Positions 1 through 64,000 of a DNA stretch of 64,000 bases are shown here, one piece after another. The notes beneath the pieces were generated by a model. The model worked only from the letters and a program-made list of their open reading frames with translations. It made no database searches and was not told where the DNA came from. The stretch's first letter is position 1, and each line of letters opens with the position of its first letter. The position numbers and the translations under genes are program-made. Source of the stretch: Lachnospiraceae bacterium (GTDB lineage Bacteria > Bacillota > Clostridia > Lachnospirales > Lachnospiraceae); NCBI GenBank assembly GCA_014804615.1, contig JAAUZL010000024.1, positions 288,809 through 352,808 on the forward strand. Direction: 5' to 3'.

Positions 1-100
1 CCACAGACAAAACCACCCACTGCCGGTTTTTCGGCACCAGGTAGTAGAGGGCAAAGGAAAGCACCCACAATATCACAAAAGCATTTGAAAGAAACTGCAT
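1..100 (-). CDS. MBOAT family O-acyltransferase (DltB-like), N-terminus only, runs off left edge
   Basis: Reverse complement translates MQFLSNAFVILWVLSFALYYLVPKNRQWVVLSV, typical MBOAT N-terminus; directly upstream of ACP. Confidence 0.65.
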   Translation of the reverse strand, partial: MQFLSNAFVILWVLSFALYYLVPKNRQWVVLSV

Positions 101-331
101 TTATTCCTCCACCAGGCGTCTTACCAGATCTATGATCGCCTCTTTGTTCCTGAAATTCTCTGCCACCACATACTTGGCATCCACCTCAATATCGAACGCA
201 TCCTCCAACTCGCTCACGATATTGATGACGGTAAAGGAGTCTATAATCCCCTCCTCCATCATATTGTCGCCCGTGTAGCTGATGGCCTCCTCACAGTACT
301 CTTCCAGAATCTCTAACACCTTTTCTTCCAT
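101..331 (-). CDS. Acyl/peptidyl carrier protein
   Basis: 76 aa; MEEGIIDSFTVINIVSELEDAFDIEVDA has the carrier D-S phosphopantetheine site; dlt-like neighbours. Confidence 0.9.
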   Translation of the reverse strand: MEEKVLEILEEYCEEAISYTGDNMMEEGIIDSFTVINIVSELEDAFDIEVDAKYVVAENFRNKEAIIDLVRRLVEE

Positions 332-338
332 AATACAG

Positions 339-1199
339 TTATCCTTTCAGTCGATACTTAATTTTCAGTAAATCCCCGTCCACGAAAGGCAGATACAGCA
401 TATTTTCCTCTTCCTTCTGCTTTTCCGGCGAAATTTTGCGGTACCGCAGCACCTCCGCCTGCACCCCGTCCACCTGAGTCTGCAGCGGCGGAAAAATATC
501 GCTTTTCCCGTAATCCACACTGCGCAGCAAACGGTACAGCTCCTCCGGCTTCTTTTCTAAATCCAGAAAGCCGTCCCCCGGTATCTGGGTAGAACGATAC
601 ATCCTCCTATCCGACGAGAATTCCTGAGGTCTTGCCTGGGCGCTTTTTGCAAGCACCGCTGCAAAGCACTCATAAAATCCCTCACAGGCCAGATCCATCA
701 ACCGCTCCGTCAGCTCGTATGCCTTCATATCCGGGCCGATCTCACAGGTTTTCTGTATGATAATGCTCCCCTCATCCACGCCCGCCGTCACATAATGCCA
801 GGTGATGCCTGTCTGTGTCTCTCCCTGATAGATCACCCAGCTTGGAGCATTTCTTCCGGGATAGTCCGGCAGAAGGGCATTGTGAAAATTAATGATGGTG
901 ATATTCTCCCGCTCCACCAAAGAAGCCGGAAACAGGAAATTATTGCTGGCGGAGAGGATCAGGGTTTCTTCCGCGATCCCGCCAAGATAATCGCCAAGCT
1001 CCTTTTTATCAGGAATACTTGCATAGGGAATTCCCCGCTCTTTGCATATCTGTTCGGTGACACTTAAGGCGTGGGGCTCATGCTCTATGAACTCCAGCGC
1101 GTAGCCATAGTCCGCCTTTTTGTCATCCACATATTTCAGTATATTTCCGGTCGCTTTGCCATAACCGATCACCACGACCCTGCGAAAATCTGTCTCCAT
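339..1199 (-). CDS. Formyltransferase family protein (methionyl-tRNA/sugar formyltransferase fold)
   Basis: INFHNALLPDYPGRNAPSWVIYQGETQTGITWHYVTAGVDEGSII motif; likely start METDFRRV. Confidence 0.8.
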   Translation of the reverse strand: METDFRRVVVIGYGKATGNILKYVDDKKADYGYALEFIEHEPHALSVTEQICKERGIPYASIPDKKELGDYLGGIAEETLILSASNNFLFPASLVERENITIINFHNALLPDYPGRNAPSWVIYQGETQTGITWHYVTAGVDEGSIIIQKTCEIGPDMKAYELTERLMDLACEGFYECFAAVLAKSAQARPQEFSSDRRMYRSTQIPGDGFLDLEKKPEELYRLLRSVDYGKSDIFPPLQTQVDGVQAEVLRYRKISPEKQKEEENMLYLPFVDGDLLKIKYRLKG

Positions 1200-1278
1200 A
1201 TAACCTTCCCACAATTCAGCACACACCCATTCGCAAAATCGCGTTTACAACGCTTTCCGCAGTTTCACAGCTGAATTG

Positions 1279-2799
1279 TTACACTATGTATTCCTTCAAT
1301 TTCACCCGGTCGATCTTGCCATTGGCATTGATCGGCATTTTTTCTACCGTGATCACCTTGTCCGGCAGCATATACTCCGGCACCAGACGGGATATCTTTT
1401 CATTGATGTATGCTTTCTCCAGCGCCTCCTCGATAAAAAGCACGATCTTATGGCGCTTCTCGTCATATAAGCAACAGCACAGCGTGATCTCCTCCAGAGA
1501 GGAAACTGCCGTCTCGATCTCTCCCAGTTCGATCCGATGTCCCATGTGCTTGATCTGGAAATCCTTCCGGGAAAGGTAGATGATCTCACCGTACTCATTG
1601 TATTTGACGATGTCTCCCGTCCGGTAGATCTGCTCCGGCACCGCTTGATTCAGCGGATTCTGCACAAAAGCTTCCCTGGTCTTTTCCGGATTTTTATAAT
1701 AGCCCATGGACAGGGACGTCCCTCTGACGCAGAGCTCTCCCGGCTCCTCTCCCGTCACCGGCTCATCCTTCTCATTCAAGATCAGAATGTCCGTGTTCGG
1801 CATCGGTATACCGATGGGGAGCGGTTCTTCATCCGCAAACTCACGGTCTACTATATAATAGGTACAGGCATCGGTGATCTCCGTGGGGCCGTAGAGATTC
1901 GCATATTGCACATCCGGCAAGAACTTACGCCACACGTTGAGCTGCTTGTTGGGCATCACTTCGCCGCAGAAAAGCACCCGCCGCAGGGTATCCGACAGAT
2001 CCACGTTGCGGAATGCCTTGAGCTTCGCTACCACGATCAGCGCCGAGGGCACCCAGAAAATCGTGTTGATCTTCTTCTCCCGCAGGTACTCAAGCAAAGG
2101 CACCGGCTGGGCAAAAAGATTTTTCGGAATGATATAGGTAGTCGCCCCCGTTTTCAGGGTGCTGTATATATCCAAAATCGAATTGTCAAAATAAAAGGGC
2201 GCCTGATTGCCGAAGCTGTCCTTCTCCGTGATCTCAAAGGTTTCCGTCACCCAGTCGATATAGTCGATCACAGCCCGGTGGTTGATCGTCACGCCTTTGG
2301 GCACCCCTGTGGACCCGGAAGTAAAGAGCACATACAGAAGATCCGTATCAATGCCCCGCTTTCTGGCCGCTTCCAGCGCCGCCTCCTTTTCAGTATCCTG
2401 TTCTTCGGATGCTAAAACCTCTTCCAACAGAAGAAATTCGCCCTGATACTCATACTGTGAAAAAACCTCTCGAAGAGATGCCGTGGTGATGACCACCGCC
2501 GGTTCCAGAACCTCCAGAATCTTATTGACACGGCTTCCCGGCATGTCCACATCAATGGGAGAATAAAAATTACAGCTGTAGGCCGCCCCCATAAAGGAGG
2601 TGAGCACGTCCACTCCCTTTTCCAGAAAAACAGCCACAGGCTTTTTAAACAGACCTTTCTCTGTCAGTTCACAGGCGATGATCCGCGCCTGCCGTCTGAG
2701 TTCCCCAAAGGTGATCTCTTTCTTTGCATCCGCATAGGCCGTCTTATCGGGAAAACGCTTCGCCGTTTCATCCAGCCAGTAGGTAACGTTCGCTTTCAT
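1279..2799 (-). CDS. AMP-binding adenylation enzyme, DltA-like (amino acid:carrier protein ligase)
   Basis: LFTSGSTGVPKGV, YGPTE, YRTGD, NGKIDR motifs; next to carrier protein; likely start MKANVTYW. Confidence 0.9.
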   Translation of the reverse strand: MKANVTYWLDETAKRFPDKTAYADAKKEITFGELRRQARIIACELTEKGLFKKPVAVFLEKGVDVLTSFMGAAYSCNFYSPIDVDMPGSRVNKILEVLEPAVVITTASLREVFSQYEYQGEFLLLEEVLASEEQDTEKEAALEAARKRGIDTDLLYVLFTSGSTGVPKGVTINHRAVIDYIDWVTETFEITEKDSFGNQAPFYFDNSILDIYSTLKTGATTYIIPKNLFAQPVPLLEYLREKKINTIFWVPSALIVVAKLKAFRNVDLSDTLRRVLFCGEVMPNKQLNVWRKFLPDVQYANLYGPTEITDACTYYIVDREFADEEPLPIGIPMPNTDILILNEKDEPVTGEEPGELCVRGTSLSMGYYKNPEKTREAFVQNPLNQAVPEQIYRTGDIVKYNEYGEIIYLSRKDFQIKHMGHRIELGEIETAVSSLEEITLCCCLYDEKRHKIVLFIEEALEKAYINEKISRLVPEYMLPDKVITVEKMPINANGKIDRVKLKEYIV

Positions 2800-2846
2800 G
2801 TCTTTCCTCCATGTCACGGCAGTTTGCTGCAATGACACGCCTCGCA

Positions 2847-3923
2847 TTACGGCGCCGCAATCACGGGATAGTAAGTATCCGCCGTTTTCTCTGTCTTTAC
2901 ATGGTACACATCATACAAATCTGTCATCTCAAGGCCGCATCCCGCCGGATCGTAGGAACCATAGAGCGCAATTCCTCTCTTTTCCACCAGTTCTTTCAAC
3001 TCTTCCTCCACCTCCAGCGTAATCTGAAAGGCCTCCTCAGATTCTATGTAATTATACATCATGGGCGAATAGGGTGGCAAGTATAAAATGACCTCCACAC
3101 CCGCCTCCTGCAGATGGTCGATCAACGCGGAAAGCCGCCAGAAATGATCCTCATCTATCTCATGATAGTCTGTCATGCGGTAGACCACGTGCTCCTCCAT
3201 GGCCTGCTTGGTCATCTCCTCCACTTCCTCCGCTCTCACCTCGCGAAGCTCCCGCTGATAACTGACACTGCCGTCAGAATGTTTGAGATAGCCGTCCGTC
3301 TCCCAGTCCTCCGTATAAGAAACAGAAAACCGTTTGCTTTCGGGGAGCAGGGTGACATTGTAGCGGAAATAGTCCAGCGAAAGCGTTTTGGGGATATCCC
3401 TCCCCGTATCCTTTGACGGACGCGCAAAATCCTCGCTGAACTTTCCGTCAATGATAAGTCCCATATAGTTGGCATAAGATTGCAGTTCTTTCCATTTTTC
3501 ATTGTCATGGCTTGTGTTAAAAAGAAAAGGGTCCACCCCGATCACCATGGTCTCCGGCAGCTTATCCTGCTGAAACAAAATCCCCGCTACCGCCATCAAG
3601 TCATAAATCGTGGCCTCCGACAGTCCCGCATTATAAAAGGAATCCGTCTCAAACATGGTATGATCGAAGGTATACACCCTGCTGGATCCCAGAATCATTG
3701 TCTGAAACGGCTCCTCCTGACTGCTCAGACGGGCTGCCACCAGATTTCTGTCGTTATAATCGGATTCTTCGAGACCCTCAACGTTCCTTCCCGCCGCCAT
3801 CTGTGCCGCAATATCATCATAAGTGACCCGCAGCAGCGCGTAAGAGTCCACATACCAGTTCACGATCCCTATAAAAAGAAGCACCGGCAAAAGAAAGAGC
3901 ACCGGCTTGTACCATTTTTTCAT
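2847..3923 (-). CDS. DltD/SGNH-like membrane-anchored protein
   Basis: N-terminal TM, ILGSSRVYTFDH block, position in dlt-like cassette. Confidence 0.55.
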   Translation of the reverse strand: MKKWYKPVLFLLPVLLFIGIVNWYVDSYALLRVTYDDIAAQMAAGRNVEGLEESDYNDRNLVAARLSSQEEPFQTMILGSSRVYTFDHTMFETDSFYNAGLSEATIYDLMAVAGILFQQDKLPETMVIGVDPFLFNTSHDNEKWKELQSYANYMGLIIDGKFSEDFARPSKDTGRDIPKTLSLDYFRYNVTLLPESKRFSVSYTEDWETDGYLKHSDGSVSYQRELREVRAEEVEEMTKQAMEEHVVYRMTDYHEIDEDHFWRLSALIDHLQEAGVEVILYLPPYSPMMYNYIESEEAFQITLEVEEELKELVEKRGIALYGSYDPAGCGLEMTDLYDVYHVKTEKTADTYYPVIAAP

Positions 3924-5578
3924 CCTTGTGTCCCTTCCTCCCTCTCAATCTTTTCATCTGCCCTCTCACCGAAACTGTAAGCAAGCAAAAGCGGCAGCGC
4001 AGCAAACACCCCATAGGCGTAACGAAATTCATTGTAAACAGGCGTTGCCAGTAAAAGACTTCCCAAAAGCATCAGACAGGGCACATAGACAAGTGCATTC
4101 TGCCTGCGATACAGGGAGTACGCCAGGCCCAGCAGCAAAAGCCAGGTGTTGGCTCCCAGGCTCCACACCCGGTTATAGAGTGCCTGAAACCCCTGCAAAA
4201 ATTTGCCCATGGCAAGGCTGTCATCATAGGAAAAAACTTTCCTCTCCGTCTCGATTCCAAAGGGATTGTCTACCATATAATACTCTGTGTAAAGATACTG
4301 GTCATGGGGCGTATGCAGAGCGTAATAGCCCGCAGTCTGCCGGATCTCCGCCTCCAGATACTGCATGGGATTGCGAAGTCCTACCCGGAACCAGAGCTTA
4401 GCGTAAGCTCCCCGGTTTTTCGCAATAACCTCCTGATCCCCATACTCCCGTATGTAATTCTTAGTCACATCAAACAGATAGGGGTTGTAATACTCTTCGA
4501 TCTCCGCAAGCGGCACCACCGCCTCCAGCATCGCCACTTCCTCCTCTGTAAGACTTCCTCCTCTGACGTAAGCACACAGCAGATGCTGGGTCGGCATGGC
4601 AAGACTCTCGATGGTATCCGGCTGTTCTACCTGCAGGCCATGTAAAATCGGACCCTGCCAGAGAAAATAGGAGCCCAGCACCATCGCCACACTGAAAAAC
4701 AGCCGCTGTCTGCCCAAATGCATCTGCTCCCGGGAAATGCCGTTCACCTTCCGACACCATATGGACATGATCAGAAAAAAAGCCGTCCCCAGAAACACAA
4801 AAATGCCATTGCTGCGCAGCAGGCAGACCGCTACTCCGGCCACATAAAATAACACCCATTGTCTTTTCCTTGCCACTTCCGCTGTACCACAACCTAAAAC
4901 CGCCCACACAAAAAGCAGAAAGGCCGCCGTAAACCAGGCATCCTTCCCCATGCAGATACTCAGCATGCCGTTAACCGGAAGAAAGGCATAAAAAACTACC
5001 GCAAGGGCAAGCCACAAAATCCGAGTGCCCCTTCGGTACAAAAGATACAGATAAAGCCCAAACACCGCCGCCACAAGCGCCATCTGAAAGAAGGTATAAA
5101 GCGCCACCGCCGCCGTGTAGGTGCCAAACAAGCCATATCCCACCGTCAAAAACACCTTCATGAGCAGTGTGTGAAAATAGGGATGATGATTCGACCGGGC
5201 CGCAAGCCCCAGCGCCTGTTCCATCTGCCACACCGCATCGTTATTAAACCAGGTAGGAAAATACATCAGATAATAGGGCAGATAGCACAGCAGACAGAGC
5301 AGGAAGAAAATAAGCCAGATCCACCAATGGCCTTGTCTCTCTGCTCCCTTAAAAAGACATTTCCGATTATCAAGAAAAAAACAAAACAGAAGTAAAATAC
5401 CATAGCTCGCGAGCATCCAGAGAAAAAGCCGTCCCACGTTTAACAGATTGCTGTAGGAGGCCGATTTCTGCCAGTCTCCCAGCACAATAAAAAAGGCATA
5501 GGAGAACGCAAAAGGAAGCAGGAGCAGGAGCTCCCGCCATGTGGGCCGTCTTATCCCTTTATCTCTCTGTACTTCCAT
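3920..5578 (-). CDS. Polytopic membrane protein (DUF6020-like, putative GT-C type)
   Basis: Many TM segments; resembles the 24879..26573 protein. Confidence 0.6.
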   Translation of the reverse strand: MEVQRDKGIRRPTWRELLLLLPFAFSYAFFIVLGDWQKSASYSNLLNVGRLFLWMLASYGILLLFCFFLDNRKCLFKGAERQGHWWIWLIFFLLCLLCYLPYYLMYFPTWFNNDAVWQMEQALGLAARSNHHPYFHTLLMKVFLTVGYGLFGTYTAAVALYTFFQMALVAAVFGLYLYLLYRRGTRILWLALAVVFYAFLPVNGMLSICMGKDAWFTAAFLLFVWAVLGCGTAEVARKRQWVLFYVAGVAVCLLRSNGIFVFLGTAFFLIMSIWCRKVNGISREQMHLGRQRLFFSVAMVLGSYFLWQGPILHGLQVEQPDTIESLAMPTQHLLCAYVRGGSLTEEEVAMLEAVVPLAEIEEYYNPYLFDVTKNYIREYGDQEVIAKNRGAYAKLWFRVGLRNPMQYLEAEIRQTAGYYALHTPHDQYLYTEYYMVDNPFGIETERKVFSYDDSLAMGKFLQGFQALYNRVWSLGANTWLLLLGLAYSLYRRQNALVYVPCLMLLGSLLLATPVYNEFRYAYGVFAALPLLLAYSFGERADEKIEREEGTQG

Positions 5579-5590
5579 CGCGTCTCCTTT

Positions 5591-6703
5591 TTACTTTCTC
5601 TGATATTTCCCGCACAGTTCTTCGATATAATCCTGCCACTGTTCATAAATTGCCGCACCATTAGCTCTTTCGGCGATTTTTCTGGCATTTCTGCCGAGTT
5701 TCTCCGCAAATGCGGGATCCTCGATCAGCCGATTGATACCATTCTCCATAGCCTTTGCATCCTTGATGGGAATGAGGAGACCGTCCTCTTCATTCGTCAT
5801 GATCGTGCGCGGACCGCCGCAGGGACAATCCGTCGCCACAATGGGGAGTCCCAGCGCCATAGCCTCCATGAGGGCATTGGGCAGTCCCTCCCAATCTGAA
5901 GAGAAGGCAAACAACGCCGCATCCGCCATATCCTGTTCCAAACTGTCGCTGGCTCCCATCAGATGTATATACTCTCCTGCATGATTCTCCTCAATGATCC
6001 TCTCCAGAATCTCCTTCGTACCGTCCAGAGAATCGCCGCCATAAATCTTTAAATCATAGTCCGGGTGCTTCTTGTGCACCTCGAAGAACGCCTGCAGCAG
6101 CATCGGCTGGTTCTTGAAATCCACCAGCCTGCCCGACTGCACTACCGTCTTTGTCCTCGACGCAGGCTCCGGCACGCCGATATATTTCGGATTGATCGGA
6201 TTCAGAATGATCCGGGAATTGTTCTGCAGCCTCGGTGCGAAGAACTCCTTCGCGCCCTCCGTCTGAAAAACGCATCCGTCGGCACGGGGAAACAGGATCG
6301 GTATCTGTATTTTGTCCGATAACTCCTCATAGTGCCCCACCGGATCAGTACGGATGGAGATCAGTACCGGTATCTTGATGAAATATGCAGCCATAAGCCC
6401 TCTGTAAAGCGCCCGCCTGGCAAAGGGAATCAAAATGTCCGGCTTCTCCTTTTTCAGAAAATCCCGCAGATACTTCACACGCAGATAAAACTGAATAAGA
6501 CGATGCTTTTTCTCATCGCCTTCCCGCAGTCCTACATGCACACGCCTCACTCGCTCGTCCGTCTGAAATTCGTTCTCTCCGTACCATTCCGTAGCGATCA
6601 GAACCTCATAACCATTCCCGGCAAACTGATTCGCCAGATTCGTGACAACGCGCTCCGCGCCACCCTGCTCTAAACAGTTTAAATGAAACGCTATCTTCTT
6701 CAT
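5591..6703 (-). CDS. Glycosyltransferase family 4
   Basis: EQGGAERVVTNLA and SDWEGLPNALMEAMALGLPIVATDCPCGGP motifs. Confidence 0.9.
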   Translation of the reverse strand: MKKIAFHLNCLEQGGAERVVTNLANQFAGNGYEVLIATEWYGENEFQTDERVRRVHVGLREGDEKKHRLIQFYLRVKYLRDFLKKEKPDILIPFARRALYRGLMAAYFIKIPVLISIRTDPVGHYEELSDKIQIPILFPRADGCVFQTEGAKEFFAPRLQNNSRIILNPINPKYIGVPEPASRTKTVVQSGRLVDFKNQPMLLQAFFEVHKKHPDYDLKIYGGDSLDGTKEILERIIEENHAGEYIHLMGASDSLEQDMADAALFAFSSDWEGLPNALMEAMALGLPIVATDCPCGGPRTIMTNEEDGLLIPIKDAKAMENGINRLIEDPAFAEKLGRNARKIAERANGAAIYEQWQDYIEELCGKYQRK

Positions 6704-6721
6704 TGAATTATACCATCTTTT

Positions 6722-7834
6722 CTATAATATTTCATCCGCCCAGCCACAGATTTTCTCCACATACGCCTCCGTCGTATAATTTCCGGCACATGCAAGCGCC
6801 ATCCGGCTGTAATGCTCCATCTTCTCCGGATTTTCCAACAGAGATATGATTTCCCCGGCGAGCGCTCTCTCCTCAGCCGTAATATGCGTCGGATCGTAAT
6901 CTTCCTCCGGGCTCATATTCGGGATCAGTATTCCATAGCGGTCCTGCAATATTTCCCTCGGTCCCGTCATACAGTCGGTCGCTATCGCGGGAACACCTAG
7001 CGCCATCGCCTCCACCAGCGCATTGGGAAAGCCCTCGTAATAGGAAGTCAGTACATACAAACATGCTTTTTTCAGATAAGGGTAGGGATTTTTCTGCACT
7101 CCGGTGAAAAAGACATCACCCTCAACCCCCAGCTTCCTGGCAAGCTCCCTGTAAACCGTAAATTCCCCTTCTCCAATAATCATCAGCTTCGTATCCGGCA
7201 GCTTTCCATGCACCAGCGCAAAGCTCTTGAACAGATGCCAGAAGCCCTTGACCACATCCTCCCGGCTCATCGAGACGATCACGCGCCCTTCCCTCCAGGG
7301 AAGCGTTATCTCTTCCCGCTCGGACAGGATTTTTACTTGTGCCAGATCAAAGGGATTGCTCAGAATGACCGCCTTGTCACACCGGTATTTCTCCTGTATT
7401 TCACGACAGATTGCCTCTGAGCAGCAGATCACCCGATCCGCATGCCTGCAAAACATCCGTATCTGTCTCGGATTCCCCATATCCATATAGCTTCTGATGC
7501 CCATCCACTTCACATCTCTACATCCCGATGCGATATTGGCAAGATTCGCCGTGGGACCGAAGCTGTAGGTGATATCGATATGTTCCTTCTTCTTGATCCG
7601 CCGAAGCTTCCATCCGCGCCGCAGCACATTCAAAACCTTGCCGAGTTTGCCGGAACGAGGCGGCAGCTGAAGATCGTCCACCGGAATGCCCTCGGTATCG
7701 TATACGATGCTGCGAGAATCAAAAATTGCGATCCGAACATCAAAATGCGGCTGCAAGAGTTTTGCAGTCGCCGCGCACACCTTTTCCATTCCGCCCTGAT
7801 GCAGAGCGGGCACGATCAATAAAATCTTTTTCAT
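6722..7834 (-). CDS. Glycosyltransferase family 4
   Basis: HQGGMEKV; SYYEGFPNALVEAMALGVPAIATDC. Confidence 0.9.
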   Translation of the reverse strand: MKKILLIVPALHQGGMEKVCAATAKLLQPHFDVRIAIFDSRSIVYDTEGIPVDDLQLPPRSGKLGKVLNVLRRGWKLRRIKKKEHIDITYSFGPTANLANIASGCRDVKWMGIRSYMDMGNPRQIRMFCRHADRVICCSEAICREIQEKYRCDKAVILSNPFDLAQVKILSEREEITLPWREGRVIVSMSREDVVKGFWHLFKSFALVHGKLPDTKLMIIGEGEFTVYRELARKLGVEGDVFFTGVQKNPYPYLKKACLYVLTSYYEGFPNALVEAMALGVPAIATDCMTGPREILQDRYGILIPNMSPEEDYDPTHITAEERALAGEIISLLENPEKMEHYSRMALACAGNYTTEAYVEKICGWADEIL

Positions 7835-7875
7835 ACACGCCCCATACTCTCTCACGCTATTCTTCCAACCATTTT

Positions 7876-9000
7876 CTACAATATCCCATACCGATAAAAG
7901 TTATCATACCATACCGCCTGCCCGCTGACGTCAAATCCGGCTGCCGCAATCTGTTCATACCGGTCTTTTCTTTCATACATCTCATGTTCTAACACATACT
8001 CTGCCCATTTCTCCGGTTTCTCTTCAATACGCAGACTGTCGACTAACTCGGTAATCTTCACTTCGTTCGCTATCGTATCGGAAATCAGGCAACGCAGTCC
8101 TGCTGCCTGCGCCTCCACGACCGTACCCGGAAGCCCTTCAAAGCGGGAAGGAAATACAAAAAAGTCCATTGCCTGATAATAATTCCACGTCTCTTTCTGA
8201 TTGCCGCAGAAAATAACTTGATCTGCCACGCCGAGTGCCGATGCACGCTCCTTCATCTCCTCCATACGGCTGCCTTCCCCTAAAAGAAGCAGCACCGCGT
8301 TACTTTTACGCGAGACGATTTTTTGAAATACCGCAAGCAGATACTCATGATTTTTGGCATAATGAAATCTTCCGACATGCCCGATCACAAATTTATCTTC
8401 CAAAGAAAGCGCGCGTCTCATACGAATACGCGTCTCTTTCCGATAGATAAACTGCTTCACATCAATGGCATTCGGCACAATTTTCACTCTGCCCGCATGT
8501 GCATTCTCCGTTCCGAATACCGACTCTGCGGCGAGCATGGAGCAGGCAAACATATGATCACATTTTTTCTTGAGCGGCATTCTGAGCAGACGGGTTGCCA
8601 CTCCTTTGATACCCTTATCCACTCCTGCACTTCTGGCATGAGCAATCGTCACAGAAACGCCGCACTTTTTGGCAATCGGCAGATATAGTGCGGCCGTGCT
8701 TGTCATATGCCCGTGTACGGCCTTAAATTCATGATGATCGGCAAAAAAGACCCGAAGCGCCTTTTTATAAGCGGCAATATTATATAATCGAAAACGGGGA
8801 ACACGGTAGATCCGTCCTCCCAGCGCTTCTATCTCCTCTTCATAATATCCTTTTTCGGTTTGATGTATCAAAAAATCGAACTGAAGCTTGTCCCTGTCAA
8901 TATGCCGATATAAATCCATTATGCGGCTTTCCGCCCCGCCCAGGCTGATGCCGCCAAGGACATGTAATATCCGTATCGGTTCTGTCATCGTAGCGACCAT
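7876..9000 (-). CDS. Glycosyltransferase family 4 (EpsF-like)
   Basis: GGISLGGAESRIMDLY; SRFEGLPGTVVEAQAAGLRCLISD. Confidence 0.9.
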   Translation of the reverse strand: MVATMTEPIRILHVLGGISLGGAESRIMDLYRHIDRDKLQFDFLIHQTEKGYYEEEIEALGGRIYRVPRFRLYNIAAYKKALRVFFADHHEFKAVHGHMTSTAALYLPIAKKCGVSVTIAHARSAGVDKGIKGVATRLLRMPLKKKCDHMFACSMLAAESVFGTENAHAGRVKIVPNAIDVKQFIYRKETRIRMRRALSLEDKFVIGHVGRFHYAKNHEYLLAVFQKIVSRKSNAVLLLLGEGSRMEEMKERASALGVADQVIFCGNQKETWNYYQAMDFFVFPSRFEGLPGTVVEAQAAGLRCLISDTIANEVKITELVDSLRIEEKPEKWAEYVLEHEMYERKDRYEQIAAAGFDVSGQAVWYDNFYRYGIL

Positions 9001-9030
9001 ACCTTTCTCATATCCGGATTTCTCACAAAA

Positions 9031-9777
9031 CTAACTGCTTCGCGCCCTGACTAGCAAAAACTTCGCCTTTGCCAGCAGATATTCTGAAACTCTGCCAAAA
9101 GCGCTTCTGGTAACAGGTGTTATTTTCAAATATTCCGCGTAGGAGATCATATTATCCCCATACTCCTCAAATATCTTCTCATACCGCTTCTTATCCGCTT
9201 CTGTGAGCGTATTTGCGTGAATGACCATCGTGGTAATTCCCTTTTTTTGTTTTAAGCTTCTGCTTAACAAAAAGGAAATCGGATAGAAAGTAACTCCCCT
9301 GTCCGTGTAAGGAGCATTCCCGAATCCATCAGTTATTTTTGTAAATCCAAGTTCTTTTAGCGCTTTCAATGTGTTTTTATCATAAGAATGCGCGGGCGCC
9401 ATGAAAATATCTGTCTCTATTCCATGTTCCTTTAACTTGTTCTTCCCATAGTCCAGCATCTCTTTCTGCCGATCATACGGAAGCCCTGCAAATTCGGAAT
9501 AATCATTCAAAGGGAAAACGCCGCCGCTTTTCGTCGTATAAACATGATAGCAGCCGTGCATGGCAAGGCAGCAGCCATGCTTTTTCAGCTCCCTCATCAC
9601 TTCATAAAAATCCCGGCGAGGCTCGCCACAGCATAACTTCTCATCCCGGTTTTCCGGAACAATACCGAGCAGCGGTGTTATCCCTGCTTTCTCAAACAGC
9701 TTCTGAAAAAAGGTAAAGTTGTCCCAATTCATATCCGGCGTAATGTCATCCATTCTCACCGCTATTTTCACGCTCAT
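9031..9777 (-). CDS. DUF2334-like polysaccharide deacetylase family protein
   Basis: VRMDDITPDMNWDNF; CLAMHGCYHVYTT; MAPAHSYDKNTLKALKELG. Confidence 0.75.
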   Translation of the reverse strand: MSVKIAVRMDDITPDMNWDNFTFFQKLFEKAGITPLLGIVPENRDEKLCCGEPRRDFYEVMRELKKHGCCLAMHGCYHVYTTKSGGVFPLNDYSEFAGLPYDRQKEMLDYGKNKLKEHGIETDIFMAPAHSYDKNTLKALKELGFTKITDGFGNAPYTDRGVTFYPISFLLSRSLKQKKGITTMVIHANTLTEADKKRYEKIFEEYGDNMISYAEYLKITPVTRSAFGRVSEYLLAKAKFLLVRARSS

Positions 9778-9790
9778 TTTACTTTCTCCT

Positions 9791-10711
9791 CTATTCCAGC
9801 GTATCTCCGGGAGCCAGTGTCAGATCACTCTCATAGCGGTCGATCAGAAGCGATCCGTCCACCGTACGCACCACAGGCTTGCCGTCAAAGACATCGATCA
9901 CCTCGCCCGGCGCATATTCCGAAAAATCGATCATCTCATCGAAAGGATGCGCCTCCCAGATCCTCACCTCCGTCTCCTGACACAGAGCAAAGGCTCCCGG
10001 AAAGGGTGCCGCCACCCCTCGGATCAGGTTATAAATATCACGTGTTCTTTTATGAAAGTCTATTTTTCCGTCCGCTGCCGTCCGCTTCTCATACCAGGAA
10101 TCAAAATCCTTAGAATCCGTCCTGATCTCAACGTGTCCGCTCTCATAAGCAGCCAAAAGCTTACGGATCAGGCGTTTTGAGCAGATCATATTCTTATACT
10201 GGGCCGTGCGGATATCATCGTGGGGCGTGATAGAGAACATTTCTGTAGCAAACACATTCGGACTGTCCGCCTTTTCATCATAGCGGAACAGATTCAGATT
10301 GAACCGGGTATCTCCCAAAATGACAGACCAGTTTAAAGGAGAACGCCCTCTCCCGAAGGGCAGATAGCCGCTGTTGCCGTGAAAACCGTAAACACCGTAC
10401 TGAAAGCAGTCAAGAACGGATTTTGGCATTAGCCGCTGCCAGCCCATGGAAATCCCGATGTCAAACTCATTTTCCCGCATGAGCTTCTGCGTCTTTTCAT
10501 CCGTCAGGAAATAGCTGTCCGCCTCATGCACGGGAATGCCGTATTTTTCTGTCAGGATGGACAGTCCCTTATAGCCTGATACCTGATTTTTCTTCGTCAC
10601 CTCCGGACTGATCGTGATGACCAGATCCACGGGGCAGATCTCCTCCCTGATAAAATTGATAATATTCTCGGAGGTATCCTTCACTCCGAACACGACCACC
10701 TTATATCTCAT
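9791..10711 (-). CDS. Sugar N-formyltransferase-like protein
   Basis: GFHGNSGYLPFGRGRSPLNWSVILGDTRFNLNLFRYDEKADSP; IRGVAAPFPGAFA; likely start MRYKVVVFG. Confidence 0.8.
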   Translation of the reverse strand: MRYKVVVFGVKDTSENIINFIREEICPVDLVITISPEVTKKNQVSGYKGLSILTEKYGIPVHEADSYFLTDEKTQKLMRENEFDIGISMGWQRLMPKSVLDCFQYGVYGFHGNSGYLPFGRGRSPLNWSVILGDTRFNLNLFRYDEKADSPNVFATEMFSITPHDDIRTAQYKNMICSKRLIRKLLAAYESGHVEIRTDSKDFDSWYEKRTAADGKIDFHKRTRDIYNLIRGVAAPFPGAFALCQETEVRIWEAHPFDEMIDFSEYAPGEVIDVFDGKPVVRTVDGSLLIDRYESDLTLAPGDTLE

Positions 10712-10767
10712 TGATTCCCGCTCTCCGACTCTGTTTTTCACATTTCCGTATCTTTATCAGTATTCTC

Positions 10768-11745
10768 TTATTTGAGGTACTCTCTGTACCAGTCGATGGC
10801 AAGGGTGATTCCCTTCTCAAAATCGTACTCCGGATCGTATCCCAAAAGCGATCTCGCCTTGCTGATATCCGCATTGGAATCCCGCACATCACCCGCTCTC
10901 GGCGGCCCGAAATTGGGCTCCACCTCCACGCCCAGCGCCTTACAGAGATTCTCATACACGTCGATCAAGTAGAGCCGTCCGCCCGCACCGATATTGAAAG
11001 CCTCTCCCGCCGCCGCAGAGTCCGCCTTGCAGGCGCGCAGATTCGCCTCGATCACATTGTCGATGTAGGTAAAATCTCTGGACTGTCTGCCGTCACCGTT
11101 GATGGTGGGCGTCTCCCCGTGCAGAAGCTGCTTTAAAAACTTCGGGATCACCGCCGCGTACATACCGTTCGGATCCTGTCTGCGGCCGAACACATTAAAG
11201 TAACGGAGCCCATATGTGTCAAGCCCGTACAGCTGCTTGTAAAGCCGCCCGTACTCCTCGTCCGTTTTCTTTGTCAGGGCGTAGGGAGAGAGCACCTTAC
11301 CCTCCTGTCCTTCTTTCTTCGGCAGGATCGTGGAATCTCCGTAAACAGAAGAGCTGGAAGCGTAGACAAACTTTTTAACGCTATTTACCCGCGCCGCCTC
11401 CATCATGTTGATCGTCCCGCGAATGTTGATCTCCTCGTAGAGAAGCGGCATCTCGATACTTCTGGGCACGCTGCCCCAGGCCGCCTGATTGAGCACATAA
11501 TCTACACCCTTACAGGCCTCCATGCAGGTATCCAGATCCCGGATATCTCCCTTGATAAAGGTAAACCTGTCGTTCTTCTCCAGAGGCTCGATATTCTCGT
11601 ACTTTCCGGTGGACAGATCGTCCAGACACCGCACGGTATAGCCCATGCCGACCAGCGCCTCACAGAGATTTGAGCCGATAAAACCCGCTCCTCCTGTCAC
11701 CAAAAAAATGCTGTCCTTGTCAAATGTGATCTCCTGATAGCCCAT
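10768..11745 (-). CDS. NAD-dependent UDP-sugar 4-epimerase, TviC/WbpP-like
   Basis: VTGGAGFIGSNL; QAAWGSVPRS; GLRYFNVFGRRQDPNGMYAAVIPKF. Confidence 0.85.
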   Translation of the reverse strand: MGYQEITFDKDSIFLVTGGAGFIGSNLCEALVGMGYTVRCLDDLSTGKYENIEPLEKNDRFTFIKGDIRDLDTCMEACKGVDYVLNQAAWGSVPRSIEMPLLYEEINIRGTINMMEAARVNSVKKFVYASSSSVYGDSTILPKKEGQEGKVLSPYALTKKTDEEYGRLYKQLYGLDTYGLRYFNVFGRRQDPNGMYAAVIPKFLKQLLHGETPTINGDGRQSRDFTYIDNVIEANLRACKADSAAAGEAFNIGAGGRLYLIDVYENLCKALGVEVEPNFGPPRAGDVRDSNADISKARSLLGYDPEYDFEKGITLAIDWYREYLK

Positions 11746-13087
11746 CTTTCCTCAGTACCTCCCTAATCAATAAATAAAATGCAATATAAAACATCGAAAA
11801 ACCGTATATCATATAACGCGACAGACACATGATCGTGATGGATGTGGCACAAACATTCGCTGCAATAAACAGAAGCGCCACGCTCATGACCACTACAGCC
11901 CGAAATCGCTTTTTAACGTATGCCAGCCACAGGGAAAGCCCCCCTGCCGCCAGATAAAGAAAGAGCGCGGCAAAATTAACGATCGGATGCACCACCGCGA
12001 TACTCCTGACAAAGCCGTTGCGGCAAAGCAGGATATAGTCGTAAAGCCACTGTCCGAAACAGACCGGCAAAAGCTTTTTGATCATCTGACCGGCCATCTC
12101 ATCGGACATACTGCTCTGTTCATAGTAGTCCACCTCTCCCAGACTGAAATAATAAGCCGACAGCTCCGCCTCCAAAATCTGAAATTTCAGTATGTCATGG
12201 TTAGCTTCCAGATAGGCGGCCCGCTCTCCAAAGCCGTCCCCGGCGAAACGATAGTTCAGCCCCTGTTCCTGTGCTTTCTTATAAAAGCTGTCAAAAAATG
12301 CCTGCGCCATATCTCCTTCCGCAAAGACCTCTCTGTCCTCCTCGTCACAAGCGTAGATCACATTGGTCAGCGTATTGACCTGCCCATAAGTATTGCCCAT
12401 AAAATAGCTGGTGACAAAGTAGTTATACACATGCACTGTCAGATTTCGCAGAAGAAAAACGAGAATCACCATCGACGCCGCAATCAATAACATGCGGTAT
12501 TTTTTATCCACCAAAATCTTTATGCCATAGAGAAGTGCCCAGAGAAGGATCGTGGTCATCATCTGCCCCCTGGTCATGGAGAGCAGATAAGCGAGGAGAA
12601 GCGCAAACACCGCATCCCGCCCCCTATCCTCAAAAAGCATACGCAGCAGGAAATACATAAAAAAAGTAAACAGCGGAATGCACAACGCTTCGCTCATCAC
12701 CGAATTTTCCAGAAAAATATGCAATGCCGACACATACCGCGTAATCAGATGGGGCGCAAGCTGTATCGCCACCACCAGAAGCTCCTCCCACAGGCGTAGC
12801 CCGAACCGGCCTGTCAGGTATTCGCTGAGCACTGTGATCCCCAGAGCCGTAAGCATCCCCTGCACTGCCATAGCCGTGGTGAGATAGTTCTCACCGAGAA
12901 GCCGTCTGAAAACCGCCAGATACAACGGATAGAGCGGTTCTCTATGAATATGCATGGTAATATACTGTTGGGAATCATTATAGACCCCGACTCCACAGAC
13001 TGCAAGCAGTCCCAGAAAAAAGACGAGAAGCCCTGCGAAAAGGCACAGAGCTCTCCTTCGTTCTCTATTCAATCCTACAATCTCCAA
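11720..13087 (-). CDS. Polytopic membrane protein, unknown (GT-C-like)
   Basis: Many hydrophobic segments; overlaps both neighbours by a few codons. Confidence 0.6.
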   Translation of the reverse strand: MEIVGLNRERRRALCLFAGLLVFFLGLLAVCGVGVYNDSQQYITMHIHREPLYPLYLAVFRRLLGENYLTTAMAVQGMLTALGITVLSEYLTGRFGLRLWEELLVVAIQLAPHLITRYVSALHIFLENSVMSEALCIPLFTFFMYFLLRMLFEDRGRDAVFALLLAYLLSMTRGQMMTTILLWALLYGIKILVDKKYRMLLIAASMVILVFLLRNLTVHVYNYFVTSYFMGNTYGQVNTLTNVIYACDEEDREVFAEGDMAQAFFDSFYKKAQEQGLNYRFAGDGFGERAAYLEANHDILKFQILEAELSAYYFSLGEVDYYEQSSMSDEMAGQMIKKLLPVCFGQWLYDYILLCRNGFVRSIAVVHPIVNFAALFLYLAAGGLSLWLAYVKKRFRAVVVMSVALLFIAANVCATSITIMCLSRYMIYGFSMFYIAFYLLIREVLRKDGLSGDHI

Positions 13088-14391
13088 TACAGATAATCCT
13101 CTGTCATATACTCCTTACGATTCAAAATACCCTTCAGATCCATCAGCACCTTACGGCTGTGTCCCGGATGGAAGAAAGAAGAGATTTTCTCCCTGTCAAG
13201 CGCAAGGAACTGTTCATGTGCCACAGCTATGATCACGGCATCTACATCCTTCACATCCTCCATGGTCTGGAAATCAATGCCATAGAGACGCTTGGCTTCC
13301 CCTGCGTCAGCCGCCGGATCCACCACAATAGGCTTGATCCCATACTCACCAAGTTCTCTGTAGATATCGATCACCTTTGTGTTTCTGGTATCCGGGCAAT
13401 TCTCTTTAAAAGTAAATCCAAGGATCGCCACTTTCGCATGCTTCACCGGAATGTCCGCCCTGATCAGATCCTTGACCAGACTCTCCGCCACATATTTTCC
13501 CATATCGTCATTGATCCGTCTGCCGGAAAGAATGATCTGAGAATGATACCCAAGCTCCTCCGCCTTATAGGTCAGATAATAGGGATCTACGCCGATACAG
13601 TGACCGCCCACAAGTCCCGGCATAAAGGGCAGAAAGTTCCACTTCGTCCCCGCCGCTTCCAACACGGCCTTGGTATCGATCCCCATTTTATGGAAAATAA
13701 TGGAAAGTTCATTCATAAACGCAATATTGATATCTCTCTGGCTGTTCTCAATGACCTTGGCCGCCTCCGCCACCTTGATGGATTCCGCCCGGTAAACGCC
13801 TACCTCCACCACCAGCTCATAGATCTTCGCGATCGTGTCCAGAGTCTCCTCATCCATACCCGATACGATCTTCGTGATGGTTTCCAGCCTATGTACCTTG
13901 TCACCCGGATTGATTCGCTCGGGAGAATACCCGATCTTAAAGTCCACGCCGCACTTTAACCCGGATTCCCGCTCCAGGATCGGCACACAGATATCCTCCG
14001 TGACACCGGGATACACGGTAGATTCAAACACCACCACAGAGCCCTTTGTCAGATTCTGCCCCAAAATGCGGCTGGCTCCCTCCACCGGAGAAAGATCCGG
14101 CGTGTGATCATCATTGACAGGCGTCGGCACCGCCACGATGTGGAATTTTGCCTCTTTCAGTCTGCTCGGATCCGCTGTAAAATCTACCTTCGTGTTCTTT
14201 ATTACTTCATCTCCGACCTCGTTTGTGGGGTCAATCCCGTTCTTATACAGGTCGATCTTCGCTTCGTTTAAGTCAAAGCCCACCACCTTGATCTTTTTCG
14301 CAAAAGCCACTGCGATCGGCATACCCACATAGCCAAGGCCCACCAGTGAAAGCTTCTCCTCTCCACTAACAATTTTTTCATATAAGCCCAT
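13075..14391 (-). CDS. UDP-sugar 6-dehydrogenase, TviB/WbpA-like
   Basis: LVGLGYVGMPIAVAF; VESTVYPGVTED; FMPGLVGGHCIGVDPYYLTYKAEELGY. Confidence 0.92.
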   Translation of the reverse strand: MGLYEKIVSGEEKLSLVGLGYVGMPIAVAFAKKIKVVGFDLNEAKIDLYKNGIDPTNEVGDEVIKNTKVDFTADPSRLKEAKFHIVAVPTPVNDDHTPDLSPVEGASRILGQNLTKGSVVVFESTVYPGVTEDICVPILERESGLKCGVDFKIGYSPERINPGDKVHRLETITKIVSGMDEETLDTIAKIYELVVEVGVYRAESIKVAEAAKVIENSQRDINIAFMNELSIIFHKMGIDTKAVLEAAGTKWNFLPFMPGLVGGHCIGVDPYYLTYKAEELGYHSQIILSGRRINDDMGKYVAESLVKDLIRADIPVKHAKVAILGFTFKENCPDTRNTKVIDIYRELGEYGIKPIVVDPAADAGEAKRLYGIDFQTMEDVKDVDAVIIAVAHEQFLALDREKISSFFHPGHSRKVLMDLKGILNRKEYMTEDYLYWRL

Positions 14392-14438
14392 CTTTCACCC
14401 ATTCTCCTTTCTGACTGTTCATTTCATTCACAGCCATA

Positions 14439-14483
14439 ATGCAAAATCCATCCTAAATTGTCTACGACAATGGGATTTTGCAT
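14439..14483. repeat. Intergenic inverted repeat / hairpin
   Basis: ATGCAAAATCC (14439-14449) and GGATTTTGCAT (14473-14483), with nested ATTGTC-TAC-GACAAT (14457-14471). Confidence 0.75.
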
Positions 14484-14533
14484 TTCTGTATCATATACTT
14501 ACGATCTCAGCAGTAAATGCTTCGATCTGTATT

Positions 14534-15613
14534 TTACATTAGCTGCGACACTTCATCCATATAGGCCGCTGTCACAAGCTTCCTGTCAAACTCCCGCTCC
14601 ATCTTCTCTCTGCCGCGCCGTCCCATGGCTGCCCGTTCCTGTGTCGAGAGCGCCAAGAACTTTTCCATCGCTGCAATCAGCTCCTCCGCTTTTCCAGGAG
14701 TGAATCCGAAGCCCGTCACCCCTTCCTCGAATGCCTCAAGACAGCCGCTGATATTTGAAGCGATCACCGGCCTGCCCGTTGCCGCACCCTCGATCAGCGC
14801 ATTGGACATCCCCTCATGGAAGGAGGCAACCACAATGGCATCGGCTGCCGCCAGATACTCATGCACCTGGGTCTGGAATCCGATCTGCCTGATAACGCCT
14901 TCTTTTTCCAGTGTATCCAAAAGTTCCTGATAATCCTCATCACAGTAACCCATGATGTCAAAAAATACGGTGTCGCTGTGCAGGCGTTTCGCCGCCTCGA
15001 TAAACTCCAGGATGCCCCGCTCCTTCATGACCCGGCCAACGAAGAGGAAATGGGTATCCTCTCTCTCCGGGTAGGCCTCATAAGTGTGTCTGTCAAGACT
15101 GACCCCGGAGCCCATGACCATGCGCGTTTTTTTTGGCACGATTCCCATCCTCCGAAAGATGTCCCGGTTCTCCTCGTTCTGAAAAAACACACAGGCTGCC
15201 CGCTTTAGGCCTGTCCGATACATGGTCACGACCAGCTTCAACAGAAGTCCTGTCCTGTCAAAAGCGCCCCCCAGCCCCGTGATCGTAGCAAGATAAGGAA
15301 TCTTTCTCCTACCCGCAGCAAAACCGCCGTAAATGTTGGGCTTGATCGTGTAAGTCACCACAAGCGAAGGTTTTAACTCTCTCATTATCTTACCATATGC
15401 GCAATATAACTTCAAATCCTCTAAAGGATTGATCCCTCTGCGATTGATGGGCGTCTTGATAATATGGCAACCCTGCGATACGAGTTCTTTCTCCTTCACA
15501 TCATCCGGCATACTCACGTACACCTCGTATTTCTTGCATAACTCCCCCACAAATTCGCCCCGGAAATCATACAGACCGCCGGAAGAATTGGTCAGCACCA
15601 AAATCTTATTCAT
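14534..15613 (-). CDS. Glycosyltransferase family 4 (PglA-like)
   Basis: ITGLGGAFDRTG; FVGRVMKERGILEFIEA; SFHEGMSNALIEGAATGRPVIASN. Confidence 0.9.
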   Translation of the reverse strand: MNKILVLTNSSGGLYDFRGEFVGELCKKYEVYVSMPDDVKEKELVSQGCHIIKTPINRRGINPLEDLKLYCAYGKIMRELKPSLVVTYTIKPNIYGGFAAGRRKIPYLATITGLGGAFDRTGLLLKLVVTMYRTGLKRAACVFFQNEENRDIFRRMGIVPKKTRMVMGSGVSLDRHTYEAYPEREDTHFLFVGRVMKERGILEFIEAAKRLHSDTVFFDIMGYCDEDYQELLDTLEKEGVIRQIGFQTQVHEYLAAADAIVVASFHEGMSNALIEGAATGRPVIASNISGCLEAFEEGVTGFGFTPGKAEELIAAMEKFLALSTQERAAMGRRGREKMEREFDRKLVTAAYMDEVSQLM

Positions 15614-15638
15614 CTTTTCTCCATCCCTCTTCCGTATC

Positions 15639-16631
15639 TCATGGAACAATCTCCTCTCCCCGCATATCCCGTATCATCACCTCGTTGAACTTCATCATGC
15701 AGATTCCTTCTTCATAATTCCCGATCCGCACCTCATTCTCCTGCCCGGCAAGGTTCTGTACCACTGCAGCCGGCATATTCACGCCGCAGCCGTAAGCATG
15801 GGGGTAGCCCCCGCCGAACCGGGGATTCACCTCAGAAATATAATAAGTACCGTCGATCTGGAAAATATCAATATCTATCATGCCGCGGAAACCGCAGTCC
15901 TCCGCAAATTTCCGGATGATCTCAAAAAGCTTGCCATCCTTATAGGACACAGATTTATCCGTCTCTCCCGCCCGCATCTTGATCTTCTTTTTGACGAAGA
16001 TATCTGTGCATTTTCCGGAAATCATGTCCACATACACATCCGCGCCAAATTCCTGCCCGTCCATGTACTCCTGGATCATCAGATCATCATAGATATCACA
16101 CAGCACCTCTATCTCCTTTTTACTCTCCACTTTATTGATGTGAATGCTGGCGCTGCCCCGCACAGGCTTCACAAAGACAGGATAGGATATCTCTCCCTGC
16201 TCCTGCGCACGGTAAAAAGACTCCTTGTCCGCATAGCATTTTGCAGTCGGTATCTGCATTTTACAAAGCATCTCAAACATTCTGTACTTGTCAAAACAGG
16301 TCTCTACTATATCATAATCGGAAACAATGGGAGTAGTCCCCACCGCAAGGAACTTCTCACTCTCCTTTGCCAGAAGAGACAGCTCCGGATCGATCAAGGA
16401 AAAAACGCCTGTTATTTTTTCTTTCTTACAAATGTCCAATATCACGTCCAGATAATCCGGCGCCGTGATCCGCGGCACCAGATAAAAGGCATCCGCCTCG
16501 TACACTGCAGGAGCCAGATTAGAGCAGTCCGTGGCAATGACTCGTCCCCTTCCCGCAAGCTCCTTCTTAAAATACTGCACCACCTTGTCGCGGGTGCCCG
16601 CGCTTAAAATCAGGATATTCATGTCTGTCAC
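15639..16631 (-). CDS. ATP-grasp family protein (carbamoyl-phosphate-synthase-like)
   Basis: YPVFVKPVRGSASI; MIDIDIFQIDGTYYISEVNPRFGGGYPHAYGCG. Confidence 0.85.
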   Translation of the reverse strand: MTDMNILILSAGTRDKVVQYFKKELAGRGRVIATDCSNLAPAVYEADAFYLVPRITAPDYLDVILDICKKEKITGVFSLIDPELSLLAKESEKFLAVGTTPIVSDYDIVETCFDKYRMFEMLCKMQIPTAKCYADKESFYRAQEQGEISYPVFVKPVRGSASIHINKVESKKEIEVLCDIYDDLMIQEYMDGQEFGADVYVDMISGKCTDIFVKKKIKMRAGETDKSVSYKDGKLFEIIRKFAEDCGFRGMIDIDIFQIDGTYYISEVNPRFGGGYPHAYGCGVNMPAAVVQNLAGQENEVRIGNYEEGICMMKFNEVMIRDMRGEEIVP

Positions 16632-16635
16632 CTTT

Positions 16636-17625
16636 CTATCTGCTTCCCATCTTGTCCATCAAATCAAAAAACAAAGGCGTCCCACCTGTATGAAGAAATA
16701 GAATATTTCTTCCCACGATCTGGTGTTCTTCCACATAACACTTCATGCCGTAAAACGCCTTCCCCACATAAGTGCTGTCCATGGGAATACCGTCCTTATT
16801 CATCACTTCTTCTATGGTCTTTCTGACATCCTGTGTATATTTCCCGTATCCCCCCATACAGTAGGCATCCGTAAAAATTAATTCTTCCTCCCTGTAAAGA
16901 CTTTCGTACTGTTCCCCCAGATAGTCCTCTATACTTTGTCTGACTACTTCCCGTCCGCGTTCCTCGTTTCTGGCAATACTGATGCCGATGATTTTCTGCT
17001 CTTTCACGGGTTGATCGTTCTCTCCCCTGCGCGCCTCCACAAGCAATTTGCCGCTGACCAACCCCGCCTGCGTTGCCCCCGTCCCAGAAGCATGGAAGAT
17101 ATAATCAAAATGTATCCCGAATCGTTCCTCATAAACCGCAATTTCTCTGTAAGTATTCGCACAGGCATGAGTTCCCGGATTGCCGTGCCCACCGCCGAGA
17201 ATAAAGTAAGGGTTCCTTCCGGCCTGTTTATAGGCCTCAACCCGTCTATCGATGGTTTCAGATACCTGCGTCACCGGACAGGTCTCAACCACTGCCCCAA
17301 AATCCTCAACCAACTTCGTATTATAAAGCATCTCCCGATTTTCCTCGGGTGATATGATGTGACAATCCAACCCCATCGCACGGGTCATATTGGCGATGAT
17401 CCGGCAATGGTTGGAACTGTGGCTGCCGTAAGTCATCACTACATCTGCCCCACAGGCTTTGATTTCTTTATAAAATTCTGCTGCCTTGCGCGCTTTATTG
17501 CCGCCAAAGCTGAAGGGAATCATGTCTTCTCTCTTGATAAAATATCGGTTCTGCCCATAATCGCCGGACATTTCCACGATCGGCGTAGGATCGATTCCCC
17601 GTTCAAACAGTGCAATCTGCCTCAT
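16636..17625 (-). CDS. PLP-dependent enzyme, D-cysteine desulfhydrase / ACC deaminase family
   Basis: FGGNKARKAAEF; TYGSHSSNHCR; FHASGTGATQAGL; LFLHTGGTP; likely start MRQIALFE. Confidence 0.85.
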   Translation of the reverse strand: MRQIALFERGIDPTPIVEMSGDYGQNRYFIKREDMIPFSFGGNKARKAAEFYKEIKACGADVVMTYGSHSSNHCRIIANMTRAMGLDCHIISPEENREMLYNTKLVEDFGAVVETCPVTQVSETIDRRVEAYKQAGRNPYFILGGGHGNPGTHACANTYREIAVYEERFGIHFDYIFHASGTGATQAGLVSGKLLVEARRGENDQPVKEQKIIGISIARNEERGREVVRQSIEDYLGEQYESLYREEELIFTDAYCMGGYGKYTQDVRKTIEEVMNKDGIPMDSTYVGKAFYGMKCYVEEHQIVGRNILFLHTGGTPLFFDLMDKMGSR

Positions 17626-18274
17626 TCTTTGTCTCCCCTGCCTCAACAGCCGGTTTTCCCTGCTCTCTGCGATACACATCAAAATCCGCCACCGTCTGGT
17701 CAGCGCCGGAAAGAGTGCCGGAACGTTTCAGCACCTTCCCTACTGTCATGCCGATAATCTTGATATCGAGTAGAAGATTCAAATGTTCCACATAATACAG
17801 ATCATAGCGAAAACGATCTTCCCAGCCGAGCGCATTTCGTCCGTTCACCTGCGCCAAACCTGTGAGTCCCGGTCTGACATCATGACGGTGTCTTTCTTCT
17901 TCCGTATAATAGGGAAGATAACGGACTAACAGCGGTCTGGGACCGATCAGACTCATATCCCCCATTAAGATATTAAACAGCTCCGGCAGTTCATCCAGAC
18001 TGGTAGACCGCAGAATCCTGCCAAAACGTGGCAGCCTCTCCTCATCCGGCAGAAGATTCCCCTGCGCATCTTTTTCATCTGTCATAGAGCGGAACTTATA
18101 GAGTTTAAAAACTTTCTCATTTTTCCCCGGCCTCTCCTGATGAAACAGAATCGGACTTCCCAGCTTCACCCGCACCAGCACTGCCAGAATGACAAGCACA
18201 GGGCTGAGCACGATGATTCCACACAGGGAAAGTATAAAATCAAGACATCTTTTCATGTATCGTTTATACATCAA
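17603..18274 (-). CDS. Undecaprenyl-phosphate sugar phosphotransferase (PglC/WcaJ-like)
   Basis: KRCLDFILSLCGIIVLSPV; VFKLYKFRSM; RPGLTGLAQVNGRN. Confidence 0.93.
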   Translation of the reverse strand: MMYKRYMKRCLDFILSLCGIIVLSPVLVILAVLVRVKLGSPILFHQERPGKNEKVFKLYKFRSMTDEKDAQGNLLPDEERLPRFGRILRSTSLDELPELFNILMGDMSLIGPRPLLVRYLPYYTEEERHRHDVRPGLTGLAQVNGRNALGWEDRFRYDLYYVEHLNLLLDIKIIGMTVGKVLKRSGTLSGADQTVADFDVYRREQGKPAVEAGETKNEADCTV

Positions 18275-18284
18275 TAATTCCCCT

Positions 18285-18524
18285 TTACCTTATCTCTTTA
18301 TACAGGGCATAATAATCCGTCTCCATGTTATCGGCATACTTTTTATAAAACTTTTTTGCATCGTCCAGAGCCTTATTATAGATCCTGTCTCCCAGCATTT
18401 CCTGAAAAAAGTCGAATATTTTTCCCGTGCCGATAATTCCCAGCTCCAGGTCATACTCTTCCCCGAAAAAATGGGCTATCTCATCGCACATCTGCGACTT
18501 TTCTTTTTCTTCAAATGCGTACAT
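18285..18524 (-). CDS. Small DUF2164-like protein
   Basis: IAHFFGEEYDLELGIIGTGKIFDFFQEMLGDRIYNKALDDAKKF resembles the DUF2164 consensus. Confidence 0.55.
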   Translation of the reverse strand: MYAFEEKEKSQMCDEIAHFFGEEYDLELGIIGTGKIFDFFQEMLGDRIYNKALDDAKKFYKKYADNMETDYYALYKEIR

Positions 18525-18584
18525 TTCTACCTCGTTTCCATCTGCATCATGCTTAATAGTAAATATCGCAGCAGGCTGATCCTA

Positions 18585-19262
18585 TTATTCGACAACTCTG
18601 TCCAACTCTATTTTCCCGTTCTGGTACGCTGAAGTTACCTCCTGATACAGACAACTGTAAAACTCAGCCGCAGTCCGCCGTCTTTCCTCCGCAAGTTCTT
18701 TCGCTTTTACTGTATAAAATTTTGAATATATATTTTCTAATTTGAGCTTATATTCCTGAAAAAACGATGGCGCTGTATCGTTTTCACCGGTGGAAACGTC
18801 TCCACTTGGCAGCATAGAATACAGGGGTTCCGAAACAATACCTTTGTAAATCAGCGTCCTAGCGATTCCTATTGCTCCGGCTGCATCCAGTTTGTCTGCG
18901 TCAAATAAAATTTTCGCCTCCAGACTTTGTGCCGGATTATTTTTTCTATAGCTATGCGTCTGAATGCACTGTCTCACCTGTTCTGCATAGCACTTCTCAA
19001 ATCCCTGTTCTAAAAGATACCGATATGCCTTGTCGGCCCCTGCCACTGCATGACTTACCCCAGGATTTTCAAATTGCTCTTTTCGTCCAATGTCATGCAG
19101 CAGACATGCCGCAATCAGAACGTCATAATCCACACTGCTTTCATCCTTCGCAATTTCCAAGGCATTGTATAACACACGATAAATGTGCTCTTTATCATGG
19201 GCACTGTCATCCATACATTCAAGCATATAGTTTTCCAGTAAACAATACGTTTCTCTATTCAT
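18585..19262 (-). CDS. HD domain phosphohydrolase
   Basis: HDKEHIYRV, AACLLHDIGR, KILFDADKLDAAGAIGIAR; ATG overlaps TGA of upstream aminotransferase. Confidence 0.85.
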   Translation of the reverse strand: MNRETYCLLENYMLECMDDSAHDKEHIYRVLYNALEIAKDESSVDYDVLIAACLLHDIGRKEQFENPGVSHAVAGADKAYRYLLEQGFEKCYAEQVRQCIQTHSYRKNNPAQSLEAKILFDADKLDAAGAIGIARTLIYKGIVSEPLYSMLPSGDVSTGENDTAPSFFQEYKLKLENIYSKFYTVKAKELAEERRRTAAEFYSCLYQEVTSAYQNGKIELDRVVE

Positions 19263-20392
19263 CAAAACAGCCCCTTTACTGTCCGGATAATATCCTCCAT
19301 ATCCACCTGCGTATTCTTGATATCGCTGGGCAGACACAGCCCTCTCGCGAAGATATCCTCGCCTACGCTCTTTCTGTCCGTGTAATGAGGCCAAAAATCA
19401 TACTCGGCGAAGACCGGCTGCATATGCATGGGCTTCCAGATAGGCCTGGTCTCCGCATTGCACTTTTCGTCCAGCGCATCCATCACCTGATCCGGGGTCA
19501 CATCACATCCCTCTGAAATAGTCATACAGGAAAGCCAGTTATTGGCATCTCCTTCCGGATTCATAGGATTCATCTGAATCTCCGGAATATCCGCAAAAGC
19601 CTGCTTGTACTGCTCATAGATAGCCTTCTTCTTCGCCTTATGCTCCTCCAGATGCAGAAGCTGCCCTCTTCCGATACCCGCCGTGACATTGCTCATACGG
19701 TAGTTATAGCCGATCTGAGAATGCTGATAATGTCTGGCCGGATCTCTGGCCTGGGTAGCCAGAAAGGTGGCGCGCTTGGTCGCCTCCTCATCCGCCGACA
19801 CCAACATACCGCCCCCCGAAGTGGTGATGATCTTATTGCCGTTAAAGGAATAAATACCATATCTGCCGAAAGTTCCCGTATGTTTCCCCTGATAGGTGCT
19901 GCTCAGAGATTCTGCCGCATCCTCAATCATCGGCGTACCATGAGCATCACAGAGCTCCATGATCTCTTTCAGCTTAGCCGGTGTGCCATAGAGATGTACG
20001 CAGATCAACGCTTTGGGATTCGGATATTTTTCATAAGCCCGTTTCAAAGCCTCCGGGGACATATTCCAGGTATCCGGTTCCGCATCGATAAACACCGGTG
20101 TGGCATTTTCGTATAAGATTGGATTACAGGATGCAGAAAAGGTCAGATCCGAAACAAACACCACATCTCCCTGCTTTACTCCCAGAAGCTTTAACGCCAG
20201 ATGGATCGCCGCTGTTCCGGAATCCAACGCCGCCGCATGACCACAGCCCGTATACTCTGCTATCTCCCTCTCGAAAGCGTTCACGTTAGGACCGAGGGGC
20301 GCCACCCAGTTCGTGTCAAAAGCCTCCTGCACAAACGCCTGCTCCTCGCCGTGCATCGTAGGAGAAGACATATAAATCCGTTTTTTTTCCAT
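19262..20392 (-). CDS. DegT/DnrJ/EryC1/StrS aminotransferase (PglE-like)
   Basis: LDSGTAAIHLAL; MIEDAAESLSSTYQGKHTGTFG; SFNGNKIITTSGGGML catalytic Lys. Confidence 0.92.
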   Translation of the reverse strand: MEKKRIYMSSPTMHGEEQAFVQEAFDTNWVAPLGPNVNAFEREIAEYTGCGHAAALDSGTAAIHLALKLLGVKQGDVVFVSDLTFSASCNPILYENATPVFIDAEPDTWNMSPEALKRAYEKYPNPKALICVHLYGTPAKLKEIMELCDAHGTPMIEDAAESLSSTYQGKHTGTFGRYGIYSFNGNKIITTSGGGMLVSADEEATKRATFLATQARDPARHYQHSQIGYNYRMSNVTAGIGRGQLLHLEEHKAKKKAIYEQYKQAFADIPEIQMNPMNPEGDANNWLSCMTISEGCDVTPDQVMDALDEKCNAETRPIWKPMHMQPVFAEYDFWPHYTDRKSVGEDIFARGLCLPSDIKNTQVDMEDIIRTVKGLF

Positions 20393-20396
20393 GATT

Positions 20397-22268
20397 TTAA
20401 CCCTCCTGATAATGATAAGTCGGCACGATCTTTTGAATCAGCGGCCTGATATCTGAATTCTCGATCTGACACTCATCCTTCAGTTCCTTGAGTTGTCCAA
20501 AGAACTCATGCTCATCCAGTTCGATCGGTCTCCCGATATGGATCATCTTATTCGCGGTATCCCGCATGCCTTCCTCGTCCATCAAAAGCTCCTCATAGAG
20601 CTTTTCTCCCGGACGCAGGCCCGTAAATTCTATTTTGATGTCCTCTCCCACGCGGTATCCCGAAAGCTTGATCAGATTTTCCGCCAAGGAAAGGATTTTC
20701 ACCGGTTCCCCCATATCCAGAACAAAGATCTCGCCGCCCTTCGCGTAAGCGCCTGCCTGCAGTACCAGAGATACCGCCTCCGGTATGGTCATAAAATAAC
20801 GGATGATATCTGGATGAGTGACCGTAACCGGTCCGCCCGCCGCGATCTGTCTGCGGAACAGCGGGATCACACTGCCGTTGCTGCCCAGCACGTTGCCGAA
20901 GCGCACTGCCACAAATTCCGTCTCATAGTGCTTGTCAAAGGTCTGGATGATCATTTCACAGATCCGCTTGCTGGCTCCCATAATGTTCGTGGGATTCACC
21001 GCCTTGTCCGTGGAGATCATGACAAACCGCTTCACACCGCACATAGCCGCTGCCTGGGCCGTTTTAAAGGTGCCGAACACATTATTTTTAATAGCCTCCG
21101 TTGGGCTGTCCTCCATCAGCGGCACATGTTTGTGCGCCGCTGCGTGATAAACGATATTCGGATTATATTTTGCGAAAATATAGTTCATTCTGTTGGTGTT
21201 TCGCACAGAGGCGATCAACACCACCAGATTCAGTTCCGGATGCTTTTGCAGAAGCTCCTGCTGCACATCGTAGACAGAGTTTTCGTAAATATCTACGATC
21301 ACCAGCTGCTTCGGCTTATGTGTTGCGATCTGTCTGCACAGCTCGCTTCCGATAGAACCGCCTCCGCCGGTAACTAGCACCACTTTATCCTGCACATATC
21401 CCAGGATGGAATCCATATCCACGCTGATCGGATCTCTGCCAAGCAGATCCTCCACTTCCACATCACGCAGCTTGCTGACATTCACCTCACCGTTTACCAG
21501 CTGATACATGCCCGGCAGGGAACGGAGTTTACAGTTCGTGTCCTTACAGATCTCTAATATCTCACGGATATGGGCTCTGCTGGCGGAAGGAAGCGCCACA
21601 ATGATCTCGTCCACCTCATAGAGATCCGCGCATTCCACGATCTTGTCCCGACCGCCAACCACTTTAATGCCCTGAATATATCTGCCCCATTTCCCTTTGT
21701 CGTCATCGATGATACACTTGATGATCATGGTAGAAAAGTTACTGTTCACAATCTCCTTGATAATCACATTACCCGCTTCTCCCGCACCGATGACCATAAC
21801 GGAAATTCGATTGTTTTTATTCTGTTTCTTATGCTTTAAACTGCGAAAAAAGCGATAGGAAAAACGGCTGGCAAAAATACAGACCCCAAGCATGGCCAGA
21901 TAGGCAGGATAATAGCTTCTTGGAACCGCGCGGTTCGTTATCTTGAAAAACTGAAGACCAATGGCGTTCACCACCATGGAAAGCACACAGGCTACCACGA
22001 TATTCTGCAATTCTGTCTCACCCGCAAAAGCCCACAGGCTGCTATAAAGACGCATAATATAAAAGATCCCCAGCGTCAAAAGAATATTGAGAGGCAGAAA
22101 GAGCTCTATGGGACGCATAAAGTGCTCCGGAATGGTATCCAGATGAAAATCATAACGCCACAAAATAGCCACATAGCTTGCAAGGGCAATGCTGATCACA
22201 TCATATATGATCAAGCATGTCCGTCTGTAAAACAGTTTTGCATTAAAAGGTCTTCTTGTCTTTTCCAT
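20397..22268 (-). CDS. Membrane-bound UDP-sugar 4,6-dehydratase (CapD/PglF-like)
   Basis: N-terminal TM domain; VTGGGGSIGSELCRQI; MISTDKAVNPTNIMGASKR; likely start MEKTRRPF. Confidence 0.93.
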   Translation of the reverse strand: MEKTRRPFNAKLFYRRTCLIIYDVISIALASYVAILWRYDFHLDTIPEHFMRPIELFLPLNILLTLGIFYIMRLYSSLWAFAGETELQNIVVACVLSMVVNAIGLQFFKITNRAVPRSYYPAYLAMLGVCIFASRFSYRFFRSLKHKKQNKNNRISVMVIGAGEAGNVIIKEIVNSNFSTMIIKCIIDDDKGKWGRYIQGIKVVGGRDKIVECADLYEVDEIIVALPSASRAHIREILEICKDTNCKLRSLPGMYQLVNGEVNVSKLRDVEVEDLLGRDPISVDMDSILGYVQDKVVLVTGGGGSIGSELCRQIATHKPKQLVIVDIYENSVYDVQQELLQKHPELNLVVLIASVRNTNRMNYIFAKYNPNIVYHAAAHKHVPLMEDSPTEAIKNNVFGTFKTAQAAAMCGVKRFVMISTDKAVNPTNIMGASKRICEMIIQTFDKHYETEFVAVRFGNVLGSNGSVIPLFRRQIAAGGPVTVTHPDIIRYFMTIPEAVSLVLQAGAYAKGGEIFVLDMGEPVKILSLAENLIKLSGYRVGEDIKIEFTGLRPGEKLYEELLMDEEGMRDTANKMIHIGRPIELDEHEFFGQLKELKDECQIENSDIRPLIQKIVPTYHYQEG

Positions 22269-22284
22269 ATCAGTATCCGTTCTC

Positions 22285-24813
22285 TTAAGCTTCGTCCTTT
22301 CGTATATCCACAAGTAAGGGCCCTATCGTTAAAAGCAGACAGTGCGCGATCGGACAGCAGGGATGGAAGATCCACTCTGTAAGTCCCGCCACCATAAACA
22401 AAAGCAGAAGCGCTAAGGGAAACAGAGCGCACTCCCTGTCTTGTCTGTGCCTGCGGTAGTAGAAAATCGCCTGCACCATAGTCCCCACACCCAGTAAAAG
22501 GAACACGCATCCCACCGGAATGCCATGGTCATAAGCTACCTGCAGATAGATATTGTGCGCGTGGGCCAGATAGTTGCCGTCGGGTTCCATAACGCCCATA
22601 TCATCGTGTCCCGCCTTGTTCAGGCGCTCATAATACCGGCTGAATATATAAATTCTTCCGTTGGTGTAGGATTCTTCCTCCTCCGCCGCCTCTATACCCA
22701 TATCCTCTGCGGAAGCCAACAACAGTTTTTTCCCTTGCTCCAGATAGGGACTTCTGTATTCCGATTCCCCATCCCGCCTGGAAAAAAAGAGGAAAGCATC
22801 CAGACACCGATCCTCAGGAATGCCCAGCACCTTCATCTGGAAAGTCTGGATAAAACGCTCTATCGTAATATAGTAGTAAGAATCCATGTTTCTGCCGTGC
22901 ACAAGTTCTTCGGGAAATTCCTCTATCTCATGAGCCCTGATATCCGCTGCCGCAGCCGGAATCATCCTCTGTGCCGTAAACACGATGGGGAAACTCACGA
23001 CCACTGCCATCGCCATCAGCGCAATGCCCTGCCCAAAGCGCCTCCACTTTATCTTTAAGGAAAGCTCCTTCCCCGAAAAAAATGCGGTCGGAATCACAAT
23101 CAATGCGGTCACAAAAATCGCCAGATAACCTGTTCTCGACAGCGTGAACAGCAGGTACATTGCAGAGAGTCCCAGTACTGCCAGTTCCTTATAAGTGCCC
23201 GCAAGGGAAGGCCGTCTCCCATAGGCATCTAAAAATTTTATCAACGCCGCGCACACCACCAGAGCCAGGTACACGGCGGAGATCGTCACCGTATGAAAAT
23301 GAAAAGGATAGCGGTAATACCGAAAATACATAAAGGGTCTGTGCAGCAGACAATACCCCACCGTCACAAGAAAATGCAGCAAAATACCATTTACAATATT
23401 GTGCAGCAGTACCGCTTTTTTCTCCCATGCCGCCATTCTGAGATAATAGATTGTGAAAATGCAGACCAGAAAGATCGGCCATCCCCTTGTGTTCCGGTAA
23501 AGGAGGAGAAGTACAAAAAATCCTCCCACTAAAATACCGTAAATCGGAGAAACTCTGCGAATCTCCCGCTTCCAAAAAAGCTTCAGGGTATTGAGCAGTA
23601 CATATCCCGACAAAACCGCCGCCCATACAGTCAGCTTCAGCACAAGAAGTTCCTGCTCTCCGGGACCTTCCTTTCCTGCCGCCACGCTGGCATCCATCAA
23701 TGCCGTCAAGCCATTTTTATAGTACACAAGCCCCGCCACAGCAGCAGCCACGCCATAGAGCAGTGTGAACGGATGAATGATCTCTCTCCTCCGACAGGTC
23801 AGAATGAGCGCCAACGCAAAGAAAATGAGCACCTGTCTGTAAGCCACCGTATGGTGGATCTCATACAGGGCATTCATATAATTACAGCATCCCCAGATCG
23901 CTCCTGCAAACATGGCCGCCTGCAGATCGCCCTGCCATCTCTCCCGCACTACCGCGAAAAAAGTTCTGTCTGTGGCCAATCCTGTCCGGTCATGATTCAC
24001 CCCGTAAAGCGCTGCAAGCACCGCCAAAAGCACGCCCGCCTCGTAGAACAAGATCGAATAAATATCATTCGTAAAAAGCCGGCAGGGGCCGATCGCCACA
24101 GCCGCCGCAAGACCTGCTGCCACGATCAGCGGATTCAGACAAAAGCGCATCGCCCGCTCCACTGTAAGCAGAGTATTTCGCTCGGGATACCGTTTGTAAT
24201 AAAGACCGGAAAGCCCGATGGCAAGAACGCCTGTAAGCAGAAAGATCACGTCAAGTACAAGGGTCTTCATCTTGCGCAGCGGCACCTCATAGACGTAATC
24301 CGCGATCATACAGCGCTCTGTATCCTCCACATCGCCATAGTAGAGGGTGCTGATATAAATGTTATTGTCTTCACCGGTATTATCTGCATAAGCCACATGG
24401 AACTCTGATTCCACACCCTGAAGCAGATAATAGTAATCCCTGCCCACTTCCGTATCAATGTTTACCTGTATTCTGCAATATCCGGGGATCTGTTCCATCT
24501 CTCCGGTATCTATGACCTGCTGCATCAACTGCTGCATGGACGCGTCCCGGAGTACAAAATTAAACTTGTCCCCCGGTGTTCCTTCCGCCAAATAAATATC
24601 AATACTCTTTAATCTGTCGTACTGCGCGATAAATCTCTGCTGTACCACATAGCTCCCATCCACTGTCTCAGAAAGCCTGTCCTGCGTCTTACCGCTTGCA
24701 GACCGCACTTCTTCGTGAATCAGGCGAAGCGGCCAGAGAATCAGCGCCGCACACACCACCAGGATCCAGACGACTCCGCAGATGGCCTGTCTTTTATTTA
24801 AAATCCGATTCAT
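22285..24813 (-). CDS. O-antigen ligase/polymerase-like polytopic membrane protein
   Basis: Many TM segments; AHAHNIYLQVAYDHGIPVG motif typical of Wzy/WaaL family. Confidence 0.75.
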   Translation of the reverse strand: MNRILNKRQAICGVVWILVVCAALILWPLRLIHEEVRSASGKTQDRLSETVDGSYVVQQRFIAQYDRLKSIDIYLAEGTPGDKFNFVLRDASMQQLMQQVIDTGEMEQIPGYCRIQVNIDTEVGRDYYYLLQGVESEFHVAYADNTGEDNNIYISTLYYGDVEDTERCMIADYVYEVPLRKMKTLVLDVIFLLTGVLAIGLSGLYYKRYPERNTLLTVERAMRFCLNPLIVAAGLAAAVAIGPCRLFTNDIYSILFYEAGVLLAVLAALYGVNHDRTGLATDRTFFAVVRERWQGDLQAAMFAGAIWGCCNYMNALYEIHHTVAYRQVLIFFALALILTCRRREIIHPFTLLYGVAAAVAGLVYYKNGLTALMDASVAAGKEGPGEQELLVLKLTVWAAVLSGYVLLNTLKLFWKREIRRVSPIYGILVGGFFVLLLLYRNTRGWPIFLVCIFTIYYLRMAAWEKKAVLLHNIVNGILLHFLVTVGYCLLHRPFMYFRYYRYPFHFHTVTISAVYLALVVCAALIKFLDAYGRRPSLAGTYKELAVLGLSAMYLLFTLSRTGYLAIFVTALIVIPTAFFSGKELSLKIKWRRFGQGIALMAMAVVVSFPIVFTAQRMIPAAAADIRAHEIEEFPEELVHGRNMDSYYYITIERFIQTFQMKVLGIPEDRCLDAFLFFSRRDGESEYRSPYLEQGKKLLLASAEDMGIEAAEEEESYTNGRIYIFSRYYERLNKAGHDDMGVMEPDGNYLAHAHNIYLQVAYDHGIPVGCVFLLLGVGTMVQAIFYYRRHRQDRECALFPLALLLLFMVAGLTEWIFHPCCPIAHCLLLTIGPLLVDIRKDEA

Positions 24814-24878
24814 ACTCTTCCTCTAATGTACCTTTTATTGATTGCCATTACCCTTTAGTATATCACAAATCCGGCGCC

Positions 24879-26573
24879 TTAACATCTAATTCTTTCAGAA
24901 AGAATTCCATCGTCGTTCATCGCCAGAAATAAAGGCAGGGCATACCAGAAAAACAACACATATCTGGGCAGATAGGTCGGCCCCAGAAGCACTGTCAGCC
25001 ACAGCAGGAAAACCGGCAGATACGGATAGAGAATTTCATATCTTCTGTTATTTAATAATTTCGTAAACAGGAATGCATAGAGCCAGAACATAGCTCCCGG
25101 AGAGAACAGCCAGGCAACCACGGGCACCTTCTCCTTCCAGACCTCCAGAGACAGCCTGCGATACACCTCGTCCAGCCAGGGAATCTTGCTCTCCCTGACG
25201 CCCGGCTCCTCCACCTCATAGCCAAAATAAGAATTATCCCGATAGGTGAAGGTAAAAACGCTGTTGCCCCCGTACACATTGATCACCATGTCGGGATACC
25301 AGAAGCCGTAGGAGGTCATCCACCAGGCATTGAGATAGATCAGCGGTTTTTTCATCCCCACACGCAGCCAGAGCCCGACATACCTCGCCTTGTCTTCCGC
25401 AAAGTTCCCATTGTCAAAGCGGTACTTGACCGGATCGGAAAGTCTGGGAGTATACAGTCGAAGCGCTTCCTCAGATAAAATCTCATGAAGGATTTCCTCG
25501 TCCTCCGGCGAAAAAGCCTCCGGCGCATACTTGTAAGTTCTGGCAAGCTGCTGGATCGGCACCGTCAAAAGCTCCTGATACTCGCCGGACTGTGCCTGCA
25601 GAGCCGCTTTCAGACCGCCGTTTATGAGAAGACACCCTGCCACCGCACACGCCGTCAGCACAAGAAGGCGCCTCCAGTGCTTTCTCTGTAAAAAAAGCAG
25701 GATCGGAATCATGACCAGAAAGGCATAAAAGCCGTTGTTTCGGAGAAGCATCATTGCCATACCGCTCAGGACAAAAAGGATCTGCCATCCTCCTGAGGCA
25801 TAGAAAGCTTTCTCCTGCGTCCCCATTTCCAGAAGACAGATCAAAAGCAGCAGAAGCGCCAGCGTAAACAGCGCATCCTTGGCAGAACACAGGGTAAACA
25901 TCACCACCGTTGGAAACAGGCCCAGGTAAAGAAGGCTTACAAGACGCAGAACCGGAGATACCTTTTTCCGGCGAAGATAAGACAGCAGAAAAGTAAAGCC
26001 TCCCGCTGCAAGGAGCATCTGAAAGATCATATAACAGGCAATGCCCAGATTATAGGAACCCGTCAGCTTATGAACACCGCAGATGATGCCGCCCAAAAGA
26101 AGCACATGCACCAGCGGATGGTGCGTGGAAAACACCCGGGTCGCCACCTGCACATATTCATCCTGCGCATCGTAGACAAAAAATCCGGGATACACCGCCA
26201 GAAAGACGGGCAGCCAACAGAGAAACAGAAAGAAAAAGGTGCCGGGAACTGCAAATCTGTCCCCCTTTTCAAATACGTATGTTATTTTATTTTTCGCTTC
26301 ACCTTCTCTGTTTCTCTCCCGAAGCCGATCCAGGCACAGCCACAAAAGCCGAGTCAACACCGCAAAAAGCAGAGTGAGCACAGGCCAGAACGCCCACAGT
26401 CTAAAATCTCTGACATCCACATTCTCCACGCTGTCCAGCCGCGCGCCGAAAAGCAGCGCCGCCGAAAACAGAAGAGAAAAGACGCCTGCGATCGTCCAGG
26501 CTCTGAAATCCCTCAGAAAAGAAACGATCTTCTGTTTTCTGCTTTCGTCAATCCGCATCTCTCTCATCCACAC
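24879..26573 (-). CDS. DUF6020-like polytopic membrane protein
   Basis: Resembles 3920..5578 (TM layout, VPIQQLARTY / MPTQHLLCAY region). Confidence 0.6.
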   Translation of the reverse strand: MWMREMRIDESRKQKIVSFLRDFRAWTIAGVFSLLFSAALLFGARLDSVENVDVRDFRLWAFWPVLTLLFAVLTRLLWLCLDRLRERNREGEAKNKITYVFEKGDRFAVPGTFFFLFLCWLPVFLAVYPGFFVYDAQDEYVQVATRVFSTHHPLVHVLLLGGIICGVHKLTGSYNLGIACYMIFQMLLAAGGFTFLLSYLRRKKVSPVLRLVSLLYLGLFPTVVMFTLCSAKDALFTLALLLLLICLLEMGTQEKAFYASGGWQILFVLSGMAMMLLRNNGFYAFLVMIPILLFLQRKHWRRLLVLTACAVAGCLLINGGLKAALQAQSGEYQELLTVPIQQLARTYKYAPEAFSPEDEEILHEILSEEALRLYTPRLSDPVKYRFDNGNFAEDKARYVGLWLRVGMKKPLIYLNAWWMTSYGFWYPDMVINVYGGNSVFTFTYRDNSYFGYEVEEPGVRESKIPWLDEVYRRLSLEVWKEKVPVVAWLFSPGAMFWLYAFLFTKLLNNRRYEILYPYLPVFLLWLTVLLGPTYLPRYVLFFWYALPLFLAMNDDGILSERIRC

Positions 26574-27489
26574 ATTCTCTGATCACATACTGTGGGGAAT
26601 TGTTCAGGGAAATATAGATCCGCCCGAGGTATTCGCCGATGATCCCCAGCATTAGCAGGATCAGTCCACAGAAAAATACCAGAGCCGCCATCAATGCGCT
26701 GAATCCCACCACCACATTGGGATTCAAAAATTTCTTAATGATCGTAAAAATTCCATAGGCAAAACCCATGCAGGCAGAAAGCACGCCCGCCACAGTCGCG
26801 ATCCGCAGCGGCTTTACACTGAAGGCTGTGAACCCGTTAAACCACAGCCCCAGAAGCTTCCCTATGGTATAGCCGGAGGTGCCGATCTCCCGCTCTCTGT
26901 GGGTCACCTCCACGTTTGTGATCTTTTTCGTCGTGCGGAGCACCAGGCCGATCACATAGGGATAGGGATTCTGATAGCGCAGCATCTCCTCTATCACGAA
27001 CCGCTTCGCTGCAAAATAGCTGGAAATGTAGAGTTCCTTCGGTTTGCCCAGCATAACACGGGTCATAAGCTCGTTGATCTTGCTGCCAAAATTGCGAAAG
27101 CCCGAATGTTGTTTATGAACATACTTCGCGTAGACCACATCGGATCCCGCCTCGATTCCCGCGAGGAGTTTGCCCACCTCGTTTGCCGGTGTCTGCCCGT
27201 CATCATCCAGACAGACTACAATATCCCCCCGCACATAGGCAAACCCGGCCATTAAGGCCGCATGCTGTCCGAAATTTCTGGCCAGATTCACACCACAGAT
27301 ATGCCTGTTTGCGCTACACAGCGTCTTGATCACCTCATAGGTATCGTCCGGTGAGGCGTCATTGACCAGAATGATCTCATGACGATAAGCGGGCAGTCCC
27401 TTCATCGCCTCCTCGATCTCCTCCACTACGCCGCCGATGCTCTGCGCCGACCGATAGCAGGGTATTACAAAACTGATTAACTGACTCAT
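26548..27489 (-). CDS. Glycosyltransferase family 2 (GtrB/DPM-like) with C-terminal TMs
   Basis: FVIPCYRSAQSIG; EIILVNDASPDDTYE; VCLDDDGQTP; two C-terminal TM; likely start MSQLISF. Confidence 0.93.
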   Translation of the reverse strand: MSQLISFVIPCYRSAQSIGGVVEEIEEAMKGLPAYRHEIILVNDASPDDTYEVIKTLCSANRHICGVNLARNFGQHAALMAGFAYVRGDIVVCLDDDGQTPANEVGKLLAGIEAGSDVVYAKYVHKQHSGFRNFGSKINELMTRVMLGKPKELYISSYFAAKRFVIEEMLRYQNPYPYVIGLVLRTTKKITNVEVTHREREIGTSGYTIGKLLGLWFNGFTAFSVKPLRIATVAGVLSACMGFAYGIFTIIKKFLNPNVVVGFSALMAALVFFCGLILLMLGIIGEYLGRIYISLNNSPQYVIRECVDERDAD

Positions 27490-27526
27490 ATATAATCCTT
27501 TCCGCAGCCTGCAGGTTCGGGCGCTG

Positions 27527-28072
27527 TCAGCGCTGGCGCAAGCCACGACTGTTCTCTATTTCATAAAAGACAACTGTTCTTGCAATACCGCCTATCGTCA
27601 CTTCTTCCTGCCTGTTCTCTATCAGACAAAAACCCGCATTCTCATAACTTTTTCTCGCCGCCGCATTGTCTGCAAAAACCCGCAAAAATACCGTTTGAAG
27701 CTGCAGTTCCTCAAAAGCGTAAGCAAGCGCAAGCTTCGCTGCCTGCGTTCCGTATCCTTTGCCGAGTACATCATCTTCCCCGATAAAAATCCCATACTCA
27801 GCAATGCTTTTCTCCCGGTCGATATCACGAAAATAAACGCTGCCGACCGGCCTGTCCGAACCCGTCTCGCATATAATGAACTGAACCACATGCCCCGGTT
27901 CCACCTGCGTGCGAAGCCAGTTCAAATGCCCCTCTCTCGTAAACGGCTTCTGGTATATGAAATTATGCCTGACCCTCTCTTTGTTGCGCCACGGGATGAC
28001 CAGTTCTGTATCCGCTTCCCGTATCGGCCGCAGATAAACCCATTCTGCCAATGGCTGTGATAAAGCATCCAT
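27527..28072 (-). CDS. GNAT N-acetyltransferase (RimJ/PseH/WecD-like)
   Basis: LRPIREADTELVIPWRNKERVR; GEDDVLGKGYGTQAAKLAL; NAAARKSYENAGF. Confidence 0.85.
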   Translation of the reverse strand: MDALSQPLAEWVYLRPIREADTELVIPWRNKERVRHNFIYQKPFTREGHLNWLRTQVEPGHVVQFIICETGSDRPVGSVYFRDIDREKSIAEYGIFIGEDDVLGKGYGTQAAKLALAYAFEELQLQTVFLRVFADNAAARKSYENAGFCLIENRQEEVTIGGIARTVVFYEIENSRGLRQR

Positions 28073-28075
28073 CCG

Positions 28076-29896
28076 TTAATCCCTCATTATCATTTCCGGC
28101 TCCGTGTTCTCCGCCGATTCAGAAAGGTTCCTCACCCGATAGACCATATAAATTTCTTCAATCGAATCCACTTCCTCCACGCTGACTGTGAACCCCTTTC
28201 CGGCGTAATACGTTGAAAGCCAGCCGGTATCGCTGTCCTTTGCGGTAATAAAATAAACATTGTCCCGACAGAGCAGTCCTTCCTCCATCGTTGTGATGCC
28301 AAATTCCGCCAGTTTTTTATCATAAAGAGGACTCTTGCACAGCCAGCCGCCCATAATGTCATGATTTGCCAGAGAATTATCCACATCCTGAAAAATCTTC
28401 TGGGAATAACCCACCGTGGAATAAACGTCCTTAAAATAAAAATTATCCGGATGCGCCTTACAGTACCATGCAATTTTCATGCAGTTCACATGAGATATTT
28501 CCCTGCTCTCTTCATCCGCCATTACTTTTCTAATGCTATGCGGAACATGATACAAGCACAAAAATCCCAATAGCACAAAAATGACCACCGCCGCTTTTCG
28601 CCCAGTTCCCGACTGCTTCCCGTCCGCTTTCCAAATCCACAGCCCGTCCGACTTCATGAACTGCATACAGAGTATTCCCAAAAGCAGCGTCGCTTCTGCG
28701 ACATAAAGGGAATGGGTAATTCTTTCCGGATATCTCCCCCGAATCAAAATGAACATCCAAAGAGATGTCCTGACCACTCCAGTCAATAATAGTTGCCATA
28801 GAAAAATCCATCTTCCCGTGCCCGCGAATACGGTATACAGCCCAACCAATACAATACAGAAATAAAGCGCAATGACGAGTCTGTTATAGGGAACATCTTC
28901 CGAATGCAGTGTGCGATAAATATAACCACAGACTATTTCAGGTATATTCTCAAAATAATCGATATCCGCCGATGCATATACGGCGATCTCGCTCATCAAT
29001 TCCTCGTTAATATCCTCATCCAGGCCGAAATTATAATTGGAAAGTAATTCCTGCTGCGCATTATTCAGACCAATGGAATGCAGATATTCCCTATGCTCTC
29101 CGCTTGTGAGGATCTCCAGATGATAGTCGTAGACTTCCGTCCTTTTATTAAAAAAAGTGAGAAACCGCTCCCATTCACTGCTTCCGTATGCCACAAGATC
29201 GATCGATCTGCTGACAAGCATACCGCATATAATACAGCCCAGAACAACGCCATACTTCACATAATTTTCCTTCTGAAAAAACTTCTCTTCTTCCATCCAT
29301 CGGAACAATCCTGCAAGGCCGATAAACGGAAAAAGAAGGAGCAGCATCTCCGTTCTTAGCTGATATGCCAGGATAACAAGCAGAACCGAAGGAATATTCC
29401 TCACAATAAACTGCCTCACCGAAAGGCCTCCCGGCGTCGTTATAAAAAGAAACATTGCTGAAGCCGCCAGCATCGCGCTGATAAAAGTATAATGCAGCGC
29501 CATCATATGCGGCAGTATGATTCCCCATACGAACAAAGTAAAAAGGGCCATGCATCCCGCTTTTGCGAGCAAGCTCCTGCAAAACCGCAAAAGACGCGTT
29601 CCCACGGCATACAAACTGCCCATCTGGCAGAAAAGCAGAAAGAGACCGTACCACGGAAGCGTGCCGCACAGCTTATAGAACAGGCTGATAAAAGCGCCCA
29701 AAACATATAAAGTCTGCACATTATGTCCATCCGGTGCGCCCGTATAAGCCCCTGACATAATATCCCGCATAAAAAAATCGTCATTCAGGTCGTAGTAGAA
29801 GTCAAAGAAAAAACTCAGCGCGGTGATATTGACCAATATAGTCACTATCATAAAAATATAATTTCCGTACTTCGTCCAAACGTCCTTCTTATTCAT
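28076..29896 (-). CDS. Polytopic membrane protein, unknown
   Basis: 607 aa from MNKKDVWTKYG; many TM segments. Confidence 0.6.
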   Translation of the reverse strand: MNKKDVWTKYGNYIFMIVTILVNITALSFFFDFYYDLNDDFFMRDIMSGAYTGAPDGHNVQTLYVLGAFISLFYKLCGTLPWYGLFLLFCQMGSLYAVGTRLLRFCRSLLAKAGCMALFTLFVWGIILPHMMALHYTFISAMLAASAMFLFITTPGGLSVRQFIVRNIPSVLLVILAYQLRTEMLLLLFPFIGLAGLFRWMEEEKFFQKENYVKYGVVLGCIICGMLVSRSIDLVAYGSSEWERFLTFFNKRTEVYDYHLEILTSGEHREYLHSIGLNNAQQELLSNYNFGLDEDINEELMSEIAVYASADIDYFENIPEIVCGYIYRTLHSEDVPYNRLVIALYFCIVLVGLYTVFAGTGRWIFLWQLLLTGVVRTSLWMFILIRGRYPERITHSLYVAEATLLLGILCMQFMKSDGLWIWKADGKQSGTGRKAAVVIFVLLGFLCLYHVPHSIRKVMADEESREISHVNCMKIAWYCKAHPDNFYFKDVYSTVGYSQKIFQDVDNSLANHDIMGGWLCKSPLYDKKLAEFGITTMEEGLLCRDNVYFITAKDSDTGWLSTYYAGKGFTVSVEEVDSIEEIYMVYRVRNLSESAENTEPEMIMRD

Positions 29897-31046
29897 AAAA
29901 TACCCTGACCTGTTCCGCAATGTACTCCACCTGCTCCGCCTGCAGCGAATAGAACATCGGAAGCCGGAGAAGCCGCTCGCTCTCCTTTGTGGTATAACGA
30001 TCCTCCCCGTGGAACCTGCCATACTTTTGCCCCGCAGGCGCGGAGTGAAGCGGCACATAATGTGATGCCGGAAGTATCTGCTTCTCCTTCAAAAAGGAAT
30101 CCAGTCTGCTTCTCTCTTCCAGATCCTTTGTTTTAATATAGAACATGTGCGCATTGTGACTGCAATGCTCCGGAATATAGGGGAGTTCAATTTTCCCTTT
30201 CTCTGCAAGCGGCAAAAGCAGCTCACGATACTGCTCCCATCTGTCCATCCTTGCCTGCGTGATCTCTTCTGTCAACTCCAGCTGTGCATAGAGATAAGCG
30301 GCGTTCATATCGCTTGGTAAATAGGAGGAACCGTAATTCTGCCAACGATACTTGTCTACCTGTCCTCTAAAATACTTACTTCTATCCGTTCCCTTTTCCC
30401 GGAAAATTTCCGCATCTTCGATATATTTCTCATCCCGGATCAATAGTGCGCCGCCCTCGCCCATGCTTAAGTTTTTCGTCTCATGAAAGCTGAAACAGCC
30501 AAACTCGCCGAAAGTGCCCAGCGGCTTCCCTTTATAGGAAGCCATGATCCCTTGCGCGGCGTCCTCTATCACCATGAGATGATGACGTTTCGCGATATCC
30601 ATAATGACATCCATCTCACAACCCACCCCGGCATAGTGCACTGGTGCGATCGCCCTCGTGCGCTCTGTCACCGCATCTTCAATCAGTTTTTCATCTATAT
30701 TCATGGTATCCGGCCGCACATCTACAAACACCACCGCAGCTCCCCGCAGAACGAAAGCATTCGCCGTAGACACAAAGGTGTAGGAGGGCATGATGACCTC
30801 ATCCCCCGGCTTAATGTCCGCAAGCAGCGCCGCCAGTTCCGTGGCGTGAGTACAGGAAGTGGTGAGCAGACACTTTGCCGTCCCTGTCATAGCCTCGATC
30901 TTCTCGCTGCACTTCTTCGTAAAAGGGCCGTCGCCGCAGATTTTCTCCTGCTCCACAGCCTGTCTCATATATTCAAATTCCTTCCCCGTAAAGGGGGGTA
31001 CGTTAAAGTTTATCATAAGGGTTCCTCCATTGGATTCGCAGTGCAC
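29889..31046 (-). CDS. dTDP-4-amino-4,6-dideoxygalactose transaminase (WecE/RffA-like)
   Basis: Strong overall match to remembered RffA: KPGDEVIMPSYTFVSTANAFVLRGAAVVFVDVRPDTMNIDE; GEDRYTTKESERLLRLPMFY. Confidence 0.93.
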   Translation of the reverse strand: MHCESNGGTLMINFNVPPFTGKEFEYMRQAVEQEKICGDGPFTKKCSEKIEAMTGTAKCLLTTSCTHATELAALLADIKPGDEVIMPSYTFVSTANAFVLRGAAVVFVDVRPDTMNIDEKLIEDAVTERTRAIAPVHYAGVGCEMDVIMDIAKRHHLMVIEDAAQGIMASYKGKPLGTFGEFGCFSFHETKNLSMGEGGALLIRDEKYIEDAEIFREKGTDRSKYFRGQVDKYRWQNYGSSYLPSDMNAAYLYAQLELTEEITQARMDRWEQYRELLLPLAEKGKIELPYIPEHCSHNAHMFYIKTKDLEERSRLDSFLKEKQILPASHYVPLHSAPAGQKYGRFHGEDRYTTKESERLLRLPMFYSLQAEQVEYIAEQVRVFYE

Positions 31047-31072
31047 TCAATTCCGCGTATAGTATATCATAT

Positions 31073-32929
31073 TTATTTCTGTGACGCCAGATACACCACA
31101 TACCGGGCATTGCCGAAGCTTTCCGCATAGCCATACTCCCACATCATTTGCGAAAGCATCTGCAGCTTCTCATCCGCCGCCATGGCTTCTATATCCACAT
31201 CAAACCAGTTGATCGCCTCACCGTCATCGCTCAGATAGGCCGCAACATCCGCCGAGAGTATCATCACCGGGGGCTCCTCCCCCGCTTGAATCCCCTCTTC
31301 CACCGCCGAAAGATCCCGCCAGTATTCCATCATGCGGTAGGAGTCCAGATCAGGCCATGTCGTAGACAGAGCAGGGGGCATATCCAGCAGATAATGCAGA
31401 CCGGCCAGCTCCCCATAAACGATTGTCTCCCTGCCGCTCAGGCTTTCCTCCTGCATATACAGAGCCAATTCCTCTATAAGCGTTCCATTCTCCAGATTCG
31501 TGTAGACACCCGCCGCCTTCTCCGGTGTCTCTACTTTCATACTGCGCGGTTCTCCCCATATACCGTCCTGAAAAGCAAACTCTTTGTGGAGACCGATACT
31601 CTGCCACAGTACAAACACAGTAAGAAGCACCACCGGCGCGCGCCACAGAAACCGGTCGCTAACTGCATCCGCCGCCGTCCACAGCAGAAAAGGCGCCGCC
31701 AGAAAAAGATTATTAATGATCGGATACAGAGAATTGTTACTGCCAAGAGGCGTTAAAAAAATCTCCAAAAGCACCAGAACCGCCAGTATTTTCTGCTCTG
31801 TGCGCACTTTTTTTCGTACCAGACAGAGCACCGCCGTAAAAATCGTTATCAGCAAAAACAGCACCGTCGGGTAATAAACACTGCCATTCCCATGCTCATA
31901 ATAGCGAAAATGGAACATCCCCTTACCCCAGTAAAAGCGCAGAAGCACCAAAAAGAGCAGGCAGTATATCGCTTTTATAATTACATCTGTTATTTTATTC
32001 TTGTGTTTCACCAGCAAAGCAAGGATTCCCGGTGCCAGACATAGCACCGCAAAAACCAGCCAATACATCCCCCGCAGATAATCACCGAACATGCCCGTCA
32101 GCATGGAGGTCGGTTTATAATCTGCAGCCTGCTCGGTCATGGCAAACATGGTGCGCACCATGTCTGGGTAGGCCGAAAAGCCGTAGCGCACACAGATCGC
32201 TACAAGAGGAATCCCGAAGCCCAGAAGATAACCGAGCATACACCATGAAGTGACCTGCGCAAGCCGCCCCCAGGGAATCTCCGTCTGAGGCTCCACTACA
32301 TCACCCCGGCTTGCCACCGCACCCTGCTGCCTTCTATTCATAAGCACAGTGCCATACCACACCGCCAGAATGAAAGCCGCCTGCACCACGTTGGGCATCC
32401 GCACCGCCACATTGGCGCCCAGACACAGACCCGCCGCCACAAAATACAAGCGTTCAGAAGCCTCCCCCGGCACCGCTGTAAGCCCGCGGTATAGGAGCAG
32501 CATTCCCGCCGTCATCAGAAAATAAGTCAGATAATTATACAAAACCGTAGATGGACACCAACACAGTCCAAGCGCCAGCATCTCACCCACAAACAAAAGC
32601 GGTGCCGGAATCCTTTTTCGCAGCGCCAGATAGACCATAAGTGCTGTCACTGACTGTACAAGCGATGTATAAAAATACATGCCAAGCAGCGTCCCACCGA
32701 AGGGCAGCCGCATCAACAGACTTCCCGCCACGTTGGACAAAAAGGTGGCCACCATCCAGGTCCCTTTCATCTGCCCAAAATACTGAAAATTTGCCAGGGA
32801 GTAGGTGGTGTCCGCCACATTCAAACCTTGATTAACCCCAACCAGCGGATATATCATAATCAAAACCGGAAAAAGACCATTTTCTATGAAGTTTCGGTAT
32901 CTTCCGTAACATTTCGACACACGTTCCAT
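31073..32929 (-). CDS. Polytopic membrane protein, unknown (GT-C-like)
   Basis: 618 aa; many TM; RBS and start lie within the 27-bp repeat. Confidence 0.6.
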   Translation of the reverse strand: MERVSKCYGRYRNFIENGLFPVLIMIYPLVGVNQGLNVADTTYSLANFQYFGQMKGTWMVATFLSNVAGSLLMRLPFGGTLLGMYFYTSLVQSVTALMVYLALRKRIPAPLLFVGEMLALGLCWCPSTVLYNYLTYFLMTAGMLLLYRGLTAVPGEASERLYFVAAGLCLGANVAVRMPNVVQAAFILAVWYGTVLMNRRQQGAVASRGDVVEPQTEIPWGRLAQVTSWCMLGYLLGFGIPLVAICVRYGFSAYPDMVRTMFAMTEQAADYKPTSMLTGMFGDYLRGMYWLVFAVLCLAPGILALLVKHKNKITDVIIKAIYCLLFLVLLRFYWGKGMFHFRYYEHGNGSVYYPTVLFLLITIFTAVLCLVRKKVRTEQKILAVLVLLEIFLTPLGSNNSLYPIINNLFLAAPFLLWTAADAVSDRFLWRAPVVLLTVFVLWQSIGLHKEFAFQDGIWGEPRSMKVETPEKAAGVYTNLENGTLIEELALYMQEESLSGRETIVYGELAGLHYLLDMPPALSTTWPDLDSYRMMEYWRDLSAVEEGIQAGEEPPVMILSADVAAYLSDDGEAINWFDVDIEAMAADEKLQMLSQMMWEYGYAESFGNARYVVYLASQK

Positions 32930-32944
32930 ACGCGGCCTCCGTTT
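32918..32944. repeat. 27-bp direct repeat, copy 1
   Basis: CACACGTTCCATACGCGGCCTCCGTTT, identical to 34221-34247. Confidence 0.95.
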
Positions 32945-33032
32945 TTTCCTAATTTCTTACGAGCCCTGCTAAAGCTATTTCAAAGCTGAAACGGAGCTTT
33001 AGAACCGCTTTAGAGAGTCTACGGCTTGTAGA

Positions 33033-34136
33033 CTATTTTGTATCCGTCATTTTTGCGACCTCGGATTCCAATGTTTCTATTGTAGGAAGACTGCGCTGAT
33101 ATTCTTTGCTGAGAGCGTTGCTTAATTCGTACTCTGCAATACCAATCGGCTGTGAAACTTCTTCCAAAGAATATTCTGCTACCACATTATCCTTATCCTT
33201 GCAAATGAGCAAACCTATAGCCGGATTATCACCATCTCCTGTTAATTGTTTATTTACTGCTGTAACGTAAAAATTTAATTTTCCAATATATTCCGGTTCA
33301 AATCTTTTTGTTTTAAGCTCTATGACAACATAACAGTGCAGCTTAATATGATAAAACAACAAATCAATATAAAATTCACGCTCCCCGACCTGTAAATGAA
33401 CCTGCCGCCCCACATAGGAAAAACCCGTTCCCAGTTCCAGCAAAAACTGCGTAATCTGATTTACCAGAGCATCTTCCAATTCTTTTTCATCATAGTCATC
33501 CCGCATCGTTAAAAAATCGAAACTATATGGATCTTTTAATGTCTGTATTGCCAAATCTGAGGCGTTGGCAGGAAGTTTATCCTTAAAATTCGTAATGGCT
33601 TTTCCCTTACGCTCATATAATCCGCTTTCAATCTGATGTTCCAATACATCTCGGCTCCAATTATTTTCCAAGACATACTGTGCATAGAAAATAGCTTCAC
33701 GTACATCTTTACATTTAAAAATAATGCGCTGATTATGCCCCCACGGAATTGTTGTTATCAGCTGAAAAATATCATCAGACCTCAATTCGTCTACAACTTG
33801 TTGACCATTTATAACTTCTGCATAAAAGCGATACCAAAGCCGCATTGTTTTCAGGTTTGTTTCTGAAAATCCTGACATATCAGGAAAGGTCTTTTTCAAG
33901 TCAATGCTCATCTGCCGTAAAAGACCTTCTCCCCACTTTGAATGATTCTGCCGGTTTACAATGTCTGCACCAATGTGCCAATAAAGCTCTAGTAGTTCTC
34001 TATTTACTTTGATAGATGCTTTAATCTGACTGCTTTTAATCTTGTCTTTGATCAAAGCAATCCATTCCCTGTATTCATCAGTCACAATAAATCCTACCTC
34101 TTGCTTTTTCAGGTCTGATTTCATCTTTTCCTCCAT
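33033..34136 (-). CDS. DUF1016/YhcG family PD-(D/E)XK nuclease
   Basis: LLELYWHIGADIVNRQNHSKWGEGLLRQMSIDLKKTFPDMSGFSETNLKTMRLWY; C-terminal FYIDLLFYHIKLHCYVVIELK nuclease core. Confidence 0.93.
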   Translation of the reverse strand: MEEKMKSDLKKQEVGFIVTDEYREWIALIKDKIKSSQIKASIKVNRELLELYWHIGADIVNRQNHSKWGEGLLRQMSIDLKKTFPDMSGFSETNLKTMRLWYRFYAEVINGQQVVDELRSDDIFQLITTIPWGHNQRIIFKCKDVREAIFYAQYVLENNWSRDVLEHQIESGLYERKGKAITNFKDKLPANASDLAIQTLKDPYSFDFLTMRDDYDEKELEDALVNQITQFLLELGTGFSYVGRQVHLQVGEREFYIDLLFYHIKLHCYVVIELKTKRFEPEYIGKLNFYVTAVNKQLTGDGDNPAIGLLICKDKDNVVAEYSLEEVSQPIGIAEYELSNALSKEYQRSLPTIETLESEVAKMTDTK

Positions 34137-34188
34137 AGCATTTATCAGTTCATCATTAAATCATTCATTGTTTTATTCATATCATTAC

Positions 34189-34539
34189 TTATTCTACCAG
34201 AAGGCTAAATACATTTGTGTCACACGTTCCATACGCGGCCTCCGTTTCCATAGATATTGTCCAACTCTCCGCTTCATCATATAAAAAGGAAACCGGAGGA
34301 AGCAAAATAATATAAAATATTATAGCACAAATCTCAATGCACTTTTTACACAGATCCAGACAATTACTTTTTACTATTCTTTGTCCATATGTAAATTGTT
34401 TATCTATCAAAACTGCAGACAGCCTTACTCTTGGTCCATATTTTTCTGTAATGGCAACATCATTTTTCCCGATCCATCCCAATCCGGCATTGAACGCAGC
34501 ATATTTAAATGAAAATGGAGCAGCTAAGATGCCTACCAT
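34189..34539 (-). pseudogene. Truncated QueG-like/4Fe-4S epoxyqueuosine reductase fragment
   Basis: FNAGLGWIGKNDVAITEKYGPRVRLSAVLID...SNCLDLCKKCIEIC resembles a QueG mid-region; N-terminal part and second cluster motif missing. Confidence 0.5.
34221..34247. repeat. 27-bp direct repeat, copy 2
   Basis: Identical to 32918-32944. Confidence 0.95.
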
Positions 34540-36050
34540 TCATCTCTAATTTCATCCAAAACATCTAAAATCTCATTTAAATCAATTAGTTTTTTATCTT
34601 TTAGAAATTGTTCATATAACTGTTCCAATACACAAAAAAGATCCTCTCGTTCGTCAGTTTCAATAAACTGGTCATATTGTCTGTTCAACCGATTAAAGTT
34701 CAGTCCATATTCCTGTACAGCTGCGACAGCTTCCTCTTTGGTATTAGCCTGTTCTAACTGTTTTTTTGTCTTTTTATATTGCCGTATTGTCTTTTTATAT
34801 GCCGCCACGGGAACAAATTCACTGCCGTCCCAATCACGGAAAGGATTCTCTAAATTTTCCTTTAACCAATCATCTGACCGCAGTCTTTTTACTTCCAGAT
34901 AATCCAGTTTTCTTTTCCATGTCTTTTTTACTGCCATTCCCGCCTCCTTGGGAATACTATATAAATCAAGTCCTCTCAGATCCGGTATTCGCTCCAAAAC
35001 CTTCATATCCTCAGCCGAAAACCCAAATAAATCCGAGATTATTAATTCTCTCAAATAAGGCAGTTTCTCTAAGGCTTCCATATTATTTATAATCCCCGGT
35101 TTCCCCCACAGCGAAAGCGAACGCAACTCTGGAAAAAGACAAGGGACTTCCCTCATGTCTAACTCTTTGATTTTAAAAACAAGCAGATTACGCACATCAG
35201 AAAGTCCATAATTACACAAGTCTGCATCTTCCATAGACAAATTCAGACCTATCGTTTTGCCTATTATCTGAAGCTCCGGCTGCAACTTACCTGTTAATTT
35301 CAAATATCTGACGTCATCTGGAAGGTATATTCTTTTCACTCCCGTTCCATCCAGTTCAAAAGAGTGAATCTGTTGTAGATTACGAAAATCCAGTACCTCT
35401 GTCTGAGGTGATGTCCAGCGAAACGAGTGGATAAGTGACGCTCCGGCAATACAATCCAAAATCTCCTGATTCGGTCCCTCTATCTCCACCCTCGTAACAC
35501 ACGGAAATAATTCCACAGAAAAATTGTGTTCCGCTGCCGAATAAAGTTCAGTTGTCAATACAGGTTCTCCTTTACGGAAAGAGCCTTTTGCAAGATTAAC
35601 CCATTCCCCACTGTTAATATATTTCTTGTAATTTTCTTTCTGCTTTGCCTCTCCCTGCCTCCAGTCCATCTCAAACAGATATTCCATTCCGTATCCCCAT
35701 TTATCTCCGCCGTAGACATCACAAGATTTATTGGTAACAGGCGGACATACCCCGCAAAAAATGTAATCACCTGGTATCCTGTCATTAGAAATATACTCCA
35801 TCGCCAATGCATGGTGGTAACGGAATCTTTCCCGATAAAATGGCCTCAGGTCCGGTAATATCTCTTCTTTCGGTGGTTCCGGTTCGAGATAATCCAGCGC
35901 AATATAACATATACTTCCCTTGAGCACCTCTAAAATCTGATAGGCTCCATACTTCCTTAGTTCCTCAACATAAACACCATAGACAGCTCCCACTATCGGT
36001 TTATTGTCCTGCTCCATATCTGCCATCTCCTTTATGGTACATCCTATCAC
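34533..36050 (-). CDS. Unknown protein with leucine-rich-repeat-like C-terminal half
   Basis: 505 aa; repeated LPYLRELIISDL / IPDLRGLDLYS-type segments. Confidence 0.5.
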   Translation of the reverse strand: MIGCTIKEMADMEQDNKPIVGAVYGVYVEELRKYGAYQILEVLKGSICYIALDYLEPEPPKEEILPDLRPFYRERFRYHHALAMEYISNDRIPGDYIFCGVCPPVTNKSCDVYGGDKWGYGMEYLFEMDWRQGEAKQKENYKKYINSGEWVNLAKGSFRKGEPVLTTELYSAAEHNFSVELFPCVTRVEIEGPNQEILDCIAGASLIHSFRWTSPQTEVLDFRNLQQIHSFELDGTGVKRIYLPDDVRYLKLTGKLQPELQIIGKTIGLNLSMEDADLCNYGLSDVRNLLVFKIKELDMREVPCLFPELRSLSLWGKPGIINNMEALEKLPYLRELIISDLFGFSAEDMKVLERIPDLRGLDLYSIPKEAGMAVKKTWKRKLDYLEVKRLRSDDWLKENLENPFRDWDGSEFVPVAAYKKTIRQYKKTKKQLEQANTKEEAVAAVQEYGLNFNRLNRQYDQFIETDEREDLFCVLEQLYEQFLKDKKLIDLNEILDVLDEIRDEW

Positions 36051-36093
36051 ATCGCGCTCTTAATATCAATTTTGCCCCTATATTATTGCAGTC

Positions 36094-37908
36094 TTATTCA
36101 AATTTTCTATCATAAAGCAAGGCAGCGATCAGAACCACAAAACAAGCCCCTGCGTTATGCACCAAAGCACCCGTAGTTGGATTTAAAATCCCCAATACAG
36201 AACAGGTCACCGCTATAAAATTGATACACATAGAAAGCGTAATACTTAATTTGATTGTTTTTACAGTAGCATTTGACAATTCTTTAAGATAAGGGATTTT
36301 GGATATATCATCGCTCATTAGGGCAATATCCGCAGCCTCCACTGCAATGTCGCTTCCCATGCTCCCCATTGCCACACCAACATCAGCTGTTTTGAGCGCG
36401 GGCGCGTCATTTACACCATCGCCTATCATACATACCCTGCTGCCCTGTTCCTGTATTTCAGAGATACTCCGCACTTTTTCTTCCGGCAACAAATCAGCCT
36501 TCACTTTTGTAATTCCTGCCTGCGCTGCAAAATAGGCAGCCGTTTTCGGGTTATCACCTGTCAGCAATACGGTATCTGTGTTCATATTCGACAGCTTTGA
36601 AACCATTTCCCCTGCTTCCGGCCTTAATACATCAGACAATGCAAGAATACCAAAACAGGAATCTTTATCAGCGACGATAATAGACGCCTTTCCCTGAATA
36701 CGCAGTTCTTCCAATTTGTTTTCCACATCTTGCGGTATCATTATGCCGCTTTGCAGAATATATTTTTCATTTCCGAGATACAGTTTCCTGCCGGACACTT
36801 CTGCACAGATGCCTTTCCCGCTCTGCATCTGAAAAGAATCGAACTCCGTAAGTGCCATGCCTTTTTCTTTTGCATAAGCCACAATCGCCTTTCCTAACGG
36901 GTGTTCACTCTTGGCCTCCGCAGAAGCGGCCAAAATCAGCAGCTCGCTTTCACCTATGCTTTTATCAAAAGAAACAATATCACTCACTTCCAGTCTTCCA
37001 TAGGTCAGCGTACCTGTCTTATCAAAAACTATGGTATTCACTTTCCCCATTTTTTCAAGCGCTTCTCCCGATTTAATGATCACGCCATGTTTCGTTGCCT
37101 GCCCTATGGCTGCCATGATAGCAGTTGGTGTGGCAAGCACTAACGCACATGGGCAGAATACAACCAGAACAGTTACAGCCCTCACAATATCCTGTGTTGC
37201 AAACCCTGTAATAATGGCAATCATCATGGCAACAGGTACAAGCCAGCTGGCACATTTATCCGCGATTCTCTGCATTGGCGCCTGCCTGTTCTCAGCATCC
37301 TGCACCATTCGTATCAACTTCTGCAAAGAGCTGTCTTCACCCACTTTTGTTGCCCTGATATCGATAGAGCCAAAACGATTGTTCGTCCCGCAAAAAACAT
37401 CTTCTCCGATGCCTTTATCGACCGGAAGTGATTCACCTGTCATAATGGACTGGTCAACCGAAGTTTCCCCCTGAATGATCATACCATCTACAGGTATTGT
37501 CTCTCCCGGCAGCACCCGAAGAATATCATTTTGAAGAATTTTGTCGGCTGAAATGATTTCCTCTCTGTCATTTGTGATTCGCCGCCCCTGTGTCGGGGCA
37601 AGGCTGATCAGCTTTTTCAGTCCCTTTTTAGCCCTGTCTGTCGTCATATCTTCTAAGATAGCGCCGATTTCCATAATAAAAACCACTTCACCGGCAGCAA
37701 ATAAATCTCCTATGGCAAGCGCAGCGATCATGGCAATGCTTATCAGCAGGGCAGAAGATATTTTACTGATTCCCTTATTATAAATAATCCGCCATACTGC
37801 AAGATACAGTAACGGAATTCCGCAGATCATAACGGTCACCCATGCAGGATCAAAAGGCAATCCATTGCCCGGTAAGACAATGCCCGTTCTTGGAAATACA
37901 AAACTCAT
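36094..37908 (-). CDS. Heavy-metal P1B-type ATPase lacking an N-terminal metal-binding domain
   Basis: CPC motif in VVFCPCALVLATPTA; DKTGTLT; SEHPLGKAI; MIGDGVNDAPAL; likely start MSFVFPRTG. Confidence 0.93.
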   Translation of the reverse strand: MSFVFPRTGIVLPGNGLPFDPAWVTVMICGIPLLYLAVWRIIYNKGISKISSALLISIAMIAALAIGDLFAAGEVVFIMEIGAILEDMTTDRAKKGLKKLISLAPTQGRRITNDREEIISADKILQNDILRVLPGETIPVDGMIIQGETSVDQSIMTGESLPVDKGIGEDVFCGTNNRFGSIDIRATKVGEDSSLQKLIRMVQDAENRQAPMQRIADKCASWLVPVAMMIAIITGFATQDIVRAVTVLVVFCPCALVLATPTAIMAAIGQATKHGVIIKSGEALEKMGKVNTIVFDKTGTLTYGRLEVSDIVSFDKSIGESELLILAASAEAKSEHPLGKAIVAYAKEKGMALTEFDSFQMQSGKGICAEVSGRKLYLGNEKYILQSGIMIPQDVENKLEELRIQGKASIIVADKDSCFGILALSDVLRPEAGEMVSKLSNMNTDTVLLTGDNPKTAAYFAAQAGITKVKADLLPEEKVRSISEIQEQGSRVCMIGDGVNDAPALKTADVGVAMGSMGSDIAVEAADIALMSDDISKIPYLKELSNATVKTIKLSITLSMCINFIAVTCSVLGILNPTTGALVHNAGACFVVLIAALLYDRKFE

Positions 37909-37957
37909 ATTTTGTTTTGTATTTATTGTAACAATTTCAAAAATCAAATCAACAACC

Positions 37958-37990
37958 AAAATGTTCTTTGTGTACGATACTGAACATTTT
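37958..37990. promoter_or_regulatory. Candidate TetR operator: AAAATGTTC-N15-GAACATTTT
   Basis: Perfect 9-bp inverted repeat in the divergent intergenic region. Confidence 0.6.
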
Positions 37991-38012
37991 CCTTAAAATG
38001 TACGGAGATTTT

Positions 38013-38555
38013 ATGGACAGACGACAGCAGAAAACAAGGCAGGCTATTTTTAACGCATTCAGCAGCCTGCTTGAAAAGAAAAGTTTTGGCAACATTACGG
38101 TACAGGAAATCATAGACGAAGCAAACGTGGGAAGAAGTACTTTTTATGCCCATTTTGAAACAAAGGAAAGCCTGTTGGAAACAATGTGTAAGGATATTTT
38201 TCAGCACGTTTTTTCTGATGATTTAAGACAGGAAAACGGTCACGACTTTTCCCATGCCGGACATGATTTTGAAAAGGAAATCACACACATCTTGTACCAT
38301 TTACAGGACAACAGAAAGAACTTAAAAGGACTTCTTTCCTGTGAAAGCGGGGAAATTTTCATGGGATATTTTAAAGAGTATCTGCGGGAAATGTTTTCGG
38401 ATTCAGTGAAAAAGCTGCATTACACATCACCGCCGGAATATGTTCTGCATATGACAGTATGCAGCTTTGCGGAAACACTGCGGTGGTGGATCACGGAGCA
38501 TAATGATTATACACCAGAGCAGATTGCATCATATTTTATGGAATTTATATGCTAG
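38013..38555 (+). CDS. TetR/AcrR family transcriptional regulator
   Basis: RRQQKTRQAIFNAFSSLLEKKSFGNITVQEIIDEANVGRSTFYAHFETKESLL. Confidence 0.93.
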   Translation: MDRRQQKTRQAIFNAFSSLLEKKSFGNITVQEIIDEANVGRSTFYAHFETKESLLETMCKDIFQHVFSDDLRQENGHDFSHAGHDFEKEITHILYHLQDNRKNLKGLLSCESGEIFMGYFKEYLREMFSDSVKKLHYTSPPEYVLHMTVCSFAETLRWWITEHNDYTPEQIASYFMEFIC

Positions 38556-39694
38556 AGATCTGATGATAATTTAGCTGTCACCCGTCCAAACACCCAGGCC
38601 CTCACCGCATCCACCACTGTCCCGATCACATACACGAGCAGAACACATCCGATCAAATGCGGCAGGAAAAGAAAGCTCTTCGCCACCTTCTCTACGCCCA
38701 GCCACTTCATCCATTCATAGCGCACCAAAATATGCTCATGCAAAAGATACACGCCAAAGGTATAAGGAGCCAGTTTCCTCACCATTTCAGCGAAACGTCC
38801 CTCCTTGATCCGCATATTCTTAAACACATAGAAAAGAGATACCGAGCCCGCGAGACAGAGCAGATGATTGTAAGTGTAAAGCATATTTGCATAGTGAACA
38901 AACGTCTCCATTTCACTTCCGAGCGTATTGGACGCCAGCGCCAACAGCCATATCAACAAGGCGGAAAGCGCATAAGCTCCCACCGCATTGGACTTCTTCT
39001 CCAACCAGGAAATACCATACAGCCTGATATAGCCCGCCACCACGAACAGACATAAAAACCACCCGAAATCATAGCCGTACCGATCCGTCGCCAGATACAG
39101 GGGAAGAATCGTCTTTTCCAGCACAAAAAATGTAAGCAGCAATGCTAAGAGTATCTGCAGATCCCTCTTTTTCATCTTTTCTATGCCCGCCGACAAAAAA
39201 GGCGCAAACAGATACATGACAAGATAGGCCGTGGCAAACCAATAATGCTCTGTCCCAAAAGGAAATAGAAAACCAATCCATTTATAAATATCAAGCTCTC
39301 CCCCGGAAACCAAGCCGGCCAAAAGAAGGAAGACCGGAACCAACAGAGAATAAAAAAGAACCTGAGAAAGCAGGGACACCACCCGCCCCGGCTTCCACGC
39401 AGATTCCACAAGAAAATATCCGCTGATAAGAACATAGCAGTTTACCGCCACAATACAAAACGCCTCGATCAGCCATGCCAAAACGCCGACCGGATCATTC
39501 TTTACGACAAAGGGAAATGACGTGGCAACTCCACCCTTCACCAGATAGTGGAGAGAAATGATCATGAGCATCGCCACAATGCGCAGCAACTCGAAATTAG
39601 CCTGTCTCTTGCTTCCCGTTTCCATGCGTTTCCCTTCCTCTGCATCGTCATCCGATGACATACTCCTTTTCAAAAATGCCACAGTCCCTATCAT
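38552..39694 (-). CDS. Acyltransferase 3 family (O-acetyltransferase-like)
   Basis: NFELLRIVAMLMIISLHYLVKGG; ~10 TM; PYTFGVYLLHEHILVR. Confidence 0.88.
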   Translation of the reverse strand: MIGTVAFLKRSMSSDDDAEEGKRMETGSKRQANFELLRIVAMLMIISLHYLVKGGVATSFPFVVKNDPVGVLAWLIEAFCIVAVNCYVLISGYFLVESAWKPGRVVSLLSQVLFYSLLVPVFLLLAGLVSGGELDIYKWIGFLFPFGTEHYWFATAYLVMYLFAPFLSAGIEKMKKRDLQILLALLLTFFVLEKTILPLYLATDRYGYDFGWFLCLFVVAGYIRLYGISWLEKKSNAVGAYALSALLIWLLALASNTLGSEMETFVHYANMLYTYNHLLCLAGSVSLFYVFKNMRIKEGRFAEMVRKLAPYTFGVYLLHEHILVRYEWMKWLGVEKVAKSFLFLPHLIGCVLLVYVIGTVVDAVRAWVFGRVTAKLSSDL

Positions 39695-40137
39695 TAATTG
39701 TCGCCGTCGGACGAGGATTTTTTGAAGATCCAGATCTTGCTGAGCACATAGTTTGCCAGGATCACCAGCACTTGGCAGACAAGCTTGGAAATCTTGTCGT
39801 TGATGGACAACAGATCCACCATCACATACATCAGTACCAGTTCCAGCACCTCCGTGGCGATCCGCGCCCCGATAAAGGAGACAAACTCTTTTACGACAGA
39901 TCCGGTATCCTTATTCTGACTCTTAAATACAAAGGTTCTGTTCGTCCAGTAGGCAAATACCACTGTGAGCACCCAGGACAATACCGTGGCTGCCATATAG
40001 TGCAGCTGCATTGCATCCGCGAACAGAAAATACAGAATATAATTCAAAACAAAGGCAAGGAACCCGAAGATCAGATAATTGATCCCCTCCTCATGCTTTT
40101 TATACAATCCCCAGCCGAAATCCCATAGCTTTTTCAT
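39694..40137 (-). CDS. GtrA family protein
   Basis: 4 TM; NYLIFGFLAFVLNYILYF; WTNRTFVFKSQNK. Confidence 0.9.
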   Translation of the reverse strand: MKKLWDFGWGLYKKHEEGINYLIFGFLAFVLNYILYFLFADAMQLHYMAATVLSWVLTVVFAYWTNRTFVFKSQNKDTGSVVKEFVSFIGARIATEVLELVLMYVMVDLLSINDKISKLVCQVLVILANYVLSKIWIFKKSSSDGDN

Positions 40138-40151
40138 TCTTTTCTCCTCTT

Positions 40152-41924
40152 TTATCTCTCACGGGAAATTTTCCCCGCATCGACACGATAGACCATATCA
40201 CATTTTTCAATTGTCTGCAGTCTGTGCGCGATGATAACGAGCGTCTTTCTGCCGTGCAGCCTGTTGATGGAATCCATGATGGCCGCCTCTGTCTCATTGT
40301 CGAGAGCCGAGGTGGCTTCATCCAACACAAGCACTTCCGGATCCTCATAGAGCGCTCTGGCAATACTGATACGCTGTCTTTGACCGCCGGATATGCGGAT
40401 ACCCCGCTCGCCGATCCCGGTCTCGATCCCTTCCGGCAGACTTCTCACGAAATCATCAAGAGCCGCCTCCTCCAGAGCACGCCAGACCTTCTCCTCGTCA
40501 ATCTCCTCCTCCGGCACGCCGAAGGCCACATTCTTGCGGATAGAATCGTCTATCATGAAGATGGTCTGCGGAATATAGCCAATGTTTTTAAGCCATCCCT
40601 CGTAGTGCCCGCTGACATCCACACCGTCCGCCAGGATTCGTCCGCTCTCCATCTGCAAAAGCCCCAGCAGGATATCCACGATCGTCGTCTTTCCCGCTCC
40701 CGTGGTGCCCACGATCCCCACCGAAGAGCCGATCGGAATCTGCATCTCCGCATGATCAAAGATCCATTTTTCCGTGTTCGGATACTTGTAGGTGATATTC
40801 TCCAGCCGGATCTCTTTTTGTACCGGCAGTCTCTCTACGCTCTGCTTCTGTCTGTACGCCTCCGCATCATAAATCACTTTGCCGTCGTGGATCTCCTCCT
40901 GCAGATTATCGCTGACACCCATAAAGAAAGGCTCAAAATAGGAGATAGATGTCTGATAATTGTTAATCCGGTTTACACTGGGGAGAAGCCGCATAGCTGC
41001 CGCTGCCAACGCGGAAAGCTGGGGCACCAGATCCTTCACCTGTGTCCCCTGCCCGATGGAGAGAACAAAATACCCCACCATACCCGCGATACATACAGTC
41101 TCTATCAAAAGTCTCGGCGTTGCATTAAACAGATTATACTTCTGCACGGAGTTGACATAGCCCGCCCCGCATTTGGCATATTCGTTGATAAAATAATTTT
41201 CCTTGCAGCCGATCTTGATCTCCTTAATGCCCATCACCGACTGCTCGATCCACTTGTACAGACCGCTGTAATAGTCCTGATTGTCCTGCCCGGCCTTGAT
41301 CATAATAGGCTTCAAGATCTTTTTGATCACCAGAAGCAGGATCACCATAAGCGCCGCCACCGTGACAATCATCATGGCGTCCGAGTAGAGAAACAACGCT
41401 ACTACCAGACAGACAAAAACAATACACTCACTGAACAGCTGCAGACAGCTCAGGATCAGTCCGTACATATTGTTTACGTCAGATGTGATATTTCGCTGAA
41501 TCACAGACGTATCTGCGTTCAGATAATACTCGTAAGGTCTCTGCATGAAATTGATCATCATGCGTCTGGAAGTGGCAAACTGATTCGTGTATACGAATCG
41601 GAGCTGCACCTTCTGCTGGAAGAAGAGATAGACATTTTTGATCACCGTCATCCCCACAAAAGCCAAGAGCAGAAACATGGCAAATTCCGCATTGCTGCGC
41701 ATCCCGAGCAGCTCATATACTGAAGATAGCAAATCGCTATCCTGCACTGCCTCCGGATCCATCACTACCGTCACAATAGGCACAAGCATGGAAACACCCA
41801 GACTCTCCAGCACACCGCCGATGAGCATCATAATGATGAGCGCTATCATGGCACGTTTCTGCTTCCCGTCCAGCAGAACATTCATTTTCTTTAAAATTCT
41901 AAGCATGATCCGTTTCCTTCTCAT
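40152..41924 (-). CDS. ABC transporter, fused permease/ATPase (MsbA/PglK-like)
   Basis: GTTGAGKTTIVDILLGL; ISGGQRQRISIARALYEDPEVLVLDEATSALD. Confidence 0.95.
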   Translation of the reverse strand: MRRKRIMLRILKKMNVLLDGKQKRAMIALIIMMLIGGVLESLGVSMLVPIVTVVMDPEAVQDSDLLSSVYELLGMRSNAEFAMFLLLAFVGMTVIKNVYLFFQQKVQLRFVYTNQFATSRRMMINFMQRPYEYYLNADTSVIQRNITSDVNNMYGLILSCLQLFSECIVFVCLVVALFLYSDAMMIVTVAALMVILLLVIKKILKPIMIKAGQDNQDYYSGLYKWIEQSVMGIKEIKIGCKENYFINEYAKCGAGYVNSVQKYNLFNATPRLLIETVCIAGMVGYFVLSIGQGTQVKDLVPQLSALAAAAMRLLPSVNRINNYQTSISYFEPFFMGVSDNLQEEIHDGKVIYDAEAYRQKQSVERLPVQKEIRLENITYKYPNTEKWIFDHAEMQIPIGSSVGIVGTTGAGKTTIVDILLGLLQMESGRILADGVDVSGHYEGWLKNIGYIPQTIFMIDDSIRKNVAFGVPEEEIDEEKVWRALEEAALDDFVRSLPEGIETGIGERGIRISGGQRQRISIARALYEDPEVLVLDEATSALDNETEAAIMDSINRLHGRKTLVIIAHRLQTIEKCDMVYRVDAGKISRER

Positions 41925-41993
41925 TCCCTATCCGCATAACAGGAATATCTTACCACAAGTGTGTATTTCACGCAAATAATGAACATCTTTCAA

Positions 41994-43488
41994 TCAGTAA
42001 AAATATATGATGATTTTGCCGCCATTCACATAGCAAGAATAGACAGAGTTCTTCATTATCGGCTCCGCGGACTCGACAATCTGATTATCCGTTTCATTGT
42101 CTGATTCTATTGTCAGATCACCCTGCATATAGTGCAGCACCCAAGCTCCCCCCATCCAGGAATCATTTGTAAAATATTTCGACATTATACTCTCATAAAT
42201 AGGGTATTTGTCATACAACATCTGCATACGCTTAGTCCTTGGCATCTGCCCGATAAAGGAAACGGTAGAAAATTCATTTTCTACATTGATTGTTTCTATA
42301 TCATGTACGATATTGTATACCAGATATGACGCATACTCTTTTTGGTTATTGAGTGCATTTCCGTAGGAGTACATATAAGTATAATGATAGAGAATACACA
42401 AAATCAGCAGTACGGGCAAAAAAATTTTATGTTTTTTAGCATAATATAGTATAAATATACCTATATAAAGAAGAAAGCCGCCTAATGCAATAAATATTCT
42501 GGTTTTTAACATTAATGTTCTGAGAAGCATTATTGGCAAAAAAGCTGCAATAAACACAAATATCGGAGAAAGAATAAGAAAAACAATATCGAAACCCTTG
42601 CGCCATCCTGTTCTGTTGCTTTCCTTGCAATATAGGAAGAGTATGGCTGCGATAGCCAGTACAATCATCAGTCCTAAAGCGATCTGATACCATAAGCCAG
42701 TTTTGGAGAAAAAATCTTTTATGTAGATACAGGATTCCCAAGTGTTTTGTATAATAGTTTTGATGGAACTGAACTTTAAATCAACTGTTTGTGATGCTTC
42801 ATAGCGCCAATCGCTTTGGCTGACATAGTGGTTTGCAATGACAATTTTGTAAGCAATGGATCCTGCTCCAATGCCGGCGACTCGTACCCCCCCCCCGTAT
42901 AAAATCTAACTTCTTATCGTTGATAACATAGAAAAAAACACTGATAATTAGTAATATAAGACACATACCGAGTGCCGGTTGATACAAAGACATAATTGCC
43001 ATACTCAAAACCGATGAATAAATAAACAAGGCTATCTTAGATATAGTATCAGGTATGGAAAATATAATAAACGAAAGAGCAAGCGCAGTAAACATAACAA
43101 TGGCACCGTATCTATAAGATAAACATTCTATTGCCAACGGATTGGTAATGACAAGCAGTAATACCGGAATCAGCATATACTTATTAAAAACGGAGTCCAG
43201 ATTTATTTGGGCATACAAGATGAGCGTATAAGACAGCAACAGTACCAATAAAATCAACGGAAGCGGTGCGGTATCCGTGACCGGTTCTCCACCGCATAAC
43301 ATGAGAACTAAATATTCACCAAGCGGTCTTCCATCGCTTTTCAGCCCTATGGTTCCGCTTAACGACCATCCTAAATCGTCTTTATAATATAAATTTACTA
43401 AAATAATTGGAAAAACATATAATAAACTCAGAAGTGATAGTACAAAGAACTGAACCATATATTTTTTATCCAGTTTTAGCCATTTCAT
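41994..43488 (-). CDS. GtrII-like glucosyltransferase-domain membrane protein, frameshifted at a 10-G tract (off-phase as sequenced)
   Basis: ORFs 42799..43554 and 41994..42668 join in one frame if the G tract (42887-42896) loses one base; N-terminus has YKDDLGWS. Confidence 0.8.
42887..42896. repeat. Homopolymer C10 (G10 on coding strand), candidate slipped-strand tract
   Basis: ctcgta-cccccccccc-gtat. Confidence 0.9.
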
Positions 43489-43593
43489 TTTGGGTTTCTC
43501 CTTTTTTAAGCATATTTTATTGTAGATTCTATAGTATATTGAGGACAGTGTCAACTAACCGGTCACCATGCGTTCAACCCGCATCCAGCCAAA

Positions 43594-44664
43594 CTAGATT
43601 TCCTCATTCTGTCGATGCAGCTTAGGGTCCTCGTAGTGATCCATAAAGTCTTCCCCCAGATAGACGATCTCCTCGGCAAAACGAATCGCATGCACCACCG
43701 TAAAGACAGAGATCACCCGGCGGAAAGTAAGCCCTTCGATATAATTGAGGACCTCCATGGGAAATTTTTTATCCAATATGATATGCTCCGGAAAAATTTT
43801 TTCGTAATCCAGCACATCTCTGGGATGGGGCTTGATCAGGATCACCGACTCCGTCCCTGCTATTTTCCCATACTGTTCGATGCAGTCCCGGAAGATCTGC
43901 TCCCGCACATCCAGCTCACACAGCGGCTCCGTCAACAGCAGCACCTTATCTTTATCCGCTGCCAGGTTCCTTTTGATCTCCTCAATATTTGCAATAAACA
44001 GCCGCACCAAGAGGGCCTTGTCCTCCCCGGAAAGATTCTCAGTCAGTTCCTTCCTGGGCTTCTCAATATATTTCGGACAAGGGTATGGCAGGACGGAAAT
44101 GTCATTGACCTCCATATCCAAACAGTATTTCGCCCAGCCATTCTGAATAAAGATCAGATTTTTTGATGCCAGATACGCCTTCAGCTTAAAATGTCCCCTG
44201 TTGTCATAGCGGGCCGTATCATAGGTGCTGATACAGTCAAGCCCATCCTCCAGCGCATGGTAGGGAATCCTGCGCCAGCTTAGATAATAACCTATGGGGT
44301 CTGAATCGCAGAATACATAGACATCCCCATACTCCTTAAAATCCACCGGCACATAAGGCTGCTGCGCTTTCCCCAGCAGCTTGGTGTAACGGATGCGGGC
44401 CAGCAGATTCAGAAACAGATTGCCTCTGTCGGTGTGATACTTCATGATTTCCGGAAAAGTAACATCCTCCTTCTCCTCAAACATATACACCGCCTCAAAA
44501 AGGCCACAGTCCTCGGCGCGCTTTTGCAGATCGCCAAAGTCATTGGACATAGTACTCAGCACCAGAGTCGCATTCCCCCGCTTACTCTGCTCCAGATTCA
44601 GTTCCTTTAAACACGCCACATATACATGATAGTAGGTGTGGCAAACGTAAATTCTATCCTTCAT
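43594..44664 (-). CDS. GT52/sialyltransferase-like glycosyltransferase
   Basis: IYVCHTYYHVYVACLKELN N-terminus; ILIKPHPRD; next to nonulosonic acid genes. Confidence 0.6.
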   Translation of the reverse strand: MKDRIYVCHTYYHVYVACLKELNLEQSKRGNATLVLSTMSNDFGDLQKRAEDCGLFEAVYMFEEKEDVTFPEIMKYHTDRGNLFLNLLARIRYTKLLGKAQQPYVPVDFKEYGDVYVFCDSDPIGYYLSWRRIPYHALEDGLDCISTYDTARYDNRGHFKLKAYLASKNLIFIQNGWAKYCLDMEVNDISVLPYPCPKYIEKPRKELTENLSGEDKALLVRLFIANIEEIKRNLAADKDKVLLLTEPLCELDVREQIFRDCIEQYGKIAGTESVILIKPHPRDVLDYEKIFPEHIILDKKFPMEVLNYIEGLTFRRVISVFTVVHAIRFAEEIVYLGEDFMDHYEDPKLHRQNEEI

Positions 44665-44665
44665 C

Positions 44666-46000
44666 TTATTTTTCTTTCTCTGTCTTTTCCTCGACCAGAG
44701 TAATCTCCACCCTGATCTGCGAAAGTATTTGTTTTCCCCGCTTCATGGCTTCCTCCGCCGCCTCTCCCACCGTGATCACATGACCCAGTCTGTCGTTGCT
44801 GGAATGGGTGCCGCACACCGTATCTCCCGTTTTTTTGTAGATCACGATTTCCTCTACGCCTTCTTCCCCGTAAAGAGACTCAGGCACGGTGATCCCAGCA
44901 AGCACACCCTGCGCCTCCTCCGGTGCATGAATGAAATGAATGGCCGCGCCGCGCTGCCGCTTGGGTGTAAGATCCGGCTTTTCTCCTGTCGCCAAGAGGA
45001 CAGAAGCTCCCACCATATCGATTCCTGTAGAAAGAGGCACCAGTTTTGAAGTGATAAAATCGCCCCCCAAACGGGCAGCCAACTCCACGACCTTAGGACC
45101 CTCTTCGGTTACCTTGATCTCCACATGGGCGGGCGCATTCCCAATACCGATGGCTTTGATTGCCTGCACTGCCACTTGTCGTATCTGCTCCTGCGTTTCT
45201 CCATCCAACTGACTTGGCTCGCAGTGGGCCAGCTCTACGAAATAAGGGAGCGGCGTGATATACTTGTCCGTGATCGAGAGGATATGGGGTTCGCCCTCCA
45301 CCACAATAGCCTCCACACTCACCTCCGGACCCTGCATATATTCTTCCACCAACACAGTGCCGTTTCTGGAGTTGCTCTTGCTGTACTCATATGTCTTTTG
45401 TTTCAATTGAAGAAGCTGCTCAGCGTATGCAGAAAGTCGTCTCTTCTGCTCCTGCTTGCTCATCTTCAATGCCTCGCACTCAAGAAGCATTACGCCCCGG
45501 CTCCCCGCATTGTCCGCCGGCTTCACGATACAATGGCCATCCAGTCTGTCCACCGCATCCGAAAACGCCTCAAAATCAACCGTCACATAATAGTCAGGTA
45601 TCGGTACGCCGCATTTTTTTAAACGCTCCCGCATCTTGTCTTTAATGGTGGCGCAGAGGGAATTCTCATAGGACAGGTCCGGCCGTTTTCCCAGCTTTTC
45701 ATTGACATAGGCCGCTGTCCGCACCGGACCGTCACTGGTGGAGGTGATTACCACATCAGGCTCATAAATCAGCGCCTGCCTGTAGACCTCCTCCTGATCC
45801 AATGTGCTCACCACCAGCTTTTCATCCGCCAGGGCAAACCCCACCGCATTCTCATCATAATCCACCAGGATCACCCGATAGCCCAATTCTTTTGCCTTCT
45901 CGATGGCGGGTACCTGCAGGGCGCTGGCCCCTAGGATCATCATTTTTTTCTGTTTCTCACTCACTTCGGTTTTTTCCATCAAATCCGCTTCCTCAGCCAT
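44666..46000 (-). CDS. ATP-grasp family ligase
   Basis: CIVKPADNAGSRGVMLLECE; VLVEEYMQGPEVSVEAIVV; VELAARLGGDFITSKLVP. Confidence 0.88.
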   Translation of the reverse strand: MAEEADLMEKTEVSEKQKKMMILGASALQVPAIEKAKELGYRVILVDYDENAVGFALADEKLVVSTLDQEEVYRQALIYEPDVVITSTSDGPVRTAAYVNEKLGKRPDLSYENSLCATIKDKMRERLKKCGVPIPDYYVTVDFEAFSDAVDRLDGHCIVKPADNAGSRGVMLLECEALKMSKQEQKRRLSAYAEQLLQLKQKTYEYSKSNSRNGTVLVEEYMQGPEVSVEAIVVEGEPHILSITDKYITPLPYFVELAHCEPSQLDGETQEQIRQVAVQAIKAIGIGNAPAHVEIKVTEEGPKVVELAARLGGDFITSKLVPLSTGIDMVGASVLLATGEKPDLTPKRQRGAAIHFIHAPEEAQGVLAGITVPESLYGEEGVEEIVIYKKTGDTVCGTHSSNDRLGHVITVGEAAEEAMKRGKQILSQIRVEITLVEEKTEKEK

Positions 46001-46006
46001 CAGAGT

Positions 46007-47062
46007 TTATTCCACATACTTCCAGTCCATCGGCGTTCCACGGGAAATGTCGCACCGTGCCCGCTTCCCCAATATCTCCTCATAATACCTCGGCGCCATA
46101 CCGAAGGCGGGTCTGATCGACCGCATATTTTCAGCCGTGAAAACGTCTCCCTTTTTCATGTCTGCTGTCACAAACAGGGAGCGGCCCTCCTCCCGGCTTC
46201 TCTCCTGCTTCTCGGTCAGACAGTAGGTGACTTTCCCCAAAGCTTTCTCCACGATGCGGATCTCATCCACCATACGCTTAAACTCCGCAAGTTCCATGGA
46301 AAACGCCCCATCCGGGCCGCCGTCCGCCCGTGCCAGCGTAAGATGTTTCTCCACCATCACGGCGCCCAGCGCCACACCGGCCACCGCCACAGCGCTTCCC
46401 ATGCTGTGATCGGAAAGCCCCGTCAGACAGTCAAAGGTCTCCGCCATATGGGGGATCACCCTGAGATTCATATCCTCATAGGGCGTGGGATATGTGGACG
46501 TACACTTCAAAAGTATGATCTGTTCGTTTCCTTCCTCCCGGCAGGTTCTGACCGCCCTCTCAATATCCTCCAGATAAGCGATCCCCGTTGCCATGATGAC
46601 AGGCTTTCCAAGTCCCGCTATCTTACGGATCAGCGGAATATCCTGTATCTCAAAGGATGCGATCTTATAGGCGGGCATCTTCATCTTCTCCATAAAGTCC
46701 ACCGCCGTGAAATCAAAGGGCGAGGAAAAACACTCCATCCCCAGATCGTTGGCAAGCTTCATAAGATCCGGCTGCCACTCCCAGGGCGTGTACGCCTCTT
46801 TAAATAAATCATAACAGGTTCTGCCGTCCCAGATCGTTCCCTGGGTAATCTGAAAATATTCATTGTCACAGTCCATGGTAATGGTATCCGCCGTGTAGGT
46901 CTGCAGCTTCACCGCATCGGCTCCCGCCTCATGAGCTGCCCTGATGATCTCTTCGGCCCTCTTTTTATCCTGCAGATGATTGGCCGATACCTCCGCCACG
47001 ATGAAGGTCTGCTCTCCCTCTCCCACATATCGATTCCCGATTTTAATTTTCTGCTGATCCAT
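46007..47062 (-). CDS. pseI: Pseudaminic acid synthase (NeuB/PseI family)
   Basis: FIVAEVSANHLQDKKRAEEIIRAAHEAGADAVKLQTYTADTITMD; SAF domain SIRPAFGMAPRYYEEILGKRARCDISRGTPMDW. Confidence 0.9.
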   Translation of the reverse strand: MDQQKIKIGNRYVGEGEQTFIVAEVSANHLQDKKRAEEIIRAAHEAGADAVKLQTYTADTITMDCDNEYFQITQGTIWDGRTCYDLFKEAYTPWEWQPDLMKLANDLGMECFSSPFDFTAVDFMEKMKMPAYKIASFEIQDIPLIRKIAGLGKPVIMATGIAYLEDIERAVRTCREEGNEQIILLKCTSTYPTPYEDMNLRVIPHMAETFDCLTGLSDHSMGSAVAVAGVALGAVMVEKHLTLARADGGPDGAFSMELAEFKRMVDEIRIVEKALGKVTYCLTEKQERSREEGRSLFVTADMKKGDVFTAENMRSIRPAFGMAPRYYEEILGKRARCDISRGTPMDWKYVE

Positions 47063-47357
47063 ACATTTCCCTTTCTGATGATTCGCCGCCTTCATACAAT
47101 ACAGGCATAAGGTCTAACCGTCTGCTCTCTCACACGTTGCTACGGAGCATTTGTCTATATCACAAGCCATGATAAAATGAGGATTTTTATTCATATTATC
47201 CTCAATATCAGCTTATTTTTCTGGTTATTAAAATTTTAGAAGCATTTTAGAAACACGATCTTGGATACTCTTGAGTAAATCTTGTTTAATTTGAAACAAA
47301 TTTATTCAAACTATTGTTTCAATACCCAATATGAATCTTGCTGATTAGTTGAGTATC

Positions 47358-47487
47358 AAACCAACCCTTAAACCAATTGTTAAACCAATTGTTATTTTAT
47401 TAATATTGGTTTAATCCCGAAAAAGGCTAATTACAAGCCTCTCAACATTTTTAAGATATCATTATCAAACCAATTCTTAAACCAATT
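47358..47487. repeat. Cluster of AAACCAAtt motifs at 12-nt spacing
   Basis: Starts at 47358, 47370, 47382 and 47467, 47479; one inverted copy near 47405-47412. Confidence 0.6.
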
Positions 47488-47491
47488 TTAC

Positions 47492-49213
47492 TTAATCATT
47501 CTGCTTGTCTTTGACTAAAACCCAATGGGAAATTTGTTTGTTATCAGAATCCGTGGTTATAATCCCCTTTCTCTTAAGCGCTGTAAGCAATGTTAAAACT
47601 TTTCGCTCCTTCTGACTGGAAGAAAGCGTATCTGGAAACTTGCCAACCAGCAAATCACGTATTGCAGCCTTATTTGCTTTTCCGAATTCTTCAAGATAAT
47701 TAACAATCATATCTTGATAGTATTTGTTGTCAAACGCCTTATTTTTTATATACTGTGCTTTATCCTCCGCCGTTTTTGCCAGAGGAGCTGCCAAATACAA
47801 GTTATTTACTCGCCCCTCCACCAACTTGTGCTTCCTTAAATGTGCTGTTGCTTCCCTAGAAATTGGTTTTCCTTTTTGCACCTGATCCAGCAAATAGACA
47901 GTCATCAAATTAAGATCCTCATTATCATGGAGCAAGTAAGTAAACTTCTCGTTTATCTCTTTCCCATAAATTGACACCTTAACTCTGTCATTTGACGTAA
48001 TGTCATAGTCTGGCAACGGAAAGAACTTCTCCCGCTGAATGTGAAATACTCGCCGGATTCCCGTTGTCTCTGTATCTATCATCTTAAACATCACCATCGC
48101 TTCTGCCAAAAGCTGATTACGATAGAACGGAGATGTATATCCGGGGTTCAAAATAGGTTCTATACTTTCTGGAATGAAGCTCCCCGGATTTGTAAGAATC
48201 AATTCATCTTCAAATTCATTGACATAGATTCGCCCACCTAAATTATAATTAGAATGAGCAATACAATTATTGAGCAATTCCCTCAATACCCATGTATCAT
48301 ATTGCTTGGTTTCCATTGGGAATAATGTCATTTGATCCGGCATATACCTATATGTGAGGTTTCGGATATTTCCCAGAATCCTGTCACTAAGTGTAATAAA
48401 AGGTATCTTGAATATCTTATAATCTTTTACCATCTCCTTTGAATCATAAATACGCCATGAAGCCTCCGGCACGCTCTCAAACAGATAATCATATGCGGAA
48501 TTCCCCAGTAGCAGCATTGCTGCATTTGTAACCTTGCCATTGACAACCAGCTTCCTTCTCTCCAGAAACTCCTCGTCCGTCATTTGATCCACTTCATCAG
48601 AAATATGCTGTTCATCCATCTTTTCCTTATACTTATTTCTTGCAATAGCAATGGCATCTGCATCCAAATGCTCAATTGTGGCATTAGGTATAAATCTCTT
48701 CGACCAATCCAACCTTACCTGCCGCCGAATGCGTTCTCGTTTTTCTTCCGATAATGGTACAAGCGATTCTCCGTCACGACCATATTCCTGATTATGCCAT
48801 CCTGTTGGAATAGCAGTTATAGCTGCTGGTATTTGAAACATTATCACTCGTTTTTCATTTCCATCTACTATCGGGAAAATCTCGTAAATATCAATAAACG
48901 AAATACCACCTGTAGTAGCAGAACCAATTTCATGTTTTAAAGTGTCCAGACCATTACTGTTTCTATACTCAGTCCCCACAATCTTTCGTTTCTTATTATT
49001 TACTCCAAATACAAGCCAGCCATATTGCAGACCACGTAAATTGGCTTCATTACTTAACGCAGAGAAATAACGTCCAATCTTGTCCCTGTCATAATCCTTT
49101 CCGGCTTCCTTGAACTCAACCACTTCATCTTCCCAATTATCAATCAAGCTATAAAGCGTGAGGATCATCTCTTCATTTTTTGATTTCTTTAATGACTTAA
49201 TATCCATAATCAA
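47492..49213 (-). CDS. AlbA_2/Schlafen-type putative DNA-binding ATPase (RecG-related family)
   Basis: EVVEFKEAGKDYDRDKIGRYFSALSNEANLRGLQYGWLVFGVNNKKRKIVGTEY; RELLNNCIAHSNY; C-terminal winged-helix-like region. Confidence 0.85.
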   Translation of the reverse strand: MIMDIKSLKKSKNEEMILTLYSLIDNWEDEVVEFKEAGKDYDRDKIGRYFSALSNEANLRGLQYGWLVFGVNNKKRKIVGTEYRNSNGLDTLKHEIGSATTGGISFIDIYEIFPIVDGNEKRVIMFQIPAAITAIPTGWHNQEYGRDGESLVPLSEEKRERIRRQVRLDWSKRFIPNATIEHLDADAIAIARNKYKEKMDEQHISDEVDQMTDEEFLERRKLVVNGKVTNAAMLLLGNSAYDYLFESVPEASWRIYDSKEMVKDYKIFKIPFITLSDRILGNIRNLTYRYMPDQMTLFPMETKQYDTWVLRELLNNCIAHSNYNLGGRIYVNEFEDELILTNPGSFIPESIEPILNPGYTSPFYRNQLLAEAMVMFKMIDTETTGIRRVFHIQREKFFPLPDYDITSNDRVKVSIYGKEINEKFTYLLHDNEDLNLMTVYLLDQVQKGKPISREATAHLRKHKLVEGRVNNLYLAAPLAKTAEDKAQYIKNKAFDNKYYQDMIVNYLEEFGKANKAAIRDLLVGKFPDTLSSSQKERKVLTLLTALKRKGIITTDSDNKQISHWVLVKDKQND

Positions 49214-49260
49214 AACCTCATTTTGATCTTCCTGTCATACCTACCTAAATAGTTTCCCAA

Positions 49261-51123
49261 TTACCCCTCTTTACCCATAGCTCGTTCTGCATCCTCCCGC
49301 TTTATACGATAGTAGGATAAAACCTTTAAAATCTCTAAATCATCTGTTAGATTTTCATAATCAGAAAAATCATTTGTTTCTATAATCGGCTTAGCTATTG
49401 CCAGTTGCGCATCTGTTAAATTTTGAAAACTATTCCACCATTCATCTGTCAAACCAATGCCCTCAAAGTAAAAACGGTATATTATCATAGCCTCCGGCAT
49501 ATAAAGCAATTTCATAAACTCATCTTCATCACTTCCAAACGCTTTACAAAAAAAAGAATATCCCTTTCCCACTTTACCTTTTGTCGAATTAAGTACCGCT
49601 TGGATTGTGCGAATAAACTTTCTGTTCCATTTCTCGCCAATATAATCTCTGTTGCTAAAATAATCAGGATCTTCAATTGGATGATACTTCATTGGAAATG
49701 AGTATATACTAACATTCAATTCCTCACACAAATCCACATTTAGCTTTAACCGCCTATATAGATCCACTGGTTCATCCTTATAATTATATAAAACATAATT
49801 TGATAAACTTGTATGACCAGCCTCTACCGCAGTTCGCACAGCCTTCTTATAAATATCATGCAGTTCCCAATGGTCAAATGCAATTCGCACTGGTCTAATA
49901 GGAATTTCAAACAGTTTTCTCATATTTGTATCAATAATTAATCTAGCATCAATCCCTTGATTAAAATCAACAAAACGTCTTCTCGGTCGCTTTTTACTAT
50001 ACATTTCTTCAAAATATGGTTTAACAACTTCATATGTTTCTAAAATAGCTTCTTTTTTCGCCGTATAATCCTTTAACAAATGCTTTTTTTCCAACAAATC
50101 ATATACATCTTGCAACTTAGAACCATATTTCGAAATCAGTATCTGATACTGCCGCACTACTGTTTTTATATAAGCTTTTTCATTGTAGCCATTTTTAATA
50201 TTTTCTACTGCAACTTCAAACATATTTGGCTCTACAAAAACACTATCATTTGTAAATCCTGCTTTTTTAATCTCATCAATGATTTTGTCAAATTGACATG
50301 AAGCAAGGACATTATTATCCAATAGCAATAAATCCTTTTTCCCGCCAAATTGCTTACTTGCCCAGTCTACTTGCTCCGCAATTGGTAAATAGTTTTTATA
50401 TTCCGGTTCAAGTTTAGGAACAGCACAAAAAGCACAATGATTGACACACCCTCTGGTCATATATGCCAAATATCCATCATGAGCGGGATATACATAATCA
50501 ATTTCTTCCAAAATCGAATAATCCAACGGCAACGTATCGATTATTATATCATTATCGTCTAAAACCCCTGCATAACTTAATGTTCCAGCAAACGGCTTGA
50601 TTCCCGTAGCTTCATAAACTCTATCTTGAAGAATGGTTGCCATAACCCCGCCAACCATAACATCCTTTTGATCCTTGCACAATTTTTTTACAAAATTAAT
50701 TGTATCAATCGTAATATCCCAATAGAATGTAAATAATGTTGTAATTCCTACACGATCATAAATCCTGTTTTCAGGCAAAAAATACTCTTCATTATGAAAA
50801 TACCTTCGATAATATTTAAATAATTCCAAAATAATAATATTCTCATTCACTAAAGGAATCTCTAATAAAACAGCTTTTGTTCCTCTTTTTAAATATTGAC
50901 AAATCTGAGGTTTATATTGCTCCCAAAAAACACTATCATCATTAGAATACAATTGCTTCAATAACGCCTCATATGTATCGTTTAAAACCAATTCTTTAAG
51001 ATTACCCTTAAAAAAAGTTACATCATCTCCAAGTTCTCGATAATATGTTGCAATCTTCATAAGTCCCATTGGCGGATACTTATTTTTATAATTTGGTTCA
51101 ACAAGCAAAACCTTTCTACTCAT
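49261..51123 (-). CDS. Radical SAM protein with B12-binding-like N-terminal fold
   Basis: KVLLVEPNYKNKYPPMGLMKIATYYRELGDDV; YMTRGCVNHCAFCAVPKLEP (CxxxCxxC); VDFNQGIDARLI. Confidence 0.85.
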   Translation of the reverse strand: MSRKVLLVEPNYKNKYPPMGLMKIATYYRELGDDVTFFKGNLKELVLNDTYEALLKQLYSNDDSVFWEQYKPQICQYLKRGTKAVLLEIPLVNENIIILELFKYYRRYFHNEEYFLPENRIYDRVGITTLFTFYWDITIDTINFVKKLCKDQKDVMVGGVMATILQDRVYEATGIKPFAGTLSYAGVLDDNDIIIDTLPLDYSILEEIDYVYPAHDGYLAYMTRGCVNHCAFCAVPKLEPEYKNYLPIAEQVDWASKQFGGKKDLLLLDNNVLASCQFDKIIDEIKKAGFTNDSVFVEPNMFEVAVENIKNGYNEKAYIKTVVRQYQILISKYGSKLQDVYDLLEKKHLLKDYTAKKEAILETYEVVKPYFEEMYSKKRPRRRFVDFNQGIDARLIIDTNMRKLFEIPIRPVRIAFDHWELHDIYKKAVRTAVEAGHTSLSNYVLYNYKDEPVDLYRRLKLNVDLCEELNVSIYSFPMKYHPIEDPDYFSNRDYIGEKWNRKFIRTIQAVLNSTKGKVGKGYSFFCKAFGSDEDEFMKLLYMPEAMIIYRFYFEGIGLTDEWWNSFQNLTDAQLAIAKPIIETNDFSDYENLTDDLEILKVLSYYRIKREDAERAMGKEG

Positions 51124-52692
51124 TTATTTACTCAACTCTTCCTGTATTTTCTTTATAACCATTTCTGCCATATCTTTGGGAAGTATTGATTTAATAATCG
51201 CATAAATACGAGCAATCAATTTCTGCTCTTTCTTTCCATACTTAGATAATGACTGAGTTAAATACTTATTATTTTTTTCAGGGGATTCGTTTTCTTCTTT
51301 TTTTATTTCTTCCTGTTTTTCCGTTTCATCTTTACTTTTATATGTCTTTTCTATTTCAGTAAACACTCTGGCATACACTTCATTAGAATCAGCATCTTTT
51401 TTACGATTTTCAATCTCTCGCTTTGCTTTTTCTGCTTTTTCGCGTTCTTGTTCAATCTCTTTTTTTACATTTTCTTTCTCATTGTTGTCAATAAATCCTG
51501 CATTATTTACTTTCTCTTGATATTCTTTCTCTTTTTCCGTAAAATTAGCAATCGACTTCTGTGCACTCCGAACCTTACTTGCATAATGATAAAGATCATA
51601 TAACTCTAAATAGAAGAAATTATGTACTATGTCCTCAAACTCTTTAAGCGCAGGTGTCGGATTAAAATAATCTCTCCTTGCATTCGGAATCAACCGATTA
51701 TCCAGCACAAATAATTCCCCTATAAAATAGCCGTTTCCACGTGATTCCTTAAAATATTTGGGATATCCAAGTGTATTCTCATCCCCAATTTGTATATTTT
51801 CTTTACGCAACCGAATACACCTCATGTCATTAATTACTGGAATATATTTTTCATATTTCGCAATCCCATACCACAACCATGCAACGGGAGTACCATCACT
51901 TGCCAAAAATTTTTTAAATTCTACATCATATATTTCATCATACTGCTTTTTGTTCTCAGCAGTTCCTTCACATAATCCCATTCTATATGGTTTAAATAGC
52001 TGATTTCCATTTACCAAAACTGTATATTCATCTATTTTAAAGCCTTCGTTCTTCGCAAACTCATATATTTTCTCATAAAAACTGAAATAATTAGCATATG
52101 GCACTGGCGCAACTGACTGAAGATAATTAATAACCTGTTCTGCATCAAGAAGATCATCACTTTCAAAAATAACATCTTCCATAACCACTTCAAAAAAATG
52201 GTCTTCTTTCTTGGCATCAATATACGAAACATCTGTAATCATATCTATTAATTCATCTGATGATGGATGCAACCTCGGATCTGCGACTATCTCTTTCAAA
52301 CGAACTCCATCCCATTTAATAATTGATTCTTTATCTTCTCCTTTTACAGAGGTTCTGAAAACCAAAGTATCACAGTATCCCAAACCTGCCAGTCTACCAA
52401 TTCCTCGAAAGCCTTTATCTGTATTTCTATCTTTTTCAGAATCAGCCACATCCGTCATTTTTTTCTTAAAATCTCTCATAGGAATTCCCATAGCATTATC
52501 GTGAACGGATATTTTTCTTTTATTATACTCAATAGCTATGTCTATACTAGCTTCTTCTTTATCCAACAATCCTTTTTCAATGGCTTTATCTATAGAATCG
52601 GCAGCATTTTGAACAAACTCGCGATAAACAGTAAAGCTATTTTCATACATTGCAACTGTTAAATTTTCTAAAAAATTTTTTCCTACTGCCAT
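51124..52692 (-). CDS. HSP90-like GHKL ATPase
   Basis: YREFVQNAADSIDKA (N box); VHDNAMGIPM (G1); GFRGIGRLAGLGYCD (G2); charged coiled-coil C-terminal region. Confidence 0.85.
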   Translation of the reverse strand: MAVGKNFLENLTVAMYENSFTVYREFVQNAADSIDKAIEKGLLDKEEASIDIAIEYNKRKISVHDNAMGIPMRDFKKKMTDVADSEKDRNTDKGFRGIGRLAGLGYCDTLVFRTSVKGEDKESIIKWDGVRLKEIVADPRLHPSSDELIDMITDVSYIDAKKEDHFFEVVMEDVIFESDDLLDAEQVINYLQSVAPVPYANYFSFYEKIYEFAKNEGFKIDEYTVLVNGNQLFKPYRMGLCEGTAENKKQYDEIYDVEFKKFLASDGTPVAWLWYGIAKYEKYIPVINDMRCIRLRKENIQIGDENTLGYPKYFKESRGNGYFIGELFVLDNRLIPNARRDYFNPTPALKEFEDIVHNFFYLELYDLYHYASKVRSAQKSIANFTEKEKEYQEKVNNAGFIDNNEKENVKKEIEQEREKAEKAKREIENRKKDADSNEVYARVFTEIEKTYKSKDETEKQEEIKKEENESPEKNNKYLTQSLSKYGKKEQKLIARIYAIIKSILPKDMAEMVIKKIQEELSK

Positions 52693-52707
52693 ATAGCACC
52701 TCGTTTA

Positions 52708-54378
52708 CTATTTATATTGTTTATATATTGGTTTTGGAAATTTGATATTCAACAATGACCGAAACACGGGATTCTGAACAATGTATTCACCCTGTTTCAG
52801 TCTTGTCATCATATTTTTATACACTTGCGGAACATATTTGTAATCCGCTTTTGCAATTTCTATTGCATTAGTCCTTCCATATGCATGTGTTGAACAATTA
52901 CCCGTTACTCTGTTATGAATTGCACTCCTAAACTGCTCCGCTGAAAAAAGTATGATTCCAAGAGAACGCCCTCTTTCAGCAATATCTAATATTTGGCGTA
53001 ATATAGGCGAACTCTTTGGTGTATCTGTTGATGCATACTTATTTAACTCATCAATGAAAATAACAATCTTCTTTGGCGGATTCAGCGTATCATCATCGCT
53101 AAATTGTCCTAACTGCAAATCATAGATTGTACGAATAGCATCACCAAATACAAAGCCTTGCATATCTTCATTCAATTTAGCAATGTCAATTACATGGACT
53201 TCGTTCTTTTTAATATGTTTTAAAGCCTCCCCTATGCGCACTTCTTCTTTAGTATTATGGATATTACCAAATATTTCATTTCGGTAAATTGACTTACGAA
53301 TAATTCTATTAAACTTTCTCCAGCTTGCGACCGTTATTTCTTTATCCCCACTAGATCCTGCTTTGCAATTATTTTGTACCTCATCAAGAAAATCCTCCCA
53401 GTCTTCCAAACCGCCAAATTTCCCTTGATTTGTAATAATATAGTTAATTATAGAATCCATAGTCTGCTGCGGATCATCCATACTTGCAAACATTAAATCC
53501 AAATTGTCCTTGTCATCTTCGTATGTATATTTATAAAGATGTGCTTTCCCTAACTTCTTTTGATTGTCATATGCTTCTTTACTCAAGTATGTATTTCCAA
53601 CTTTGTTTGATGAATATGGATAATAATATTGAACATTTCTAAACGGTTCTGTACTCATTCCAAGCTTCTTATATAAATCAAATGTGTCCTTTCTTTCACT
53701 CGCTGTTTCAAAATCACCCTCCTCGTCAAGAGCTAACAAATCACTCCCTTTCACATTAAACAGCACAAAAGCGACCTCTTCATCTTCTTCATTCCCATTT
53801 ATTAAACACTTATCCTGAATAGCTTTCAACAGAAACATCGCATAAGAAGTTTTTGCAGCCAATCCTGATATCCCCGATATATTTAAATGCGCTCCCTCTG
53901 GTCCAATTAGAAATCTTGAATCCATTTGAACAGGTAATGTGATTTTATCTTCATCTCCTGTATACATTTCAAGATATCCACATGTAACAGGATTTTTGAC
54001 ATTATTCAATCCTAATGCCTCAGAAACCTCATTTTCATCAGCCAGCTCAACTTTTGAGTTGTTTGCTAGTGGTATGTATATATTTCCTGTATTTCCAATC
54101 ACTCTTGCCTTTACATAATTCATTCCTATTCGATGTGTATTCTCGTCTGCCTCAACGTTTCCAAAATCATTAGAAACATAATCTGCCAAAAAATTAGCAG
54201 TATCCGTAATATGTGATATTTCTTCAATAACTCCATATGAAACACTTTTTTGAAGATGACTCACCTTCACAACATCAAACGGATTTAAAATCAGATCCTG
54301 CCTTGTCCAAAAATAAAAATCATCAATTGTAGATGGATTTTTTTCTGTTGCGATAACCTTACCTATTACTCTACCCAT
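52708..54378 (-). CDS. HerA-like (FtsK/HerA superfamily) ATPase
   Basis: GISGLAAKTSYAMFLLKA (variant P-loop); KKIVIFIDELNKYAS (Walker B); ERGRSLGIILFSAEQFRSAIHNRVTGNCSTHAYGR. Confidence 0.82.
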   Translation of the reverse strand: MGRVIGKVIATEKNPSTIDDFYFWTRQDLILNPFDVVKVSHLQKSVSYGVIEEISHITDTANFLADYVSNDFGNVEADENTHRIGMNYVKARVIGNTGNIYIPLANNSKVELADENEVSEALGLNNVKNPVTCGYLEMYTGDEDKITLPVQMDSRFLIGPEGAHLNISGISGLAAKTSYAMFLLKAIQDKCLINGNEEDEEVAFVLFNVKGSDLLALDEEGDFETASERKDTFDLYKKLGMSTEPFRNVQYYYPYSSNKVGNTYLSKEAYDNQKKLGKAHLYKYTYEDDKDNLDLMFASMDDPQQTMDSIINYIITNQGKFGGLEDWEDFLDEVQNNCKAGSSGDKEITVASWRKFNRIIRKSIYRNEIFGNIHNTKEEVRIGEALKHIKKNEVHVIDIAKLNEDMQGFVFGDAIRTIYDLQLGQFSDDDTLNPPKKIVIFIDELNKYASTDTPKSSPILRQILDIAERGRSLGIILFSAEQFRSAIHNRVTGNCSTHAYGRTNAIEIAKADYKYVPQVYKNMMTRLKQGEYIVQNPVFRSLLNIKFPKPIYKQYK

Positions 54379-54395
54379 ATATAACAGCCTTTCTG

Positions 54396-55541
54396 TTAAA
54401 ATAAATTTAAAAACATTGTATCACTAAAATATTTACTTTTTGCATAACACTCTGTAACATATACTGGATATAAATGGTTTGCCCATCTTGAATCCGCTCC
54501 ATAACAAACCGGATTACGTTCATTAATAATATTTGCAGAAATTAAATCTACTTCTTCCGTATCCAACCCCTTATTCATTTGTTCTTCAGTAACCAAGATT
54601 TTCTCAATCTTTAAAATACCATCAAATGCATTAGCCGTATACTTTTTATCTCTAATTCGCAAATACCATACTGCATATTTCATTCCTTCAAGTCTCGGTG
54701 AAGAATACAAACTTACTGGTGTTCTATGATATAATTTCAAATCAGCTATCATATCTGAGTTGTTCTTTTTCTTTTTATCTTTACAATTCTCAGGATTAAA
54801 CGATTTTGATACGCCAACCACATAGCTAAAATTCTTTTGAAATTTGCGTTTTTCCCTCTCATTTTTTATATGGTCAACACGATATTCCAATGAACCATCT
54901 TTCATAAGATAATGTGTTGAATTAATTCTATTCTCTGAGACCAGCTTTGTTACCATGTCAATTTCACGTTGAATCATCAAATCCTGTATTACTGCAATTC
55001 CTTTGCTTTCAATTCTTTCAAATTCATCAACTTTTGTGTTGTAAGGTAAAATTTCTGTAAACTGTATATTATGATGTTTTAATCTGGAATTTTCATTTAA
55101 TTTGCTGCACAAATTTGAAAAATACACTGTTTTATTCCAATCACTTTGACTCGCTACTTTGGGTAGGGCAATTGCCAATCTTCTATCAAAATCATATTTC
55201 TGCATTTCTTTATTAACACGTTTGCAGCAACTTACTCCAACTTGTCCAGCAATTACAGGATATACCTTATTTTTATAAGCAATATCGTCTACTTTATATG
55301 TATGGCGTGAGCCATCCAAGAAATATGTAAACAATGGGTTCCCATTCCGACACTGGTCTGCCTTTCTCAACATACTAATCGCTTTATCTGGAGGAAGTGT
55401 TTCACCATATTTTTCCCATGTAATTTCCTGATGGTCATCATAGTCAAAAGAAAGTATTTCAGAACCTTCACATATATATTTATATGTTCTATAGCTCTTT
55501 CCTCCTGTTTCATGAGCAATAATATCCATTATACTATCCAA
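54396..55541 (-). CDS. NurA-like nuclease domain protein, TTG start
   Basis: FLDGSRHTYKVDD and MKDGSLEYRVDH...FSYVVGVSKSF resemble NurA motifs; directly 5' of the HerA-like gene; AAGGAGAGG RBS upstream of TTG. Confidence 0.65.
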   Translation of the reverse strand: MDSIMDIIAHETGGKSYRTYKYICEGSEILSFDYDDHQEITWEKYGETLPPDKAISMLRKADQCRNGNPLFTYFLDGSRHTYKVDDIAYKNKVYPVIAGQVGVSCCKRVNKEMQKYDFDRRLAIALPKVASQSDWNKTVYFSNLCSKLNENSRLKHHNIQFTEILPYNTKVDEFERIESKGIAVIQDLMIQREIDMVTKLVSENRINSTHYLMKDGSLEYRVDHIKNEREKRKFQKNFSYVVGVSKSFNPENCKDKKKKNNSDMIADLKLYHRTPVSLYSSPRLEGMKYAVWYLRIRDKKYTANAFDGILKIEKILVTEEQMNKGLDTEEVDLISANIINERNPVCYGADSRWANHLYPVYVTECYAKSKYFSDTMFLNLF

Positions 55542-55544
55542 TAG

Positions 55545-55733
55545 CTACACCCTCTCCTTAAAATCTATCGTACATATATCACTCAATTGACATGCAAGCA
55601 CCCTGCACAACCGAACCAATACATCAAGTGATGCCATTTCATTTTTTGTAAGTTTTGCAAATATACTCGTACTAAGCCTTGCTGCTATCCTTAATTACGT
55701 TTTTGTTAATTTTTTTCTTTCATCATTTTCCAT
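55545..55733 (-). pseudogene. Decayed XRE (Cro/CI) helix-turn-helix regulator
   Basis: Reverse complement: MENDERKKLTKT*LRIAARLSTSIFAKLTKNEMASLDVLVRLCRVLACQLSDICTIDFKERV*; stop at 55695-55697; upstream FDCLWKMMKEKN in another frame. Confidence 0.75.
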
Positions 55734-55904
55734 AAGCAATCGAATTTATCATGTACACTATTCTCCTAACCAAATATATACATGAATATTTTACCATCAG
55801 AATATACCATTTTCAACAAACGCTTTCGTTTTCTCGAAACATTAAACCATAAAATTGCATAAAACCCACAAATGGGACAGATACCCTCTGCCCCATTCTA
55901 ATCC

Positions 55905-56180
55905 TCATAATGTATATATAATTTCCTCCCTCACAATCTCCTCCGCTCTCGCCCAAATATTATTCATTTTCCTAAAAATCCCAAAGTTTGGATTTTATAC
56001 CCAAAGCATCTGATCCTATTCCTTTAACTGTTCTGTCTCTTTCTCCTACATTGCCATCTGCTCTATAAGCAAATCAAATCTTTCCTCTGCTTGTTCCTGT
56101 ATCAAAAGCAGATGTTTCTTTAATTCCCTTGATAGCAGCAATCCCGAATAAATACCTCTCCTGTGATTTTCCAAATATGA
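55905..56180 (-). pseudogene. TnpV-like transposon protein remnant with in-frame stops
   Basis: Reverse complement: SYLENHRRGIYSGLLLSRELKKHLLLIQEQAEERFDLLIEQMAM*EKETEQLKE*DQMLWV*NPNFGIFRKMNNIWARAEEIVREEIIYTL*. Confidence 0.8.
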
Positions 56181-56933
56181 TTACTTGATGATAGTAGCGG
56201 CCCTGCCAGATTCAACTGTTCTACCACCCTCACACGCTTTCCGCATCATTCGGTATTTTATCTCCGCCAGTTCCCAGTCCGACGGATTGTCGATATCCTG
56301 CACCTCCGTCTCCGGCACAATGATGGGCAGATACCCGTCCGGCAGATCCCCTCTGCAGGCGCGGTAACGCGTCACGTGATAACAGTAAAACTGTCCGCTG
56401 TCGTGATACATGGGCTCCAGATCCTGAGACCGTTTCATGGCATTTTCGGGATAGCAGTACGCAAGTTTTCCCTCGCGGATTGCCATACCCCGCTGGGGCG
56501 GAAAGGAGAACCGCACCACGGGCATTACTCCTGAAGCATCCTTCTCTATCAGAAGGGACATAGCCTCCTGCAGTTTCCCCGCTGTCACAAAGGGCGCGGT
56601 GGGATAGATACAGGCCATATAGTCAAAAAGCTCACCACGTTTTTCGTAGGTTTCCAGCACTTCCATCAGCACATCGTCCGTGGTGGCAAAGTCTCCCGAC
56701 GTGGCCTCACTTCTCATAAAGGGCACCACCGCCCCTGCCTCACGCGCGATCCGCGCGATCCCCTCATCATCGGTGGACACCATGACCTCCCGGAAAATGC
56801 CCGCCTCCAGTGCCGCCTCGATGGCATAAGTAAGCATGGGCTTTCCCATAAACTCTTTCACATTCTTTCCCGGGATACGCTTACTACCGCCCCGCGCCGT
56901 AATAATCGCTATTGCATTCATCGTTCCCTCCAA
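56181..56933 (-). CDS. pseF: Pseudaminic acid cytidylyltransferase
   Basis: AIITARGGSKRIPGKNVKEFMGKPMLTYAIEAAL; VQDIDNPSDWELAEIKY. Confidence 0.9.
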   Translation of the reverse strand: MEGTMNAIAIITARGGSKRIPGKNVKEFMGKPMLTYAIEAALEAGIFREVMVSTDDEGIARIAREAGAVVPFMRSEATSGDFATTDDVLMEVLETYEKRGELFDYMACIYPTAPFVTAGKLQEAMSLLIEKDASGVMPVVRFSFPPQRGMAIREGKLAYCYPENAMKRSQDLEPMYHDSGQFYCYHVTRYRACRGDLPDGYLPIIVPETEVQDIDNPSDWELAEIKYRMMRKACEGGRTVESGRAATIIK

Positions 56934-56948
56934 AATTGACTGATATAG

Positions 56949-59093
56949 TCAATCTTTCATACACATATAAATTTCATCCGCGATCCGCTCTGCACCTCGT
57001 CCATCCGTGACCTCGGAAAGTTTTTCCTTCATGCACTCCCGCAGCGATACATCCGTGATCATTTTCCTGATCCCGTCACACACCGCTTCGACGCACGCCT
57101 CCCTGTCCTGCCGGATATCACCCGCATAGAGCATACGCCCCTGCTCTGCGAAGAAATCTTTGTCGTACCGCTGGTTATCCGCCGTCACAAAGAATACCGT
57201 GGGCACCTGCATGGCGCTCAGCTCAAACAACATCGTTCCCGCTGCGGATACCGCTCCGTCGCACTCTGCCATCAAACCCGCCATATCCCGGCAGGGCCGA
57301 TAAAGCTTTACATTCGGATGCTCCTCTGCAAAGGAGACAAGCTCCCGCTCTCTGGGGTGCCTGCCGCCGACTACCGTGTGGAAAACAACCTTTTCCAGTC
57401 CCTCTGTCTCCACGGCTCTCTGTAAAATCCCCAGAAGCGCATCCTGAGCATCACCGCCGCCACTGGAAAGAAGCACAGAAAATGTTCCATCCTCTGGTCG
57501 AGAGGCTGAACGCGTTTCTCTTCCAAACTCCTCCCGCAAAGGCACATAGTCCGGCCCCAGAAGAAGCTTTGTTTTATCGCCGTAGGTCTCCTTATAGGGG
57601 AACCGCGCATGATATGCATTGTAATTGATCAAAACATCCACCGGGCAGACCACATCAAAACAATCGTCGATCCATATAAGCTTTGCCACATCCCGCAGTT
57701 CCTCGAAATAGGCGGGCGTCACCTGATAGGAATCCACCAGAAGCGTCTGAATCCCTGCCAAAGACAGCATTCTCTTCAATCTGGGAATCTCTTTCTCCAT
57801 CTGGTTCCACTGCGTATGCAGACAAACCTGCTCCATTCCTGCCTCGGACAGCATCTTCTGTGCCCCTTCGTCCGCCGTAAAAAACAAGACCCGGCATCCC
57901 TTCTTTCGCAGCTGCCTGGCGATGGTGATACAGCGCATGATATGCCCTGTGGCAACTGTGTCATTCGCATCCGCTCGTATTCCGATCACAGTCTGCTCTT
58001 CATATGCAGAAAGCACCTGTGCGATCCGTTCCATCTCCCGGATGCCATATCGCTGGTCAATGGGCAGCGCCAGCAAATGCTCGTAGATATAGTCCTCATC
58101 CCCCTCAAAAAAATCAGGAGCATCCTCACTAAAAGGCCAGAGCACCGGAGCGTAAATATCATGTTCCGTCAAAAATCTCTGCAGATCCTCCCGCTCCTTC
58201 GCGTAGATGGGCAGATAGAGCGGCGCCTCCACTCCCTGCATGACCAGAACCGGCCGCAGTCTTTTCATGCCTATCATCTTTTCATATAAAAAGCTCTGAT
58301 TCTCCGCTCTTTTATGTCTGGCCGCCTCCTCATCCGTCTCAGACAGGATTGCCGCAGACACGCCGGACATTCGGCGCACCCCTTCATACCGATCCAGCGC
58401 CTCCTCCAGAGAGCGGTTCTTACGCAAAAAAAGCTCCTTTTTCTCTGGCAGAACTTCCGCACCCTGTAAATATTCCCATTTTTGAACCAGGGGTTCCAGC
58501 CTCTCCTCTGCGTAAGCTTCCCCGTCCTGCAGAACATCCTCTGCCAACGGCAAATCAGAGACCACAAATCCGCCATCGGGAACCGGATACCATTTACGCA
58601 GACTTCCCACTACAAAATCCGCTTCCTGCCCCGCCGCTTCCAGATAGTAGGACTGGGTCACATCCTCCATCACCAAAATACCGCTCTTTCTGAACACCGG
58701 AAGCTGCGCCCGCAGATCGCTGAAAGTGTCTTCTCCGTAGTAAGGGTGAACAAAAACAAGTCCCGGATTCGTTTCCAGAATCATCTGAAAAAGTGTTTCT
58801 CCGGTCGATTCGAGTCCACTGTCCACCGCATAGAAGATAAGCTCCCATCCTCTGTGACGAAAAGGTGCAAACACTGAATCGCACATATAAGCCGGCATCA
58901 GACACCGCTTCGGGACATCCGGTCTCTCCCGTTCCAGACTGATCAGGGCAAGCTCAATAGCCTCTCTGCCGGAAGCCGTATAAGATTTATGCTTTTTCCC
59001 ATACTTCTCCACATGATTCAGGCACAATGTTTCTGCTTCCACACGCTTCCCGGTCACAGCGGGAGCCACTTCATAGATACTTCCGATCTCCAT
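56949..59093 (-). CDS. pseG: Fusion: DegT-like PLP aminotransferase domain + PseG hydrolase
   Basis: N-term YTASGREAIELAL and GSLRKWYPVPDGGFVV; C-term IGIRADANDTVATGHIMRCITIARQLRKKG...IWIDD...LLLGPDYVPLREEF. Confidence 0.88.
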   Translation of the reverse strand: MEIGSIYEVAPAVTGKRVEAETLCLNHVEKYGKKHKSYTASGREAIELALISLERERPDVPKRCLMPAYMCDSVFAPFRHRGWELIFYAVDSGLESTGETLFQMILETNPGLVFVHPYYGEDTFSDLRAQLPVFRKSGILVMEDVTQSYYLEAAGQEADFVVGSLRKWYPVPDGGFVVSDLPLAEDVLQDGEAYAEERLEPLVQKWEYLQGAEVLPEKKELFLRKNRSLEEALDRYEGVRRMSGVSAAILSETDEEAARHKRAENQSFLYEKMIGMKRLRPVLVMQGVEAPLYLPIYAKEREDLQRFLTEHDIYAPVLWPFSEDAPDFFEGDEDYIYEHLLALPIDQRYGIREMERIAQVLSAYEEQTVIGIRADANDTVATGHIMRCITIARQLRKKGCRVLFFTADEGAQKMLSEAGMEQVCLHTQWNQMEKEIPRLKRMLSLAGIQTLLVDSYQVTPAYFEELRDVAKLIWIDDCFDVVCPVDVLINYNAYHARFPYKETYGDKTKLLLGPDYVPLREEFGRETRSASRPEDGTFSVLLSSGGGDAQDALLGILQRAVETEGLEKVVFHTVVGGRHPRERELVSFAEEHPNVKLYRPCRDMAGLMAECDGAVSAAGTMLFELSAMQVPTVFFVTADNQRYDKDFFAEQGRMLYAGDIRQDREACVEAVCDGIRKMITDVSLRECMKEKLSEVTDGRGAERIADEIYMCMKD

Positions 59094-59095
59094 GC

Positions 59096-60133
59096 CTACT
59101 TCCCTTTCCTGCTCCATTTCTTTCTCAGATTGCGATAGGTCCACAACAGTTTATAATATCCCACGAACAAAAGCGTAGATCTCATCTGCATGCGGATCAG
59201 CTTTTTTTCCTCCTCATGGGTTCGTTCACAATAATAGGGATTGCTTTGAAAATCAGGAAAGCGCCATCTAAGCTCCTGCCCCAGCTCTTTTACAAAACGG
59301 CAGCTCGTCCACTTTACTCCCGCCATATAGGTAAACAGCGTATTCACATAAAAAAGAAGGGTAAAGCTGTACTCTAATTCGGGACGATATCTGTCTAAAA
59401 AATCATGCCGTTCAGCCTCCGCAATCATCAGCCTTCCGGCCTCCATACGGTCCTCGCAGCGTTTCCTTGAAATAGTATGCACGGTAGAGGATTCGTGTTG
59501 ATAATAATAATACAACGGCTCCTCAATATACTCAAAATGCCTGGCCAGCACGAGATAAGAATTACCCAAAGCATTGTCCTCATAAAAAATATGCTCCGGA
59601 AACCACAATTCGTTATTCAGAATCATCTCACGGCGAAAGATCTTCACCACCAGACTTCCCCCGTCCAGGATCAGGCTCCGTCTTTTCTCATCGTCCAGCA
59701 CACCCGTCTGGCTCATTTTATTGTTGTGCACCACCTGTCCCACTTTCATCGAATGTTCTGAAGTGAGGCAATAATCGCAGCCCACCAGATCGGCTCCCGT
59801 CTCTTCTGCTCTTGTAAGCAGACGCTCATACATATCCGGCGTGATCCAGTCGTCACTGTCAATAAAGCCAATCCAATCTCCCTGCGCCATTTTCAGCCCT
59901 ATATTCTTAGCGCCTCCCTGATGCCTGTTTTCCTCCGAGTGCACCGCGCGAAACTTCTCGGAAAACCGCTTTTCATATTCTTGCAATATCGTCCACGATT
60001 CGTCGGTAGAGCAATCATCCACCGCAATGATCTCATAATCTGTGACAGTCTGTCCCACCAGAGAGTCCAGACAATATTCCAGTTTATGATCCGCCGCCAT
60101 ATTGAAGACCGGCACTATGATACTAAGCTTCAT
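59096..60133 (-). CDS. Glycosyltransferase family 2
   Basis: LSIIVPVFNMAADHKLEYCLDSLVGQTVTDYEIIAVDDCSTDESW; GFIDSDDWITPDMYE. Confidence 0.95.
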   Translation of the reverse strand: MKLSIIVPVFNMAADHKLEYCLDSLVGQTVTDYEIIAVDDCSTDESWTILQEYEKRFSEKFRAVHSEENRHQGGAKNIGLKMAQGDWIGFIDSDDWITPDMYERLLTRAEETGADLVGCDYCLTSEHSMKVGQVVHNNKMSQTGVLDDEKRRSLILDGGSLVVKIFRREMILNNELWFPEHIFYEDNALGNSYLVLARHFEYIEEPLYYYYQHESSTVHTISRKRCEDRMEAGRLMIAEAERHDFLDRYRPELEYSFTLLFYVNTLFTYMAGVKWTSCRFVKELGQELRWRFPDFQSNPYYCERTHEEEKKLIRMQMRSTLLFVGYYKLLWTYRNLRKKWSRKGK

Positions 60134-62408
60134 CCGAATTCTCCATCTCCTCTGTTTCCAATTCCCGGCGCGGACGAATCATACGGCCAAGTTCTCCGCA
60201 CCAAAGCGCCGGCAGAAACCGCCGCACCGCAAGCAGAATAATCGTCAGCGCGGATACTATGTCTGCCGCCACAAACCCGGCCACCGGTCCGTATCGTACA
60301 TAGATCCTGTGCTCTCCACCGTCTCCTTTTAGGGAAAAGCGCATACGACCGCCCTCTCCCTTCTCTATCTTCACGGACTCTCCGTTTTCATCTTTGGCAC
60401 GATACCCCAGATAATTCTGCATCGGCAGTTCCAGATAAGCCGTATCAGAATCAGAAACATAGGAAACCGCCGCCTTTGTCCCTTTCTTCTGGTAATCACG
60501 TACCACTACCGACGCGATATCCGATATCACTACGCTTGTGGTTAATTTGTTGTCATCCGCACCATATAACCGCCACTCATGAGGATAAAACAACCCCACG
60601 CTAGTGCCCAGCTTCGTCTCATGTCCCTTGGATGCTGCAGCCTCCGCATTTTTATAGGGCATATGGCTGTTGTCCGTAGGCACCGTGACGACAATCAACA
60701 GATTCAGACCTACCAGCAGTGCAAAAATCGCATTACGGCAGGGCTTTAAGATTTCTGAGCGTTCCAATCCTGCCGCCCCCACAAAGAGAATACAGGCGGA
60801 CGCAGGCCCTAAAAACCGCCAGGGAAATTGCAGCATGGTGGCAATGTTTTCAAATAAGCCATTCGCCATAAGCGCCCTGCTGGGAAAATATCCCGTCGTC
60901 ATAAAGACCAGCGTGATGCCCAGCACCAAAAGATAAAGCAGATACCCATCCTCCCTTGTCATCTTGTCGCGCCGTTCACACAGCAGATAGATCACACCGA
61001 TTCCCAGACATCCAAGCAGTGCAAGCCCCAGTGAAAAATACTGTTTATTATAAAGACTGAGGGACTGTGCCATATTGGAAAGGTTGATCGACTGCTCAAA
61101 ATAGCCGCTCCAGCGCAGCACATCCTTGTTGAGATCCTCATTAAAATAGTAATATAAAAAGGGTGCCAGATACCAGGCGTTTAGCAAAACAGAAAGCCCT
61201 GCTGCCTTGAAAAGCCCTGCATATCTTTTCTCCTGTACAATGCGCACGCAGTAAAACAACACGGTAACCACACAAAATGCCGCCACAAACGCCGCGCTCA
61301 GAATATGACTCTGCAATATCCCGGTAAAGCCAATCACCAGATAATACCATTTTTTCTGATCACCCATGATCACATGATAGATTCCGGCGATCACCAACGG
61401 CCAGAAGATCAGCGCCAGCGTTTCCCCCAAATCTCCTCTTGAAAGAATATTGGTAAAACGATAGGGCATGAGCGTATAGAGCACTACCGCCAGCAGTACA
61501 CTGCGTCTGGACTTTACCATAGATCTCACCGCCGTATAGGCACAGACCGCCGATCCCAGATTCGCCAGAAAAACAAGCGTCTTATAGGAAAAACCCAGAG
61601 AAACTCTACAGATTCTTAGGAATGCTCCTATATACAAAAACAGATAAGGATACATGGCATTCATATAGCCATTATTCTGCAGGCCGTCCGGCAGAATATT
61701 GACCGGTATCTGCCCGTCCAGGATCCCGTCTTTGAGTCCTTCCAGTCTTGCCAGATGGTAACACAGATCATCCCCATTATAGAGATAAGTCTGCATCAGG
61801 GGGGTCGTAGCCAGAAGCGCTGCGCCTAAAATAACACAGATATCTATCAGCCTCTCCTGGGTAAGCCACGCACTGCCACTTCTGCAATACAGCCAGCCCA
61901 AAAGGTTCAACAACAAAAAGACTGCAATGATAAAATAGGTATCCGTATAAAAAAACGTATGCGGTGCAAGCGACAGCTTCTTCACTGTAAGGCCACCGTT
62001 CCCGCTGTAATTAATGCGCAGCTGCAGCTGCTTGCTATCCTTGGACAGCGTAAAATCAGCCGTCAGTTCATTCTCCCAGGAATTGATGGGCCAGGCCGCG
62101 ATCTTGTCACCCTGCTCCCAGAGCTCCAGCACGCTGTCCTTTTGCTCCGCGCTGTAGTACATCTGCACCCTGTAGCTGCCCTTGTTCATGACATAGGACG
62201 GCGTATTTGCCACCACGCCGTATCTGGCCACGGAATCCTGCAGCACAAGCGCATTTTCCGAATCGATCAATCCTACGGTATGCTGCAGTTCAATCCCATT
62301 ATAGACGATCGGCTGTCTGCCCTCATCTCCCAGCCACAAAAGCACCACAAACAGCACTGCCAGCACACCATATATGATTTTACTCTTAATCGATATCGTT
62401 TTTGTCAT
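60123..62408 (-). CDS. Polytopic membrane protein (YfhO/6-pyruvoyl-related GT-C-like)
   Basis: 761 aa; many TM; DDLCYHLARLEGLKDGILDGQIPV; C-terminal extracytoplasmic domain. Confidence 0.65.
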   Translation of the reverse strand: MTKTISIKSKIIYGVLAVLFVVLLWLGDEGRQPIVYNGIELQHTVGLIDSENALVLQDSVARYGVVANTPSYVMNKGSYRVQMYYSAEQKDSVLELWEQGDKIAAWPINSWENELTADFTLSKDSKQLQLRINYSGNGGLTVKKLSLAPHTFFYTDTYFIIAVFLLLNLLGWLYCRSGSAWLTQERLIDICVILGAALLATTPLMQTYLYNGDDLCYHLARLEGLKDGILDGQIPVNILPDGLQNNGYMNAMYPYLFLYIGAFLRICRVSLGFSYKTLVFLANLGSAVCAYTAVRSMVKSRRSVLLAVVLYTLMPYRFTNILSRGDLGETLALIFWPLVIAGIYHVIMGDQKKWYYLVIGFTGILQSHILSAAFVAAFCVVTVLFYCVRIVQEKRYAGLFKAAGLSVLLNAWYLAPFLYYYFNEDLNKDVLRWSGYFEQSINLSNMAQSLSLYNKQYFSLGLALLGCLGIGVIYLLCERRDKMTREDGYLLYLLVLGITLVFMTTGYFPSRALMANGLFENIATMLQFPWRFLGPASACILFVGAAGLERSEILKPCRNAIFALLVGLNLLIVVTVPTDNSHMPYKNAEAAASKGHETKLGTSVGLFYPHEWRLYGADDNKLTTSVVISDIASVVVRDYQKKGTKAAVSYVSDSDTAYLELPMQNYLGYRAKDENGESVKIEKGEGGRMRFSLKGDGGEHRIYVRYGPVAGFVAADIVSALTIILLAVRRFLPALWCGELGRMIRPRRELETEEMENSDEA

Positions 62409-62440
62409 TTTGGTTCCTCAGGTGCCGTCTATCATATCAG

Positions 62441-63634
62441 CTACATCCGATAGTAGGTTACGATCTTTTTTACTGCCTCGATCACGCTCTCCACATCCTC
62501 ATCGCTCATCGCATAATAGAGCGGCAGAGAAATGATCTCCTCATAAAGTTTCTCCGCATTAGGGCACAGTCCCCGCCGATATCCCAGCTTTTCATAGTAA
62601 GGAAAATAGTAGGTCGGTATATAATGTACGTTGCAGCACACCTTCTCCGCCTTCAGTGCCTCAAAAAACTGTTTTCTGTCGATCCGCAGTTTTTCCGGAA
62701 CGATCCGCAGGATATACAGATGCCTTGTCGTATCCGACTCCGGAATCTCCCGCTGCACAAACAGCTCCGGCAATTCGGAAAACGCCTCGTCATATCTCTT
62801 TACGATCTCTTTTCTGCGGCTGCTGAACATGGGCAGCTTATCCAGCTGGCTGATGATCAACGCCGCCTGCATATCCGTGATGCGGTAATTATAGCCCAGC
62901 GCGATCTGTTCGTAATACCAGGGGCCGTCCGATTCGTTCTCCATCTGCGACTCATCTTTTGTAATACCATGAGCGCGGTACAATACCAGCTTTTTATATA
63001 GCGCCTCATCGTTTGTCAAAACAGCGCCGCCCTCACCGCCTGTCACGGTCTTGACAGGGTGAAAACTAAATGTAGTCATATCCGCAATAGAACCGTTGGT
63101 CCGTCCTTTGTATTTTGTGCCGATCACATGAGCGCCATCCTCGATCAGCGTAAGTCCATGCTTTTTACATATTGCCAGAAGAGGATCCAGATCTACCGAT
63201 TGTCCTGTAAAGTCCACCGCCACCACTGCCTTTGTCCGGGGCGTGATTGCTTCCTCCACCTTCCCTGGATCGATATTGTAGGTCTCCGGATCAATGTCCG
63301 CAAAAACGGGCCTTGCCCCACAGTAAAGCGCACAGTTTGCCGATGCCGCAAAAGTGATAGGAGTCGTGATCACCTCATCTCCCTCACCCACGCCTGCTGC
63401 AAGAGCCGCCATGTGCAGCGCCGCTGTGCCGTTTGCGCAGACCACAGCGTATTTTGCTCCCGTCAGCGCACACAGTTTCTGCTCCAGCTCCCCGATCTTC
63501 GGCCCACAAGTCAGAAAGTCGCTTCGAAGCACCTCCGTCACCGCCTGAATGTCCGCCTCGTCTATATATTGATGCCCGTAAAATATGGGGGTCTCCCTCA
63601 CCGGCTTTCCGCCTTCTATTGCTGGTTTTTCCAT
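62441..63634 (-). CDS. pseC: UDP-4-keto-6-deoxy-HexNAc C4 aminotransferase
   Basis: IEGGKPVRETPIFYGHQYIDEADIQAV; CANGTAALHMAALAAGVGEGDEVITTPITFAASANC; SFHPVKTVTGGEGGAV. Confidence 0.92.
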   Translation of the reverse strand: MEKPAIEGGKPVRETPIFYGHQYIDEADIQAVTEVLRSDFLTCGPKIGELEQKLCALTGAKYAVVCANGTAALHMAALAAGVGEGDEVITTPITFAASANCALYCGARPVFADIDPETYNIDPGKVEEAITPRTKAVVAVDFTGQSVDLDPLLAICKKHGLTLIEDGAHVIGTKYKGRTNGSIADMTTFSFHPVKTVTGGEGGAVLTNDEALYKKLVLYRAHGITKDESQMENESDGPWYYEQIALGYNYRITDMQAALIISQLDKLPMFSSRRKEIVKRYDEAFSELPELFVQREIPESDTTRHLYILRIVPEKLRIDRKQFFEALKAEKVCCNVHYIPTYYFPYYEKLGYRRGLCPNAEKLYEEIISLPLYYAMSDEDVESVIEAVKKIVTYYRM

Positions 63635-63697
63635 AATTCCTCCCGTACCAGAGAGAGGACACGCATTTCCACACATGTCCTCCTTGTATTCATTCTT

Positions 63698-64000
63698 CTA
63701 TTTTTCCAGTTCTACTTCTTTTAAAAGCGCTCTGATATCCTCCACACTAAGCCACTCTGTATTGTTGTCAGAGCTGTAAGAAAAGCCTTCCGCTACCTTA
63801 GTACCGGAGAGATCCGGCTGTTGTCTGTTATTCCAGGTCATCTGCGGATAGACGATAAAATGCTTGTCATATTCATAGGTGGTCGCAGAGTCCTCTGTGG
63901 TCACCATGATCTCATGCAGCTTCTCTCCCGGCCGGATTCCCGTCTCTTTTATTTTACATCCCGGCAGCATGGCTTCCGCCAGATCCGTAATCTTAAAAGA
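63698..64000 (-). CDS. pseB: UDP-GlcNAc 4,6-dehydratase (inverting), C-terminus only, runs off right edge
   Basis: ETGIRPGEKLHEIMVTTEDSATTYEYDKHFIVYPQ; upstream of pseC. Confidence 0.88.
   Translation of the reverse strand, partial: SFKITDLAEAMLPGCKIKETGIRPGEKLHEIMVTTEDSATTYEYDKHFIVYPQMTWNNRQQPDLSGTKVAEGFSYSSDNNTEWLSVEDIRALLKEVELEK

Follow-up and report, generated by a model that had tools for sequence, protein, structure and literature searches.

What might a NurA-like nuclease, a HerA-like translocase, an Hsp90-like ATPase and a radical SAM enzyme do when they are encoded together? This question is raised by four genes on the minus strand of the window, a 64,000-nt stretch of Lachnospiraceae DNA. 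They encode, in order of transcription, the NurA-like protein (54396..55541, 381 aa, TTG start), the HerA-like protein (52708..54378, 556 aa), the GHKL protein (51124..52692, 522 aa) and the radical SAM protein (49261..51123, 620 aa). ORF calls confirmed these positions, which had been given in an earlier sequence-only reading of this DNA, along with gaps of 17 nt (NurA-HerA), 15 nt (HerA-GHKL) and 0 nt (GHKL-radical SAM). That reading had also described a tightly packed operon in an AT-rich island, and both the gaps and a GC content of 0.32-0.34 across the operon, versus about 0.50 in its surroundings, support the description. Directly upstream of the NurA gene, and on the same island, an XRE-type HTH regulator gene survives as a remnant (about 55545..55770, minus strand), interrupted by a stop codon and a frame break; its counterpart at another locus, L033, is intact and encodes an 88-aa HTH_26 protein. 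A fifth gene of the same direction (47492..49213, minus strand), likewise part of the island, encodes an accessory protein with AlbA_2 (Schlafen) and HATPase_c_4 matches in Pfam. This gene also lies downstream of the operon elsewhere, and it was ruled out as a core member because it is found at only a few loci.

The NurA-like and HerA-like assignments were borne out by profiles and by a fold model, both pointing to the Deinococcus radiodurans complex 7f6d. The NurA-like protein matched 7f6d NurA with a profile E-value of 0.011. Structure prediction, which the sequence-only reading had proposed as a check, gave an AF2 model (pLDDT 86) with a NurA fold; its best Foldseek matches were D. radiodurans NurA (7f6d, 7.9e-12) and Sulfolobus solfataricus NurA (2ygk, 1.5e-8), and it also matched a TdpAB chain (8wfd_G, 2.6e-5). 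The DGS active-site motif, FLDGSR in the window, is conserved in 66/66 relatives. The HerA-like protein, a predicted HerA-family hexameric translocase ATPase, matched D. radiodurans HerA of 7f6d with an E-value of 3.5e-50 in a profile search of the PDB, and matched the PADLOC models mad8 (3.8e-7) and, weakly, HerA (3.8e-4). Its P-loop is a variant, GxxGLAxKTS, found in 69 of 71 relatives, and its Walker B motif, FIDELNK, is found in 70 of 71. Judged by profile, motif and model, the NurA nuclease and the HerA/FtsK ATPase are genuine. Distant HerA relatives adjoin exonuclease/SbcCD and SMC-type genes.

The third protein, which has a charged C-terminal region, matched Pfam HATPase_c_3 (4.4e-10) and, in a profile search, HtpG (3e-11), in agreement with its earlier description as an HSP90-like GHKL ATPase. 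The motifs ExxQNxxD, DNAxG and GFRGIGRL are conserved, with the strict motif pair in 63/77 relatives; the protein is HtpG/Hsp90-like and has the motifs of the Bergerat fold. The fourth protein has the CxxxCxxC motif, as do all 80 of 80 relatives, and matched Pfam Radical_SAM (7.4e-6; single-sequence score 26.7, under the cut-off of 29.5) and, in its N-terminal domain, Pfam B12-binding (0.021, also under the cut-off). TsrM is a B12-dependent radical SAM methyltransferase, and MiaB modifies tRNA. The AF2 model (pLDDT 93.4) matched TsrM with cobalamin (6wte, 1.6e-7) best, followed by MiaB (7mjw, 8.6e-7) and AprD4 (6fd2, 2.2e-5). The motif and the modelled barrel fold identify a radical SAM enzyme, as had been proposed, and the model resembles the B12-type enzyme TsrM. 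An analogy to viperins, also drawn in the sequence-only reading, was not supported: the protein had no PADLOC match, its nearest folds are those named above, and its N-terminal domain is B12-binding-like.

The operon is mobile and has moved horizontally. It is carried by an inserted, AT-rich island of 9092 bp (47137..56228), flanked by direct repeats of the 8-bp sequence CTCACACG at 47129..47136 and 56229..56236 (plus strand). The island is exactly missing from a relative of the same genus (L265), in which the flanks are contiguous, forming an empty site. The island bears a copy of the 3' end of tuf, the EF-Tu gene (EGGRTVESGRAATIIK, 56181..56231, minus strand), which is now joined to the 3' end of the adjacent NeuA-like gene; at L033, the same island is located in the tuf 3' end. 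A cross-genus copy with 90% DNA identity was found at a different locus. An Rfam scan of the island found no RNA family.

In other genomes, the order NurA, HerA, GHKL, radical SAM recurred at 64 of 80 sampled radical SAM loci, and at 58 of those 64 the four genes were strictly contiguous, with median gaps of 8.5, 10 and -1 nt. Because 64 of 80 loci share this order, the arrangement is far beyond chance, and the quartet is a conserved system. Co-occurrence in unrelated genomes, on which the sequence-only reading had staked its proposal, was found across many phyla and in archaea. Cultured strains that carry the operon include Alkaliphilus pronyensis, Acetobacterium dehalogenans DSM 11527 and Frisingicoccus caecimuris DSM 28559. 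The carriers span at least 10 bacterial phylum-level groups (Bacillota, Bacteroidota, Planctomycetota, Synergistota, Deferribacterota, Cloacimonadota, Aminicenantes, Ignavibacteria, Victivallaceae, Kiritimatiellae and Gastranaerophilales being represented) as well as archaea. Occurrence is patchy, with HerA relatives in 12/399, 5/299, 3/249 and 2/249 genomes and the quartet in approximately 1-3% of sampled genomes. No PADLOC, NCBIfam or Pfam model names the system, and the literature searched gave no description of the quartet, of a HerA, GHKL and radical SAM set, or of radical SAM-based DNA modification, in line with the earlier reading, which put no name to this exact quartet but left room for one. 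As a defence system, the quartet would be a widespread one that neither PADLOC nor NCBIfam covers. A PADLOC scan of neighbouring genes gave scattered matches, including PDC-S01, AbiEi, PDC-S05 and SoFic; having no background control, these were not taken as proof of defence islands.

A scan of viral contigs with the single HerA protein gave no match, and one with a HerA alignment gave five loci. The system occurs on the viral or prophage contigs L148, L149, L165 and L169. Together with the 8-bp repeats around the island, these contigs fit an element-versus-element or addiction module that guards its own island and not the cell. We consider this improbable, since the quartet is also chromosomal, in many phyla and at different sites, and its layout, like that of restriction-modification systems, predicts protection of the cell anyway.

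NurA-HerA is an established translocase-nuclease family, and the quartet probably destroys foreign DNA; NurA and HerA would thread and shred DNA lacking a self mark. A defensive role is well supported by genomic context. A DNA repair or end-processing operon, in which NurA-HerA would resect breaks, a role put forward for it in archaea and Deinococcus, with the GHKL and radical SAM proteins as helpers, would fit the neighbours of the distant HerA relatives, and archaeal NurA-HerA is linked to Mre11-Rad50 (PMC2288612). However, the quartet has a fixed GHKL and radical SAM partner, a patchy and laterally moved distribution and methyltransferase-bearing sister operons, and, for the archaeal complex, a direct part in end resection has been disputed and a possible defensive role raised (PMC12977600). 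No mre11 or rad50 is present among the operon genes of the window. The Deinococcus and archaeal pairs (7f6d, 2ygk) are homologous to ours by profile and fold, but they differ in operon partners and in lacking the patchy, mobile distribution, with just two of the four genes in common. We regard a repair function as very unlikely.

Sister operons suggest what the other two genes might do. Nine NurA-HerA loci (L060-L067, L252) with a similar operon all carry a type IIG methyltransferase (NPPW), with an additional SPPY methyltransferase in seven of the nine, in place of GHKL and radical SAM genes, which adjoin NurA-HerA at 0/9. Conversely, a same-strand methyltransferase motif lay within three genes at 0/71 quartet loci; absence was scored with NPPY/SPPY-type motifs and with HMMs for two families, and these counts could overlook a methyltransferase that has diverged or some other marking gene. 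The HerA tree places the two types as sisters, with support of 97/95 and 100/97, and since each is a single clade, the exchange counts as one event within NurA-HerA. The partners of approximately 1090 aa in L060-L067 had at one point been taken for SMC/Rad50 proteins, wrongly; they are the type IIG methyltransferases.

Because methyltransferases replace them in the sister operons, the GHKL and radical SAM proteins may form a self-marking module, and a new route to self-marking is therefore suggested. It is this gene exchange only that points to a restriction-modification character. The GHKL protein might work on DNA as a clamp or loader gated by ATP. The radical SAM enzyme would give host DNA a non-classical modification, and this mark would block HerA-NurA. 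The fold matches to the methyltransferase TsrM and to tRNA-modifying MiaB also speak for such a role. We lean, by a little, towards the whole explanation: a horizontally moved, restriction-modification-like defence against phages and mobile DNA, in which NurA-HerA destroys and GHKL with radical SAM marks self. The sequence-only reading had cast the GHKL protein as a sensor or switch and the radical SAM enzyme separately as a modifier; the modifier role is retained here as a prediction, and for the GHKL protein the exchange favours joint marking over sensing, although GHKL proteins could equally be sensors.

Such a sensor is central to a less probable account, defence without DNA marking, in which the GHKL protein would detect infection, for instance through a protein of the phage or an end of DNA. 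The radical SAM enzyme would then modify some protein or nucleotide and so switch on, or add to, destruction by NurA-HerA. The conserved quartet and its mobility fit this equally, and HerA-DUF4297 and Sir2-HerA (Nezha) defend without a modification enzyme (PMC11291478, PMC12948488). These systems likewise pair HerA with a nuclease or effector against phage, a role that is predicted for ours, but with another effector, without GHKL or radical SAM genes, and with only the weak PADLOC HerA match to ours. Defence without marking leaves unexplained both the mutual exclusion of GHKL-radical SAM and methyltransferases beside one NurA-HerA family and the DndB/ParB and DISARM company described below.

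For self-marking, the logic appears comparable to that of Tdp. Tdp couples a HerA-like translocase and a NurA-like nuclease to a DNA-marking enzyme, TdpC, which acts by phosphorothioation. The NurA model matched TdpAB, as noted, but the remaining genes encode an Hsp90-like ATPase and a radical SAM enzyme, probably of B12 type, and Pfam found no sulfur-transfer family among the operon genes of the window. MORC/paraMORC proteins are also GHKL ATPases in restriction-modification-type operons, with DNA looping proposed (PMC2292703); ours is HtpG-like by profile, and HerA, NurA and radical SAM proteins do not come up in that paper.

The pair also keeps other company. DISARM normally has a methyltransferase. 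DISARM-like islands at two loci, L045/L228 (L045: DrmA 3.5e-168, DrmB 6.9e-48) and L166 (DrmA/DrmB homologues; cut at its edge), carry the radical SAM and GHKL pair, and the part of their sequence that was covered showed no methyltransferase motif. By Pfam and PADLOC, the window operon itself is without DrmA, DrmB, DrmC and methyltransferase. A DndB/DpdB-like DGQHR gene adjoins the radical SAM gene in L003-L005, L134 and L158, recalling Dnd/Dpd, but DndACDE and DpdA are absent and the window locus has no DndB-like gene. The pair also stands beside ParB-like and SNF2 genes; the partners in L150/L151 were dropped as ParB candidates for want of a Pfam match. The radical SAM tree requires several switches of nuclease partner. 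Tentatively, GHKL and radical SAM may be a portable radical-chemistry DNA-marking module, a new epigenetic self mark swappable with methyltransferases and used by at least three destruction machines (NurA-HerA, DISARM-like DrmAB and SNF2/ParB-like operons), with relatives in phages; the DNA modification itself is a prediction from these gene neighbourhoods. Should the marking role hold, a radical SAM enzyme would be the source of a form of DNA modification in cells. The methyltransferase exchange also yields a clear prediction for the substrate of this radical SAM family, of which a single scan of genomes returned at least 569 relatives.

The sequence-only reading had described four co-directional genes at 49261-55541, for NurA-like, HerA-like, HSP90-like GHKL and radical SAM (rSAM) proteins, in an AT-rich island. 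The genes lie there on the minus strand with gaps of 17, 15 and 0 nt, and the operon DNA has 32–34% GC, as compared to about 50% outside. In Pfam, the GHKL gene matched HATPase_c_3 (4.4e-10) and the rSAM gene matched Radical_SAM (7.4e-6, slightly below the curated cut-off), while the NurA-like and HerA-like genes had no accepted family in Pfam or NCBIfam. PADLOC search of the operon gave weak HerA/mad8 matches and nothing stronger. Profiles built from alignments of 29–30 relatives supported the proposed identities, matching Deinococcus HerA (7f6d) at 3.5e-50 and, for the GHKL protein, HtpG at 3e-11. The AlphaFold model of the NurA-like protein (pLDDT 86) has the NurA fold; its confident PDB neighbours were Deinococcus NurA (7.9e-12), Sulfolobus NurA (1.5e-8) and the TdpAB complex (2.6e-5), and none besides. 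The rSAM profile had no match among PDB sequences, and the predicted rSAM structure (pLDDT 93) was nearest to TsrM (a radical SAM methyltransferase that depends on B12), RNA-bound MiaB and AprD4.

In the GTDB species set, the rSAM protein has at least 569 relatives, 80 of which were kept for locus analysis. The four genes recur together in unrelated genomes, as NurA>HerA>GHKL>rSAM in 64 of these 80 loci and strictly contiguously in 58 of the 64. Among the kept loci, carriers belong to Bacillota, Bacteroidota, Planctomycetota, Synergistota, Deferribacterota, Cloacimonadota, Aminicenantes, Ignavibacteria, Victivallaceae, Kiritimatiellae, Gastranaerophilales and the archaeal Methanomicrobiales; an archaeal phylum sample added two cases (L245, L246). 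Catalytic motifs were retained in relatives (CxxxCxxC in 80/80 of those kept, DGS in 66/66, FIDELNK in 70/71). Some rSAM match was present in 21 of the 397 genomes sampled from the family; about a dozen are clear relatives, and most of these with enough sequence carried the same operon. One archaeal and one planctomycete sequence were placed among Bacillota in the HerA tree, which would be compatible with horizontal transfer. Bacteroidota variants (L100:6257-8442, L242, L243) have extra genes of ~460 and ~270-295 aa between HerA and rSAM, the ~460-aa product in L100 being an AAA_15 ATPase. Genes near quartet loci gave raw, uncontrolled matches to PDC-S01, PDC-S05, AbiEi, SoFic and mad2 models.

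In a 399-genome phylum sample, all 12 HerA relatives adjoin NurA and then either GHKL+rSAM (4) or methyltransferases (8); a viral contig provided a ninth methyltransferase-type locus. The methyltransferase in these loci is of type IIG and has NPPW; in 7/9 loci an SPPY enzyme accompanies it. None of the nine had rSAM or GHKL of the quartet's family adjoining NurA–HerA; a methyltransferase motif on the same strand within three genes was absent from all 71 quartet loci. The simplest account of these arrangements is that GHKL+rSAM would do the methyltransferases' job and put a mark on self DNA, and that DNA without the mark would be attacked by NurA–HerA, DrmAB or SNF2-type machines. The main weakness of this account is that the HerA tree shows just one event of partner exchange within NurA–HerA. 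The methyltransferase-type operons (L060-L067, L252) are themselves a candidate separate R-M-like system. Directly downstream of two of them, in loci from different families, lies a B12-binding radical SAM protein distinct from that of the quartet (L060:1930-3537, L061:15505-17025).

Loci with NurA–HerA do not form a single group in the rSAM tree, and at least four changes of context are forced. DISARM-like islands (L045:3375-15999, L228:1-6704 and L166) carry rSAM+GHKL with DrmA, DrmB, a NERD-UvrD helicase and a bactofilin-like protein; in the sequence examined, no methyltransferase motif was found in either of the two islands (L045/L228 and L166). L228 has a second GHKL, and integrase-like genes flank L045/L228. 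On alphaproteobacterial plasmids and prophage-like contigs, rSAM+GHKL occurs with two ParB-like paralogues, an SNF2 helicase and often a DndB/DpdB-like DGQHR protein. Operons of this make-up, with a ~139-aa protein as well and DGQHR in some, are those of L003, L004, L005, L156, L159-L161, L163 and L164. They match no PADLOC system; L003 and L004 additionally have PIN_8 and a second GHKL. A DndB-like gene is also inserted in one Kiritimatiellae quartet, and the DndB-like proteins near GHKL+rSAM would agree with a DNA-marking role, as would the predicted enzyme class (B12-type radical SAM, close to the nucleic-acid-modifying MiaB). There is a fair chance that the quartet's putative marking chemistry would be categorically new.

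Other rSAM relatives occur in phage-like viral contigs L162 and L168, the neighbours in L168 being a further radical SAM gene and one for a protein weakly similar to RAMP/Cas7. In the phage Marinitoga camini virus 1 (L006), oppositely oriented HerA and NurA genes lie beside one. An Altiarchaeales locus (L138) has one with another GHKL, an AIR-synthase-like protein, a second rSAM relative and a 332-aa protein resembling one from Aminicenantes loci.

No name for the quartet was found in PADLOC, Pfam, NCBIfam or the literature searched. By parts, it is nearest to NurA–HerA complexes and HerA-based defence systems; by logic, we take the nearest known system to be Tdp, whose TdpAB complex the NurA model matches in fold.

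The island is a 9092-bp insertion (47137–56228), edged by the 8-bp direct repeat CTCACACG, between two glycan genes that are joined in a same-genus genome. Its counterpart in another genus (L033), with 90% identity across 6.7 kb, lies at a different location, within tuf at the 3' end. The island in the window includes a tuf 3'-end copy; it landed in a NeuA-like gene, to which the tuf tail is now fused (tuf-tail and island-edge sites at 56181-56236 and 47129-47136; L033:2499-2552 and 15617-15677). No recombinase was recognised. The window copy lacks a 474-aa gene that is present in L033 (L033:13752-15176) and belongs to no known family. The XRE-type HTH gene upstream of NurA is intact in L033 and broken by a stop and a frame break in the window (55545-55770); other loci have small HTH genes of several types at this position.
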